From: Chthonomonadia bacterium
GTDB lineage: Bacteria; Armatimonadota; HRBIN16
Direction: 5' to 3'
Assembly (NCBI GenBank): GCA_013314755.1
Contig: JABUFA010000026.1
Span: forward strand, 1-51,683
DNA length: 51,683 nt
The notes under the pieces were generated by a model, which saw only the letters and a list, made by a program, of their open reading frames with translations, was not told the DNA's origin and ran no database searches. This document shows positions 1-51,683 of this stretch, one piece after another. Position numbers and translations under genes: made by a program. Within the stretch, counting starts at the first letter, position 1. Each line of letters begins with the position of its first letter.

Positions 1-2
1 TG

Positions 3-116
3 GCATTTGGCGGGTTATATCGTGGTCAGGGTAAGGGATATGGGCAGATGGTGTCGTTGATAGCGGGTTTAGTGAACTTGGAGGTGCTGGTTCGTAGTGG
101 ACGGTTGAAGGGTTAG
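3..116 (+). CDS. C-terminal remnant of an unidentified protein, possibly a transposase (5' truncated by window)
   Basis: The frame starting at base 3 is open from the window edge to a TAG at 114-116 and encodes 37 residues ending in GLVNLEVLVRSGRLKG. The basic, leucine-rich tail after a GQMVSLIAGLVN segment resembles the ends of DDE-type transposases. That is a resemblance from memory and not a firm family match. No terminal inverted repeat can be checked because the other end of the element is outside the window. It could equally be the tail of another protein. Confidence 0.3.
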   Translation, partial: AFGGLYRGQGKGYGQMVSLIAGLVNLEVLVRSGRLKG

Positions 117-256
117 CCGGATGGTAGTAAAGAATAAAGAGGCTGAAGGGTGTGGTTTTACCACTATCACGCAAGAAGTTTAATGCCTTCCTGTGTGGGC
201 GAAGTGGCTGGAAGAGCAGGGGGGAAAGCGGTAAACTATAGGCGGAGGTCTTAGGC

Positions 257-589
257 ATGGTGAACGCCGGGAAGAGGTCACTGGACGAGGCGACCCTGCA
301 GGAGATTATCCGGCGGATTGTGGAGGTCGCTCAGCCGGAGAGGATTATTCTGTTCGGCTCCGCCGCGCGCGGCGAGATGGGACCGCACAGCGATGTGGAC
401 CTGCTGGTGGTCAAGCGGGGCGTACATCGTCGGAGGCTGGCGATGACCATTCGCCAGAATCTGCGCGAAATCGGGTGTGCCATCGACGTCATCGTGGTTA
501 CCCCAGAGGATATCGAGCGGTACAACAGCTGTCCTGCGCTGGTGATATACCCAGCTCTGAGAGAAGGGAGGGTAGTGTATGCCATCTGA
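257..589 (+). CDS. MNT-type nucleotidyltransferase domain protein (MntA-like)
   Basis: This 110-residue protein carries the minimal nucleotidyltransferase signature GSAARGEMGPHSDVDLLVV (residues 35-53), which is GS-x9-SDxDLLV. A further aspartate in AIDVIVV completes the metal-binding triad. Such proteins transfer a nucleotide, often AMP, onto a partner and are the usual companion of HEPN proteins in two-gene toxin-antitoxin-like modules. A ribosome site GGAGG lies about 9 bases before the ATG. The next gene starts inside this one (11-bp overlap), so the two are almost certainly translated together. The target and toxicity of this pair are inferred from the family. Confidence 0.85.
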   Translation: MVNAGKRSLDEATLQEIIRRIVEVAQPERIILFGSAARGEMGPHSDVDLLVVKRGVHRRRLAMTIRQNLREIGCAIDVIVVTPEDIERYNSCPALVIYPALREGRVVYAI

Positions 590-977
590 ACGTTTTCCAC
601 CAGACGACCCCCGTGAGTGGATGAATCGTGCTCGGAGCAACCTGATACAGGCAAGACAGCAGAGTCCCGGAGTATATCTGGAAGATTTGTGCTTCAACGC
701 CCAGCAGGCAGCCGAGAAGGCAATCAAGGCACTGCTTCTGCATCGCGCCGTTCAGTTTCCGTATATCCATGATATTGCCAAACTGCTGAACCTCCTGAGA
801 GAGGCTGGTGAGAACATCCCGCCCCAGATTGAAGATGCTGATGCGTTGACCCAGTATGCTGTGGGCACACGTTATCCCACCTCAGAGGAGCCTGTTACCC
901 AGCAGGAGTACGAAGAGGCTCTCGCTCTCGCTGAGGCTGTGGTGCGCTGGGCGGAAGAAAGGCTGCAGGCAGAATAA
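579..977 (+). CDS. HEPN domain protein, partner of the upstream MNT gene
   Basis: This 132-residue helical protein matches the HEPN family: an N-terminal WMNRARSNLIQA helix, the conserved FNAQQAAEKAIKALL helix (about residues 38-52), an HDIAKLL turn and a C-terminal EALALAEAVVRWAEERL helix. In MNT/HEPN modules the HEPN member is often an RNase toxin that uses an R-x4-6-H motif. I find no such motif here; the nearest spacing is R-x7-H before HDIAKLL. The protein may therefore be a non-nuclease HEPN. It overlaps the MNT gene by 11 bases in a different frame, which supports translational coupling. Confidence 0.85.
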   Translation: MPSERFPPDDPREWMNRARSNLIQARQQSPGVYLEDLCFNAQQAAEKAIKALLLHRAVQFPYIHDIAKLLNLLREAGENIPPQIEDADALTQYAVGTRYPTSEEPVTQQEYEEALALAEAVVRWAEERLQAE

Positions 978-982
978 ACCCG

Positions 983-1396
983 CTAAACTTGTTCTATGCG
1001 CTCTGCCAGCTCCGCGATGCGTCGTTCAATCTCGTCGCGTACTGTGCGGAAAACCCGTAGCACCTCCTCCGGCGTGCCGGTAGCTCTGGCAGGATCGGGC
1101 AAACCCCAGTGCTCGGTGATACGCGCGCCCGGGAAGGTTGGGCACTCCTCGGCCGCCTCGCCACACAGGGTAATCACGATGTCCACTGGGCGTGGCACAG
1201 CCGAGACCATTTTAGGGTAGTGTGTGGAGATATCAATGCCCTTCTCCTGCATCACCTGCACAGCCAGAGGGTTGACCTGTTCGGCAGGGCGAGTGCCTGC
1301 GCTCCAGATTTCCACTCCATCAAGCCACTTTCGGGCAAACCCCTCCGCCATCTGACTGCGACAGGAGTTGCCAGTGCACAAAAACAGAACACGCAA
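983..1396 (-). CDS. arsC: Arsenate reductase, thioredoxin-coupled LMW-phosphatase type
   Basis: ArsC reduces arsenate to arsenite for export. The protein begins with the phosphatase loop LCTGNSCRS (nucleophile Cys7, Arg13). It also has the two extra cysteines of the thioredoxin-coupled class in LCGEAAEECP (Cys78 and Cys85), followed by the conserved EHWGLPDPA. The longest frame begins at a TTG at 1417. I prefer the TTG at 1396 because a GAGGTGA ribosome site lies just upstream of it and the product then starts MRVLFLCTGN, as in the family, giving 137 residues. It converges with the HEPN gene, with only 5 bases between the stops. No arsenic efflux pump or cognate regulator is adjacent. Confidence 0.9.
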   Translation of the reverse strand: MRVLFLCTGNSCRSQMAEGFARKWLDGVEIWSAGTRPAEQVNPLAVQVMQEKGIDISTHYPKMVSAVPRPVDIVITLCGEAAEECPTFPGARITEHWGLPDPARATGTPEEVLRVFRTVRDEIERRIAELAERIEQV

Positions 1397-1535
1397 AGCG
1401 CTCACCTCTCTGTCCAAGTTTAGCCTGCTGGATTATACCCGCAGTTGTGATGAAGAGTGTGCTATGGGTGCTATGATAGGTTAGGGAATAGTGCTATGAA
1501 TTGCAAAAAAACTTTACTTACATCCGCAAAATTGC

Positions 1536-1564
1536 TTGCATATTCGTGAGGGGAGTGCTATACT
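1536..1564 (+). promoter_or_regulatory. Housekeeping-type promoter for the prepilin/propeller block
   Basis: TTGCAT (1536-1541) and TATACT (1559-1564) are separated by exactly 17 bases. Transcription would start near 1571, about 60 bases before the first prepilin ATG. Confidence 0.6.
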
Positions 1565-1576
1565 GAAAGTGTAGCA

Positions 1577-1598
1577 CCTCCGGGCATTGTGCCGGAGG
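1577..1598 (+). other. Hairpin in the 5' leader of the first prepilin gene
   Basis: CCTCCGG (1577-1583) pairs with CCGGAGG (1592-1598) around an 8-base loop. It lies between the predicted start site and the ribosome site and has no T-run after it, so it is more likely an mRNA-stabilising or translation-modulating element than a terminator. Confidence 0.4.
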
Positions 1599-1630
1599 GG
1601 GCTTGCTCATACGACGAAGGAGGGTGCAAC

Positions 1631-2341
1631 ATGAAGGTTCGACGGCGTCTCCCTCGGGCGTTTACGCTGATTGAATTGCTTGTCGTTATCGCCATTATCG
1701 CTATCCTGGCGGCGATACTGTTCCCGGTCTTCGCGAAGGCTCGCGACAAGGCACGCCAGACCCAGTGCATCTCCAACCTCAACCAGCTCGCCAAAGCCTT
1801 CCGAATGTACAGCCAGGACTACGACATGTATATGCCTCCCACTGCGGTAAGCACCGACCCGCTCTCCCCCATCTGGAGCGCGATGGTGGCACCATACATC
1901 AAAAACACCGGGCTGTTCCGCTGTCCCTCTGATGGCACGGGCAGGTATGTGGAGACGTATGCCGACCGCGGCTGGCTACCCTATGGCTACAACCGCGAAT
2001 GGGCTCCGTTCATCCCCTCGCGCAATCAGGTGGACTGGGTTATCCAGTTAAGCAGGGTGGTTCAGCCTTCGATGGTGGTGGTGGTCACCGATAGCGTGCC
2101 GGGCGATGTGGCGCAGGGTTATGTGGGCTACATCGTACGTGGCAACGCTCAGCCCACGCCCATCAACAACAAAGCCGGCTTTGCGGCACGCCATTCGGAC
2201 GGAGTGAATATTGCCTTTGCCGACGGTCACTCCAAATGGTACAAAGCGGAGGCGGTGGTTCCCCAGCCGCTCAGTAACCTGAACAACACTCCCGCCGGAG
2301 TGCGCTGGGACCCCATTGACTACTACTCCGGGACGAACTAA
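1631..2341 (+). CDS. Prepilin-type secreted protein with H-x9-DG motif (DUF1559-like)
   Basis: This 236-residue protein starts with a short basic leader and the type IV prepilin signature [19 protein letters not shown], which is processed by a prepilin peptidase and then acts as a membrane-spanning assembly helix. The C-terminus has [16 protein letters not shown], the H-x9-DG motif seen in DUF1559-like prepilins that are expanded in Planctomycetota and Armatimonadota. The ATG at 1631 is preceded by AAGGAGGGTGCAAC, a strong ribosome site; the frame extends upstream to 1589 but only through the leader hairpin. It is first in a same-strand block with a second prepilin. Its role, pseudopilus subunit or surface protein, cannot be told from sequence. 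Confidence 0.85.
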
Positions 2342-2352
2342 GGAGGCGCGCC

Positions 2353-3198
2353 ATGAACCGCAGATTCCGCGCTTTTACACTTATCGAGCTTCTTGTGGTG
2401 ATTGCTATCATCATCATTCTCGCGGCGATACTGTTCCCCGTGTTCGAACGCGCCCGCGAGAAGGCGAACCAGGCAGGATGCCTTTCCCACATGAGACAGC
2501 TCGGTCTGGCAGTGATGATGTATGCCGAGGACTATGACGAAACGCTTCCCTGGTCGTGGGGTGCGCCGGGCGTGGAATACCCGCTGAATCCCCCCAACGC
2601 GGTGCCCACCTGGGCGGAGCTGATTTACCCCTATACCAGGAACCTGGGAGTGTTCGGCTGTCCTGCCAACCTGCCGAACTTCGCCGAGTATCGCAAGCGC
2701 TGTCTGAAAGGCTGGTTCGACTGCCTGACCCAGCCCGAGCTGGTGCGTCGGTACGCGCAGTACGGCGCACGCAGCTATTCGGCAAACGCCTACGTGCTGG
2801 GGTGGTTGGGGGCTAACCCAACAGGATCCCATGGACCAGGAACCGTGCGTTCGCTCGGTGCGATTCCTCAGCCTGCGCAGGCGATTGCCCTGACCGAATC
2901 GATATCGTTCGGAACGGTGTTGCGCCTGCCAACGGGCACCACGCCTGCGGCGGCGATGCACTGGTGGTGGGCAATCTCGGATGAGTGCTGGGCGTATACC
3001 GAGATGCGCTACTCTCAGGAGACCGCCGCGTGGAGCAGCCTGTTACTGCATAACGACGGCGCGAACTATGTGATGGCAGATGGACACGCCAAATGGTATC
3101 GCCCTTCGCAGACCCTCGCCCCGCTGGAGGTGGTCAACGGTCAACCGAAGGGTAACCTGTGGCAGTGGGATCTGCCTCCACTGGCACGGTGCCAGTAG
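2353..3198 (+). CDS. Second prepilin-type secreted protein with H-x9-DG motif
   Basis: This 281-residue paralogue of the preceding gene lies 11 bases downstream with an AGGAGG ribosome site. It begins [20 protein letters not shown], followed by ILFPVFERAREKANQAGCLS, the family's usual helix end. It ends with HNDGANYVMADGHAKWYR, again H-x9-DG. Outside the pilin helix and this tail the two proteins differ considerably, so they are not a recent tandem copy. No pilus ATPase, inner-membrane platform or prepilin peptidase gene is in the window. Confidence 0.85.
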   Translation: MNRRFRAFTLIELLVVIAIIIILAAILFPVFERAREKANQAGCLSHMRQLGLAVMMYAEDYDETLPWSWGAPGVEYPLNPPNAVPTWAELIYPYTRNLGVFGCPANLPNFAEYRKRCLKGWFDCLTQPELVRRYAQYGARSYSANAYVLGWLGANPTGSHGPGTVRSLGAIPQPAQAIALTESISFGTVLRLPTGTTPAAAMHWWWAISDECWAYTEMRYSQETAAWSSLLLHNDGANYVMADGHAKWYRPSQTLAPLEVVNGQPKGNLWQWDLPPLARCQ

Positions 3199-3252
3199 AA
3201 GTAGCACAAAAGCGATAGCGCAAAATCTATCTTGCAAAGGAGGGTACAACCC

Positions 3253-5283
3253 ATGAAAGCACGATGGCTTGTGCTGGTGGTGCTGCCGCTGATGGTGTTC
3301 GCGTCAGCGCACGCCCAGGACAACCTGGATTCCCCCTTCGGCATTAAAAACGCCGACATCTTTGCCACCAATTCCTATCAGGTGCCAGGAGCACAGATTA
3401 CCGGCGGGTGGGTGGACAACCCGGTGAACATCGCGCCGTATGCCATCCGCTCCGGCGGGCACTATGAAGTGCAGACGGTGTTCGACTCGGCGGGGAACAT
3501 CTATTTCCGCGGTAGCATCGGCGGGGACGCACCGAACAACAGCGTGCGCATCTACTCGTTTACACCGGATGGACAGTTCCGCTGGAAGTCAGACAGTATC
3601 TTCGGGAACTGGACAGGCGGTTCACCCATCGTGGGGCGGAACGCGGTATACGGCATCGGCTACGAGTACGGCAAGGCCGGCTCAGGAAGCTCACCTGTGG
3701 TCGCCGCGCTGGACAAAAACACCGGTGCGACCCTGTGGACGACCGTTCTGCCGGAAGGCTTGCCCGGCGTGGCTGGCACGCTTTACAATGGGGTGCTCTA
3801 TGTGTCCACGCTGGACTACCTGCGCTCGACGGGCGAAGAGGATATTCCGACCGTTACTATCTACGCCATCAACGCGGCGAACGGCAGTATCATCCGCCGG
3901 TACGATGTGACGGTCTCGCGGGGTGGATGGACGGCGAACCCGCGCACCTCGCTCACCCTTGTACCCAACGCTTTTGGTGCGGGAGCGCACGGGCTGTACT
4001 TCACCGTAGACCGCGCGCCGGGCAACCCAACCGACCCCACCGTGTTCGGTATCAACCTTGCTACGGGCAACTACTGGGCGACGTCGGCTGGTAAGGCGTT
4101 CCACAGCCACATCATCTACTCGCCCGTGACCAATGAGCTCATCAAGCTCTCCTGGAGCGACTATGGGCAAACCATTACCACGTTTAACCCGGTGACAGGC
4201 GCCATCAAGCACCAGTCCAACTGGCGTAACATCTCCATCATCGACCCGCTGATGTCGCTGGAATCCAGCAGTTCGTGGCTGTGGAGCACCATCGGCGGAC
4301 ACGGCTATACGGATACGGCAGCGCTGTTGCCCGATGGCACTTCGGTGATCACCGCCGGCTTCGGTGGGACGGTAGTGCTGTATACCCGTGATGCAACGGG
4401 CGCTTACTCTGCGCGTATCCTGACGCAGGGCGCCGCATACTGGGGCGAGTTCCACAACATGGCGCAGCTGATTATCCCCTATGCGCCGACCGGTCCGATG
4501 TCCAGCTACAACCCGATATGGCTTACCGCAACACGCTCAGAGCGGTCAGAGACAGGACAGACCTCCATGATTATAGGGGTAGATGCCATCACGGGCGAGG
4601 TGCTGTGGCAGTATGACACCCAGCGTGGTAGTCAATCAGATCTGCGCGGTGGTGCGGTGATGGGACCCACTGGCTACATCTACTACATGACACCCGACGG
4701 CATCCTGCACATCCTCACTCCCACGCAGATGCCGCAGATTTACGGTGAGGTGACCCTGCCGGGCTATGTAGGACCCATCAACTCCGGCAGTGGTGATGGC
4801 AGTTATACCGCAGCCATTCCGCTGACGCTGGAGTTCCGCCAGCCGGGCACGACTACCGTACTGTTCCGCAAGACGGTGGCGCTGTCGGTGCCGCAGCTGG
4901 ATGGAGGAACCGCTGTTTTCCGGCTGAACAACGTCCCGGCGGGCACGTACGACATCGCCGCCAAAGAGTATATCCAGTTCTTCCCGTGGGACGGCGGCAG
5001 GACGTTTAGGTTCACCCGTAGCCTGCGTGCGCTGGCGCCGGGCGTGGTTGTTCCGGCAAACGGCACGGGCAGTGTGAGCGTGTCGCTGACACTGCTGGCG
5101 GGTGATGCGGACGACGACAACGAAGTCACCCTGTTCGACTTCGGTTTGCTGGTGCAGGCGTTCGGCTCCCTGCGCGGGGATGCGAACTGGAACCAGGCGG
5201 TGGACTTCGACGGCGATGAGGAGATCACGCTGTTCGACTTCGGTATCCTGGTGCAGAACTTTGGCGAGATAGGCGCAGACTGA
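3253..5283 (+). CDS. Secreted PQQ-like beta-propeller protein with C-terminal dockerin-like EF-hand pair
   Basis: This 676-residue exported protein has a signal peptide ending ASAHAQ. Repeated propeller blades follow, recognisable by ALDKNTGATLWT, AINAANGSI, GINLATGNYW and GVDAITGEVLWQYD. A carboxypeptidase-regulatory-like beta-sandwich comes next (about 500-600, with RLNNVPAGTYDIAAKEY). Two calcium-binding repeats end the protein: GDADDDNEVTLFDFGLLVQAFG and DFDGDEEITLFDFGILVQNFG, each broken here only by the intervening GSLRGDANWNQAV. Dockerin-like repeats usually anchor proteins to a cohesin partner, but no cohesin is seen. The ATG at 3253 has an AAAGGAGGG site. The ligand is unknown. Confidence 0.85.
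   Translation: MKARWLVLVVLPLMVFASAHAQDNLDSPFGIKNADIFATNSYQVPGAQITGGWVDNPVNIAPYAIRSGGHYEVQTVFDSAGNIYFRGSIGGDAPNNSVRIYSFTPDGQFRWKSDSIFGNWTGGSPIVGRNAVYGIGYEYGKAGSGSSPVVAALDKNTGATLWTTVLPEGLPGVAGTLYNGVLYVSTLDYLRSTGEEDIPTVTIYAINAANGSIIRRYDVTVSRGGWTANPRTSLTLVPNAFGAGAHGLYFTVDRAPGNPTDPTVFGINLATGNYWATSAGKAFHSHIIYSPVTNELIKLSWSDYGQTITTFNPVTGAIKHQSNWRNISIIDPLMSLESSSSWLWSTIGGHGYTDTAALLPDGTSVITAGFGGTVVLYTRDATGAYSARILTQGAAYWGEFHNMAQLIIPYAPTGPMSSYNPIWLTATRSERSETGQTSMIIGVDAITGEVLWQYDTQRGSQSDLRGGAVMGPTGYIYYMTPDGILHILTPTQMPQIYGEVTLPGYVGPINSGSGDGSYTAAIPLTLEFRQPGTTTVLFRKTVALSVPQLDGGTAVFRLNNVPAGTYDIAAKEYIQFFPWDGGRTFRFTRSLRALAPGVVVPANGTGSVSVSLTLLAGDADDDNEVTLFDFGLLVQAFGSLRGDANWNQAVDFDGDEEITLFDFGILVQNFGEIGAD
5125..5263 (+). 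repeat. Dockerin-like module, copy 1 of a near-identical DNA repeat
   Basis: These bases are nearly identical to 7378-7516 (constant offset 2253), while the propeller parts of the two genes are clearly diverged. This points to recent module duplication or gene conversion. Confidence 0.8.
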
Positions 5284-5296
5284 GTCTGAACCGGAT

Positions 5297-5320
5297 GGGG
5301 CAGGAAGGAGCTCCTGCCCC
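5297..5320 (+). terminator. Hairpin after the first propeller gene
   Basis: GGGGCAGGA (5297-5305) pairs perfectly with TCCTGCCCC (5312-5320) around a six-base loop, 14 bases after the stop. There is no T-run behind it, so it may be an attenuator or an mRNA-protecting stem rather than a full terminator. Confidence 0.45.
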
Positions 5321-5361
5321 TGTACTGAAACTGATTTGAGTGTGGTGATATTCGCTCTGTT

Positions 5362-5429
5362 GCAAAGCGTGGCGTTCTGGCGCTTTGCGGCGGAGCGTTT
5401 GACCATAGATGCAAAGCACAGTCTACTAT
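5362..5429 (+). promoter_or_regulatory. Inverted repeat and possible promoter upstream of the second propeller gene
   Basis: GCAAAGCG (5362-5369) and CGCTTTGC (5381-5388) form an inverted repeat. TTGACC (5399-5404) is a good -35 box. The -10 choice is uncertain: TCTACT at 17 bases or TACTAT at 19 bases. A separate promoter here would uncouple the two propeller paralogues. Confidence 0.3.
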
Positions 5430-5451
5430 TTCGAGAAGGAGGGTGCTAAAA

Positions 5452-7536
5452 ATGAAAGCTCGGTTCGCGTCTCTCGTGGCGTTACTGTTGCTGACTGGCG
5501 CGGTGGCATGGGCACAGGGCGACTGGCCAGATGGTCCCTGGGCGGTGAAGAATACCGACCTGTACGCCACCAACGTCAATCCTGCGCCCTATCTGTTCGG
5601 CTCGGGTGGGGCAGTGTTGCGCGAAATCCCGCTTCCGCCCGGCGTCCAGCCTCCGCGTCACGGATTCCACTCGCAGATTATGTTCGACTCACAGGGCAAC
5701 CTCTACTGGCGAGGGAGCAACAATGAACCCAATCCGAGCGGAACCGAATCCGTGAGCATCTACTCGCTGGACCCCGCCGGCAACCTCCGCTGGAAGTCCG
5801 ATAACCTGTTCGGGCACTTCCGTGGCTGGGGTGGATTGCTGGTTGGGCAGCAGCGCGTGTACGCGGTCGGCTGCCAGTTCGGCAAGGCGGGACCTGGCTC
5901 TCGTCCGGTGATTGCTGCACTGAACAAGAACACCGGCGCAACGATATGGAGCCTGCCTTTGCCTCCGGGTCCAGCAAACTGGGCGCCTGTGCTGGCTCTG
6001 GCTGACGGCACGCTTTACGCAGTGTCCGAACCGTGGCGCAAGAGCACCGGCGAAGAAGACATCACCGTTCTCACCGGCTTCGCCATTGATGCCGCTTCGG
6101 GCACGATAGAGTTCATGGCGGACTACCAGCTGCCCGATGGGGTGCCGATCAGCACGCCTGATGCCCCGTTAGGGATGCCCAACCAGTCGTTCACCATCGT
6201 GCCGGATGCCTTCCCGCCCGGTGTGCCGGGTATTTTCACCAGCGTCTCCTCCAACGTGCCCGGAGAGGAAACGGTTATCGCCATCAACCTGGCTACGGGC
6301 GCTTTGCAGTGGCGAGCGGTTGGCGAAAAGGCGAACCAGCAACACCTCATCTATTCGCCGGTGAACCGCGAGCTGTATAAGGTGTCCTGGAGCGACTACG
6401 GTTACACCTTTACGGTGTACAACGTGGCAACGGGTGCGATTAAGGGACGGCTGAACACGCGGCGCGATTCGGTGCTTGACCCGCTGCGCCCAGCCGATGG
6501 GACAGGCAGTACGCTGGCACACGAGGTTGGTGGGCATGGATGGTGCGACACCGCCTCGCTGTTGCCCGACGGCCGGTCCATTATCACCGCCGCGTTCAGC
6601 GGTGTGGTGGTGATTTACTCCAGCGATGGACGGGGTAACCTGAGCTCGCGCATCCTGCTCTCTGGTCCTTCACACTGGGGCGAGATGCACCACTTCGCGC
6701 AGATTATCCGACCCGCTACCGGACAGCAGGTGCAGGACGTCTGGATTGCCATGACCCGCCACAACAACGAGGATCCCCTGCGGAGCGAGTCGGTGCAGGT
6801 GATTGCGGTAGACGTGGCGACGGGGCAGGTGTTGTGGCAGCTGGACACGGGTATCTGGGGACCGAACTGGTACGACTTTTACGCCCTGTTACCCGGAGCG
6901 CGGGCGCCGGTCGCCGTCAGCCCCAGCGGGAAGCTGTATTACGTGCGCTGGGACAAGTTGTACATCATCGAACCTGCTCCGGCGCCGCAAATCGACGGCA
7001 TGGTGATACTGGACGGCTTCTTCGGGAATCCCAAGTACGGCAGCGGTGATGGCGTGTGGACGGTTGCCCCGCCGCTGACGCTGGAGTTCCGTGAGCCGGG
7101 AACGACCAACGTGCTGTTCCGCAAGAGCATCGCGCTGAACGTGAACACCCTCGCTGATGCAGGCGGTGGGGTGGGAGCGTTCAGGCTGAACAACATCCCC
7201 GCGGGCGTGTACGACATCGCCGTGAAGAGCTACGTGCAGGACCGCTTCGGCGAGCACTACGAGTTCTCGCACTGGCTGAGGGCGATAGCCCGCAGTGTGG
7301 TGGTACCTCCAGCTGGTGCGGGAAGCGCATCGGTGGAACTGCGTATACTCAATGGCGACGCGGACAACGACAACGAGGTCACCCTGTTCGACTTCGGTTT
7401 GCTGGTGCAGGCGTTTGGCTCACTGCGCGGGGATGCGAACTGGAACCAGGCGGTGGACTTCGACGGCGATGAGGAGATCACGCTGTTCGACTTCGGCGTG
7501 CTGGTGCGGAACTTCGGCATGATTGGCGAAGAGTAG
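5452..7536 (+). CDS. Second secreted PQQ-like beta-propeller protein with dockerin-like EF-hand pair
   Basis: This 694-residue paralogue of the preceding gene has the same plan: signal peptide ending AVAWAQ, propeller blades (ALNKNTGATIWS, AINLATGALQW, AVDVATGQVLWQLD), a beta-sandwich with RLNNIPAGVYDIAVKSY, and two EF-hand repeats around LFDFGLLVQAFG and LFDFGVLVRNFG. The EF-hand part is nearly identical to its neighbour even at DNA level, whereas the propeller is diverged and carries its own insertions. The ATG at 5452 has a GAAGGAGGG site; a GTG nine bases upstream is less well placed. A strong terminator follows. Confidence 0.85.
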   Translation: MKARFASLVALLLLTGAVAWAQGDWPDGPWAVKNTDLYATNVNPAPYLFGSGGAVLREIPLPPGVQPPRHGFHSQIMFDSQGNLYWRGSNNEPNPSGTESVSIYSLDPAGNLRWKSDNLFGHFRGWGGLLVGQQRVYAVGCQFGKAGPGSRPVIAALNKNTGATIWSLPLPPGPANWAPVLALADGTLYAVSEPWRKSTGEEDITVLTGFAIDAASGTIEFMADYQLPDGVPISTPDAPLGMPNQSFTIVPDAFPPGVPGIFTSVSSNVPGEETVIAINLATGALQWRAVGEKANQQHLIYSPVNRELYKVSWSDYGYTFTVYNVATGAIKGRLNTRRDSVLDPLRPADGTGSTLAHEVGGHGWCDTASLLPDGRSIITAAFSGVVVIYSSDGRGNLSSRILLSGPSHWGEMHHFAQIIRPATGQQVQDVWIAMTRHNNEDPLRSESVQVIAVDVATGQVLWQLDTGIWGPNWYDFYALLPGARAPVAVSPSGKLYYVRWDKLYIIEPAPAPQIDGMVILDGFFGNPKYGSGDGVWTVAPPLTLEFREPGTTNVLFRKSIALNVNTLADAGGGVGAFRLNNIPAGVYDIAVKSYVQDRFGEHYEFSHWLRAIARSVVVPPAGAGSASVELRILNGDADNDNEVTLFDFGLLVQAFGSLRGDANWNQAVDFDGDEEITLFDFGVLVRNFGMIGEE
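7378..7516 (+). repeat. Dockerin-like module, copy 2 of a near-identical DNA repeat
   Basis: This is the partner of 5125-5263. The encoded residues are identical through the first repeat and the linker and differ only near the very end (GILVQNFG against GVLVRNFG). Confidence 0.8.
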
Positions 7537-7546
7537 CCTTTACTGC

Positions 7547-7584
7547 AACCCCTCTCCCATCGCGATGGTGGGGGAGGGGTTTTT
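7547..7584 (+). terminator. Intrinsic terminator after the propeller genes
   Basis: AACCCCTCTCCCA (7547-7559) pairs with TGGGGGAGGGGTT (7569-7581) with one T-G wobble and is followed by TTTTT. It stands between convergent genes and may also end transcripts from the minus strand, although the T-run is only on the plus side. Confidence 0.8.
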
Positions 7585-7588
7585 GCTT

Positions 7589-7921
7589 CTACAGGTGTCG
7601 TTGCAGGGATTGCTGTTCGACGTTGGCGAGGCGTTCTTCCAGACGTTCCACCTTCTCGCGCAGGGCGTTGATGGAGTTATCGGAGCTGAGCACAAACTGC
7701 GTGCTGGTTTCGCGTAACTGCTGGAACTGCTGGCGGAGCGCCTCAACCTCTTTTCGCAACGCTTCGGTGCCCTGAGTCTGCGACTGCAGTTTCATGCGCT
7801 CAATCTTCACCTTGTGCGAATAGTGGCTGACAATCCACAGCACCGGCACCACAAACACCAGCAGACCCACCGACCCCAGAAACACTCCGAACCCTATTGC
7901 CACCACGTCCCATCCGCTCAT
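7589..7921 (-). CDS. Small membrane protein with C-terminal coiled coil (third of three paralogues)
   Basis: This 110-residue protein has one N-terminal membrane helix (IGFGVFLGSVGLLVFVVPVL), then a charged linker and a long heptad-rich coiled coil ending SINALREKVERLEERLANVE. The ATG at 7921 has GGAGGGG about nine bases upstream; the frame extends further only through the neighbouring gene. It shares LRETSTQ with its two upstream neighbours and lies 19 bases after the preceding stop. The layout recalls phage-shock protein B, but I cannot confirm that homology. The function is unknown. Confidence 0.7.
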   Translation of the reverse strand: MSGWDVVAIGFGVFLGSVGLLVFVVPVLWIVSHYSHKVKIERMKLQSQTQGTEALRKEVEALRQQFQQLRETSTQFVLSSDNSINALREKVERLEERLANVEQQSLQRHL

Positions 7922-7940
7922 CGTGCCTTCCCCTCCGTGC

Positions 7941-8219
7941 TCACAGCCTGCTCTGAATCTGCTGATTCTCCATCGTGCCCATCCGCTGTTCCAGGTCGTC
8001 CAGTCGTCGTTCAATGCGCTGGAGCGCATCTTCAAAGCTGAGTGCGTACTGGGTACTGGTCTCGCGAACCTCCGCGAGCTCCTGACGAATCTGCTCAAAA
8101 GCTTTGTCGTTCTTCTCCTGCCGGATACGTTCGCGCTCCAGCTGGTAGCGGGTCCACATCGCGAACATCGGTCCTCCGAATATCAGCACCACAGCGACCA
8201 GCCCAATCAGGTCTCCCAT
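7941..8219 (-). CDS. Small membrane protein with coiled coil (second of three paralogues)
   Basis: This 92-residue protein has a membrane helix at residues 4-22 (LIGLVAVVLIFGGPMFAMW), then a basic-acidic helix and a coiled coil with the shared core VRETSTQYALSFEDALQRIE and RRLDDLEQRM. It starts 4 bases after the stop of the previous paralogue. The tandem arrangement and moderate divergence suggest an old duplication with retained function. Its place in the histidine operon could simply reflect shared transcription. Confidence 0.7.
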   Translation of the reverse strand: MGDLIGLVAVVLIFGGPMFAMWTRYQLERERIRQEKNDKAFEQIRQELAEVRETSTQYALSFEDALQRIERRLDDLEQRMGTMENQQIQSRL

Positions 8220-8223
8220 CTTC

Positions 8224-8505
8224 TCACCTCAAAAGCTGCTGGGATTGTGTCTGCTCCAGCTGCGCAACCCGGTTTTCCAGGTCATCCAGTCGGCGTTCGA
8301 TGCGCTGAAGGGTCTGGTCGAGCGCAAGGTCGTACTGGGTAGCGGTATCTCGCAGCTCCTCCAGCGACTTGCGCAACTGGGCAACCGACTCCGTTTCATT
8401 TTTAGACTGGATTTTGAGCCGCTCCAGATGGTAGCGCGTGATCAGGGCAACAATGAGTGTGGACAGAGCCAGAATAGGAATGGACAGGGCGAATAGCTCT
8501 ATCAT
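8224..8505 (-). CDS. Small membrane protein with coiled coil (first of three paralogues, follows hisA)
   Basis: This 93-residue protein has a hydrophobic segment at about residues 5-23 (FALSIPILALSTLIVALIT), followed by YHLERLKIQSKNE and a coiled coil containing LRDTATQYDLALDQTLQRIE. Its ATG lies only 3 bases after the hisA stop, so translation is probably coupled to the histidine operon. All three paralogues share the (R)xTxTQ(Y/F) element in the middle of the helix, a good candidate for the functional surface. I do not recognise a named family. Confidence 0.7.
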   Translation of the reverse strand: MIELFALSIPILALSTLIVALITRYHLERLKIQSKNETESVAQLRKSLEELRDTATQYDLALDQTLQRIERRLDDLENRVAQLEQTQSQQLLR

Positions 8506-8508
8506 GTG

Positions 8509-9225
8509 TTATCCCACCTTTTCCAGCGCCTCGCGCAGGCTGATAGCCCCGGTGTACAGCGCCTGACCGATGATGACCCCTTCCACGCCGATTTGCTTCA
8601 GCGCCAGCAGGTCATCCATAGACGCCACCCCTCCTGATGCGATGATGGGGATACCCGCCTCGCGTACCAGCAGGCTGAGCATCTCTAGGTTCACTCCACG
8701 CATCGTGCCATCCCGCGCGATGTCGGTGAAGATAGCGCGTCGTACGCCATACTCTGCCATCTGCTTTATAAACTGCAGGGCGTCCACTTCCGTCTGCTCC
8801 TGCCAGCCGCGGATAGCCACCTTCCCGTCGCGTGCGTCCACGCCCAGCACCACCAGGTCGCGCTCCCTGAAGAATATCTTCTGGGCGAACTTGTCATCGC
8901 CGGCGACCATCGCCGTGCCTATCACCACGCGGGCGACTCCAATATTGAACGCCTGCTCCATGTGGTGGATGGCGCGAATCCCCCCGCCCAGCTGTACGGG
9001 GATGCGCACGGCATCAATGATACGCTCCACCACGTCCAGCTGCTGGGGCTTGCCGACACGTGCGCCGTCGAGGTCAACCACATGTAGCCAGCGCGCCCCT
9101 TCCTCCTGCCAGCGCAGGGCGGTTTGAACGGGGTCATCGCTGTATACCGTTTCGGCGTCAAATCGCCCCTGCAGAAGGCGCACGCACCGCCCACCGCGCA
9201 GGTCTATGGCTGGATAGATTTCCAT
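8509..9225 (-). CDS. hisA: Phosphoribosylformimino-5-aminoimidazole carboxamide ribotide isomerase
   Basis: HisA opens the ribose ring of ProFAR to PRFAR in histidine synthesis. The 238-residue protein starts EIYPAIDLRGGRCVRL with the catalytic Asp of the first strand. It keeps VQLGGGIR and VVIGTAMV at the first phosphate site, FTDIARDGTMRG with the second catalytic Asp, and ASGGVASMDDL and GVIIGQALYTG at the C-terminal phosphate site. Length and fold are standard for the family. It follows hisH after about 100 bases and is tightly coupled to three small unrelated genes downstream. hisF is not in the window. Confidence 0.95.
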   Translation of the reverse strand: MEIYPAIDLRGGRCVRLLQGRFDAETVYSDDPVQTALRWQEEGARWLHVVDLDGARVGKPQQLDVVERIIDAVRIPVQLGGGIRAIHHMEQAFNIGVARVVIGTAMVAGDDKFAQKIFFRERDLVVLGVDARDGKVAIRGWQEQTEVDALQFIKQMAEYGVRRAIFTDIARDGTMRGVNLEMLSLLVREAGIPIIASGGVASMDDLLALKQIGVEGVIIGQALYTGAISLREALEKVG

Positions 9226-9291
9226 CTGAGAATCTTTGACCCTACCGCCTGTCCCAAAGTTTCTGCATCCGAAATCAATTTTCTTTCGGTT

Positions 9292-9320
9292 ATCTTATCA
9301 TAAATCTAAACAGAACGCAA
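9292..9320 (-). promoter_or_regulatory. Possible internal promoter for hisA
   Basis: Reading the minus strand, TTGCGT (9320-9315) and TAAGAT (9297-9292) are 17 bases apart in the AT-rich hisH-hisA gap. They would let hisA and the three small genes be transcribed without hisDBH. Confidence 0.35.
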
Positions 9321-9326
9321 AATATT

Positions 9327-9965
9327 TTAAGCTCCGCTCTCTGCGAAGTTGCGCAGGATGCGCAGGCCGACCGCACTGCTCTTCTCCGGGTGGAACTGAA
9401 CCGCTCGGATGTTCGCATGTTGAACCGCACAGCAGAAGTGTACCCCATAATCCGAACGGGCGAGGACCACCTGCTCGTCTTCAGGCTCCGGATAATATGA
9501 GTGCACAAAATAGACATGTGAGCCTTCCGCGACGCCATTGAAGAGGGTATCCTGCCGAACGATATGCAGAGCGTTCCAGCCGATATGCGGCACTTTCAGC
9601 AGGTTGCCCTGGCTGTCCCTCAGTCCTTCGGGGAAGCGCACCACCCTGCCGCGCAGGATGCCCAATCCCCGCTCGCGTTCGGCTGTCCAGGTCTCCTCGC
9701 TGTAGTCGAACAGCAGTTGCAGTCCTAAGCAGATGCCCAGAAACGGCTTGCCCGACTCAATGCATTCGCGGATTGCCCTGTCCAGACCGGCGCGACGCAG
9801 GTTCTCCATCGCCGCCCCAAACGCGCCCACGCCCGGCAGGATGACCTTATCCGCCCGGCGCACAGCTTCGGGGTCGGAAGTGATTTCCGCCTCGTAGCCC
9901 AGCTTCTGCAGGGCTTTCTGCACACTGCGCAGGTTGCCCATGCCGTAGTCCACAATCGCAATCAT
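9327..9965 (-). CDS. hisH: Imidazole glycerol phosphate synthase, glutamine amidotransferase subunit
   Basis: HisH releases ammonia from glutamine for the HisF synthase. This 212-residue class I amidotransferase begins MIAIVDYGMGNLRSV. It has the oxyanion region ILPGVGAFG, the nucleophile elbow GICLGLQLLF (catalytic Cys) and the C-terminal His and Glu in VQFHPEKS. The ATG at 9965 lies 2 bases after the hisB stop, so the two are coupled; the frame upstream of it is only the shadow of hisB. Its partner HisF is not encoded nearby, so the his genes are split in this genome. Confidence 0.95.
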   Translation of the reverse strand: MIAIVDYGMGNLRSVQKALQKLGYEAEITSDPEAVRRADKVILPGVGAFGAAMENLRRAGLDRAIRECIESGKPFLGICLGLQLLFDYSEETWTAERERGLGILRGRVVRFPEGLRDSQGNLLKVPHIGWNALHIVRQDTLFNGVAEGSHVYFVHSYYPEPEDEQVVLARSDYGVHFCCAVQHANIRAVQFHPEKSSAVGLRILRNFAESGA

Positions 9966-9967
9966 CG

Positions 9968-10558
9968 CTACAGCACCCCTTTGGTGCTGGGCACTCCCGT
10001 CTCTCTCGGGCGATAGCGCACCGCCTCCGCCAGCGCACGTCCCAGCGCCTTGAAGGTCGCCTCGGCGATGTGGTGGGCGTTGTGACCAGCCAGCTGGCGC
10101 ACGTGTAGATTCATGGGCACGTTGGACGCGAAGGCACGCAGGAACTCCTCCACCAGCTCGGCGGGCATCTGTCCCAGCATCACCGGCGGCAGTTGCAGAT
10201 CGCATCCCATGTACGCCCGTCCCGACAGGTCCACCGCCACCATCACTAAGGCATCGTCCATCGGCACGACGGCGTGCCCGTAGCGTTCGATGCCGCGCTT
10301 GTCACCCAGCGCACGCTGTAGCGCCAGCCCCATGCAAATCCCCACGTCCTCTACCGTGTGGTGAGCGTCTACCTCCAGGTCGCCCTTCGCCTGAACCACG
10401 CCATCAAACAGGGCGTGCCGAATGACGTGCGTCAGCATGTGGTTCAGGAAGCCGATGCCTGTTTCCACATCTGCCTTGCCGCTGCCGTCCAGGTGCAGGC
10501 TCACATGCACGCTGGTCTCGGCGGTTTCGCGGTCTACCTGCGCCATGCGCTCTTCCAT
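9968..10558 (-). CDS. hisB: Imidazoleglycerol-phosphate dehydratase
   Basis: HisB removes water from imidazole glycerol phosphate. The 196-residue monofunctional protein has the two metal-binding histidine clusters of the family, DAHHTVEDVGI near residue 66 and GHNAHHIAEATFKALGRAL near residue 160, with the usual GFLNHMLTH early on. There is no fused histidinol phosphatase domain, as is normal outside enterics. It sits 26 bases behind hisD. The shared transcript with hisD and hisH is inferred from spacing. Confidence 0.95.
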   Translation of the reverse strand: MEERMAQVDRETAETSVHVSLHLDGSGKADVETGIGFLNHMLTHVIRHALFDGVVQAKGDLEVDAHHTVEDVGICMGLALQRALGDKRGIERYGHAVVPMDDALVMVAVDLSGRAYMGCDLQLPPVMLGQMPAELVEEFLRAFASNVPMNLHVRQLAGHNAHHIAEATFKALGRALAEAVRYRPRETGVPSTKGVL

Positions 10559-10584
10559 ATCTTAATCCCCCGGTGTTCAGATTC

Positions 10585-11892
10585 TCATGCCTGTTCAGGC
10601 TGTTCGCCCATTCTGCACTGCACCGCTAAGCGATGGGCGTCCAGCCCTTCCACCTGCGCCAGCGTCTGGATGGCGTCGGCGACCTCTTGCAGGGCGTCGC
10701 GCGTGAAGCCAATCACGCTGGTCTTTTTGACGAAATCGTCCACGTTCAGCGGCGAGGCATAGCGGGCGGTTCCGCTGGTGGGCAGGGTATGGCTCGGTCC
10801 CGCCACGTAGTCTCCCAGCGACTGGGGAGAGTAGTCGCCCATCAGCACCGCGCCGGCGCACCGAATGCCCGGCAGATAGCGCCACGGCTCGGCGACCATC
10901 AGCGCGAGGTGTTCGGGAGCGCAGGCGTTTGCTAATTCCACCGCCTCGTCCATATCGCGCGTGATGATGATGCCGCCGTTGTGGGCGAGTGTCTGCTGTA
11001 AAATGTCGCGCCGCGGGAGGTCGGCTATTGCCCTCTCAATCTCCTGCAGTACCGCCTGCACGAGGGCAGGGGAAGGGGTTATCAGGAACGCGGCGGTATG
11101 CACGTCATGTTCCGCCTGCGTCAGCATGTCCATCGCCACAAAGCGGGCGTTTGCGCTCTCGTCGGCGAGAATGCATACCTCGCTGGGACCCGCCAGCATA
11201 TCAATGCCCACCTGTCCGTACACCAGCTTCTTGGCGACGGTCACGTAGATATTGCCCGGACCCACGACCTTATCCACCGCAGGGACCGTTTGCGTGCCGT
11301 ATGCCATCGCGGCAATCGCCTGGGCGCCGCCCACCTTGAACACGCGATGTACGCCAGCCTCCTGCGCGGCAAGCAGTACCAGCGGGTGCACCGTGCCGTC
11401 CTTGCGCGGAGGGGTGCACAGCAGTATCTCTTCCACCCCTGCCACCTGCGCCGGGATGGCGCACATCAGCACCGAGCTGGGGTATACCGCCAGCCCGCCC
11501 GGCACATACACCCCCACCCGACGCAGGGGGGTAATCATCTGTCCGACCAGCCCGCCGTGTTCATCCACATCAAACCATGAACTGCGCTTCTGGTGCTCAT
11601 GGAATCGGCGGATGCGGCGTGCGGCGAGGCGAAGGGCGTCGGCAACTGGAGGTGGAACGTCGCGCCCTGCCTGCTGGAACTCTTCAGGTGTTACCTCCAG
11701 GCTGTCGAGCTGAACGCCGTCAAATCGGGCGGTGTATTCGCGCAGGGCGAGGTCGCCACGCGAGGCGACGTCGTTCAGGATTGTGCGCACCCGCGCCTCC
11801 ACTTCCGCGTCGTCCAGCGCCAGCGAGCGGCGGAGCAGTGCCGTTATCTCCTCACGAGATGTGTTCTCTGTTGAAACCACACGCATGAGCAT
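10585..11892 (-). CDS. hisD: Histidinol dehydrogenase
   Basis: HisD carries out the two final NAD-dependent oxidations to histidine. The 435-residue protein has VGVYVPGGLAVYPSS, KVGGAQAIAAMAYGT, KVVGPGNIYVTVAKK and DMLAGPSEV. The zinc-site residues lie in LTQAEHDVHTAA (Gln and His), GDYSPQSLGDYVAGPSH (Asp) and GLDAHRLAV (His). It is the first gene of the operon and has a good promoter and a leader hairpin upstream. Two ATGs, at 11892 and 11886, are close together; an AAGAGAG stretch precedes both and the choice adds only two residues. Confidence 0.95.
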   Translation of the reverse strand: MLMRVVSTENTSREEITALLRRSLALDDAEVEARVRTILNDVASRGDLALREYTARFDGVQLDSLEVTPEEFQQAGRDVPPPVADALRLAARRIRRFHEHQKRSSWFDVDEHGGLVGQMITPLRRVGVYVPGGLAVYPSSVLMCAIPAQVAGVEEILLCTPPRKDGTVHPLVLLAAQEAGVHRVFKVGGAQAIAAMAYGTQTVPAVDKVVGPGNIYVTVAKKLVYGQVGIDMLAGPSEVCILADESANARFVAMDMLTQAEHDVHTAAFLITPSPALVQAVLQEIERAIADLPRRDILQQTLAHNGGIIITRDMDEAVELANACAPEHLALMVAEPWRYLPGIRCAGAVLMGDYSPQSLGDYVAGPSHTLPTSGTARYASPLNVDDFVKKTSVIGFTRDALQEVADAIQTLAQVEGLDAHRLAVQCRMGEQPEQA

Positions 11893-11923
11893 TCTCTCTT
11901 ACCGTCCACAGCCAAAAATGACA

Positions 11924-11940
11924 GGGGCGATGAACGCCCC
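11924..11940 (-). other. Hairpin in the hisD leader
   Basis: On the minus strand GGGGCG (11940-11935) pairs with CGCCCC (11929-11924) around TTCAT. TGTCATTTTTGG follows, so it is a weak terminator-like element between the promoter and hisD. No His-rich leader peptide is visible, so classical attenuation is not supported. Confidence 0.4.
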
Positions 11941-11958
11941 CGCACATCTGCCTGATGT

Positions 11959-11988
11959 ATTGTACGCTTTCCGATGGCGCTTCGTCAA
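11959..11988 (-). promoter_or_regulatory. Promoter of the hisDBHA operon
   Basis: On the minus strand TTGACG (11988-11983) and TACAAT (11964-11959) are separated by 18 bases. The start site would fall near 11952, about 60 bases before hisD. The -35 box begins 5 bases after the stop of the upstream dehydrogenase gene. Confidence 0.65.
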
Positions 11989-11992
11989 CGGG

Positions 11993-12979
11993 TCAGGGCA
12001 CGGCAACAGGCACACCCCGTTCCTGCGACAGGTAGGCGGCCTCACACATCGCTACCGCCTGCCGACCGTCCCAGCCGGTGAAGATGGGCGGTTTGTCGTG
12101 CAGAACCCAGTCCACGAAGGAGCGCAGTTCGCGCACATAGGGGTCGCCATACTCCTGCTGAGCCTCTTCCACGGAGACCACCGTCTCCTTTTCGCCCAGC
12201 CGCGCCCAGCGCAGGCTTCCCCCGAAACCACCGTGTGCTATCGCGCCGCCTTCGCAGATGATATGCACCCGATACTCGCCCACCGCGGCGGACAGGCTGG
12301 CTTCCAGGTCGCCAATGCCGCCGTTTTCAAAGTCAATAATCACGTAGGCGACGTCCTCGTACTCCATCTTGCCCAGCAGATTGAACATGCGGGCGTATAC
12401 CTGCTTCGGCTCGCCCATCACCGTGCGCATGTAGTCCAGCTCATGCACGTTCGTCTCCAGAAGCATCCCGCCGGCAAGCTCGCGCTTCACCCGCCAGCCG
12501 GAATGGAACACTGTTGCGTAGCCCGCGCGGGTCATGGCGATGGCTCTGGGCTTGCCGATTTCGCCCGAGGCGATGATGTCCAGCGATTTCTGGAACAGCG
12601 GGAACAGGCGCAATACCTGCCCGACCATCAGTTTAACGCCAGCCTCTTCGGCGGCGCGGTTCATGCGGTCGCATCGCTCCACCGAAATCTCCATCGGCTT
12701 CTCCAGAAAGATATGCTTGCCCGCCTGCGCCGCCGCCAGCGTGGGTTCCAGATGCAGTCCGCACGGCGTGCCAATCACCACCGCGTCAATCGCTTCTCGG
12801 CTCAGCATCTCTTCGTAGTCGGTGTAGAACGAGGCGTTGAGCTCGTCGGCAGCGGCTTTGCGTTCGGGGTTGGTATCCGAAGCGGCGACCACCACCGCAT
12901 CTTCAAACTGCTGTAGTCGCTGTGCCAGCGCGGCTGCCATTCCCCCAATACCGATAACGCCAAATCGAAGTTTGTCCAT
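11993..12979 (-). CDS. Gfo/Idh/MocA-family oxidoreductase
   Basis: These are NAD(P)-dependent dehydrogenases that mostly act on sugars, inositols or sugar acids. The 328-residue protein has an N-terminal Rossmann motif GVIGIGGMAAALAQ. It also has DAVVIGTPCGLH and the catalytic-lysine motif HIFLEKPMEI, then the family's alpha/beta C-terminal domain starting near AIAMTRAGYA. The ATG at 12979 is preceded by GAGAGGCAACG. A GTG at 13006 with AGGAGG two bases away would add nine residues and is less likely. The substrate cannot be named. It lies just upstream of hisD but the his promoter between them suggests separate control. Confidence 0.85.
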   Translation of the reverse strand: MDKLRFGVIGIGGMAAALAQRLQQFEDAVVVAASDTNPERKAAADELNASFYTDYEEMLSREAIDAVVIGTPCGLHLEPTLAAAQAGKHIFLEKPMEISVERCDRMNRAAEEAGVKLMVGQVLRLFPLFQKSLDIIASGEIGKPRAIAMTRAGYATVFHSGWRVKRELAGGMLLETNVHELDYMRTVMGEPKQVYARMFNLLGKMEYEDVAYVIIDFENGGIGDLEASLSAAVGEYRVHIICEGGAIAHGGFGGSLRWARLGEKETVVSVEEAQQEYGDPYVRELRSFVDWVLHDKPPIFTGWDGRQAVAMCEAAYLSQERGVPVAVP

Positions 12980-13174
12980 CGTTGCCTCTCTGTGCGTAGC
13001 GCGCACAACCTCCTTTCTGGGATGGTTATGTCAGGATTCGCGATGGGGTGGTGTTGTTCCTGTGCCTGCTGGCGCGTTGCGAGAGGCGGAGACGTCGCTA
13101 TACAGCAATCCTTGCAAAAAAACCGATGAAATTTTTCCTCTCAACCCCTAAAAACCCCAGTTTTGGTACGATTC

Positions 13175-13184
13175 TTGCTATATA
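13175..13184 (+). promoter_or_regulatory. Possible extended -10 promoter before the RHS island
   Basis: TTGCTATATA contains TGC directly before TATATA, an extended -10 pattern, without a clear -35 box. Transcription would begin close to the GTG at 13191, so the first cassette could be leaderless. This is speculative. Confidence 0.3.
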
Positions 13185-13190
13185 TAGGGA

Positions 13191-14045
13191 GTGGAAAACC
13201 TGTATGACGGCGAAGAGCTGGTGTGTGAGTTAGACGCCAGCGGCAATGTGGTTGCAGGCATAGTGCACGGCGCAAACGGCTTGCTGGTGTATGGGAGTGT
13301 GGGTTATCAGTTTGACCCGCAGGGGAACAGCACGCACCTTCTCAACGATAACGGCTATGCAGTTAGCCATCTTGCCTACGACGCCTGGGGTGAGTTAAAA
13401 TGGGGCAGTAACCCCACGCCGTATGGCTACAAAGGGCAATGGGGTTATTACAGAGACATGGAGACGGGCTTACTGTTACTCACCTATCGCTACTTTGACC
13501 CCGCCACGGGCAGGTTTCTCACCCGCGACCCGATTGGGGTGGAAGGGGGTGTGAATTTGTATGCGTATGTGCGCAATGGGGTGGTAAAATCTGCAGACCC
13601 GTCAGGTTTCGCAACGTGGTGCGAGGTTGATCCGGGCAAATTCGGCACCTATTATCACGCGTTTATCAGATTTGACCTGATCGAGTGTAACGGAAGTAAA
13701 TCGTACGGTTTTTGGCCTGCCATATCATGTCCGATATTTCCTTGGCTAGGAAACTGGGAATCTCCAGATCGTCACGAGGAGCAGTGTACGCCTGTGCTGA
13801 GAAACAATGATATCCGCTTTGAAAAGGCTCTGTGTGAGTGTATCACAGAGAGCGTGAATCGCTGGCGTATATATCAGTTCCCGTGCTATGCTTGTGGAAC
13901 ATGGGTCAAAGACATGTGGAACTGTGCAAAAGAGCGAACATACTCAAGACCTCCCGTGCCACGGCCCGACCCTATTTTTCCTCCCGGCACTGTCCTACCG
14001 GGTCAGTGTATACGATTACCAAATGGACGGGAGATTTGTGGATAG
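13191..14045 (+). CDS. Orphan RHS cassette 1: truncated RHS core plus variable C-terminal toxin-like domain
   Basis: The 284-residue product starts inside the RHS core (LYDGEELVCELDASGNVV) and contains the core-closing block GYYRDMETGLLLLTYRYFDP, ATGRFLTRDPIGVEGG and LYAYVRNG. In full RHS toxins the core encapsulates a C-terminal effector. Here the N-terminal thousand or so residues are missing. From about residue 140 a unique domain follows, with YYHAFIRF, SKSYGFWP and a late CYACGTWVKDMW. The early His and late Cys recall permuted papain-like folds, which is my inference. The start is uncertain (GTG at 13191, just after an in-frame stop). A propeller-like gene follows 11 bases later. Confidence 0.75.
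   Translation: MENLYDGEELVCELDASGNVVAGIVHGANGLLVYGSVGYQFDPQGNSTHLLNDNGYAVSHLAYDAWGELKWGSNPTPYGYKGQWGYYRDMETGLLLLTYRYFDPATGRFLTRDPIGVEGGVNLYAYVRNGVVKSADPSGFATWCEVDPGKFGTYYHAFIRFDLIECNGSKSYGFWPAISCPIFPWLGNWESPDRHEEQCTPVLRNNDIRFEKALCECITESVNRWRIYQFPCYACGTWVKDMWNCAKERTYSRPPVPRPDPIFPPGTVLPGQCIRLPNGREICG
13199..13600 (+). repeat. RHS-core DNA repeat, copy 1
   Basis: Bases 13199-13532 are nearly identical to 15190-15523. Bases 13439-13600 match 16842-17003, and 13331-13360 match 18649-18678 exactly. The identity starts abruptly at 13199, marking a recombination junction. Confidence 0.9.
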
Positions 14046-14056
14046 AGAAATCAAAA

Positions 14057-15013
14057 ATGTACCGCTTTTCCTGCTTAAAAAAGTGTGTTTTAGGCTGCTT
14101 GATATTGCTATCGGCGGTTATAACGGTTACATTCTGGCAGCTAGGCGTGTTCACGCCGAAAGTGGCCCCTCCCTGTCTCCTTGTGTACAACGATTATGCT
14201 GCTCTTCATGTAGTATATCGGGGCACAAAGGTTGAATTGCCATTCTATAGGCGGTCTCGCAGACTTTATACTGGAGTATCAACCTGCTTAACCCTAAGTG
14301 GGCTGATATTCTACTTTTGCGAGGACACCAAAATCGGCTTGTTGCCGCTATGGTATATCTTTGACTGGAAACCTCTCTCGGAACGAAGGCGCGAGCCTCT
14401 TGCTTCGGCTATTCAATGGATACCTGTTCCAGAGAAACTCCAGCATGAGCTCTTGCAGCTGCACGCATCTAGTCAACTACTGTTCATAACGCATGTTTCC
14501 TCAGCAGAGAATGATGGGCGTAAATCAACAGTCTTTTACTGTACCCTGTCTTCACTCGGTTCATGGCGCACGATGGGGACGAATATACTATCTGTACGTG
14601 CGCATCCCCATGAAGGTCGGTATGCAATCCTTGACCGGCGAGGTTTCGTGGCTATCTGTAGCCCATCTGGGCAAGAGGAGGTTCGGATTAAGGCTGATGA
14701 TGTCATATACAACCTGATTGACTGGGATGTAGACTTCTTGCGTAAGGAGGTTTTCTTCCTGATACGGAAGCCATCTGCCACCATTATACGCCGCGGCACT
14801 GGATTCGAGACCACGATAAGATTAAGTAAACTAATTACTCCTCTTTACATCAACGTATGTCCTGCACAGAAGCAAATACTGACAACAAGTTATATAACAG
14901 GACCAATCGTTGTTATCAATGCACATGAATACAATGGAAGATGGCGAGGGGAGGTGAAAGGGGTACGAGGAACCAACATCGTATTCAAGCCCTACGTCTC
15001 AGCAGGAGGGTAG
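14057..15013 (+). CDS. Membrane-anchored beta-propeller-like protein, possible immunity protein of cassette 1
   Basis: This 318-residue protein has one N-terminal membrane helix (VLGCLILLSAVITVTFWQLG) and a predicted beta-rich body. Propeller-like stretches include ILSVRAHPHEGRYAILDRRG and FVAICSPSGQEEVRIKA. I chose the ATG at 14057; a longer frame to 13838 would run through the end of the toxin gene in another frame. It follows the cassette 1 stop by 11 bases, the usual place for an immunity gene. An immunity role is inferred from position only. Base composition is more AT-rich than in the neighbouring metabolic genes, as often seen in such islands. Confidence 0.6.
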   Translation: MYRFSCLKKCVLGCLILLSAVITVTFWQLGVFTPKVAPPCLLVYNDYAALHVVYRGTKVELPFYRRSRRLYTGVSTCLTLSGLIFYFCEDTKIGLLPLWYIFDWKPLSERRREPLASAIQWIPVPEKLQHELLQLHASSQLLFITHVSSAENDGRKSTVFYCTLSSLGSWRTMGTNILSVRAHPHEGRYAILDRRGFVAICSPSGQEEVRIKADDVIYNLIDWDVDFLRKEVFFLIRKPSATIIRRGTGFETTIRLSKLITPLYINVCPAQKQILTTSYITGPIVVINAHEYNGRWRGEVKGVRGTNIVFKPYVSAGG

Positions 15014-15088
15014 CGTCCTTTTGGATTCTTAGAACATCGTGTATCATGGGGCAGACAACTAGCTGGGCATGCCGGTCCGCAGTTTGAC

Positions 15089-16027
15089 GTGGAGAACCAT
15101 CTGGTAGCCTATGGCAACGTGTTGACGGCAGGCTACAACGGGGACGGTTTGCGTGTGTGGAAGCAGACGGCAGGTGGCAGAAGGTATTTCCTGTATGACG
15201 GCGAAGAGCTGGTGTGTGAGTTAGACGCCAGCGGCAATGTGGTTGCAGGCATAGTGCACGGGGCAAACGGCTTGCTGGTGTATGGCAGTGCGGGCTATCA
15301 GTTTGACCCGCAGGGGAACAGCACGCACCTTCTCAACGATAACGGCTATGCAGTTAGCCATCTTGCCTACGACGCCTGGGGTGAGTTAAAATGGGGCAGT
15401 AACCCCACCCCGTATGGCTACAAAGGGCAATGGGGCTACTACAGGGACATGGAGACAGGGCTGTTACTATTAACCCATCGCTACCTCGACCCCGCATCGG
15501 GCAGGTTCCTGACTAGAGACCCGGAAGAAACAGAGACCGATGCAAATCTGTATGCCTACCTTGCCAATCAGGTAGTAGCCCCGCCTAAACCGGGACAGGA
15601 CGAACGAGAAGGAGATGAGGAAATAGAACCTCTCCCAAAACCTCCAAAACCGACGCCCAAACCCGGGTTTGGCAGTTGGCCTGCACGTTGCATCTGTATC
15701 TTAGGTCTGCTGTTGTGTGCTAAGCCGACAGCTCCTCCAGAGAGCGACGAATTGTATCCTGGTCCTGAGCCTCCATGTAGTGATTATGAAGGCAAGGGCT
15801 ACAAATACACCAGCTTCGGGCAGGCGTTGAGTGCATGTTTGAGACATGGTGAAAAACCACGACGCAAAAATAGAACAGACATCACCCCTGCCTGTAAGGG
15901 TGGCAAAGGCGATCATGGCACATATTGGGTCGGTCGCTATGTTGTAACCGTACTGTGTTGTCCCTGCAGCACGAACAAAGGCGTTACGGCGAAGCGATGC
16001 AAATGTGAAAGGAAGCCGCGCAGATGA
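15089..16027 (+). CDS. Orphan RHS cassette 2: truncated RHS core plus cysteine-rich basic C-terminal domain
   Basis: The 312-residue product starts earlier in the core than cassette 1 (VLTAGYNGDGLRVWKQT) and shares its closing block, ending SGRFLTRDPEETETDANLYA. A proline-rich linker (PLPKPPKPTPKPG), a short hydrophobic stretch and a basic, cysteine-rich tail (LCCPCSTNKGVTAKRCKCER) follow. The tail is a candidate effector of unknown activity. The GTG start at 15089 is a guess: the frame is open back to the stop at 15013, and the real upstream RHS part is missing. The next gene overlaps it by ATGA, as expected for a toxin-immunity pair. Confidence 0.75.
   Translation: MENHLVAYGNVLTAGYNGDGLRVWKQTAGGRRYFLYDGEELVCELDASGNVVAGIVHGANGLLVYGSAGYQFDPQGNSTHLLNDNGYAVSHLAYDAWGELKWGSNPTPYGYKGQWGYYRDMETGLLLLTHRYLDPASGRFLTRDPEETETDANLYAYLANQVVAPPKPGQDEREGDEEIEPLPKPPKPTPKPGFGSWPARCICILGLLLCAKPTAPPESDELYPGPEPPCSDYEGKGYKYTSFGQALSACLRHGEKPRRKNRTDITPACKGGKGDHGTYWVGRYVVTVLCCPCSTNKGVTAKRCKCERKPRR
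15190..15523 (+). repeat. RHS-core DNA repeat, copy 2
   Basis: This copy is collinear and nearly identical with 13199-13532 (offset 1991). The similarity stops sharply after the RDP codons, where the two C-terminal domains diverge. Confidence 0.9.
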
Positions 16028-16824
16028 AATACTACTGTTTGAGGGTAGCGAAACGACGTCTGCAGTATTGCCAGAGGATAGAACGTTTTGTGCGAATGAC
16101 CTCTGGGATTATGCAATGTAGAACAGATTGGCATGATGCGCGGTTCCGTCGTGCAGATGACCTGTTTTTGTTCCTGTACGGGCTTCCTCTTTCACTTCAG
16201 GTAGAACTCGCGCTGATAGCAGTTAAGCGCTACCTGCCCAACTTTGAATCTCAGTATCCTGATGAAAAGCGTGCTCGCCAGCTCGTGGAAGCGGTTGAGA
16301 CGTGGTTAAAGCATCCTGTCAGGGGGGATTTACTAATCGGGCGGTGTCGTTTGGAAGACTTTGAACAACAATATGAGGACTGTTTTCGGTTCGCTTGGGA
16401 TGGCATTGTCCTTTTTCAACAGTGGCTTTTGAGGTGGCAAAACGACCGCTTGCGCTCTGCAGCGGCATCTGCGACTATTGTGCACGAATGTATTTATCAG
16501 CGGATAGACGACGTATGGCGCACTGATGACCCTGTGGGCTACGCGGCTTGGAAACGGATGCAGTCTATTTCAGAACAGTTAATGATGGCTGGAGACGAGA
16601 TGTCAGCAGAGGAGCGGGAGCGATTAGATCGGGAATGGAGCGACCTGTTAGAGAAACATAGTAACTCAATAGACAACGTAGCCTCTTGGGCAGTGGGGCG
16701 TCGGGAGTGGTATATCGTGTTGCAGTGGTTGCGGGAGATAGCTGAGCAATATCCCATAGCAGAGTCGCCCACTCGGAGGGAGCGCAGGCTGTGGCGAGAG
16801 GGCTTGTGGAGGTATGCTCCATAG
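16024..16824 (+). CDS. Probable immunity protein of RHS cassette 2
   Basis: This 266-residue protein is mainly helical and charged, without signal peptide or membrane segments. Its ATG overlaps the toxin stop in the sequence ATGA, so translation is coupled. That strongly suggests the cognate immunity protein, acting in the cytoplasm. Visible features include DDLFLFLYGLPLSLQVELAL and repeated acidic helices such as MSAEERERLDREWSDLLEKH. I do not recognise a family. The next RHS fragment begins about 18 bases after its stop. Confidence 0.6.
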   Translation: MKYYCLRVAKRRLQYCQRIERFVRMTSGIMQCRTDWHDARFRRADDLFLFLYGLPLSLQVELALIAVKRYLPNFESQYPDEKRARQLVEAVETWLKHPVRGDLLIGRCRLEDFEQQYEDCFRFAWDGIVLFQQWLLRWQNDRLRSAAASATIVHECIYQRIDDVWRTDDPVGYAAWKRMQSISEQLMMAGDEMSAEERERLDREWSDLLEKHSNSIDNVASWAVGRREWYIVLQWLREIAEQYPIAESPTRRERRLWREGLWRYAP

Positions 16825-16841
16825 CTCCGCATACTGCTTCG

Positions 16842-17003
16842 ATGGGGCTATTACAGAGACATGGAGACAGGCTTACTGTTACTCGCCTATCGCTACCTTG
16901 ACCCCGCCACGGGCAGGTTCCTGACCCGAGACCCGATTGGGGTGGATGGGGGAGTGAATTTGTATACGTATGTGGGCAATGGGGTGGTGATTAAGGCTGA
17001 CCC
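16842..17003 (+). repeat. RHS-core DNA repeat, copy 3 (closing block only)
   Basis: This copy matches 13439-13600 and begins abruptly at 16842, 17 bases after the stop of the previous gene. Only the last part of the core has been retained. Confidence 0.85.
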
Positions 17004-17373
17004 AAGGGGTCTGCTACCAGAAGCGTTGTGCCTAGCTATTTGCGCCCCTTTGGCGGAGATCTACCCCCAGTGCGTCGAGGTCTGTAAAGCCGCTGTGGAG
17101 ATCAAGGAACTTAATGATATTCTATGCCGTGTGATCAAGCAGCGGGGCACATGCCGCTCCCCAAAAACTATGCTGGATTGCTACCACTGTCCGGGCACAG
17201 GTGGCGTTTTTGAGGACCAATGCGTACAATGCTGTGGCAAGGTTCCGGGAATAGAGACAGAAGAAGAAACAACCTGTCAAGAGGCATATCATGCCTGGCG
17301 AGAGGCGCGAGAGGGAAGGGGAAGAGCACCGGGGAAGTCACAAAGAGGTAAGCGTCATTCCGGGAGGGGATAG
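16861..17373 (+). CDS. Orphan RHS cassette 3: minimal RHS core end plus cysteine-rich C-terminal domain
   Basis: The 170-residue frame keeps only METGLLLLAYRYLDP, ATGRFLTRDPIGVDGG and LYTYVGNG from the core. It continues into a unique domain with at least ten cysteines (LCLAICAPLAEIYPQC, CYHCPGTGG, CVQCCGKVPG) and a basic tail. No convincing ribosome site precedes the ATG at 16861, so this is best read as a displaced toxin tip that can be recombined onto a full RHS gene rather than an independent gene. The following gene starts 2 bases after its stop. Confidence 0.6.
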   Translation: METGLLLLAYRYLDPATGRFLTRDPIGVDGGVNLYTYVGNGVVIKADPRGLLPEALCLAICAPLAEIYPQCVEVCKAAVEIKELNDILCRVIKQRGTCRSPKTMLDCYHCPGTGGVFEDQCVQCCGKVPGIETEEETTCQEAYHAWREAREGRGRAPGKSQRGKRHSGRG

Positions 17374-17375
17374 AG

Positions 17376-18623
17376 ATGTCACCAGAGAAGGGGCAGGTCG
17401 CGAGTACCCAGGATTGGGGTATCGATTCGATCGCCGTAGATAGCTCTGGACGGATGCTTGCGTTCACAGTCTGGCTTTCTCTGCGCGGGTCCTTGCTTGC
17501 CAATAGCCAGTCAGTGCATCAGTATAAGAATATCTCCTGGTATGCTGTTTGGGACACGACCTTGCGCCGACAGATCCTGCAGGGACCTCGCTTGGCACAG
17601 TTAGCCCAGCGCACGGTTGATAGAGCGGTGGGATGGAGCAACAAGCGGCTTGTCATTATTCGCCATCGCCTGCTGGAACCGGGAGCAAGGTATCCAGAGA
17701 AGGGAATTGCGGAACTGAGCGAGGTCACAACAGAGCGGGTAGAAGTGATACTTGTCGCTTTGGATGGCCAAGAAGACAGAGTAAAGTCCTTCATCTGTCC
17801 GCAAATTTTCGGTCAGCCGATGCCGTCCCGTGCCGATACTGGCTTTCTAGAGAGGTTTGATTTGTGCAGAGAGGCGGACCATCTGCTCTTTGCAGAGAGT
17901 CGGCTAGCCTTTCGCAAGGTGCAGCTTTCGTTGGAGGGGGGACGCAGCCGGCAGACATTGGCGATGGACAGCGCCCGGAGCAAGACACTGGTCCACTGCG
18001 CTCGTCTCTCGGATGGGCGTTCCTGGGTGATAGCAGAGTTGCCCGGTTTGCGGTGCGAGCAGATTTTGGATGACTGTCGTCGAGATGACCTTTGGATTGT
18101 GTCGCGCAAGATGGAGATAGACAATCTCTATGATTTTCAGCTTTTGCACCGACGTCCATCGGGGGTCTTGCATAGGGTATGGCAGTGTGACACGGGTGAT
18201 GAGGTGCGCGAAGTGAAGATATCGCCCGATGGGCAGATAGCAGCAATCCGGCGTTTTGTAGGCGACAACACGGAGATAAGGGTCATAGATCTATCGCGTC
18301 AAGGCCGCACGCTGTGGCAGTTTTCCGTTTCTGATAACCTCTGGCGGTTGCTATGGTCAGGAGATAGCCGTTCCATTTTAGTATGGCCCAAGTTGGGTAT
18401 AAAGAGCACCAAAGGCTACCGCTTGCACCTTGCGGACATAAGGCGCAAGCAAGTGAAACCTGTCGGGCCAGGCTGGAGAGTCCCCGTACGAGTGGCGTTT
18501 CATCCTGATGGACGAACGCTATACGTTGCGGCAGATGGACGATTGTGGCGATTGGATATCGCTACCGGGAGTATTGACGTTATGTGGAGGTTTCCTGTTG
18601 CGTGGAGCCAAATAAGGGAATAA
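17376..18623 (+). CDS. WD40/propeller-like protein, possible immunity protein of cassette 3
   Basis: This 415-residue protein has propeller-type repeats: KISPDGQIAAIRRFVGDNTE, IRVIDLSRQGRTLWQF, VAFHPDGRTLYVAADG and RLWRLDIATGSIDVMW. There is no signal peptide or membrane helix. It begins 2 bases after the stop of the cassette 3 fragment, so it is translationally coupled and in the immunity position. Cassette 1 is likewise followed by a propeller-like gene, so this fold may recur as the neutraliser. The biochemical role is unproven. Confidence 0.6.
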   Translation: MSPEKGQVASTQDWGIDSIAVDSSGRMLAFTVWLSLRGSLLANSQSVHQYKNISWYAVWDTTLRRQILQGPRLAQLAQRTVDRAVGWSNKRLVIIRHRLLEPGARYPEKGIAELSEVTTERVEVILVALDGQEDRVKSFICPQIFGQPMPSRADTGFLERFDLCREADHLLFAESRLAFRKVQLSLEGGRSRQTLAMDSARSKTLVHCARLSDGRSWVIAELPGLRCEQILDDCRRDDLWIVSRKMEIDNLYDFQLLHRRPSGVLHRVWQCDTGDEVREVKISPDGQIAAIRRFVGDNTEIRVIDLSRQGRTLWQFSVSDNLWRLLWSGDSRSILVWPKLGIKSTKGYRLHLADIRRKQVKPVGPGWRVPVRVAFHPDGRTLYVAADGRLWRLDIATGSIDVMWRFPVAWSQIRE

Positions 18624-18648
18624 TTCATTGCTCTTAGCGAGGAAACAC

Positions 18649-18678
18649 CACGCACCTTCTCAACGATAACGGCTATGC
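18649..18678 (+). repeat. RHS-core DNA repeat, copy 4 (30-base remnant)
   Basis: Thirty bases are identical to 13331-13360 and 15322-15351, with weaker similarity for about a dozen bases upstream. The frame encodes THLLNDNGYA and then runs to a TGA near 18735, so no functional RHS protein remains. Confidence 0.8.
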
Positions 18679-18732
18679 GGACACACATCTGGAAAGGGAG
18701 ATTGGAAGCCATCGGAGCGTTACCAGGAGTGG

Positions 18733-19218
18733 TTGACCACCAACAACATCCACAATATCAGCGATAAAAACATCCTGCGATACCGCGTTCTCTGGCAAGC
18801 CTCTCTACCAGAATGCCAGACGGGATGCAAAGCGCGAGGTTTGATGTTGCCTCGACAGGATGACTATCTCGTGGCTGTTTGGACGCGAGAGGGGATAGCC
18901 GTGCGTGTTTTAGTGGCATATCTGTCGGACAGGGGGCGCTCAGAGGCAAAGAAAGCGATAGAAAGGCTGAAGCACCTGCCGGGCAAACAGGCTGGGATAT
19001 ACATCCAGTGGGATAATATGCCTTTGTATGACGTGTCTCTCTGGCTGGAAACAGGCAGACTTCGAAGGGGTAGCACAGTGTATTCCTCTAAGATGCCGAC
19101 CTGGTTCGTGGTGCAGGGGGATCTGGTGGGGATTAATGCTCCTCCTGCGCTGTTCTGGTGCTACTGGAAGGCGGACGCTGATGGCAAAGTTCTGCAGAGG
19201 GGATTATATGGCTCTTAG
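18733..19218 (+). CDS. Hypothetical protein, possible leftover immunity gene of a lost RHS cassette
   Basis: The predicted 161-residue protein has no family I recognise. It contains YLVAVWTREGIAVRVLVAYL, AGIYIQWDNMPLYDVSLWLE and WFVVQGDLVGINAPPALFWC, suggesting a small alpha/beta fold. The start is uncertain: a TTG at 18733 has AGGAGT shortly upstream, but the frame is open from 18670. Its position after a 30-base RHS remnant mirrors the other toxin-immunity units, so it may be an orphan immunity gene whose toxin has been deleted. Confidence 0.5.
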   Translation: MTTNNIHNISDKNILRYRVLWQASLPECQTGCKARGLMLPRQDDYLVAVWTREGIAVRVLVAYLSDRGRSEAKKAIERLKHLPGKQAGIYIQWDNMPLYDVSLWLETGRLRRGSTVYSSKMPTWFVVQGDLVGINAPPALFWCYWKADADGKVLQRGLYGS

Positions 19219-19299
19219 GTGCTCCTATTCAGCGGTAACTGCCCTGCCTGTTTAACGTAAACGGCTCGGCGGGAGCCTCGCCCTCCAAAGGATGCCGTA

Positions 19300-19399
19300 G
19301 GGGCAACTCCCTGTGGTTGCCCCCTGACGTAGAACAGCCCCACCTGACCTCCCCGCAGGCGGGGAGGAATCTGGCTCCCCTTCCCGCGCAGGGAAGGGG
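19300..19399. repeat. Cluster of three GC-rich hairpins between the RHS island and the sugar-nucleotide gene
   Basis: Three perfect stems stand in a row: GGGGCAAC (19300-19307) with 19316-19323, CCTCCCCGC (19348-19356) with 19359-19367, and CCCCTTCCC (19377-19385) with 19391-19399. The last one and its flank recur at 49898-49921, indicating a dispersed intergenic repeat. It may also act as a two-way transcription barrier. Confidence 0.55.
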
Positions 19400-19433
19400 C
19401 GGGGGGTAGGTTGCTTTTTCCAGACGTTGATGG

Positions 19434-20489
19434 CTATGCCGCTGCCGGTAGCGTTGCCAGCGTGCTCTCGGTGGAAAGCACGGCGTTCACCAGCGCGGTG
19501 CGTGCCTCCACATGTGTGCCCGAGTCCACTACGCAGTGGCTCAGCTGGGTTCCCGCGCCCACATGCGCACCGGGACAGATGATAGATGCCAGAATCGACG
19601 CCCCTGTTTCCACCAGACAGCGCGCACCGATGACAGCATGTTTGCCAATCGCCGCGCCGCGTTGCAGTCGGGTCCCCGCGCCAATATAGAAGGGCGGTTC
19701 CAGCTGCACGTTGCTGTCCACCGCGGCGTTCTCGCCAATCCAGCCGCCCGGGCGCATCTGCTCGGCGGGCAGGTCGAGTTTGACCTTGTTGGTCAGCGCG
19801 TCGAAGTGCGCCTGCCGATACTGCAGGAGGTTGCCGATGTCGCACCAGTAGCCCTGGGCGCGGAAGCCGAAGAAGGGGTCGTTGTTTGCCAGCAGGCGCG
19901 GGAACAGGTTTCGGCTGAAGTCAAAAGGCTGGTCGTCGGGCACGAAGCGCAGGGCGTATGGCTCCAGCACGTAGATGCCCGTGTTGACGGTGTTGGTGAA
20001 CACCTCGTTGGCGGATGGCTTCTCTAGGAAGCGATGGATTCTGCCGTCGCGGTCGGTCTCCACAATGCCAAAGGGAGTGGGGTCCTCCACCGAGTACAAA
20101 AGCATCGTGGCAATGGCGCCCTTACGCTTGTGAAACGCTATCGCCTCGCTCAGGTCGAAATCGGTGACCGCGTCCCCCGAGATAACCAGAAAGGTATCGT
20201 GCAGGGAGCTGGCGAACCGTCGTACCCCTCCTGCTGTACCCATCGGTTCATCTTCGATGGAGTAGTGAATGCGCATGCCCCAGCGACTGCCGCCGCCGAA
20301 GTAATCAATAATCTCCCTCGCCCTGTAGGACAACGTCACAAAGACCTGCTGGATACCATGTTTTCTTAACAACAGCAGAGTGTGTTCCATGACAGGACGG
20401 TCAAACAGCGGCACCATCGGTTTGGGGGTGCGCGCAGTTAGCGGTCTTAAGCGTGTGCCCTGTCCACCCGCAAGTATCACGGCTTGCAT
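19434..20489 (-). CDS. Sugar-phosphate nucleotidyltransferase with left-handed beta-helix tail
   Basis: This 351-residue enzyme type joins a sugar-1-phosphate to a nucleotide for polysaccharide or glycan synthesis. The N-terminal domain has VILAGGQGTRLRPLTARTPK, the LAGGxGTRLxPxTxxxPK signature, plus EPMGTAGGVR, VISGDAVTDFD and the sugar-binding FLEKPS and NTGIYVLEP. From about residue 255 hexapeptide-type repeats (IGENAAVDSN, IGAGTRLQRGAAIGKHAVIG) form a beta-helix. This resembles mannose-1-phosphate guanylyltransferases of the bacterial GCD1 type, but glucose or other substrates cannot be excluded. A GGAGGAGAG site precedes the ATG. It is a single-gene unit. Confidence 0.85.
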   Translation of the reverse strand: MQAVILAGGQGTRLRPLTARTPKPMVPLFDRPVMEHTLLLLRKHGIQQVFVTLSYRAREIIDYFGGGSRWGMRIHYSIEDEPMGTAGGVRRFASSLHDTFLVISGDAVTDFDLSEAIAFHKRKGAIATMLLYSVEDPTPFGIVETDRDGRIHRFLEKPSANEVFTNTVNTGIYVLEPYALRFVPDDQPFDFSRNLFPRLLANNDPFFGFRAQGYWCDIGNLLQYRQAHFDALTNKVKLDLPAEQMRPGGWIGENAAVDSNVQLEPPFYIGAGTRLQRGAAIGKHAVIGARCLVETGASILASIICPGAHVGAGTQLSHCVVDSGTHVEARTALVNAVLSTESTLATLPAAA

Positions 20490-20680
20490 CCTGACTCTCC
20501 TCCATACGGTCTACTCCTGCCCTCAGGCAGGTGAAATGAATAGCGAACCACAGGGTATTATCGGCATGTGTGCAAAAATCTAAAGGGGATTCTCAGGTTT
20601 TGTACGAAAAATTTGCTGAAAAAACGCGAAAAAGGCGCATTCAGGGGTATCGTGTGGACAGAATGGCGATGGAAGGAAGG

Positions 20681-21829
20681 TCACAGGATGCCAAAGCCCA
20701 GCAGGTCCAGCACCCACCAGACCACCATCATGCCCGCGGCAATCTGCAGGATGCCCATATTCCAGATGCGCTCGTGGAAACTCAGGGGGCGGTAGCCCTG
20801 CGCCTGGTAGCGCTGGAGAAGCTGTTTGCCCGCCTCAATGCCGTTCAGCAGCTGGCGTTCGGTGGGAGGGCGTGTGGTGAACAGTGCCTGTAGCAGGTTG
20901 CCCAGCGGTCGCCATGCCACCAGGGTCACGACAAAAGCGGCGAGAAGCAGAAGGTCGCGATATATGCCCACGTTCAAATTCACCAGGGTGAGGAAGATAA
21001 TCGCCCCAGCCGCCAGATTCGTGCCACAGCGGGGATGTACCCGCGGCATACGGCGTACGTATTCGGGTTCCAGCGGCTCGCCGCGCTCGATGGCGTGCAC
21101 GGTCATGTGTTCCGCCGCATGGATGCCGGCAATGGGTGACAGGCGCACAAACAGCAAGAACAACACAATCGGCATCCCGCGAAGCGCCATGCCCACCCAG
21201 TCCTGCCAGTCCAGCCAGGAAGCGGGCGGGGAGAGCAACATGGCGTACAGGGGAATGCCGGTCTTCTGCTGAATCCAGCGCGAGCCCGAGTACACCAGCA
21301 CCATCGCCAGAAGGTTCAGCACCATCAGCAGAACGCCTGTCAGGAACAGCCCCAGACTGCCTGCGCCCGCGCGAACGCCTCCACCCGTCAGATAAACGCC
21401 CAGCGGGGTCGCCATACCGCCCACCATCGGCGGGCGTATCGTGTCGCAGGTGAGCGCAAGCACGTCCGAACGGAGCACCATGCCCAGATACTGCCCATCG
21501 GGCGAGACCACCGGCAGAGAGGAGAAGCCATATTCCTGCATCACCCGCAGAGCCTGTGTGGTGGGCGTATGAGGGAGCACAACCGCTACTTCGCTCGTCA
21601 TCGCACAGCGCACGGGCAGATACTGCTGTTCGTGCGGGTCACCCTCCTGCATGAGCCGGGCGATGTCCGATTCGGCGATGACCCCTACCAGGCGCCCGTC
21701 CTGCAGAACCGGCAGGGTGCTGGTGCGTGATGCACGCGCCAGCGCAACCGCCTTCGCCAGAGGGTCGTCTGGCGAGAGAACCGGCACGCTGGTCATGTAG
21801 CGCTCGACTGGCAAACTCCAGAGCATCAT
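20681..21829 (-). CDS. CBS-pair protein fused to a DUF1385 (YqhQ-like) membrane domain
   Basis: The 382-residue protein begins with two CBS modules (VERYMTSVPVLSPDDPLAKA and VRCAMTSEVAVVLPHTPTTQ, about residues 8-130), which usually bind adenine nucleotides. A hydrophobic DUF1385 domain follows, recognisable by AGIHAAEHMTVHAIERGEPL, EYVRRMPRVHPRCGTNL and several membrane helices. DUF1385 proteins normally occur alone at about 300 residues; the function is unknown and a metal site formed by the conserved His and Cys is only suspected. The fusion suggests that an energy-sensing module gates the membrane domain. No clear ribosome site precedes the ATG. Confidence 0.8.
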   Translation of the reverse strand: MMLWSLPVERYMTSVPVLSPDDPLAKAVALARASRTSTLPVLQDGRLVGVIAESDIARLMQEGDPHEQQYLPVRCAMTSEVAVVLPHTPTTQALRVMQEYGFSSLPVVSPDGQYLGMVLRSDVLALTCDTIRPPMVGGMATPLGVYLTGGGVRAGAGSLGLFLTGVLLMVLNLLAMVLVYSGSRWIQQKTGIPLYAMLLSPPASWLDWQDWVGMALRGMPIVLFLLFVRLSPIAGIHAAEHMTVHAIERGEPLEPEYVRRMPRVHPRCGTNLAAGAIIFLTLVNLNVGIYRDLLLLAAFVVTLVAWRPLGNLLQALFTTRPPTERQLLNGIEAGKQLLQRYQAQGYRPLSFHERIWNMGILQIAAGMMVVWWVLDLLGFGIL

Positions 21830-21850
21830 TGGCTTAAGAACCTCTGTATA

Positions 21851-21881
21851 AGCATACCTCGAAATGGTGCCGTTTTGTCAA
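21851..21881 (-). promoter_or_regulatory. Possible promoter of the CBS-DUF1385 gene
   Basis: On the minus strand a perfect TTGACA (21881-21876) is followed after 19 bases by TATGCT (21856-21851). The spacer is longer than optimal. It lies back to back with the flavodoxin promoter. Confidence 0.4.
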
Positions 21882-21882
21882 A

Positions 21883-21935
21883 GGAACTTATCACCGCTGG
21901 GATAAAGTATTGATATATAGATAAACATCTTAATA
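21883..21935 (+). promoter_or_regulatory. ECF-like promoter and putative ArsR operator of the flavodoxin gene (site 1)
   Basis: GGAACTT (21883-21889), a 17-base spacer and GTAT (21907-21910) are followed after 9 bases by GATAAACATCTTAATA. The operator core AGATAAACATCT (21919-21930) has palindromic AGAT/ATCT ends and covers the predicted start site. Two other promoters nearby repeat the same arrangement, and GGAACTTATC is shared in full with site 2. Confidence 0.6.
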
Positions 21936-21953
21936 CGGAGGAAACAAGCGCAG

Positions 21954-22496
21954 ATGGGTAAAGTACTGGTGCTTTACGATACCGCTTCGGGCAACACGCG
22001 CAAGATGGCGGAGCACGTGGCAAAGGGAGCGGAGCTGGTGCCCGGCACGGAAGTCAGGCTCAAGAGCGTGGAGGAAGCCACTGCCGACGATATTGTGTGG
22101 TGCGATGGCATTGCCGTCGGCTCGCCGACAAACATGGGCACTATCTCGTGGCGCATGAAGCGCTGGTGGGACGAGGTCGGCGGCAGTATCTGGGGGAAGG
22201 TAGACGGCAAAATCGGCTGTGCGTTCTCCACCTCTGGCGGATGGGGAGGCGGTGCGGAGCTGACCTGCATGACCCTGCTCACGGTGCTGATGAACTTCGG
22301 CTTTCTGGTGTTCGGCGTCACCGACTATGTGGGCAAGCAATTTACTCTGCACTACGGTGCAGTGCTGGCGGGCGAGCCTCGTTCCGAGAACGAAATCGCC
22401 TCGTGCCAGCGGCTGGGACAGCGTCTTGCCCAGTGGGTGGCAGTGTACGCCGATGGCAACCGGGAAGCGCATCCCCTGCACGGTAAGACGTCCTGA
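21954..22496 (+). CDS. WrbA-like flavodoxin / NAD(P)H:quinone oxidoreductase family protein
   Basis: This 180-residue flavodoxin-fold protein has an FMN phosphate loop (YDTASGNTRKMAEHVAKG) and the WrbA-type loops GIAVGSPTNMGTISWRMKRW and FSTSGGWGGGAE. WrbA enzymes reduce quinones by two electrons and limit semiquinone stress. The match to classic WrbA is partial, so it could be a simple flavodoxin-like reductase. An ACGGAGG site lies 12-14 bases before the ATG. The promoter is shared in design with arsR and the NDH-2-like gene, which argues for one redox regulon. A bidirectional terminator follows. Confidence 0.8.
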   Translation: MGKVLVLYDTASGNTRKMAEHVAKGAELVPGTEVRLKSVEEATADDIVWCDGIAVGSPTNMGTISWRMKRWWDEVGGSIWGKVDGKIGCAFSTSGGWGGGAELTCMTLLTVLMNFGFLVFGVTDYVGKQFTLHYGAVLAGEPRSENEIASCQRLGQRLAQWVAVYADGNREAHPLHGKTS

Positions 22497-22504
22497 TAGG
22501 GGCG

Positions 22505-22539
22505 AAAAAAAGGAGGGCATGTGACCCACATGCCCTCTT
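22505..22539. terminator. Bidirectional terminator between flavodoxin and NDH-2-like genes
   Basis: GAGGGCATGTG (22513-22523) pairs perfectly with CACATGCCCTC (22527-22537). On the plus side TTCTTGTTG follows; on the minus side the stem is followed by seven T (22511-22505). Both convergent genes would end here. Confidence 0.85.
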
Positions 22540-22549
22540 CTTGTTGTGG

Positions 22550-23845
22550 TTACGGTTGCGCGACACCCACCTCTTCTGCCGACTCCACGCTCTCCTCCGG
22601 GTATGGGAACTGATGAGGTGAGTGTATCACTCGTACTGCGAAGTCGTAGGTCAGGTAGCTGTATATCCAGTTGCCCAGCACCATCAGCCGATTGCGCATT
22701 CCTGTCAGGTAATAAATGTGCACGGCGAGCCACGTCAGCCATGCAAGTATCCCGGTGAAGCGCAACCCTCTGACCTCGCCGACCGCATGGTTGCGCCCAA
22801 TCGTGACCAGCGTCCCCTTGTCCCAGTAGCGGAAGGGCACTTCGGGCTTGCCGTGTATCCGGCGCAGGATGTTGCGCCCGGCACATGCTCCCTGCTGTTT
22901 CGCAAGGGGCGCCACCTGGGGCAGGGGTTTGCCGCCCTGCTCCATATAGTTCAGGTCCCCCACGACGTAAACTTCTGGCGCTTCCGGCACGGAAAGCGTC
23001 GGGGTGGTATGGATGCGTCCACCGCGCCCGGAAGGCAATCCGGGCAAGGCGACCCCCTTGACCCCTGCTGTCCAGATGACGGTGTGCGCGTGGATGAAAC
23101 TGCCATCCTGCAGTGTCACTCCGAACGGTGTCACCTCTGAAACCACGCGGGAGGTCAGCACCTGCACGCCCATCCTCTCCAGCGTTTTCGTCGTATACTC
23201 CGATGCCGCCGGCGAGAGAAGCGGGAGAGGTCTCTCCCCTGCCTCCACCAGCACGATGCTGATCTCCTCGGCGGGAATCTCCGGGTAGTCGCGCTGAAGC
23301 ACGTGGCGCTTCAGCTCTGCCAGAGCGCCAGCCAGTTCCACCCCTGTCGGACCCGCTCCTACGACCACAAACGTCAGCAGGGCGCGCCGACGCGACGGGC
23401 TAACGGTGCGTACCGCCTCCTCCGCCGCGCTGAACACCCTGTCGCGGATGCATATGGCGTGCTGAAGGCTCTTCAGGGGAATGGCGTATTCCCGAACGCC
23501 AGGCACCCCGTAGTCATGGCTGGCACTGCCCACAGCCACCACCAGATAGTCGTACGACACCGCCTTGCCGTCTACCCAAACACACCGGTCCATGGTATCC
23601 ACCGACTCCACGTTGCCCATCAGGAAGCGGACGTTTGGATAGCGGCGCAGTATCGCTCGCACGGGCCAGGCGATTTGCGGAGCCTCCAAGCCGGCAATAG
23701 CCACCTGATACAGCAGAGGCTGGAACAGATGGTAGTTGTTACGGTCTATCAGTGTGACGCGGACGTTGCGGTCTCGCGCTAATTGCCGAACTGCGCTTAA
23801 TCCGCCGAACCCTGCGCCAAGCACCACCACGTGTGTTGTTCCCAT
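22550..23845 (-). CDS. NDH-2-like FAD-dependent pyridine nucleotide-disulfide oxidoreductase
   Basis: Type II NADH dehydrogenases pass electrons from NADH to quinone without pumping protons. The 431-residue protein has the FAD motif VVVLGAGFGGLSAVRQLA at the start and NYHLFQPLLYQVA. It also has the NADH motif VVVGAGPTGVELAGALAEL near residue 165 and the second FAD motif VYVVGDLNYMEQ with PLPQVAPLAKQQG. A hydrophobic C-terminal segment (GILAWLTWLAVHIYYLTG) would attach it to the membrane. A GTCAGGAGG site precedes the ATG. It is divergent from arsR and shares its promoter region, so quinone-linked regulation is likely. Confidence 0.88.
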   Translation of the reverse strand: MGTTHVVVLGAGFGGLSAVRQLARDRNVRVTLIDRNNYHLFQPLLYQVAIAGLEAPQIAWPVRAILRRYPNVRFLMGNVESVDTMDRCVWVDGKAVSYDYLVVAVGSASHDYGVPGVREYAIPLKSLQHAICIRDRVFSAAEEAVRTVSPSRRRALLTFVVVGAGPTGVELAGALAELKRHVLQRDYPEIPAEEISIVLVEAGERPLPLLSPAASEYTTKTLERMGVQVLTSRVVSEVTPFGVTLQDGSFIHAHTVIWTAGVKGVALPGLPSGRGGRIHTTPTLSVPEAPEVYVVGDLNYMEQGGKPLPQVAPLAKQQGACAGRNILRRIHGKPEVPFRYWDKGTLVTIGRNHAVGEVRGLRFTGILAWLTWLAVHIYYLTGMRNRLMVLGNWIYSYLTYDFAVRVIHSPHQFPYPEESVESAEEVGVAQP

Positions 23846-23886
23846 CGTGAACCTCCTGACTCAGCACAGGGGAGACGGCGCAAAGA

Positions 23887-23940
23887 ATTGAGAATGTTTA
23901 TCCACACTAAAAATACCCGTTGGGCAGGGAAAAAAGTTCC
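23887..23940 (-). promoter_or_regulatory. ECF-like promoter and putative operator of the NDH-2-like gene (site 3)
   Basis: On the minus strand GGAACTT (23940-23934), 17 bases, GTAT (23916-23913), 10 bases and GATAAACAT (23902-23894) repeat the arrangement of sites 1 and 2. Its -35 box lies 8 bases from that of arsR, making the centre AAGTTCC-8-GGAACTT an inverted repeat. Confidence 0.55.
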
Positions 23941-23948
23941 TCCCGTTG

Positions 23949-24001
23949 GGAACTTATCGTAGATAATCAGATGTATAGAAACATAGATAAGCATCTTAGT
24001 A
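23949..24001 (+). promoter_or_regulatory. ECF-like promoter and putative ArsR operator of arsR-yceI (site 2)
   Basis: GGAACTTATC (23949-23958), GTAT (23973-23976, 17 bases after GGAACTT), 9 bases, then GATAAGCATCTTAGTA (23986-24001). Spacing is identical with site 1 at every element. The operator core AGATAAGCATCT (23985-23996) overlaps the predicted start site, compatible with autorepression. Confidence 0.6.
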
Positions 24002-24019
24002 GCGATGTGAAAATCTGAC

Positions 24020-24307
24020 ATGGACGATTCGACCCTGGTACGCATCGCAAAGGCGATTGCCGACCCGACGCGCTTCGCGATTCTGAAGGCGATAGCGTCG
24101 CGGGAGGAGATTTCGTGCGGGCAACTGGCGGAGCTATTTCCCATTGCCCAGGCGACCGTTTCGCATCATCTCAACGTGCTGGTGAACGCCGGGCTGGTGG
24201 AGATGCGCAAACAGGGGCAACACCACTACTTTCGCCTGCACAGAGCAATGCTGGAACAGTTCAGCAACGAACTCCGGCAATCGCTGCAAACGGACATGTC
24301 TGAATAA
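24020..24307 (+). CDS. ArsR-family transcriptional regulator
   Basis: This is a 95-residue winged-helix repressor with RIAKAIADPTRFAILKAIA, a recognition helix in AQATVSHHLNVLVNAGLVEM and the wing RKQGQHHYFRL. It has a single cysteine (ISCGQLAELFP), not the paired CxC of arsenic or cadmium sensors, so a metalloid ligand is unlikely. A thiol or quinone-type redox signal is possible but unproven. It lies 23 bases upstream of the YceI gene. The probable operator AGATAARCATCT is found before this gene and before the flavodoxin, with a weaker form before the NDH-2-like gene. Confidence 0.88.
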   Translation: MDDSTLVRIAKAIADPTRFAILKAIASREEISCGQLAELFPIAQATVSHHLNVLVNAGLVEMRKQGQHHYFRLHRAMLEQFSNELRQSLQTDMSE

Positions 24308-24330
24308 CACCATGAAGGAGGAGGATCGAA

Positions 24331-24909
24331 ATGGGCAACATCATCAAACGCTGGATGCCGATGGTTGTGGCGCTGAGCACCATGGGGACACTGACCGCAT
24401 CGGCGCAGACCTATCAGATTGACCCGGTGCACACCTCGCTGATTTTCCGGGTCAAGCACATGAACACCGCCTACGTGTATGGACGCTTCAATCAGGTGAC
24501 CGGCACGATTGTACTGAACGAAGCCAACCCTGCACGCAGTTCGGTCAACATTGAGGTGGACGCAAACAGTGTGTACACCGCCAACGAACAGCGTGACAAT
24601 CACCTGCGCAGTCCTGACTTCTTCAACACCCGACAGTTCCCCACCATCCGCTTCGTCAGCACGCAGGTGAGCCGGGTAAACGCCAACACGGTGCGCGTGC
24701 GGGGCAACCTGACCATGCGCGGCGTCACTCGCCCAATTACCGCCGACGTGGTGCTGACGGGCAAGGGCAAGAGCCCACAGGGCAGAGAGATTATCGGTTT
24801 TGAGACCACGTTTACCATCCGACGCAGTGAGTTCGGCATTCGCTATGGGTTGCCCGGTCTGGGGGATGAAGTACGAGTGACCCTGAGTGTCGAGGCTGGT
24901 CGGCAATAG
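24331..24909 (+). CDS. YceI-family periplasmic lipid-binding protein
   Basis: This 192-residue exported protein has a signal peptide (to TASAQ) and then the YceI start TYQIDPVHTSLIFRVKHM. YceI proteins form a lipocalin-like barrel that binds isoprenoid-quinone-like lipids. Family landmarks present are GRFNQVTGTI, RDNHLRSPDFFNT, FVSTQVSR and GNLTMRGVTRPIT. The ribosome site AAGGAGGAGG is strong. It is cotranscribed with arsR upstream and a membrane protein downstream. With quinone reductases under similar promoters next door, a role in quinone or isoprenoid handling is a reasonable inference. Confidence 0.9.
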   Translation: MGNIIKRWMPMVVALSTMGTLTASAQTYQIDPVHTSLIFRVKHMNTAYVYGRFNQVTGTIVLNEANPARSSVNIEVDANSVYTANEQRDNHLRSPDFFNTRQFPTIRFVSTQVSRVNANTVRVRGNLTMRGVTRPITADVVLTGKGKSPQGREIIGFETTFTIRRSEFGIRYGLPGLGDEVRVTLSVEAGRQ

Positions 24910-24919
24910 GAGTAGGCGC

Positions 24920-25801
24920 ATGAACTTTCTCGCTCAGCAGATACTGTGGGGAGCGGTTTTGCCTGCGCTCATCGCGCTGGCAGTGCTGGTAGTCTTTAAC
25001 TGGCGGTTAGGGCGAGGAGCCGGGGTGTCTTTGCACTGGGGCACCCCGGTAGCCCTCACCGCAGGCTATCTTTTCGCGCACTGGCGCATCGTGGGACTGC
25101 CGCTCTCTTTCCCACCGCTGGACTCGAATGAATGGCTGTTCGTCATGGGCGTCGTAGTGACCCTATGGGCAATCGTGGAGCACTTCACGGCACGGTGGGA
25201 GCGTGCTCGCGCGGCGGCGAGGCTTGTGCTGGCTGGGGCGGTAGCATGGCTGGTGCTCAAGCCATTGATAGGCAGTGTATGGCAGGGCAGTGCCTGGTAT
25301 TTCTGGTGGGGCGGTCTGACGCTGGGCTGGTGGCTCTGGTGGAGTCTTCAGGCAGGACTGGCGGATAGACTACCCGGACCAGTAGTGCCACTGGTGCTTT
25401 CCATGGTAGCCGGGGGCGGTGGTCTGATACTATTGTGGTCGAACAGCTCCTCTCTTTCGCAGCTCGGTGGGGCGGTTGCAGCGGTGGTGGGTGCGCTGGT
25501 TCCGCTGATGCTGTGGCGGAGAGATGTTCTGGTCGGAGCTTCGGCTATCGCTCCAGCAGTGGGGTTGCTCGGACTGGTGTGGATAAACGCCATTGCCTTC
25601 GTACCCGTGCCCGCCTGGCGAATTGCCGTTCTGGCGATTGCTTCGTTGACGCCTCTGCTGGCTCTGCTGCCCGCGTTCAAACGTCGGTCGCTGTGGCTTT
25701 CCGTTGCCGTCAGTGCGGTGGTCACCGCCATTGTGCTCGGTGCGCTCATGCTTCCGACCTATCGGGCGTACGTGGCGTCTGCACAGACGTACGGGTATTA
25801 G
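24920..25801 (+). CDS. Multi-pass membrane protein of unknown function
   Basis: This 293-residue protein consists of about eight or nine hydrophobic helices, such as WGAVLPALIALAVLVVFNW, AVVAVVGALVPLML and LSVAVSAVVTAIVLGALM, with few charged residues. No family is recognised. I use the ATG at 24920, which has AGGAGTAGGC upstream; a longer frame would overlap the YceI end. It starts 10 bases after the YceI stop and so belongs to the arsR-yceI unit, which hints at an envelope or redox role. Confidence 0.75.
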   Translation: MNFLAQQILWGAVLPALIALAVLVVFNWRLGRGAGVSLHWGTPVALTAGYLFAHWRIVGLPLSFPPLDSNEWLFVMGVVVTLWAIVEHFTARWERARAAARLVLAGAVAWLVLKPLIGSVWQGSAWYFWWGGLTLGWWLWWSLQAGLADRLPGPVVPLVLSMVAGGGGLILLWSNSSSLSQLGGAVAAVVGALVPLMLWRRDVLVGASAIAPAVGLLGLVWINAIAFVPVPAWRIAVLAIASLTPLLALLPAFKRRSLWLSVAVSAVVTAIVLGALMLPTYRAYVASAQTYGY

Positions 25802-25847
25802 CCTCTTGGTCATCATGATAATTCTGTCGTTTTAAGTATTTATTTGT

Positions 25848-25937
25848 GTCATTCTGTGCGAAGAGAAGAATCTCAAAGATGCTTTCACCGCCGTTCAGCA
25901 AGACAAAACGAGATGCTTCGCTCTTGCTCAGCATGAC
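25848..25937. repeat. Imperfect long inverted repeat, MITE-like or REP-like
   Basis: The left arm at 25848-25874 (GTCATTCTGTGCGAAGAGAA and on) and the right arm at 25910-25937 (ending GCTCAGCATGAC) are imperfect reverse complements over about 27 bases with one indel. They frame about 35 bases without a gene. The arms resemble the GTCATTCTGAGCG-type dispersed repeats I recall from other bacterial genomes. Confidence 0.6.
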
Positions 25938-26061
25938 AATACGAATCTCAACCACCACACGCCTCCTCCAGCAACGGTAACCTCCGAGGCAGGAATAACC
26001 TCAACCTGTATCCTACAAAGTAACGGGTGTGCTACTAAAATTAAGGAGGTTTGCATAAACC

Positions 26062-27402
26062 ATGGCACGACGGCTACCGCGCCTGAAAGTGTTTCGTGAC
26101 ACGGCGCATCCGTGCTCCGGTCGCTATCTAGTGACCGAAACGGGTAAGCCCTTTTTCTATCTGGGAGATACCGCCTGGGAGCTGTTCCATCGCCTTACGC
26201 GCGAGGAGGCGGAGCTGTATCTGAAAGACCGCGCCAGCAAAGGCTTTACCGTCATTCAGGCGGTGGCGCTGGCTGAGTTTGACGGACTGAACGCTCCGAA
26301 CGCCTATGGACGCGTTCCCCTGCACGGCAACGACCCTACCCGCCCCAACGAAGAGTATTTCCGCCATGTGGACTTCATCGTCAATAAGGCGGAGGAGCTG
26401 GGCATGTATACTGGCATGTTGCCCACGTGGGGCGATAAGGTGAACAAAAAATGGGGCACAGGACCCGAGATTTTCACGCCAGAGAACGCTCGTGTGTATG
26501 GGGAGTTTCTGGGCAAGCGCTACCGCACCAAGCCCATTATCTGGATACTAGGCGGTGACCGCCCTATCGAGAACGAGACCCATCTTGCCATCTGGCGGGC
26601 GATGGCGGAAGGTTTGCGCCGGGGCGATGGCGGTGAGCATCTGATTACCTATCACCCCATGGGCGGTCAGTCCAGCTCGCAGTGGCTGCACGGAGAGGAG
26701 TGGCTGGACTTCAACATGCTCCAGTCTGGACATCACGCCCGCCACATCCCGAATTACGAGATGATTCAGCGCGACTACGAGCGCAAACCGGTCAAGCCCT
26801 GCATGGACGGCGAGCCGCGTTACGAAGACCATCCCATCAACTGGGACCCGAAAAACGGCTGGTTTACCGACTATGACGTCAGGCAGGCGGCGTACTGGGC
26901 GCTTCTGGCGGGGGCGCACGGTCACACCTATGGATGCCATGACATCTGGCAAATGTACGAGCCGGGCAAGCGTCAGCCGATTTCTCATGCCAGAACACCC
27001 TGGCGAGAGGCGTTGAAGTTTCCCGGTGCGTCGCAGATGCGGTATGTGAAGGCGTTGATGCTGTCGCGCCCGCCTCTTCTGCGCGTACCCGACCAATCGC
27101 TGATTGTCTCCGAGGTGGGCAAAGGTGGGGAGCACATCCGCGCAGCGCGGGGGGCAGATGGCAGCTATGCCTTCGTGTACCTGCCGGTGCCGAAGCCGGT
27201 GACGGTGAACCTCGAGAAGCTGAACGGCAGAAGCGTTCGTGCATGGTGGTTCAATCCGCGTAACGGACAGGCGCAGCCGGTTGGCGAGTTCACCCGAAAG
27301 GGTGAGAAGACTTTCACCCCGCCCGGCGGCGAATCGCGCGAGGAAGACTGGGTACTGGTACTGGACCAGGTGGGCAAACGCTATCGCAAGCCGGGTGCAT
27401 AG
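26062..27402 (+). CDS. DUF4038 glycoside hydrolase (GH140-like) with C-terminal sandwich domain
   Basis: The 446-residue protein has the DUF4038 barrel start [31 protein letters not shown] and MDGEPRYED hold the likely catalytic Asp and Glu, and the C-terminal part ([32 protein letters not shown]) matches the 'putative collagen-binding' sandwich that often follows. Characterised GH140 enzymes cleave apiose side chains of pectin; the real substrate here is unknown. No signal peptide is seen, so it probably acts on imported oligosaccharides. An AAGGAGG site precedes the ATG. It starts a three-gene sugar operon. Confidence 0.8.
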
Positions 27403-27415
27403 GAGGAGACAGCAC

Positions 27416-28729
27416 ATGAAAGCGCCGCTGCGAGTTCATCCCCAAAACCCACGCTACTTCACCGACGACGGGAAGCGTGCTATTTACCTGACCGGCTCGC
27501 ACACGTGGAGCAACCTGCAGGACATGGGTGCCGCCGACCCGCCACACCCCTTCGACTTCGATGCCTATCTCAAGTTCCTGCAGGAGCACAATCATAACTT
27601 CATCCGCCTGTGGCGGTGGGAGCCAGCCCGCTGGCGGTACGGACAGCATCACGTGAGCTACTGTGAGCCACATCCCTGGCTTCGCACGGGACCGGGCACT
27701 GCCCGCGACGGCAAACCGAAGTTTAACCTCAAACGGTTCAACGACGCCTACTTCACGCGCCTGCGACAGCGGGTGCAATCCGCGCAAGAGAGAGGCATAT
27801 ACGTCTCTATCATGCTTTTTGAAGGGCACAGCCTGCAGTTTGCCGTGGAGAGCTGGGAGTTCCACCCCTTCCATCCCGATAACAACATCAACGGCATTGA
27901 CGGCGGGCGATTGGATTACTACACGCTCAAGAACCCTGAGGTGCTTGCTCTGCAGGAGGCGTATGTTCGCAAGGTGATTGATACCGTCAACGCCCTGAAC
28001 AACGTGCTGTACGAGATTTGCAACGAGGCAGGCAACTACTCCACCGAGTGGCAGTACCACATGATTCGCTTTATCAAGGAGTATGAGGCGAAGAAGCGCA
28101 AACAGCATCCCGTGGGGATGACGTTCCAGTTCGGAGGCGAACGCAGCGGCAGTAACGCCAACCTGTTCAACAGCCCTGCCGACTGGATTTCGCCCAACCC
28201 TGATGGCGGCTACCGGGATGACCCGCCAGTGAACGATGGGCGCAAGGTGGTGTTAAACGACACCGACCACCTGTGGGGCGAAGGGGGTAACCCGCAGTGG
28301 GTGTGGAAGACCTTCACTCGTGGGCATCACCCCCTCTTTATGGACCGCATCGTACACCTTACCCGACGCTATGTAACATGGGCAGGACGAGAAGATGGGG
28401 ATATTCCGGGCGCGGAGCAGATTCGCCGGGCGATGGGCGTCACGCGCAGGGTGGCAACTCAGGTGAACCTGGTGGAGATGCTGCCACTGACCGACGTCGC
28501 TTCTACAGGCTACTGCCTTGCCAGCCCGGGCAAGGAGTATATCGTGTACGCGCCGGAAGGTGGCGAGATAACGATAGACCTGACCCCGGCGAAGGGTGCG
28601 TTGAAGGCAGAATGGGTTCATCCTGTGGATGGTACGGTCGCGCCTGCGCAGCAGGTGCAGGGTGGTGCAAAACGCACGCTGAAGGCGCCGTGGGAGGAGC
28701 ATGCAGTGCTTCGTTTGAGCGTGTCTTGA
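27416..28729 (+). CDS. TIM-barrel glycoside hydrolase-like protein
   Basis: This 437-residue protein starts LRVHPQNPRYFTDDGKRAIY, with LTGSHTWSNLQD replacing the LGDTAW strand of its neighbour. It contains NFIRLWRWEP and VLYEICNEAGNYS, whose Glu after Asn is the usual acid/base of clan GH-A enzymes. The C-terminal part ends in a small beta domain. There is no signal peptide. An AGGAGGAG site precedes the ATG, 13 bases after the previous stop. It is probably a cytoplasmic or periplasmic oligosaccharide hydrolase; the substrate cannot be read from sequence. Confidence 0.75.
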   Translation: MKAPLRVHPQNPRYFTDDGKRAIYLTGSHTWSNLQDMGAADPPHPFDFDAYLKFLQEHNHNFIRLWRWEPARWRYGQHHVSYCEPHPWLRTGPGTARDGKPKFNLKRFNDAYFTRLRQRVQSAQERGIYVSIMLFEGHSLQFAVESWEFHPFHPDNNINGIDGGRLDYYTLKNPEVLALQEAYVRKVIDTVNALNNVLYEICNEAGNYSTEWQYHMIRFIKEYEAKKRKQHPVGMTFQFGGERSGSNANLFNSPADWISPNPDGGYRDDPPVNDGRKVVLNDTDHLWGEGGNPQWVWKTFTRGHHPLFMDRIVHLTRRYVTWAGREDGDIPGAEQIRRAMGVTRRVATQVNLVEMLPLTDVASTGYCLASPGKEYIVYAPEGGEITIDLTPAKGALKAEWVHPVDGTVAPAQQVQGGAKRTLKAPWEEHAVLRLSVS

Positions 28730-28745
28730 TGGCTGGAGGTGTAGT

Positions 28746-29570
28746 ATGCCAGAGTGTATCGGGATAATCGGTGTGGGTAACATGGGCAGCTTCTACCTGC
28801 AGAGGCTGTTGCAGGCGGGGTATCCGGTGCAGGTGTACGACCCCAGCACCGACCGTCAGGCATGGGCACGCGAGCAGGGGGCGGAGGTTGCCAGTTCGTC
28901 AGCAGAGGTCGTCCAGCGGTGTGAGGTGGTTCTGCTGGCTGTACCTGGCAATCGTGAAGTCAGGGCAACGATGGAGGAATCGCTGGGTGTGTTGCAGCAG
29001 GGGCAGATTCTGGTAAACACCAGCACCACCCACCCGCAGGTTGACGCTTACTATGCCGAACAGTGTACCCGGGCGGGAGCGACCTGGGTGGATGCCCCGG
29101 TAACCTGGCGCCCACAGGGGTTGATTGTCATGGTCGGGGGTGAGGCGGAAGCGTACCAGCGTGTGTTGCCCATCCTGCAGACCTTTGCGTACAGGGTGGT
29201 GCATGTGGGCGAGGTGGGTTCTGGGCAGAAGCTGAAAGCGGTGAACCAGCTCATTCTCGCCGACCAGCTGGCGGTGTGGTGCGAGGCGGTAGAGTTCGCA
29301 AGGGGCATCGGGCTTGCGCCGGAACTCATCCGCGATGTGCTGGAATTGCCAGTTCCCGACGCCGTGCTTGGTGAGAAGTTTGCCGGCGGTGGTCAGCTTG
29401 CCCTGCACTACAAGGATCTGGGCTACATTCTGGAACTGGCGCACGAACACGAGTCTGCCATCCCACTGACGGGTCTGGTGCACGAGATTTTCAAAGCCAC
29501 CAAACGTTTCGGCGATAGCAACTGGATTCAACCCGGCATCATCACCTTCTGGCGGAGACTGAACGGTTAG
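28746..29570 (+). CDS. Beta-hydroxyacid dehydrogenase family NAD(P)-binding protein
   Basis: The 274-residue protein has the Rossmann start IGIIGVGNMGSFYLQRLLQ, the substrate-binding VNTSTTHPQ and WVDAPVTWRP strings, and the catalytic lysine in GSGQKLKAVNQL. The family oxidises 3-hydroxyisobutyrate, tartronate semialdehyde, 6-phosphogluconate-like acids and others. The usual DAPVSGG is changed to DAPVTWRP, so substrate preference may be unusual. It lies 16 bases after the second hydrolase gene and shares its strand, suggesting it oxidises a sugar-derived hydroxyacid. Confidence 0.85.
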   Translation: MPECIGIIGVGNMGSFYLQRLLQAGYPVQVYDPSTDRQAWAREQGAEVASSSAEVVQRCEVVLLAVPGNREVRATMEESLGVLQQGQILVNTSTTHPQVDAYYAEQCTRAGATWVDAPVTWRPQGLIVMVGGEAEAYQRVLPILQTFAYRVVHVGEVGSGQKLKAVNQLILADQLAVWCEAVEFARGIGLAPELIRDVLELPVPDAVLGEKFAGGGQLALHYKDLGYILELAHEHESAIPLTGLVHEIFKATKRFGDSNWIQPGIITFWRRLNG

Positions 29571-29574
29571 CCCT

Positions 29575-30126
29575 CTATATACGCGAGGTGTTATCGTCAC
29601 CAGTGATGACCGAGCTGCGGTCTATCGTTTTGGCGGTAGCATCCCACCTTGCTACGATGAGAGAGCGCGAGCGACCGCCCGGGATGGTGCTGTAATTCAG
29701 AATATCCTGACGGTTGTGGGTAACAAGGAGCCTTTGCAAGAGAGATGCTACACCGAAAGGTGACAGAAGGAAAGCGTATTCTGGCTGGATGACGCGACTG
29801 TATCCCAGCAGCTGGGAGAGGTGGGTGAGTGTAATCGGTGTGTTCTTGCACTCGACAATCGCGAGCTTCATCTCGCTGTGCTGGTATACCCAGCCGATGA
29901 TGTCCACCTTTACGTCCCAAGATTGCCAATCTGCAGGTAAACGAGAAGTATCCAACTGATTCCTCAGAAATCGGTGCAATGCCTGTTGCGCCGTCTGCGC
30001 TACATGGACATCGCTATTCGGGAAGCGTGCCTGCAGAAACTCCTGTAACCATGTGAGCACATCTGGGTACATGAAACGCTCACGAGTGTATGGCGAGCTC
30101 TTTGCACTACCCTGTCTGTTCCTCAT
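29575..30126 (-). CDS. PD-(D/E)XK nuclease-like protein, last gene of a restriction-modification-like operon
   Basis: This 183-residue protein has a PD-(D/E)XK core: VDIIGWVY (Asp75) followed by KLAIVECKNTP (Glu92, Lys94), then THLSQLLGYSRVIQPEYAFL as the supporting helix and strand. These are the catalytic residues of many restriction enzymes. The start is either the ATG at 30126, which overlaps the upstream gene by 20 bases, or the ATG at 30072 (165 residues). No target-recognition domain is obvious, so specificity may come from the partner protein upstream. It converges with the dehydrogenase gene, 4 bases apart. Confidence 0.7.
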   Translation of the reverse strand: MRNRQGSAKSSPYTRERFMYPDVLTWLQEFLQARFPNSDVHVAQTAQQALHRFLRNQLDTSRLPADWQSWDVKVDIIGWVYQHSEMKLAIVECKNTPITLTHLSQLLGYSRVIQPEYAFLLSPFGVASLLQRLLVTHNRQDILNYSTIPGGRSRSLIVARWDATAKTIDRSSVITGDDNTSRI

Positions 30127-31045
30127 CGATACCTGCTTCTACCTCATCGGTGAACCGTTCTGCCTCCCTGTCATCTCGCACGTAGCGTTGACATCCCAGG
30201 GCGCGGCATATTTCGAAGTAGGCGTTGAAGTGCCGGCCCTGCAATGGAGGCGGAAGATGCTGGGTATCTTGCTCTTCATCGGCAGGAGGCTTTTCCCTCC
30301 GCACTCGCCGTACACCGGGGCAGGGATTGTACCCAATGTTCGGAAATCGCTGACGGTCACGCTGGGCAAATTGCTCAAGCAGATGCTGTTTGTGCCGAAA
30401 TGAAAAGCCTATCGGCAGAAAAGCCTCTGCAAATATGTTTATCTGGTGCTCTCGGAAGGCGCGTCCCATGTTGGGATGTCCCCAGTTAATCAGCTGAACG
30501 GGCACTCCAATCTGTTCCTGCAGGAGGGTACACAGCTGAACCGGGAGCTGCCAGTTCGCAGGCGAATTGAGCACATCAAGGCGCACACGATGCCGACCGT
30601 CTACATACCTGTTCACGTGACGGATGTTGCCTGCCACGTCGGCGTAGCCACGTACGAATTGTATCTTCCAGTCTTTGGGTATCTGGGGGTCGAAAAAGAC
30701 CGAAGGAACCTGAAAGTGCGCATAAGACAGCTTATTGTCTAAGAGCAGCAGGATATTGCGCCATGCCATACTGTTGCGAAGGAAGCGGATGGTCAGGGTA
30801 GCGCTGGTAGAGCCAGATATGGTTTCCACATCCGCCTCGAGCAAATCCACCAGGCGTTTACGAATGGTATGTAACCCCAGCAGGATTTCCGTTTCCTGGT
30901 CGTATTCTGCATCATTGCCCTGCAGCTTGAGGGTTGAGTAGGGAAAATCGATAACTACCTGGCGCACTGCGGGGGCTTCCGTAAGCGTGCCTCGAGCAAC
31001 GATAAGCCCCGACAGATAAGCGACGTCGGCATCCATATAGTCCAT
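30107..31045 (-). CDS. LAGLIDADG-like DNA-binding protein with degenerate catalytic positions
   Basis: The 312-residue protein has two LAGLIDADG-type helices at equal spacing, YLSGLIVARGTL (residues 10-21) and FVRGYADVAGNI (130-141). Each is followed by a mixed alpha/beta segment; the second has RVRLDVLNSPANWQLPVQLC. In active enzymes the residue before the last glycine is Asp or Glu. Here it is Arg18 and Ala138, so cutting by this protein is doubtful. A polar tail of about 85 residues follows. It lies between a DNA methyltransferase (8-base gap) and a PD-(D/E)XK nuclease (20-base overlap), suggesting a site-recognition subunit. The fold call is by motif only. Confidence 0.6.
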   Translation of the reverse strand: MDYMDADVAYLSGLIVARGTLTEAPAVRQVVIDFPYSTLKLQGNDAEYDQETEILLGLHTIRKRLVDLLEADVETISGSTSATLTIRFLRNSMAWRNILLLLDNKLSYAHFQVPSVFFDPQIPKDWKIQFVRGYADVAGNIRHVNRYVDGRHRVRLDVLNSPANWQLPVQLCTLLQEQIGVPVQLINWGHPNMGRAFREHQINIFAEAFLPIGFSFRHKQHLLEQFAQRDRQRFPNIGYNPCPGVRRVRREKPPADEEQDTQHLPPPLQGRHFNAYFEICRALGCQRYVRDDREAERFTDEVEAGIDEEQTG

Positions 31046-31053
31046 AGGGCAGG

Positions 31054-31947
31054 CTACCTCTTCTGCAAAATCAGGATGAACTCATGAACCTTATTGATGC
31101 GAAACACGCGGGGATAACCGAGCGGACGCAGGTTGTTATACTCCTGACGACGGTCCCAGATAATCAGGTCATCCCACACAAAACCAATCTCCTGTAACTT
31201 CTGTGCCAGGTCGGAATGATAGGGATAGAACCTATCCCGTTTGCGGATGTCCATCACCACGACACAGCAATAGCCGCCCTGCCGCAGGGCGGTGTAGACC
31301 TGCGAGAAAATCTTCTGCAGTTCCGCGAGAAACTGATTGTAGTCCGAAATCTTGCCAAGGTCATTCTCTTCATCACCATAGTGACGTATCGGCTTGTAGT
31401 CGGCTGTGCGCTTTTCCAGCAGAATATCCCAGTAGGGTGGTGAGGTAACCACAAGGTCTACACTGTTCTCGGATACAAACTGGAGTAGATGGCGAGCGTC
31501 GGCGGTATGTACCTCACACTCCACCTCCTCTTCCGCATCAAACAGTCCTCTGGACTTTAATCTCTGACGCGCGATTTCTGCGTACGCTGGGTTGAGTTCG
31601 ATGCCGATGCCTTTCCTGCCCAGCTGTTTGGCTGCTACCAGCGTGCTACCTATTCCCACAAATGGGTCAAGCACGACCATGCCTCGGTTGGTAAAGCACT
31701 CGATAAGCCTGCCGGCAAGCGCAGTTGGAAACATGGCGGGATGTTTCAGCGCAGCTTCTTCGGGCGATTTGCGGATGTCGCTCCAGATGGAGATGGAATA
31801 CCGCGTCCATGTGGCGCCATCCAGCTCGTTCATCCGCCGGGTGTCGGCGTCATACGTGGTGGTGACCACTTCACGAAGCAGTTCTTCGTCGTACCCATCG
31901 TACAGCAAAGTCTGCTCGTCGGAAAGCACTTTCTCTTCACCTGTCAT
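31054..31947 (-). CDS. Site-specific DNA methyltransferase (TSPPY type, probably N4-cytosine)
   Basis: The 297-residue enzyme has motif I LDPFVGIGSTLVAAKQLGRK (from residue 93) and motif IV TSPPYWDILLEK (168-179). A motif X-like KHPAMFPTALAGRLIE stands before them, giving the order X-I-IV. TSPPY is typical of N4-cytosine methylases, though some N6-adenine enzymes share it. About 60 residues at the N-terminus (YDADTRRMNELDGATWTRYS and on) resemble the leader found in such enzymes. It heads a three-gene minus-strand set with the LAGLIDADG-like and nuclease genes, so it most likely protects the host genome. Confidence 0.9.
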   Translation of the reverse strand: MTGEEKVLSDEQTLLYDGYDEELLREVVTTTYDADTRRMNELDGATWTRYSISIWSDIRKSPEEAALKHPAMFPTALAGRLIECFTNRGMVVLDPFVGIGSTLVAAKQLGRKGIGIELNPAYAEIARQRLKSRGLFDAEEEVECEVHTADARHLLQFVSENSVDLVVTSPPYWDILLEKRTADYKPIRHYGDEENDLGKISDYNQFLAELQKIFSQVYTALRQGGYCCVVVMDIRKRDRFYPYHSDLAQKLQEIGFVWDDLIIWDRRQEYNNLRPLGYPRVFRINKVHEFILILQKR

Positions 31948-31980
31948 CGTGTAACCTCACATGCGCGTCCTCTACTTGGG

Positions 31981-32007
31981 ATTGTACCGCAAAATCGCCG
32001 TCGTCGA
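31981..32007 (-). promoter_or_regulatory. Possible promoter of the restriction-modification-like operon
   Basis: On the minus strand TCGACG (32007-32002) and TACAAT (31986-31981) are 15 bases apart, in the 69-base gap after the URO-D gene. The -10 box is good; the spacing is short. Confidence 0.3.
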
Positions 32008-32016
32008 CTCTCGAAA

Positions 32017-33276
32017 CTATTCCTCCCCATACGCCTGTTCAATCGCCTTCAGGGGGTCAAACATCTCCTCAATGGGACCCAGCTGGCGCTCCAGCTCACC
32101 GGGCGGCTCGTAGGTCTCCAGGTCCTCGCCGACGGCGAAGCCTTTGATGAGTTCTACCATATACAGATAGTTGCGCAGGGGCACATCTGGCGGCACGCCA
32201 TGGTCTACTGTCGGGATATAGTGCACAAACTCACGTGCCACGCGATAGCGGCGGACTACTTCGCGACGTACTTCCACTTTCGTGCGGGTGAGCTCCCGCT
32301 TGTCGATACCGCCCATCAGAAACACGCCCGGATACTGGCGCAGGTAACGCTCGGGGTCGTTGCTGGCGGCGATTTCCACCGGCGCGATACCGTCTATCGC
32401 CTCCGGGTAGAACACCTCCAGGATTTGCCCGATATGTCCATCCGAGTCCATCATCACACAGCCCACCCCTCGCTCCTTAAAAAACTGATACAGCCTGCGA
32501 TAGCGTGGCAGCATAAACTCGCGCATCATGCGGGGTGAAATCATCGCCGCCGTTTTGAACGCCATATCCTCGTTCAGCATGACCATGTCCACCGGGATAA
32601 CGGAGAGCGGCTCGTCAAACAGCTCCATGAGGAACCATGTCCAGTATTCCATCATCTCGTGCACCAGCATGGGTTGCTCCACACACATCGTGCACAATCC
32701 CTCAAATCCCGCCCAGTCGCGAGCCGTCCACCACAACCCGGGGATGGTCAGAGCAACGGGGTATTCGCTCCGCCGGCAGTCGTCAATGCGCTCACGCCAG
32801 TACACAGTGGACTGGTATACCCGGTAGCCATCGGGGTTCAGCGTGGGGCGCTCGTTTTCGCCCGGTTGCGGGATGGTGCGCTCGGGGGTGTGTGGGTCAA
32901 AACGCGCCTTCATCCGCTCGAAGTCGGCGGGGGTCTTCACAGGGAACTCCAGATACCTGCGCGTGGCGAAACCCGGCGTCGGCTGGTGGATGGCGTCCAT
33001 GCGCTTCACGCCCCAGTGGTCTATCCAGATGCGCACGTTGCCGCGCTCCTCCAGCACGGTCTCCTCGAAACGGGGAATCGGACCGCAGTCAAACTTGCCG
33101 ATGCCGGTGAAACCCTCCTCGCCGATGAAGCGCGACCAGTTCGCCATCTGCTCTGCGGAAAGCCCCTGCTTGCGCCACGCGGCAAAGGTCGATGCGCGTG
33201 GACCACCAAGCATGTACGGCATGCGGTCGGGCTTTTGGGCGCGGATGATGGCACGAAAGCGTTCGCGAGGAGACAT
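32017..33276 (-). CDS. Uroporphyrinogen decarboxylase (URO-D) superfamily protein
   Basis: This 419-residue protein has the URO-D-type start [20 protein letters not shown] and the barrel strands [35 protein letters not shown] and [13 protein letters not shown]. Characterised relatives include haem-pathway HemE and many corrinoid or coenzyme M methyltransferases. The conserved arginines of true HemE near the N-terminus are not visible, and the length is greater, so a methyltransferase-like role is more likely. It starts one base after the stop of the Uma2 gene, so the two are coupled. There is no corrinoid protein gene nearby. Confidence 0.75.
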
Positions 33277-33277
33277 C

Positions 33278-33964
33278 TCAGCCCTCCTGCGTGCTCCTGC
33301 GCGACCGTAAAGCCTCCAGCACCTCCATCGGCAAGCCGACCATCTGGGCGAAGGCGGTGAACGCGTCGGGCATGGTGTCTGTGCCCAGCCATTCCACCCT
33401 CAGCCAGAAACCGGGTATCACACGCGAATGTATCACGCCCTCTTGCACGGGTATCGGTTCGTACACGCCCTGTTCGTTCAGAGTGAACGCCTCTGCCTTG
33501 CCTTCGGGTGTCTGGGAGTCTACCAGCCAGTATTCGCGCACTCCAAAGGACTGGTACTCGGCAAACTTCTGCTGGCGGTCGCGACGCACGCTATCCTGCG
33601 AGACCACTTCAATCACCAGGTCTGCCGGACCCTCTACCCGTTCCTCAGTCAAACGGTGCAGGTTCTCGGCGGAGATGAACAGGATGTCCGGCTCACGCGA
33701 GGGACCTGAAGGCGATAAGCGCATCTCAAAGGGGGCGACCCTTACTACTCCAATTCCAAACGAGTCCGCAAAGTTGCGCAGTAGCGTCACCAAGAACGTA
33801 ACGATATCCTGATGTCTATCTTTTGGTGGCATAAAGACAATGACCTCCCCGTCCACCCATTCGGCGTGAACGTCCTCATCCGCCCACTGCAGAAACTGTT
33901 CGTAGCTCATGCGCAGGCGATAGGCTTCTTCGCGCAGAGGCGTCTGGCTGTGTACCGATTGCAT
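33278..33964 (-). CDS. Uma2-family (DUF820) PD-(D/E)XK protein
   Basis: The 228-residue protein shows the DUF820 pattern: [33 protein letters not shown] with the catalytic Asp, and [20 protein letters not shown] with the Glu, then [14 protein letters not shown]. These small nuclease-fold proteins are abundant in cyanobacteria and other phyla, and their function is poorly known. A GGGAGAAGGTGAG site lies before the ATG. It is the first gene of a minus-strand series that continues through URO-D. A link with the restriction genes further on is possible but not shown. Confidence 0.85.
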
Positions 33965-34060
33965 TATCTCTCACCTTCTCCCGGGAGCCGTGTCCTGTCC
34001 CAATTATATCACGTCGGAAGTGGTATGTGTATTCATGTCTACCCTGGATAATTTTTCAAA

Positions 34061-34500
34061 TCACACCAGCAATTCGTCCAGCACCTGCACAGGAAGAGCC
34101 GGCACCTGCTTAAATGCACGGTCATTAGTGATAAATGCGACGCAACCGGTGTCTATGGCTGTAGCAGCGTGGATGGCATCAGGCGTGCGCAGGTTGTGAA
34201 CAGCACGCAGGCGAGCCGCTTGCTTCAAAACAGATAGTGTTATCGGCAGCAAGCGCATTTCCGTACGGAGTAGGGCTTGTTCGTAGGCAGATACCAGTGC
34301 GGGATCGTTGTTTTTCAAAGGGAGAACTAGTACCTCCATGAACGGAGCTCGCTGCTGACTACCTGGAAGTCTCCTCTGCGGGAACCATCCCAGAGGGAGT
34401 GTAAAACAGTCCAGTAAACGGGGTGCCTCTCTACCGTATAGATGAGAATTGGAGTATCGACATAGACTACTCCCGGTATGGGGAGATTCAACGATGCCAC
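34061..34500 (-). pseudogene. VapC-type PIN-domain toxin, interrupted by a one-base frameshift
   Basis: Two frames together give one PIN domain. From a GTG at 34500, which overlaps the antitoxin end by 13 bases and has AGGAGG upstream, the product reads VVYVDTPILIYTVERHPVY and on to DFQVVSSELRS before a stop. The next frame continues FMEVLVLPLKNNDPALVSA to LRTPDAIHAATAIDTG and FITNDRAF at 34061. All four acidic catalytic positions are present across the two pieces. The shift falls near 34340, between SSEL and MEVLVLPL, consistent with loss of one base. The gene is dead unless this is a sequencing error. Confidence 0.75.
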
Positions 34501-34733
34501 GAGTTACGCTCCTCCTGAAAATCTCTCTCCGCCTCTTCCCAGGTTTTGCCAGAGCGGGGGCCCTGCGGTAGAGCCTGTACCAGCTCAAGCATGGATTGAC
34601 GAGCAGTGCACGGTTGATCGCCGGATGGTAACACGATGATTTCCACCCTTTCCCCTTCCTGTAATTCGGGCACAGTGAACTCCACCCGGTGACCGGGCAG
34701 TACAACAGTATGAATACGAAGTGCAGTTTGCAT
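34488..34733 (-). CDS. VapB-like antitoxin
   Basis: The 81-residue protein starts MQTALRIHTVVLPGHRVEFT with PELQEGERVEIIVLP, a short beta-rich DNA-binding start of the kind seen in antitoxins of PIN toxins. A charged helical tail (TWEEAERDFQEERNSWHR) that would wrap the toxin follows. An AAGGAGG site precedes the ATG. The vapC reading frame begins inside its last codons. With the toxin broken, the antitoxin would be free to lose its function. Confidence 0.7.
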   Translation of the reverse strand: MQTALRIHTVVLPGHRVEFTVPELQEGERVEIIVLPSGDQPCTARQSMLELVQALPQGPRSGKTWEEAERDFQEERNSWHR

Positions 34734-34939
34734 GATTGCCTCCTTGCTCGAAGCGGAATAGCATAAGCCTTGATTTTCAGAACCTATCCTAAGTGTACCT
34801 TACCTCGATGGACACCACCTCCTATCCGAACGATTTTCACATCCCAATACGTTACTTACGCACCTTTACCCTGCTTCCGCCATACTCCCCCGTGTTTTCT
34901 GCGCCCCTTCTGGTGTATACTCTGTAAGGGTGGCTTTGC

Positions 34940-35563
34940 ATGATACGCGTGAAGATTTGCGGGTTAACCTGTGAGGAAGATATTCACATCGCGGTACGCT
35001 ATGGGGCACATGCGGTTGGGTTCGTGTTCGAGCCGAGCAGTCCGCGATACATCGGTGACCGTGCGGATGTGCTGGAGCTTCTTCGCTGTGTGCCCCCATT
35101 TGTGGTGCGCGTGGCGGTGTTCGGAAGCCTGCGCGATTTGCCCGCCGAGATGTGGCACGAGGTAGACGCCGTGCAGTTCGTCAGTGGGGAGGCGATAGCC
35201 CTGCCCCTGCACCTGCGGCGCATTCGCGCGGTGCGTCTGCGCACGGAAGAAGATGTTCGGCACGCACTGCGTTTACAAGACGAAGCGGACGCCCTGCTGG
35301 TGGATGCCTATCATCCGCAAAAGATGGGCGGAACAGGTGAGACCGCCAACTGGCGCCTTGCGCGCCTCCTGCGCGACGAAGCCACCAAACCCGTGATACT
35401 CGCGGGCGGACTGACACCCGATAATGTGTGTGACGCCATCGCGCAGGTGCAGCCCTTTGCGGTGGATGTGAGCAGTGGCGTGGAAAGCGCGCCCGGCAAA
35501 AAAGACCATCTCAAAGTGAAGGAGTTTATCGCGAATGTCCGGCGGTTTGCAGACGGCTCCTGA
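34940..35563 (+). CDS. trpF: Phosphoribosylanthranilate isomerase
   Basis: TrpF converts phosphoribosylanthranilate to CdRP in tryptophan synthesis. The 207-residue barrel begins [14 protein letters not shown] with the catalytic Cys in KICGLT and [12 protein letters not shown]. It has the catalytic Asp in [19 protein letters not shown] and the phosphate-binding [11 protein letters not shown] and [16 protein letters not shown] box at 34916-34921, without a good -35, may be its promoter. It is the first gene of trpF-trpB-trpA and overlaps trpB by 29 bases. Confidence 0.95.
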
Positions 35564-36737
35564 TACACGGGGGCATTTTGGCATCTTTGGCGGGCGATTT
35601 GTGCCCGAAACGCTGATACCTGCCCTCGACGAGCTGGAACAGGAATACCGAAAAGCCCAGCAGGACCCCGAGTTCCAGCGGGAGTTTGGGTACTACCTGC
35701 GCCACTATGTGGGCAGGCCGACGCCCATCACCTATGCTGAGCGACTGAGCGAACACCTCGGTGGGGCGCGTATCTATCTGAAGCGGGAAGACCTGTGTCA
35801 CACGGGCGCACACAAAATCAACAACACCCTGGGGCAAATCCTGCTGGCAAAGCGCATGGGCAAGCGACGCATCATCGCCGAGACGGGCGCAGGACAGCAC
35901 GGCGTCGCGACCGCTACCGTGTGTGCGCGCTTCGGCTTCGAGTGCGAAGTGTACATGGGCGAAGAGGATGTGCATCGCCAGGCGCTCAACGTGTTTCGCA
36001 TGAGGCTGTTAGGGGCGAAAGTTATCCCCGTGACTTCTGGCACGCGCACCCTCAAAGACGCCACCAGCGAAGCCATCCGCGACTGGGTGACCAACGTGCG
36101 CACCACACACTATATCATCGGTTCGGTGGTGGGACCGCATCCCTATCCGACCATTGTGCGCGACTTCCAGTCGGTTATCGGGCAGGAGAGCCGCCAGCAG
36201 ATGCTGGAGATGACAGGCAAACTGCCCGATGTGGTGCTGGCGTGCGTGGGCGGAGGCAGTAATGCGATGGGCATCTTCTACCCGTTCCTGAACGACCCCG
36301 TGCGTCTGATCGGTGTGGAGGCTGCGGGGCGCGGTTTGGATACTGGGGAACATGCTGCCACACTCGCCACAGGGCGACCGGGCGTTCTGCATGGCGCTGC
36401 CAGCTACCTCCTGCAGGACGAATACGGACAGGTAATGCCCACCCATTCCATCTCGGCAGGACTGGATTACCCGGGCGTCGGTCCCGAACACAGCTACCTG
36501 AAAGAGACGGGACGCGCGGAATACGTCACCGCTACCGACGAGGAGGCGCTGGAGGCGCTTCAGATGCTGGCGCGAATGGAGGGCATCATCCCTGCGCTGG
36601 AGACGGCACACGCGGTGGCGCACGCCATCAAGATTGCGCCTGACCTGCCGAAGGACACTACTATCCTGATTAACCTGTCGGGCAGGGGCGATAAGGATGT
36701 GGACATCGTATCGCGTGCGCTGGGAGGGCTGGGATGA
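35535..36737 (+). CDS. trpB: Tryptophan synthase beta chain
   Basis: TrpB joins indole and serine using PLP. The 400-residue protein has [20 protein letters not shown] at the start and the PLP lysine in [34 protein letters not shown], the phosphate-binding [16 protein letters not shown] and the end [14 protein letters not shown] are also present. Both the length and the motifs fit the TrpB1 class that pairs with TrpA. The ATG at 35535 lies inside the trpF end; the stop overlaps the trpA start as ATGA. Both overlaps imply coupled, near-equal expression. Confidence 0.97.
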
Positions 36738-37540
36738 GCCGAATCGCCGAGCGATTTGCCTGCCTGCAGACGGTGGGCGAGGGGGCACTGGTGGTTTTCA
36801 TTACCGCGGGCGACCCCAGCCTCAAAATGACCGAACAACTGATACCCACGCTAGCCGAGGCAGGGGCAGACATCATCGAGGTGGGCATCCCCTTCAGCGA
36901 CCCGCTGGCAGACGGTCCAACCATTCAGGCGTCTACGTTCCGCGCCCTTCAGCAGGGCGTTACGCCTGTGCACGTGCTGGAGACGGTAGCCCGCGTGCGC
37001 GCCCAAACGGATGTGCCCATTGTGCTGATGACCTACTTCAATCCCGTATGGCAGATAGGCATTGAGCGTTTCGCTGAGCAGGCAGCGTCGGCAGGCGTGG
37101 ATGGCGTTATCATGACCGATATGCCTCCTGATGAAGCGGGCGAATGGCACCCGGTGGCACGCCGGCACGGGCTGGACACCATCTTCCTGATAGCGCCAAC
37201 CAGCACTCCCGAACGCATGAGGCGTGTGGCACAGATGAGCAGTGGTTTTGTATACTGTGTATCGCGCACTGGCGTCACGGGCGCACGCGACGACCTGCCC
37301 GAGGAGGTGCCGTATACGCTTCAGGCGATGCGCACGCTGACCGACCTGCCGCTGTGTGTGGGATTTGGCATTTCGCGCCCCGAGCACGTGCGGGCGGTGT
37401 GCCGGGTTGCCGATGGTGCGGTGGTGGGAAGTGCCGTGGTGTCGCTGATAGCGCAGGAAGCAGAGAGGGGCGAGCACGCCCTGCTGGAATCGGTAGGGCG
37501 CTTTGTGCAGGAGCTGAAGCAAGCCACCCGACGAACTTGA
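36734..37540 (+). CDS. trpA: Tryptophan synthase alpha chain
   Basis: TrpA cleaves indole-3-glycerol phosphate and channels indole to TrpB. The 268-residue barrel has [19 protein letters not shown] and [19 protein letters not shown] with the catalytic Glu and Asp. [23 protein letters not shown]-like [16 protein letters not shown], and [13 protein letters not shown] and [11 protein letters not shown] at the phosphate site complete the pattern. The start codon overlaps the trpB stop. The remaining trp genes (trpE, G, D, C) are not in the window. Confidence 0.97.
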
Positions 37541-37550
37541 GGCGAAGAAC

Positions 37551-38330
37551 ATGATATATCGTTTGGTGATTTTTGACCTAGATGGCGTCATCTATCGCGG
37601 GGATGAGCCGATGCCTTTCGCGGTCGAGACGGTAGCGCGTTTGCGACAGGAGGGCACGATAGTACGCTTCCTGACCAATAACTCGGCATTGACGCGCGAG
37701 GCGTACGTGCGACGGCTGACGGCAATGGGCATCCCCTGCGAAGAGGAGCATTTCATGACCTCCGCCTACGCCACCGCCCTTTACCTGCAGTCGCAGGGTG
37801 CGGAGGGCAAACGGGTGTTCATTGTGGGGGAAGAGGGCATCCACGAGGAGCTGCGCCGCATCGGCATGAGGGTGGTAACCGACCCCGAAGAAGAGGGCGC
37901 GGACTACGTGGTGGCGGGTATCGACCGAGATTTCACCTACGACAAGCTGCGGCGGGCGCATTACGCCATCCAGCACGGTGCGCAATTTATCGCCACCAAC
38001 CGCGACGCCACCTATCCCGCAGCGGGCGGCAGAAACGTGCCCGGCGGTGGAGCGATTGTGGCTGCCATCCAGACCTGCACCGGGGTGGAACCGCTCGTTA
38101 TCGGCAAGCCCAACACCTACAGCCTGGAACTGCTTCTGCAAAGATGTGGCGTCTCTGCCGATGAGGCAGTGCTGGTGGGTGACCGTCTGGATACGGACGT
38201 ACTGGTGGGCAAGCGCGTGGGCTTACATACCGTGCTGGTGCTGACGGGCGTGACCAGCGAGGGGGAGCTGCACGGCGTGCCTGCCGAGATGCTGCCGGAG
38301 CGGGTCATCCGAACTTTGGCGGAATTATAA
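37551..38330 (+). CDS. HAD-IIA family phosphatase (NagD-like)
   Basis: This 259-residue enzyme has all HAD motifs: FDLDGVIYRGDEP (nucleophile Asp9, Asp11), RFLTNNSALTRE, the lysine in VIGKPNTYSLELL and VGDRLDTDVLVGKRVG. A C2-type cap between motifs I and III is inferred from length. Relatives hydrolyse nucleotide monophosphates, sugar phosphates, 2-phosphoglycolate or glycerol-3-phosphate. It begins 10 bases after trpA with its own GAGGCGAAG site, so it is probably cotranscribed. A direct role in tryptophan synthesis is not known; repair of a phosphate side product is conceivable. Confidence 0.88.
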   Translation: MIYRLVIFDLDGVIYRGDEPMPFAVETVARLRQEGTIVRFLTNNSALTREAYVRRLTAMGIPCEEEHFMTSAYATALYLQSQGAEGKRVFIVGEEGIHEELRRIGMRVVTDPEEEGADYVVAGIDRDFTYDKLRRAHYAIQHGAQFIATNRDATYPAAGGRNVPGGGAIVAAIQTCTGVEPLVIGKPNTYSLELLLQRCGVSADEAVLVGDRLDTDVLVGKRVGLHTVLVLTGVTSEGELHGVPAEMLPERVIRTLAEL

Positions 38331-38368
38331 AAAAGCCCCTCTGCGCGGGGGTGAGCACAGAAGGGGCT
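38329..38368 (-). terminator. Intrinsic terminator on the minus strand
   Basis: On the minus strand AGCCCCT (38368-38362) pairs with AGGGGCT (38340-38334), helped by an inner CTG/CAG. Six T follow immediately (38334-38329). It would end a transcript coming from the promoter at 38464-38436. On the plus strand the same stem could cap the HAD mRNA. Confidence 0.65.
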
Positions 38369-38429
38369 AGCTTCCTGCCTGTCGGTGGAGGCACTCGCAG
38401 GAAGCACCATGTTGTTGCTCCAGGTTGCT
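38329..38429 (-). ncRNA. Predicted small RNA of about 100 nt, no known family
   Basis: A good promoter at 38464-38436 and a terminator at 38368-38329 bracket about 100 bases on the minus strand with no coding frame of note. Between them GCTTCCTGC (38405-38397) pairs perfectly with GCAGGAAGC (38378-38370), giving a 9-bp hairpin with an 18-base loop, then the terminator stem. I compared it from memory with SRP RNA, 6S, tmRNA and common riboswitches and see no match. It runs opposite to, and ends at, the 3' end of the HAD gene. Confidence 0.5.
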
Positions 38430-38435
38430 GTATCT

Positions 38436-38464
38436 ATGATACCATATGGTGCATCAAAAATCAA
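38436..38464 (-). promoter_or_regulatory. Promoter for the predicted small RNA
   Basis: On the minus strand TTGATT (38464-38459) and TATCAT (38441-38436) are 17 bases apart. No minus-strand protein gene lies downstream before the terminator. Confidence 0.6.
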
Positions 38465-38596
38465 CGCTTTTTTGTATACATTTTCGAGAAGCAGGAGAAA
38501 AAAACAGCCTGCATTAATACTTAGACAGGCACGGCGTCGACTCGCTCCAGACGCTGTGCACCGCAACACCAAAAGATAAGACACGAGGGGAACCAG

Positions 38597-39661
38597 ATGG
38601 CAAAGAAGGTAAAGACACCGATAGGCATCGGGATTATTGGCAGTGGAGGCATTGCGCAGGCGGCGCACATGCCCGGCTACGCGGCATATCCTGACCTGTG
38701 CCGCATTGTGGCGGTGGCAGACATCAATCCCGAGGTCGCCAAAGCCGCCGCGGAGAAGTTCAACGTGCCGCACGTGTTCACGGACTATCGCGACCTGCTG
38801 AAGCTCAAAGAGGTGGATGCGGTCAGCGTGTGTACGCCCAACTACCTGCATAAACAACCCACCATTGACGCGCTGGAGGCGGGCAAGCACGTGCTAGTGG
38901 AGAAGCCAATGGCGATGAACGCGCAGGAGGGGCGCGAAATGCTGGAGACGGCGAAGCGCACGGGCAAAAAACTGCAGGTCGCGCTGAACATGCGCTTCAG
39001 CACCGGCGTGCGCACCATCAAGCGGTTCATCGACGCCGGCAAGCTGGGCGAGATTTACTATGCGCGGGCGCAGGCACTGCGTCGTCGAGGCATTCCGGGC
39101 TGGGGAGTGTTCACCCAGAAGGACAAGCAGGGCGGTGGACCGCTGATTGACATCGGCGTGCACATTCTGGACGCGACGCTGTACTTCATGGGACACCCGA
39201 AGCCCGTGTCCGTCAGCGGCATGACCTACACCAAGTTCGGCACGCGCGAGGGTGTGGTTGGTCTGATGGGGCAGTGGGACCCGAAGACCTACACAGTGGA
39301 GGACTTTGCGGTTGGGCTGGTGCGCTTCGAGAACGACGCGACGCTGGTAATCGAATCCAGCTTCTGCGCCAACATCGAGCACGACATCTTCAACACCACC
39401 ATTCTGGGTACGGAAGGCGGAGCGCAGCTGAACCCGCTCAAGCTGTTCCGTGAGGAAGAGCAGACCCTTCTGGACATCACGCCCTTCGGGCTTCGCGAAG
39501 TGAACAGCCATCAGCAGGAGGTTTACGCCTTCCTGCAAGCGATAATCAACGACACCGAGCCGGAGGTTACTGCCGAACAGGGGCTGATGGCAACGGAGAT
39601 TATCGACGCCATCTACGCCTCCGCAGAGACCGGCAAAGAGGTTGTGCTGAAACAGGCGTAA
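38597..39661 (+). CDS. Gfo/Idh/MocA-family oxidoreductase
   Basis: The 354-residue protein has the Rossmann motif IGIGIIGSGGIAQAAHMPGY, AVSVCTPNYLH and the catalytic-lysine segment KHVLVEKPMAMNAQEG. GGGPLIDIGVHILDATLYFM with the usual D-x-x-x-H of the family follows. It is only distantly related to the gene at 11993. Its C-terminal domain is complete. A GAGGGGAACC site precedes the ATG. Transporter genes follow directly on the same strand (MFS, 9 bases later), so the substrate may be a sugar or inositol-like compound handled by them; that is an inference. Confidence 0.88.
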   Translation: MAKKVKTPIGIGIIGSGGIAQAAHMPGYAAYPDLCRIVAVADINPEVAKAAAEKFNVPHVFTDYRDLLKLKEVDAVSVCTPNYLHKQPTIDALEAGKHVLVEKPMAMNAQEGREMLETAKRTGKKLQVALNMRFSTGVRTIKRFIDAGKLGEIYYARAQALRRRGIPGWGVFTQKDKQGGGPLIDIGVHILDATLYFMGHPKPVSVSGMTYTKFGTREGVVGLMGQWDPKTYTVEDFAVGLVRFENDATLVIESSFCANIEHDIFNTTILGTEGGAQLNPLKLFREEEQTLLDITPFGLREVNSHQQEVYAFLQAIINDTEPEVTAEQGLMATEIIDAIYASAETGKEVVLKQA

Positions 39662-39670
39662 GAGCACACG

Positions 39671-40942
39671 ATGAGGATTGACCAGCAGAAGGTGAAGCTG
39701 GGAATACTCCGCCACCCTTCGCGCGGGCGGGCACTGCTTGCGCTGGTGGCGCTGGCGGGGGTGGCGGAGCTGGCTTACGCCGTGGTGAACTTTTCCGCAA
39801 TGCCTCCTTATCTGCGCTTTGACCTGGGACTGGGGGCATGGGTGGGAGCCATCGGTGCGGCGTTCCTGCTGGCGGAGACCGTGCTGAAGTCGCCGCTGGG
39901 GTTGCTCAGCGACCGCTTCGGACGCAAACGACTCCTGCTGGTTGGTCCCCTTATCTCTATGGTCACCGCGCCTCTTACCGTGCTGGTGCATCATCCGCTG
40001 GGGCTGTTGCTACTGCGTGCACTGGATGGGGTGGGGGCAGCGGCGCTGTGGCCCACCATTTTCGCCGCCGTTGCCGACGTGGTGGCGGAAAAAGACCGCT
40101 CCACCGCGATGAGCCTGCTGAATGTGACTTATCTTGTGGGTGTGGCGATGGGACCCCTGCTGGGGGGCGTGGTGAACGACGTCACCGGTTCCCGAACCGC
40201 CTCGTTCTACCTCGCGGGCGTGCTTTTTGCGCTGGCAGTGGTTGTGTGTCTGGTGGGCGTGCCGTCGCAGTTTCCGCACCACGCCGAGCATCACAGCGAC
40301 CCGCAACTTCACCCGCCGCATCTCTCCCTGCGGGAGATGTGGGAAAGCGCAAAGATGGTACCAGATACGCTTTTGCTGGGCTTTATCTCCTTTTTCGGCA
40401 TCGGCATGGTGATGCTGCTGGTCAAGCTATACGCGATGGAGGTTCTGCACCTCAGCGAGAGCGGTTACGGGTTACTACTGCTTCCCCCTGCGATAGTGTT
40501 CGCGCTTGCCAGCGTGCCTGCGGGCAGAATCGGCGACCTGTGGGGCAAAGAGCGTGCCATGCGGCTGGGAGTGGGACTGGCAATGGCAGGAATGTGGTTC
40601 ATCCCCTTTGTGCACAATCACTGGGTACTGCTGGTATGTGGGTCCGTCGTGGGGCTGGGCTATATTCTGGCGATACCCGCGTGGATGGCGCTGGTTTCGG
40701 AAATAGGGGGCAAGAGGCGTGGGGCAGTGATGGGTGCCGTGTTCACCGCGCAGGGCGTGGGTGCGATGCTGGGCGCGCCCTTAGGGGCGTACCTGTATGA
40801 TAAAGTACCTCTGCAAATCGGCGCGTGGAAAATATCCAGCCATATCACGCCGTTTCTGGGCACCGCGCTTGCGCTGACCATCTCCTTCGTGCTGACCGTA
40901 TGGTTTTTTCGGGACGGTAGACAACAAAGAAAGAGAATCTAA
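39671..40942 (+). CDS. Major facilitator superfamily transporter
   Basis: This 423-residue protein has about twelve membrane helices and the MFS loop 2-3 signature GLLSDRFGRKRLLLVGPLIS, then ALDGVGAAALWPTIFAAVAD and a matching weaker loop in the second half (AGRIGDLWGKERAMRLG). The central loop is histidine-rich (PHHAEHHSDPQLHPPHL), which might bind metal or only be a linker. The pattern is like drug or sugar efflux proteins; the cargo is unknown. It follows the dehydrogenase closely and is followed 12 bases later by a cation-antiporter-like gene. Confidence 0.85.
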   Translation: MRIDQQKVKLGILRHPSRGRALLALVALAGVAELAYAVVNFSAMPPYLRFDLGLGAWVGAIGAAFLLAETVLKSPLGLLSDRFGRKRLLLVGPLISMVTAPLTVLVHHPLGLLLLRALDGVGAAALWPTIFAAVADVVAEKDRSTAMSLLNVTYLVGVAMGPLLGGVVNDVTGSRTASFYLAGVLFALAVVVCLVGVPSQFPHHAEHHSDPQLHPPHLSLREMWESAKMVPDTLLLGFISFFGIGMVMLLVKLYAMEVLHLSESGYGLLLLPPAIVFALASVPAGRIGDLWGKERAMRLGVGLAMAGMWFIPFVHNHWVLLVCGSVVGLGYILAIPAWMALVSEIGGKRRGAVMGAVFTAQGVGAMLGAPLGAYLYDKVPLQIGAWKISSHITPFLGTALALTISFVLTVWFFRDGRQQRKRI

Positions 40943-40954
40943 CAAGGACAGTCT

Positions 40955-42187
40955 ATGGAGTCTCCAAACAGATTGCATATCGTTCTGATTATCGGCACGG
41001 TGCTGCTGACGGTGCCCTGGTTGGCGGTGGCGTTTAGCACGCATCCGTCGGCAGGGGTTACGGTGCTGCTGTCCGGCATGGCGATTCTGGGCGCTGCGTT
41101 TCTTATCTCGTGGTCGGCAGAGCTGGCACAGTTCGACGTGGCACGCTCGCTGGCGATGGCGTTGCTTGCCCTGATTGCGGTTCTGCCCGAGTACGCGGTG
41201 GACATCTACCTGGCATGGAAGGCGGCGCACGATAACAGCTACATCCCGCTGGTCGCGGCGAACATGACAGGCGCCAACCGTCTGCTGGTGGGAGTAGGAT
41301 GGTCTGCGGTGGTGTTTCTGGGATGGACGGCTCTGCGACGGCGCAACCGCTTGCCGGCGCATGGACAGGTTCCCATCGAGCCGGTGCTGGCTATCGAGGT
41401 AACCGTACTCATCGTGGCGACGATGTACTCGCTGCTGTTGCCGTTCAAAGCCACCATCACCGTGTGGGATGCGGTTATCTTTATGCTGATGTTTGCGGGC
41501 TACGTGTGGTTGGCAGGGCGTGCCCCCCATATTGAACCCGAACCGGCAGGACCCGTCGCAACCCTTGCTACCCTTCCCAAAGGCTGGCGGCGATTTGCCT
41601 ATGTGCTGATGTTTCTCTATTCGGGCTTGGTGATTCTGGTCGCTACCGAGCCGTTCACCGAGGGGCTGATTCATCTCGGCAAGAGCTTGGGCATCAGCGA
41701 GTTTCTGCTGATACAGTGGATTGCCCCGCTGGCTTCCGAGTCGCCGGAGATGATTATCCTGTGTTATTTTGCCCTGCGTGGGCATGTAGCCTCTGCCATG
41801 TCGGCGATTATCTCCTCCAAAATCAATCAGTGGACACTGCTGATAGGTTCGCTGCCCATCATCTACTCGGTATCGACAGGGCATCTCGCCTTTCTTCCGC
41901 TGGAGCCTCGCCCGCGCGAAGAGGTGTTGCTGACCGCTGCGCAGTCGCTGTTTGCCTGTGCGGTGATTGCCAATCGCTTCTTCAGCCGGCTTGAGGCGTT
42001 GCTGCTGTTCGTGCTGTTTGCCGTGCAGTTGATGTTGCCCAGCGTGATGGTGAGATATGCGTTCTCGGTGCTGTATCTGGTGCTGGCGCTGGGCTGGTTG
42101 TTCGCCTATCGCCGGGAGGTGAAGGTGAACCTGAACATCTTCTGGCGGCTGGCGCGGCGTCTGCCGGTACCTGAGGAGGTACGGTGA
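40955..42187 (+). CDS. CaCA-type cation antiporter-like membrane protein
   Basis: The 410-residue protein has two halves with alpha-repeat-like segments. In the first half ALIAVLPEYAVDIYLAWKAA is followed by YIPLVAANMTGANRLLVG; in the second half PLASESPEMIILCYFALRGH is followed by AMSAIISSKINQWTLLIG. This is the inverted repeat plan of sodium/calcium exchangers, with the conserved acidic residue in each (PEYA, SPEM) but with the usual GN-x-x-GSN-x-x-N partly changed. Ion selectivity is uncertain. The stop overlaps the next gene by one base. Confidence 0.7.
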   Translation: MESPNRLHIVLIIGTVLLTVPWLAVAFSTHPSAGVTVLLSGMAILGAAFLISWSAELAQFDVARSLAMALLALIAVLPEYAVDIYLAWKAAHDNSYIPLVAANMTGANRLLVGVGWSAVVFLGWTALRRRNRLPAHGQVPIEPVLAIEVTVLIVATMYSLLLPFKATITVWDAVIFMLMFAGYVWLAGRAPHIEPEPAGPVATLATLPKGWRRFAYVLMFLYSGLVILVATEPFTEGLIHLGKSLGISEFLLIQWIAPLASESPEMIILCYFALRGHVASAMSAIISSKINQWTLLIGSLPIIYSVSTGHLAFLPLEPRPREEVLLTAAQSLFACAVIANRFFSRLEALLLFVLFAVQLMLPSVMVRYAFSVLYLVLALGWLFAYRREVKVNLNIFWRLARRLPVPEEVR

Positions 42188-43155
42188 TGCGTCGCCTGTT
42201 GCGGGCGCGCGAGCTGGGGATACTGTTAGTACTGGCGGCGGAGATTGCTGTTTTTAGCCTCCTGACACGTCAGCCCGACCGTCCCAGTCCGATGCTGGAT
42301 GCCGATAACCTGCTGGCGACTGTGCGCGATATGACTGTGCTGGCTACCGCCGCGCTGGGTTCCTGCGTGATTATCATCGCAGGAGGCATTGACCTTTCCG
42401 TAGGCTCGTGCATTGCGCTCACCTCTGTGGTCACGGCATACGCGATTACGCAGGGGTATTCACCGCTGGCGGCGTCTGTACTGGGCGTACTGGTTGCCAT
42501 GCTGATGGGTAGCATCTCCGCCACGCTGGTCACTCGCGCCGGTTTGCCTCCGTTCATTGCCACGCTGGGCATGATGAGCATTGCGCGCGGGCTGGCGTAC
42601 CTTATCACGAAAGGTGCCACCATTCCCATCCCGGATTCGGGTTTTACCCGCGTGCTGGGTAGCGGGATGGTTCCCCTGCCAATGCTGGCGATACCGGTGC
42701 CTGTGGTGCTGTTGCTGGTCCTGGCGGTGATATTTCATCTGTTCATGACGCGCACGTGCTGGGGACGCGAGATTTATGCGCTTGGAGGCAATGAGGAATC
42801 GGCACGCCTGTCGGGTGTGCCGGTGGTGCGTCTGAAATATCTGGTGTACACGCTTGGCGGGCTGATGGCTGGGCTGGCGGGCGTGATATTCACCGCGTAC
42901 TATGGCACGGGGCAGTCTACCGCGGCGATGGGCTGGGAGCTGGATGCGATTGCGTCGGTGGTGATTGGTGGGGGGAGCCTCGCCGGAGGGCGAGGCTCGA
43001 TATGGGGAACCTGCATCGGTGCGCTCATCTTCCAGGTGCTTCGCAGCGGGCTGGCGATGGTCGGGGCGTCGGACTACAACCAGCTGATTATCGGCGCGGT
43101 GGTGATTGCCGTCGTGGCGTTTGACCAGATAGCCAGCCGCCGCGCCGTGAGGTAG
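42187..43155 (+). CDS. ABC transporter permease, ribose/xylose (RbsC) type, apparently orphan
   Basis: The 322-residue membrane protein has the BPD_transp_2 landmarks IIIAGGIDLSVGSCIALTSV, LPPFIATLGMMSIARGLAYL, YALGGNEESARLSGV and ASVVIGGGSLAGGRGSIWGT. Such permeases import pentoses and related sugars with an ATPase and a binding protein. Neither partner is in the window, so they must be elsewhere or the system is partial. I prefer the ATG at 42187 (GAGGAGG seven bases upstream) over a GTG three bases earlier. It is the last gene of the set that starts at 38597. Confidence 0.88.
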   Translation: MRRLLRARELGILLVLAAEIAVFSLLTRQPDRPSPMLDADNLLATVRDMTVLATAALGSCVIIIAGGIDLSVGSCIALTSVVTAYAITQGYSPLAASVLGVLVAMLMGSISATLVTRAGLPPFIATLGMMSIARGLAYLITKGATIPIPDSGFTRVLGSGMVPLPMLAIPVPVVLLLVLAVIFHLFMTRTCWGREIYALGGNEESARLSGVPVVRLKYLVYTLGGLMAGLAGVIFTAYYGTGQSTAAMGWELDAIASVVIGGGSLAGGRGSIWGTCIGALIFQVLRSGLAMVGASDYNQLIIGAVVIAVVAFDQIASRRAVR

Positions 43156-43158
43156 CCA

Positions 43159-45534
43159 TCAGGCAGCCTGCGCCATCTGCTGAGTGCCAACCCACTTTGC
43201 CAGCATCTCCGCCAGGCGTTCGCGCTTGACGGGCTTGCTCAGGTAATCATCCATGCCTGCGTCCAGACATGCCCTGCGGTCCTCTTCCAGCGAGTGCGCG
43301 GTCATGGCGATGATAATGCGGCGATTGCCCGTGTTGCACTCCGCCTCGCGGATGCGGCGAGTGGCTTCGTAGCCATCCATCTCCGGCATCTGCACATCCA
43401 TCAGTATCAGGTCGTAATCGCCTGATAGCGCTTTCTGCACCGCTTCCGTGCCGTTCACCGCTGTCTCCACCACACAGCCGAGCGTCTGGAGCATCCTGAC
43501 AGCCACCATCCGGTTGACCTCGTTGTCCTCTGCCAGCAGGATGCGTGTGCCGGCGAACTGATAGAGCGATGTCGGGCTCGCCGTGCTCATCGGCTGTGCC
43601 ACTTCATCCGCCACCGGCAGGCTGAGCACGATGCTGAAGGTGCTTCCCCTGCCAATTTCGCTCTCCACGCTGATCTCTCCGCCCATCATCTCCACCAGCT
43701 TCTTGCCGATGGCAAGCCCCAGTCCGGTGCCGCCGTAACGGCGGGTGATGGACGCATCTGCCTGCGTGAACTTGTCGAAGATGCGCGAAATATTCTCTGG
43801 AGCGATGCCGATGCCCGTATCACTTACCCACAGCTGCAGTGTCGCCTGGCGGCCGCTTGCGCTCTCCCTGATCCCAAGACAGCGCAGACCGATGGTCACA
43901 CTACCTTGCTCGGTGAACTTCACCGCGTTGTTCACCAGGTTGTTCAACACCTGGCGCAGGCGCAGCTCGTCGCCGATTACGATAGTGGGCACATCGGGCG
44001 CGATGTCTGTGCGCAGTTCCAGCCCTTTCTTCCGCGCGGACGAGGCAAACAGCGCGGCAACCTCCTTCACCATCTGCGCAGGGTTGAACGGTTCGGGATT
44101 GAGCGTCATGCGACCGGACTCGATCTTGGAGAGGTCGAGTATGTCGTTGATGATGCCCATCAGCGTGTTAGCACTGCCTCGCACCAGGTCCAGATACTCT
44201 CTCTGCTGGGCGTCCAGGTCGGTATCGGACAGCAGGTCCAGCATGCCGATGATGCCGTTCATCGGCGTGCGAATCTCGTGACTCATATTGGCAAGAAACT
44301 CGGACTTGGCGCGGCTTGCTGCCTCCGCCATCTCCGCCAGCCGGGTGGCTTCGGACAGGGCGTCTTGTAACTGCTGGTTCATCTCTGCCAGCGCTTCCAC
44401 CATGCGCAGGCGTTCAATCGCGATGCCGGCGATGTGCGTTACCACCGTAGCAAACTGCTGTTCGCTTTCTGAGGGATGATGCTTGAAAGGATAGTACACG
44501 GCGAACACACCGAGCACCTGCCCCGCGCTGGAGCGAACGGGATGCGAACAGGATGCAGCAACACCTGCTGCCTCCGCAACATATCGTTCACTGCGCCACA
44601 GCGGGCTGATGCTGACGTCAGGCACAATAACCGGCTCGTTACGGAAAACGGCAGCACCGTTTGGCGACACGGTGTTGCCAACAGGTGTCCATTCGGATAT
44701 CCGGCGCAGATCCTCGTGGAGGCTGGGTGCGGAGAACAGTCGCAGATGGTCACCGTCCACCAGCATGACGGCGCAGGTGGCGCCCGGGAACATCGCTTCA
44801 TACTGGCGGCACAGCGAGTCCATCAGGCTTACCAGGGGCACGTTGCAGGCAATCTTCTGCAGGACGTCCAGCTCGAACTCCAGCAGTCCGGTGCGCGTGG
44901 TTGCCAACTGGTTCACTTCGGATTGGCGCCGCGAATAAAAGGCAACAATGCCCACCCCTATGGCGAACAACATTGCCATCATCACGGCAGCATAGGCGGC
45001 TAAGCGAAGACCGGCAAACTGCTGAGCAAACCTGTCAGCAGGCATCAACACCGCTACGACCATGCGAGTCTGTTGTCCATCCGAGGAGAGGGGCACGTAT
45101 GCTGCAAGGTATCGCCTGTCGCCTTCGCTAAACCCGTCTTGCTCTACGCCTGCCATTTGGAAACGCAGAGCGTTCATCAGGGCGGGGGTGGCTGTTCGTA
45201 CTTCCTCGGGTTTGCCGGGATTTGCCGCGCTGAACAGCAGGACCGGTTTGTCCTCGCGGAGGGCGTACACCCGGATGTCGTGCAGATCCGAGGAGAGCCG
45301 AAGCAAACTGCTCAGGGGCTTCTGCCATCCCGCTGGTGCATTACCCTTCAGAGTGTGGGCAGCGAGATTTGCGGTGCGCAGGAGCTCCTGCCGAGTCCGT
45401 TGTGTCGCAACGTCCTGAGCGTTGATGTATATAGCGCTTCCGCTGAGCAGTGCAAAGGCGAAGGTGGTGACGGCAGCGATGACGCCGAGCACTACCGCGG
45501 AGCGGCTGCCGATTGAGTTCATCTGTTCAGTCAT
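43159..45534 (-). CDS. Hybrid sensor histidine kinase (membrane sensor, GAF, HisKA, HATPase, receiver)
   Basis: The 791-residue kinase has a first membrane helix ([19 protein letters not shown]), an extracytoplasmic segment, and a second helix ([19 protein letters not shown]). A GAF-like domain follows (about 250-390, [11 protein letters not shown]), with a short coiled coil. The phosphoacceptor box is [20 protein letters not shown] (His419). The ATPase region has [11 protein letters not shown] and [12 protein letters not shown]. The C-terminal receiver has [10 protein letters not shown] and [13 protein letters not shown] (Asp713). The ATG at 45534 has GGGAGTG upstream; longer starts at 45600 or a TTG at 45630 are possible. 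No separate response regulator is adjacent. Confidence 0.88.
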
Positions 45535-45699
45535 GCTTTTCACTCCCAAAACGTCGCTCATCGTGGAACGACGACGTCCGTGCGGTGTTCGAGTGAGCAT
45601 TTGTCCCTTCCCGTTAGGTTTGTGCTTCAATGGAGATTATTGGCGAACGTTAGTGTGTAATGCATACCTTCGCGAAAAACCGGTAACGTTTACAGTGTG

Positions 45700-45728
45700 T
45701 TGACTTTTGCGTCGGGGTTCTTCATAAT
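45700..45728 (+). promoter_or_regulatory. Promoter of the miniprotein/CopD-like operon
   Basis: TTGACT (45700-45705) and CATAAT (45723-45728) are 17 bases apart. The start site near 45735 leaves a leader of about 33 bases to the GTG. Confidence 0.65.
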
Positions 45729-45767
45729 CTTTGTAGTATCATCACCTTGAGGAGGAGGCAGACAACC

Positions 45768-45980
45768 GTGAACGCCAGGTGCGCCTATTTGCGAACGAAG
45801 ATGGACTACGTGGCACACGCTTCCGCCGCAGCCGACGGTACAGATGTTCAGGCTGGCACGTCGCAGAAGCATTTCTGGTGTCTGCGCACGATGAAGCCTT
45901 TGGGACCGGACGGCACGCCGGTTGACGACGTTCTGTGCGTGAGGGAGCGTGAATGCTTCGTGGCGGAGGGTGAGGTATGA
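45768..45980 (+). CDS. Small four-cysteine protein of unknown function
   Basis: This 70-residue product starts at a GTG with GAGGAGGAGG upstream. A TTG at 45747 would place that ribosome site inside the gene and is unlikely. It contains CAYLRTKMDYVAHA, FWCLRTMKPLGPDG and VLCVRERECF, with four cysteines in total. The spacing suggests a small metal- or redox-active knuckle; this is my reading, not a known assignment. Its stop overlaps the next ATG (ATGA), so it is translated together with the membrane protein. Confidence 0.65.
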   Translation: MNARCAYLRTKMDYVAHASAAADGTDVQAGTSQKHFWCLRTMKPLGPDGTPVDDVLCVRERECFVAEGEV

Positions 45981-46465
45981 ACTGGGTGGATACAGCGGTC
46001 AAGTGGGTGCATCTCATCAGCATCGTGACCGGAGTGGGATTGACGCTGTTCCAGTATTTGGTCTTGTTTCCGGTGCTGAAGAGGGTTCAGGGCGTTCCCG
46101 AGGAGCTGGTAAAAGCGTTACAGAGACGCGCGGGCATGATTATCGGCATCTCGTGGATTTTTATCTGGGTGACAGGCATTTACAATATCGTTGTCATCGT
46201 GCCCGATGTGAAGCCAAACTACCACATGATGCTTGGTGCGAAGCTTCTGCTGGTGCTGGTGTTGTTCTTCATCTCCACTGCGCTGTCGCATCCTTCGTTG
46301 GCGTTCGAAGGCATTCAGCGCAATCGGGCAAAGTGGGTTGCGCTGGCGGCGTGGCTGGGGATCGCCGTGCTCGTGGTGTCGGCGACGATGAACATGATGC
46401 GTCTGAAAGGGGTGGCGCTGAAGGAGCTGCCCACCCAGACGCAGGTTCTACCTCCAGCGCCTTAA
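45977..46465 (+). CDS. Four-helix membrane protein, CopD-like
   Basis: This 162-residue protein has about four membrane helices: VKWVHLISIVTGVGLTLFQY, GISWIFIWVTGIYNIVVIV, MLGAKLLLVLVLFFISTAL and WVALAAWLGIAVLVVSATMN. The histidine in the first helix (WVHL) and the next pattern recall CopD/DUF2269-type proteins that may bind haem or copper. The assignment is tentative. Overlap with the four-cysteine gene suggests the two form one functional unit at the membrane. No other copper genes are nearby. Confidence 0.6.
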   Translation: MNWVDTAVKWVHLISIVTGVGLTLFQYLVLFPVLKRVQGVPEELVKALQRRAGMIIGISWIFIWVTGIYNIVVIVPDVKPNYHMMLGAKLLLVLVLFFISTALSHPSLAFEGIQRNRAKWVALAAWLGIAVLVVSATMNMMRLKGVALKELPTQTQVLPPAP

Positions 46466-46472
46466 AAAGGAG

Positions 46473-47915
46473 CTATCCGTATCTTCTTCCACTACCCTTG
46501 CGCCTCTGGGCGACTCCGGCGCGATATGCTTCCCGCTCGACTGCTCGGGCGACCGCTTCCGCCACTCGCCGGTCAAACACGCTGGGCACGATGTAGTCCT
46601 CATGCAGTTCCGAGGGCTTGATCACGCCGGCAATCGCTTTTGCCGCTGCAAGTTTCATCTCCTCGGTGACCTGTTTTGCCCGACTGTCCAGTAGTCCGCG
46701 GAAGAAGCCGGGGAAGCACAGCACGTTGTTAATCTGGTTGGGATAGTCGGAACGCCCTGTGGCGATGATACGCGCGATGCCTGCAATCTCCTCCGGCATC
46801 ACCTCCGGTATCGGGTTCGCCATAGCAAACACGATGGGGTCTTTCGCCATTTTGCGCACGTCATCCGCGCTGAGCATATTCGGAGCGGACACTCCGATGA
46901 ACACATCGGCGCCCTCCAGCACCTCGCCCAGAGGTCCGCGCAGGTGGCGTGGGTTCGTCATCTCGGCGATAGCCTGTTTGTAGGGGTTCATGTGCTCCTG
47001 TCTGCCGCGATAGATGGCACCGGCTCGGTCGCACAGCACGATGTCGCGCACGCCTGCCCTCAGCAGAAGTCTGGTCACCGCGATGCCTGCCGCTCCCGCG
47101 CCGCTCACCACCACCTTCAGCGACTCGATGGGCTTGTTCACAATGCGCAGGGCGTTTTGCAGGGCGGCGAGTGTGACCACCGCGGTGCCATGCTGGTCGT
47201 CGTGGAAGACGGGGATGTCCAGCCTCTGTGCCAGCTTCTCTTCCACTTCAAAACAGCGCGGCGCGGCGATGTCTTCCAGATTGACGCCCCCGAACACGGG
47301 CGCGATATTCTCCACCGTGCGCACGATTTCGTCGGGGTCCTGCGTCTTGAGGGCGATGGGAAAGGCGTCTACGTTGCCCAGCTCCTTGAACAGCATCGCC
47401 TTGCCTTCCATCACCGGCAGGGACGCCTCGGCGCCGATGTTGCCCAGTCCCAGCACCGCAGAGCCGTCGGTGACAATGGCAACCGTGTTGCGCTTGATGG
47501 TGAGGTTGTACACGTCCTCAGGGTGCGCGACGATGGCTTCGCACACTCGTGCCACGCCGGGGGTGTATGCCATCGACAGGTCATCGCGGGTGCGCAGGGG
47601 TATCTTGGTCTGAATCGAAATCTTGCCGCCCAGATGCAGGAGAAACGTCCGGTCGGAGTGTTTGACCACCTTCACGCCGGGCAGTTCGCGCAGGGATTTA
47701 AGGATGGTATGCGCGTGGTCCACGTTGGCGGCGTAGATGGTAAAGTCGCGGGTGATGACGTTGCTGGTCATCCGCACAATATCCACCGCGCCGATGCTGC
47801 CGCCGATTTCTCCGATGCGTGAGGCGATTTTGCCCAGCATGCCGGGCTCGTTGGCGTACTCCAGACGTACGGTGAAGCTGTAGCTGGGGCTGAGGTGTGT
47901 TGTTGCTTCAGACAT
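46473..47915 (-). CDS. NAD(P)-dependent malic enzyme with N-terminal ACT domain
   Basis: Malic enzyme decarboxylates malate to pyruvate. The 480-residue protein has an ACT regulatory domain (about 10-90, RLEYANEPGMLGKIASRIGE). The catalytic part follows: MAYTPGVARVCEAI, VTDGSAVLGLGNIGAEASLP, PVFHDDQHGTAVVTLAAL and the NAD-binding VVSGAGAAGIAVTRLLLRAG. The FAMANPIPEVMPEE and GRSDYPNQINNVLCFPG strings are typical. The ATG at 47915 has GGGAGGG eight bases upstream; an in-frame start at 47960 is less likely. The ACT domain implies control by a small ligand, perhaps an amino acid. It converges with the CopD-like gene. Confidence 0.92.
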   Translation of the reverse strand: MSEATTHLSPSYSFTVRLEYANEPGMLGKIASRIGEIGGSIGAVDIVRMTSNVITRDFTIYAANVDHAHTILKSLRELPGVKVVKHSDRTFLLHLGGKISIQTKIPLRTRDDLSMAYTPGVARVCEAIVAHPEDVYNLTIKRNTVAIVTDGSAVLGLGNIGAEASLPVMEGKAMLFKELGNVDAFPIALKTQDPDEIVRTVENIAPVFGGVNLEDIAAPRCFEVEEKLAQRLDIPVFHDDQHGTAVVTLAALQNALRIVNKPIESLKVVVSGAGAAGIAVTRLLLRAGVRDIVLCDRAGAIYRGRQEHMNPYKQAIAEMTNPRHLRGPLGEVLEGADVFIGVSAPNMLSADDVRKMAKDPIVFAMANPIPEVMPEEIAGIARIIATGRSDYPNQINNVLCFPGFFRGLLDSRAKQVTEEMKLAAAKAIAGVIKPSELHEDYIVPSVFDRRVAEAVARAVEREAYRAGVAQRRKGSGRRYG

Positions 47916-48066
47916 CTCCTTGCCCTCCCCATTGAGGGTTTTTATCCACCTCATATTCATGCAGGGCAGACGGATTTTCCTGCCGAACTACCTGCTTGAG
48001 GCATCGGGAAGGCAGGGTGCAAATGGGTTAGAACTACGGGTGTGAAACACCGCAGGGGGTAAAGAG

Positions 48067-49857
48067 ATGTCGCCATCGCCACTGTCTACTTTGAGACGGA
48101 GCCATCCTCGCCTGTTCGTCCACCGATGGGACGAGGTACGGGCACGTGTTGCAAAAAATACACGCCTGCGCGAATGGCGGGACGCCCTGCGCCAGCGGGC
48201 TGCAGCAATCTTGCAGGAGCCTGTGAGCCGGTATGAGATACCGGACGGTTTGCGCCTGCTTGCTACCAGCCAGCGAGTGAAGGAAAGGGCGTATGTGCTG
48301 GCGCTGATGTATCGGCTGGAGGGCGACCCGCGCTACGTGGAGCGACTGTGGCAGGACGTTCAGTCCGCTGGACAGTTTCCCGACTGGAACCCACGCCACT
48401 TTCTGGACACGGCAGAGATGACGCACGCCTTTGCCGTTGCTTATGACTGGCTGTACGACGTGTGGAGCGAGGAGCAGAGTCGGTTCATCCACAACGCTAT
48501 CCTGCAGAAGGGATTGGAACCCGGGCTGAAGTGCTATCGGGGCGAATGGGGCTATGGCGGATGGGTGAAGGCATCCAACAACTGGAACCAGGTATGCAAC
48601 GGCGGGCTGACCCTGGGTGCGCTGGCGATTGCCGACGAAGCCGAGGCGGTGGCAGGCGAGGTGGTAACGGAGGCACTGAGGTCACTGCCGCTGGCGATGG
48701 CAAGCTACGCGCCCGATGGTGCGTGGGTGGAGGGACCCGCTTACTGGAACTACGCGACGGCTTACACAGTGGCGATGCTGGCGGGGTTGCAGAGCGCGCT
48801 GGGCAGTGACTTTGGGCTTTCGCGTTCGCCCGGCTTTGACAGGGCAGGGCTTTTCCCCATCTACATGACCGCTCCCAGCGGGCGCGTGTTCAACTTTGCC
48901 GACTGTGGAGAAACCCCGATGGGCGGGCACAGCACCCCTCATTTCTTCTGGCTGGCGAAGGAGTTTCGTCGCCCGGAGTATGCCTGGTTCGGGATACAGC
49001 ATATCCGCCCAGTGGCACTGCACCTGGTGTGGGGAGACGTGTCCGCCCGCTCGCCAAAGCAGGCGCGGCTGCCGTTGAACGTGCACTTCCGCGGGGTGGA
49101 GGTCGTGGCACTGCGCACCGCCTGGGAAGACCCCAGCGCCATCTACGTCGGTTTCAAAGCGGGGCTGACCACTGCGCCGCACAGCAATCTGGATGTCGGC
49201 TCGTTTGTGATGGAGGCGATAGGTCAGCGCTGGGCGATTGACCTGGGCGCAGACGACTACAACCTGCCCGGCTATTTCGGCAACCTGCGCTGGACATACT
49301 ATCGCCTGCGTGCGGAGGGACACAATACGCTGGTGATTAACCCCTCGGCGGAACCCGACCAGACGCCCGGCGCGATGACGCATATCGTGCGGTTCTCGGA
49401 CAGGGCTGGGAACGCCTTTGCTGTGGCAGACCTGACCAGCGCGTATCAGCCTGCCGCAAGGCGGGTTTGGCGAGGGGTACGGCTGATTGACGACAGGGCG
49501 GTGCTCATTCAGGACGAGGTGGAGCTGGTGGAACCCGGAACCCTGTTCTGGTTCCTGCACACCCGGGCGGACGTGACGCTGGATGCGGATGGCAGACAGG
49601 CGGAGCTACAGCAGGGCGGGACAACGCTTCGGGTGCACCTCCTCCAGCCGAGCACGGCGCGTCTTCGTGTGATGGACGCGAAACCTCTGCCTTCCTCGCC
49701 GAACCCCGCACGCCAGGCAGACAACAAGGGCGTGAGGAAGCTCGCCATAGAGTTGAACGTACGCCGACCGCTTCGCCTGCGCGTCCTGCTGGAACCCCTG
49801 TGGACCCGCGATTTCTGGGCGCAGGTGCCAGAAGAGACCCCGCTCACCGAGTGGTAA
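48067..49857 (+). CDS. Heparinase II/III-family protein (uronate polysaccharide lyase-like)
   Basis: The 596-residue protein has an N-terminal alpha toroid (SHPRLFVHRWDEVRARV, FAVAYDWLYDVWSEEQ, SNNWNQVCNGGLTLGALAIA) and a C-terminal beta-sandwich beginning around FRGVEVVALRTAWED. GLTTAPHSNLDVGSFVMEA and GDYNLPGYF-like DDYNLPGYFG hold the typical heparinase II/III residues. Family members cut heparin, alginate or other uronate polymers by beta-elimination. No signal peptide is visible, so it may act inside the cell on imported chains. The gene stands alone. A short GGTAAAGAG is the best ribosome site. Confidence 0.82.
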   Translation: MSPSPLSTLRRSHPRLFVHRWDEVRARVAKNTRLREWRDALRQRAAAILQEPVSRYEIPDGLRLLATSQRVKERAYVLALMYRLEGDPRYVERLWQDVQSAGQFPDWNPRHFLDTAEMTHAFAVAYDWLYDVWSEEQSRFIHNAILQKGLEPGLKCYRGEWGYGGWVKASNNWNQVCNGGLTLGALAIADEAEAVAGEVVTEALRSLPLAMASYAPDGAWVEGPAYWNYATAYTVAMLAGLQSALGSDFGLSRSPGFDRAGLFPIYMTAPSGRVFNFADCGETPMGGHSTPHFFWLAKEFRRPEYAWFGIQHIRPVALHLVWGDVSARSPKQARLPLNVHFRGVEVVALRTAWEDPSAIYVGFKAGLTTAPHSNLDVGSFVMEAIGQRWAIDLGADDYNLPGYFGNLRWTYYRLRAEGHNTLVINPSAEPDQTPGAMTHIVRFSDRAGNAFAVADLTSAYQPAARRVWRGVRLIDDRAVLIQDEVELVEPGTLFWFLHTRADVTLDADGRQAELQQGGTTLRVHLLQPSTARLRVMDAKPLPSSPNPARQADNKGVRKLAIELNVRRPLRLRVLLEPLWTRDFWAQVPEETPLTEW

Positions 49858-49897
49858 CATCGCTGGTCGGATGGATGCAACATCCGAGCCGTTTGAA

Positions 49898-49921
49898 CCT
49901 AACCCCCAGCCCCTTCCCTGC
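49898..49921. repeat. Copy of the dispersed GC-rich intergenic repeat
   Basis: CCTAACCCCCAGCCCC followed by TTCCCTGC matches the reverse complement of 19388-19410 (CCTACCCCCCGCCCC then TTCCCTGC) with few differences. Here the hairpin partner is not preserved. Confidence 0.5.
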
Positions 49922-49956
49922 AGAGAGGTACTCTGCTCGCGATCCGCTTTCCATCC

Positions 49957-51180
49957 TTAACGAATTACGTGTCCCAGTGACACGACCAAGGAGGAGGCAA
50001 CCGTCATCAGAGTCGCAATCGCAAACGGCAAATAGGCGAAAAAACGCCTGGGTACTGCCTCCCACATCAAGATCGCAGCGATTGCCCATCCATGGCCGAG
50101 CACTGCCATTTTCCATGCTGTTAAGGACATCGGGAGCAATCCCTGAGATAGAAGGATCCCTGCTGTGCACCAGAGCAGGGCAAATCCAATCCCTTCGCGC
50201 TCTGACACGTTCAAGAATGCTTGACGTGCTAGCGTATACAGGGTCAGCACGTAAAAACGCGCTTGGGCATAGACACCAAGCGTCAAAGCGAACAAGGCGT
50301 TAATGAGAAAGGGATAGGTAAACTGTTCACAGGCAACTGACAGCCTTTCCATGCTCAGAGATGTCTGAAGGCGAACGGAACTGTCCCAGGTCAGGGCGAC
50401 GAGCAATACCACGGACAACAGGAAGTAGTAAAACGAGGCAATACTCCGTGTGTGGGTTTTCGTGAGCAATGGCTCACGACCCAGTATATGCGCAATAATA
50501 GTGAGTGTTAACCACAGCACTATGTTACTTAACAGCGTAACCCAGCCGCCGCGCGGATAATCGGGTAGAGGCAGCGGCGACCCCTGAATCGTGAGGCTCA
50601 GCAACATTTTGACCACGGCGACCAGAAGGTAGGCAAGCGCCCAAAGCAATATGACCGCAATTAACCGGCGTGGTATCCCGCGCCTCAGAAACAGGATGGT
50701 TGTTAGTATAGCATATATCGTTAGCAACCATGCTGGGGCAGTCATCATGCTCACGGTGGAGAACCACTTCTCTTTCAGCAACCTCCATGCCTGCAGATAG
50801 TTCCCGTCTTGCCATAGTGTGACCCCAAGAAATGTTGAAGCTGCTTCAGATATGGGCAAATCAGGACGCTTTGACAGATTTCGGAACATCTCTTCTGCTT
50901 CGCTAAAGCGCCCCAGTTCCCTCAGAGCCTCTGCTTTCCACCATTGAAGGCGCCAATCATTCGGGTAGTGTTGTAAGGTGACCTCCAGGTTGTCTAAAAT
51001 GACCTGCATCCCTTTGTGGTCGACACCTTCCCAGCGGTCAAATCGTCCCTGAAAGCGGGCTTGAAAGTCACTGATTATCCCTGCCGGAGCTTCTTCCGAT
51101 ACGCGAAAAGGGGGTTCCTGAGCACTGGACGCTGCGCACAGCCTCCATACCAAGGCGAAGCATAAGAACCAGCGAAGCAT
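49957..51180 (-). CDS. Membrane protein with N-terminal TPR-like segment, next to an RHS tail
   Basis: The 407-residue protein has a signal peptide (FLCFALVWRLCAASSAQ) and then a helical tetratricopeptide-like region (HYPNDWRLQWWKAEALRELG, FSEAEEMFRNLSKRP). From residue 145 about nine membrane helices follow. The ATG at 51180 is chosen because GGAGG lies seven bases upstream; the ATG at 51186 sits too close to it. It lies 66 bases behind the RHS gene on the same strand, the immunity position, so it might protect the membrane against that RHS effector. That function is only inferred. Confidence 0.65.
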   Translation of the reverse strand: MLRWFLCFALVWRLCAASSAQEPPFRVSEEAPAGIISDFQARFQGRFDRWEGVDHKGMQVILDNLEVTLQHYPNDWRLQWWKAEALRELGRFSEAEEMFRNLSKRPDLPISEAASTFLGVTLWQDGNYLQAWRLLKEKWFSTVSMMTAPAWLLTIYAILTTILFLRRGIPRRLIAVILLWALAYLLVAVVKMLLSLTIQGSPLPLPDYPRGGWVTLLSNIVLWLTLTIIAHILGREPLLTKTHTRSIASFYYFLLSVVLLVALTWDSSVRLQTSLSMERLSVACEQFTYPFLINALFALTLGVYAQARFYVLTLYTLARQAFLNVSEREGIGFALLWCTAGILLSQGLLPMSLTAWKMAVLGHGWAIAAILMWEAVPRRFFAYLPFAIATLMTVASSLVVSLGHVIR

Positions 51181-51246
51181 ACCCATTCCTCCATCTCTCC
51201 TACAGGGTTCTCTCGGTGGAGGAGGTTCTCCTCCACCGCTCTTCTG

Positions 51247-51683
51247 TTAGTAGGGAACTTCCGTGATGCTGATAGGCTGTTTGTAAGCCACATGATCCCA
51301 GGGATTGTTAGTTGGACTGTACGGAACAGGATCATACGGGTCTGGGATCCCATCGCCGTCTTCGTCACCGTAAAACGGCGGCGAACGACGAGGAGGCGAA
51401 TACCTTGGTGGAGGCTCGTGGCTAGGATGTGCAGGGAGTATAATAGTCGCAACTAAAGCGACTAGCGCAAGCCCAACCAGAATCTCCCCAAGTAGCCTTC
51501 CACTCGGATCGACCGAATTGACAGGCTCATGCTCGCAATACAGATACGGGTGTTCGCTCAATACCGCGTCCCGGCTGGTGAACCTGCCTACCTGCGGGTC
51601 GTAATACCGAGCGCCCACATGCAGTAAACCCGCATCGCCATCGTCCCGATAGCCCCACGCACCTGCATAACGATACGGGTTCC
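51247..51683 (-). CDS. C-terminal end of an RHS-repeat protein (5' truncated by window)
   Basis: The frame is open to the window edge and reads YRYAGAWGYRDDGDAGLLHV, then GARYYDPQVGRFTSRDAVLS, the closing block of the RHS core. A short variable end contains a hydrophobic stretch (LLGEILVGLALVALVATIIL), prolines and an acidic GDEDGDGIPDPYDPVP calcium-loop-like motif. It differs from the RHS cores at 13-17 kb. Whether a complete RHS gene lies beyond the edge cannot be seen. The membrane gene downstream is a candidate partner. Confidence 0.8.
   Translation of the reverse strand, partial: NPYRYAGAWGYRDDGDAGLLHVGARYYDPQVGRFTSRDAVLSEHPYLYCEHEPVNSVDPSGRLLGEILVGLALVALVATIILPAHPSHEPPPRYSPPRRSPPFYGDEDGDGIPDPYDPVPYSPTNNPWDHVAYKQPISITEVPY

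Follow-up and report, generated by a model that had tools for sequence, protein, structure and literature searches.

In the window (the whole stretch of DNA that was analysed, 51,683 nucleotides), three minus-strand genes probably encode a Type II-like restriction-modification (R-M) system, of which the restriction enzyme consists of two proteins: a LAGLIDADG recognition subunit that is catalytically dead (LAG) and a PD-(D/E)XK subunit that cuts (PDX). It also seems fairly likely that such pairs form a natural class, in which a dead LAGLIDADG specificity subunit is combined with PD-(D/E)XK cleavage in trans over phyla, plasmids, and phages, and in which methyltransferases are swapped around the constant pair. 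The HNH, GIY-YIG, and PD-(D/E)XK folds are common to homing and restriction enzymes. As for LAGLIDADG, no description of a specificity subunit with this fold in an R-M system was found in the literature searched (REBASE and subscription journals were outside the scope), and LAGLIDADG is absent throughout a major review of Type II enzymes (PMC4081073). If the proposal is correct, the LAGLIDADG fold enters a restriction system, as the reader rather than the cutter; the pair would be a natural counterpart of the engineered dead-meganuclease fusions, its targets may exceed the usual restriction sites in length, and compact natural parts (about 300 and 170 aa) would be offered for site-specific cutting or nicking. 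Neither LAG nor PDX matched a family in Pfam, NCBIfam, PADLOC, or PHROGs; thus, current defence-system annotation misses the family.

Layout of the locus

The three open reading frames described in an earlier note on this DNA are present on the minus strand (Table 1), and both spacings that it reported were measured, namely, 8 bp between the methyltransferase gene and the LAG gene and a 20-bp overlap between the LAG and PDX genes. The order on this strand is methyltransferase, LAG, PDX, with the methyltransferase transcribed first; translational coupling through the overlap is possible.

Table 1. Coordinates of the genes, motifs, and active-site residues of the system, and of the fused methyltransferases in other loci
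Feature	Position	Strand	Remarks
DNA methyltransferase P0001, 297 aa, N6_N4_Mtase family	31054..31947	(-)	PF01555 E=9e-36; proposed modification enzyme
Methyltransferase motif I, D94PFVGIGST102, SAM binding	31642..31668	(-)	D94, P95, F96, G98, G100, S101, and T102 invariant among homologues
Methyltransferase motif IV, T168SPPYW173, catalytic	31429..31446	(-)	Invariant in 6 homologues
LAG (P0002), 312 aa, catalytically degenerate two-motif LAGLIDADG protein	30107..31045	(-)	AlphaFold2 model and 12 homologues; proposed DNA-recognition (specificity) subunit
LAGLIDADG motif 1, residues 10-21, YLSGLIVARGTL	30983..31018	(-)	Catalytic position R18 (30992-30994)
LAGLIDADG motif 2, residues 130-141, FVRGYADVAGNI	30623..30658	(-)	Catalytic position A138 (30632-30634); D136 invariant
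PDX (P0003), 183 aa, PD-(D/E)XK nuclease	29575..30126	(-)	Model pLDDT 85 and fold matches; proposed cleavage subunit
PDX D75, active-site Asp	29902..29904	(-)	Invariant in 10 homologues
PDX E92-C93-K94 (E-x-K)	29845..29853	(-)	E92 and K94 invariant in 10 homologues
PDX Q105xxxY109 motif	29800..29814	(-)	Q105 and Y109 invariant in 10 homologues
LAG/PDX gene overlap, 20 bp	30107..30126	(-)	Overlap of 4-20 bp in 9 of 11 loci
Natural EcoRI-type adenine/C5 methyltransferase fusion	L053 2180-4282; L055 609-2717; L056 622-2748

Fold and catalytic positions of LAG

Known LAGLIDADG enzymes carry their catalytic acid as residue 8 of each motif. Motif 1 of LAG reads Y10LSGLIVARGTL21 and motif 2 reads F130VRGYADVAGNI141, and in the profile alignment with a canonical intein LAGLIDADG protein, R18 is placed against GDG and A138 against DSDG. 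The replacement of the catalytic acids by these two residues, as the earlier note had claimed, extends to the 12 homologues: the position is Arg (five), Ser (one), or Asn (six) in motif 1 and Ala (five), Gly (one), or Thr (six) in motif 2, and neither Asp nor Glu occurs at either of them (0/12). Retained residues of the motifs are G13, G19, R132, G133, A135, and D136, the last of which (the first D of the 'DxD' in motif 2) is invariant in the 12 homologues; the basic or polar residues R142, N145, and R153 after motif 2 (following strand region) are also retained, and this region would be the part that contacts DNA in the LAGLIDADG fold.

The structure of LAG was predicted with AlphaFold2 on a two-sequence alignment (mean pLDDT, 53.6; 90 residues at 70-90; residues 188-312 unreliable). 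The model has a repeated helix-strand-strand-helix pattern, two per monomer, and the best structural match of residues 2-191 in the PDB was I-DmoI (Z 10.3, rmsd 7.7, 135 aligned), followed almost solely by homing endonucleases, inteins, and WhiA (3hyi; Z 8.0, rmsd 5.5, 119 aligned). LAGLIDADG-fold proteins were in 32 of the 33 top rows of the match list, which unrelated ribosomal proteins enter from Z 6. By sequence, with single and profile queries, no relative of LAG or PDX was found among the PDB chains. Independently of structure prediction, the profile of the 12 LAG proteins had a sole non-member match in 291 genomes, an intein in G076 (E 1e-4), both LAGLIDADG motifs of which align with both motifs of LAG. 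Thus, LAG is predicted to have the LAGLIDADG fold without the catalytic acids, and the model bears out the fold that the earlier note had proposed for the 312-residue protein. The match in G076 was rejected as a new LAG member and was used as the canonical reference; this intein (L070, G076:C349; motifs GDG and DSDG) lies inside a ribonucleotide-reductase-like protein. A putative zinc site, C242/C280/C285, was dropped, these cysteines being missing in the plasmid and phage homologues.

Nuclease core of PDX

The D-ECK core, which had been described as intact, is present (D75 and E92-C-K94) and is kept in the 10 full-length homologues over which invariance was counted; E16 is likewise invariant among them. 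The superfamily is characterised by a D...(D/E)xK active site on an alpha-beta-beta-beta-alpha-beta core; this fold was predicted confidently for PDX (pLDDT 85), and nearly all PDB matches of the model have it. The best was PaqCI (Z 8.1, rmsd 3.8, 128 aligned), and others were the NucS-type 2vld (Z 8.0), BsaWI (Z 7.8), the small subunit of R.BspD6I (2p14; Z 6.7, rmsd 3.9, 118 aligned), and the nuclease domains of FokI and MspJI (Z 6.4). Each match taken singly is modest; the case for PDX as an intact PD-(D/E)XK nuclease is carried by the agreement among the matches and by the invariance of the active-site residues. Weak library matches of LAG or PDX (HSDR_N_2, 0.023; Cas4, 0.0032; YhcG_C, 0.019; colicin Z, 0.0065) were not taken as assignments.

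Distribution and linkage of the LAG-PDX pair

Whole-genome searches were performed on 291 Armatimonadota genomes, and plasmid, phage, and viral records were searched beyond the phylum. The order methyltransferase-LAG-PDX was also found in the hot-spring bin HRbin16, which belongs to the same genus as the window genome, and in three further Armatimonadota families (G209, G105, and G255), in one of which the locus is truncated where the contig stops. The pair was also found in two Lactiplantibacillus plantarum plasmids, two human-gut phages (assigned hosts, Lachnospiraceae and Anaeroplasmataceae), and three IMG/VR viral contigs; in the viral records, the Armatimonadota alignment had returned nothing as the query, and a phage-type query then succeeded. 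Wherever a complete locus was found, LAG is followed directly by PDX, with a methyltransferase next to the pair, and the adjoining of a DNA methyltransferase gene to the nuclease gene is a trait of Type II R-M systems. The two genes of the pair share 4-20 bp in nine of 11 loci and are 6-19 bp apart in the other two, and the gap between the methyltransferase and LAG genes is 0-9 bp in eight of 11.

When LAG and PDX were searched separately, they returned the same two of 50,697 phage records and the same two of 72,556 plasmid records; that is, the same four of about 123,000 records hold both. In the 291 Armatimonadota genomes, intact LAG and PDX always occur together, contig ends aside, and both decay: degraded or residual LAG and/or PDX sequences were found in G198, G196, G208, G197, G005, and G006, and the decaying copies in the first three show loss of the restriction part. 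In these three (L048, L051, and L052, from G198, G196, and G208, respectively), a truncated LAG is fused with the final part of PDX or with other sequence. Pairwise identities among the LAG proteins track those among the PDX proteins (r=0.94), which partly reflects shared ancestry, and the dN/dS test, in which dS was saturated, gives a qualitative sign of purifying selection and no more. Since the degenerate LAG positions, the nuclease core of PDX, and the gene order are kept in homologues down to about 25-30% identity, the arrangement is not due to chance. Conservation of the three-gene order, which the earlier note had made a test of its proposal, thus holds in part: the order of LAG and PDX is conserved across phyla with a methyltransferase always adjoining, but the exact trio is not. 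Because the methyltransferase partner is exchangeable, the conserved unit is the LAG-PDX pair.

Methyltransferase partners

P0001 is, as had been noted, a TSPPY methyltransferase upstream of LAG, with a match to PF01555 and with both DPFVGIGST and TSPPYW. Its motif I precedes motif IV, i.e., the protein is circularly permuted relative to the PF01555 model, and also relative to the Thermus-type 2zie, of which the C-terminal half aligns to P0001 residues 37-131. The identity of P0001 to the methyltransferases of related loci in other Armatimonadota is 47-77%, and that to the methyltransferases of the phage contigs L057 and L058 is about 50%. Homologues with 48-66% identity are present in many Armatimonadota genomes, and neither LAG nor PDX is in the flanking regions that were examined; therefore, the P0001-type family lives outside the system too. 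One locus (L010, G009:C88) has a P0001-type methyltransferase, 77% identical to that of the window, at a contig end, and neither LAG nor PDX was found elsewhere in its genome, which was searched with both.

METHYLTRANSFERASE are swapped around the LAG-PDX pair, with four kinds of methyltransferase across the loci. The Armatimonadota loci have one N6_N4 methyltransferase each, not two, whereas all the non-Armatimonadota loci (plasmid and phage) have two methyltransferases or a fused pair: an Eco57I/TaqI-like N6 methyltransferase and a P0001-type one in L057 and L058, an EcoRI-type adenine methyltransferase and a C5 methyltransferase as separate genes in L059, and a fusion of the EcoRI-type and C5 enzymes (about 700 aa) in the plasmids and gut phages. 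LAG proteins that are 52-55% identical are found beside non-homologous methyltransferase sets; in L057 and L059, for example, the LAGs are 52% identical and the methyltransferases are non-homologous. Such exchange around a constant pair is expected if the pair is the restriction part, for which any methyltransferase that protects the site would suffice.

Comparison with known systems and proposed mechanism

The functionally nearest systems are the heterodimeric Type IIT/IIS enzymes R.BspD6I (BstNBI), BtsI, and BsrDI, in which the larger subunit recognises the whole site, the small PD-(D/E)XK subunit (about 186 aa) has no specificity, and two methyltransferases, separate or fused, usually accompany the enzyme (PMC4081073, PMC2909958); Type IIT enzymes that recognise asymmetric sites have, as a rule, two methyltransferases in the locus (PMC4081073). 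PDX resembles the small subunit of R.BspD6I. However, in Type IIT enzymes, the large subunit also contains a catalytic site, with which it cleaves one of the strands, whereas LAG has the LAGLIDADG fold without catalytic acids. Because no second catalytic site is recognisable in LAG, the pair falls outside Type IIT as defined in PMC4081073 (two catalytic sites, one per subunit), although it may work alike. With LAGLIDADG homing endonucleases (I-DmoI and intein endonucleases), LAG shares the predicted fold of residues 2-191 and two motifs per chain; unlike them, the LAG homologues all have no catalytic acids, and their genes accompany those of a methyltransferase and a nuclease rather than residing in introns or inteins, so that catalysis (no acid at position 8) and context both place LAG outside this group. 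The transcription factor WhiA (DUF199) uses the fold for DNA binding, and the LAG model is like it, but LAG differs in its lack of a match to the WhiA families and in its R-M operon context. The nearest design is the engineered fusion of an inactive I-SceI with PvuII (Fonfara et al. 2012, as cited in PMC3857828), where, according to that citation, the inactive LAGLIDADG protein gives specificity and the PD-(D/E)XK protein cuts, as proposed here; that fusion is an artificial single chain, whereas LAG-PDX is a natural two-gene pair. A separate specificity subunit, as proposed for LAG, is also found in Type I systems (HsdS/HsdM/HsdR) and Type IIB systems such as BsaXI, but there the HsdS-type recognition domains are common to the methyltransferase, whereas here the LAGLIDADG fold is used and there is no ATPase gene.

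In the proposed mechanism, the methyltransferase would mark the target sequence in host DNA and protect it, LAG would bind the unmethylated target, and PDX, tethered on the target by LAG, would cut. Because LAG has no catalytic site, PDX would have to cut both strands, as a dimer or successively, or the product would be a nick. A two-motif LAGLIDADG monomer could read an asymmetric site, which would fit the two methyltransferases (one per strand) of the non-Armatimonadota loci. The use of a homing-endonuclease fold as a specificity subunit with cleavage in trans, suggested in the earlier note, is largely supported by the predicted fold, the lost acids, and the adjacency of LAG and PDX; binding of DNA by LAG, its association with PDX into one enzyme, a target common to this enzyme and the methyltransferase, and a role in phage restriction are what we infer beyond these.

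Alternative explanations

The strongest rival, which we regard as unlikely, is that LAG is a regulator of the R-M operon, WhiA-like or a control protein, and that PDX, small as it is, acts by itself as a complete Type II restriction enzyme. In R-M systems, the gene of a control protein frequently lies ahead of the restriction gene and overlaps it, and PvuII is a restriction enzyme of similar size to the 165-183-aa PD-(D/E)XK protein; PDX is thus big enough for a full enzyme and may not need LAG, and the full-length enzymes BsaWI and NgoMIV appear in its list of fold matches, as WhiA does in that of LAG. However, these PDX matches also include cleavage modules of which the specificity resides in another domain or subunit (PaqCI, MspJI, FokI, NucS, and BspD6I2). 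The probability of this explanation is lowered because the short gap between the methyltransferase and LAG genes in most loci leaves no space for an operator between the modification and restriction genes, and because LAG has no match to the WhiA families in Pfam; LAGLIDADG_WhiA (PF14527) had no match anywhere in this genome, while the positive controls matched.

It is very unlikely that LAG still cuts or nicks via other acids (e.g., D136) with PDX as an accessory nuclease or second-strand cutter. The invariance of D136 would agree with such activity, and there are heterodimeric enzymes of which the large subunit nicks DNA (PMC4081073), but position 8 is never acidic here and D136 has no equivalent in motif 1. 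Least probable of all is a selfish homing or addiction element that resides beside methyltransferases and does not restrict phages, for which the LAGLIDADG ancestry, the small plasmids and phages among the carriers, and the patchy presence and decay in Armatimonadota could be adduced; against it, LAG is a free-standing open reading frame in a methyltransferase operon in all loci, with no carriage by an intron or intein and no insertion into a target or conserved gene, and both of its catalytic positions are lost. R-M systems themselves act as addiction modules, so that this explanation and the split restriction enzyme, which we favour, are not exclusive.

Neighbouring genes

A DUF4268/NucS-like gene follows PDX in HRbin16 (L003 6356-7297), and none is next to PDX in the window; in two congeners (L006 545-1501 and L007 1-745), such a gene lies beside PDX remnants, the rest of the system being gone. 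In the phage NatCom_34063, a GmrSD-type restriction gene is located directly after PDX (L056 4202-6295). Near the system in the window are a Uma2-family PD-(D/E)XK gene (33278-33964) and a gene resembling PIN-domain toxins, preceded by a small partner (34061-34733).
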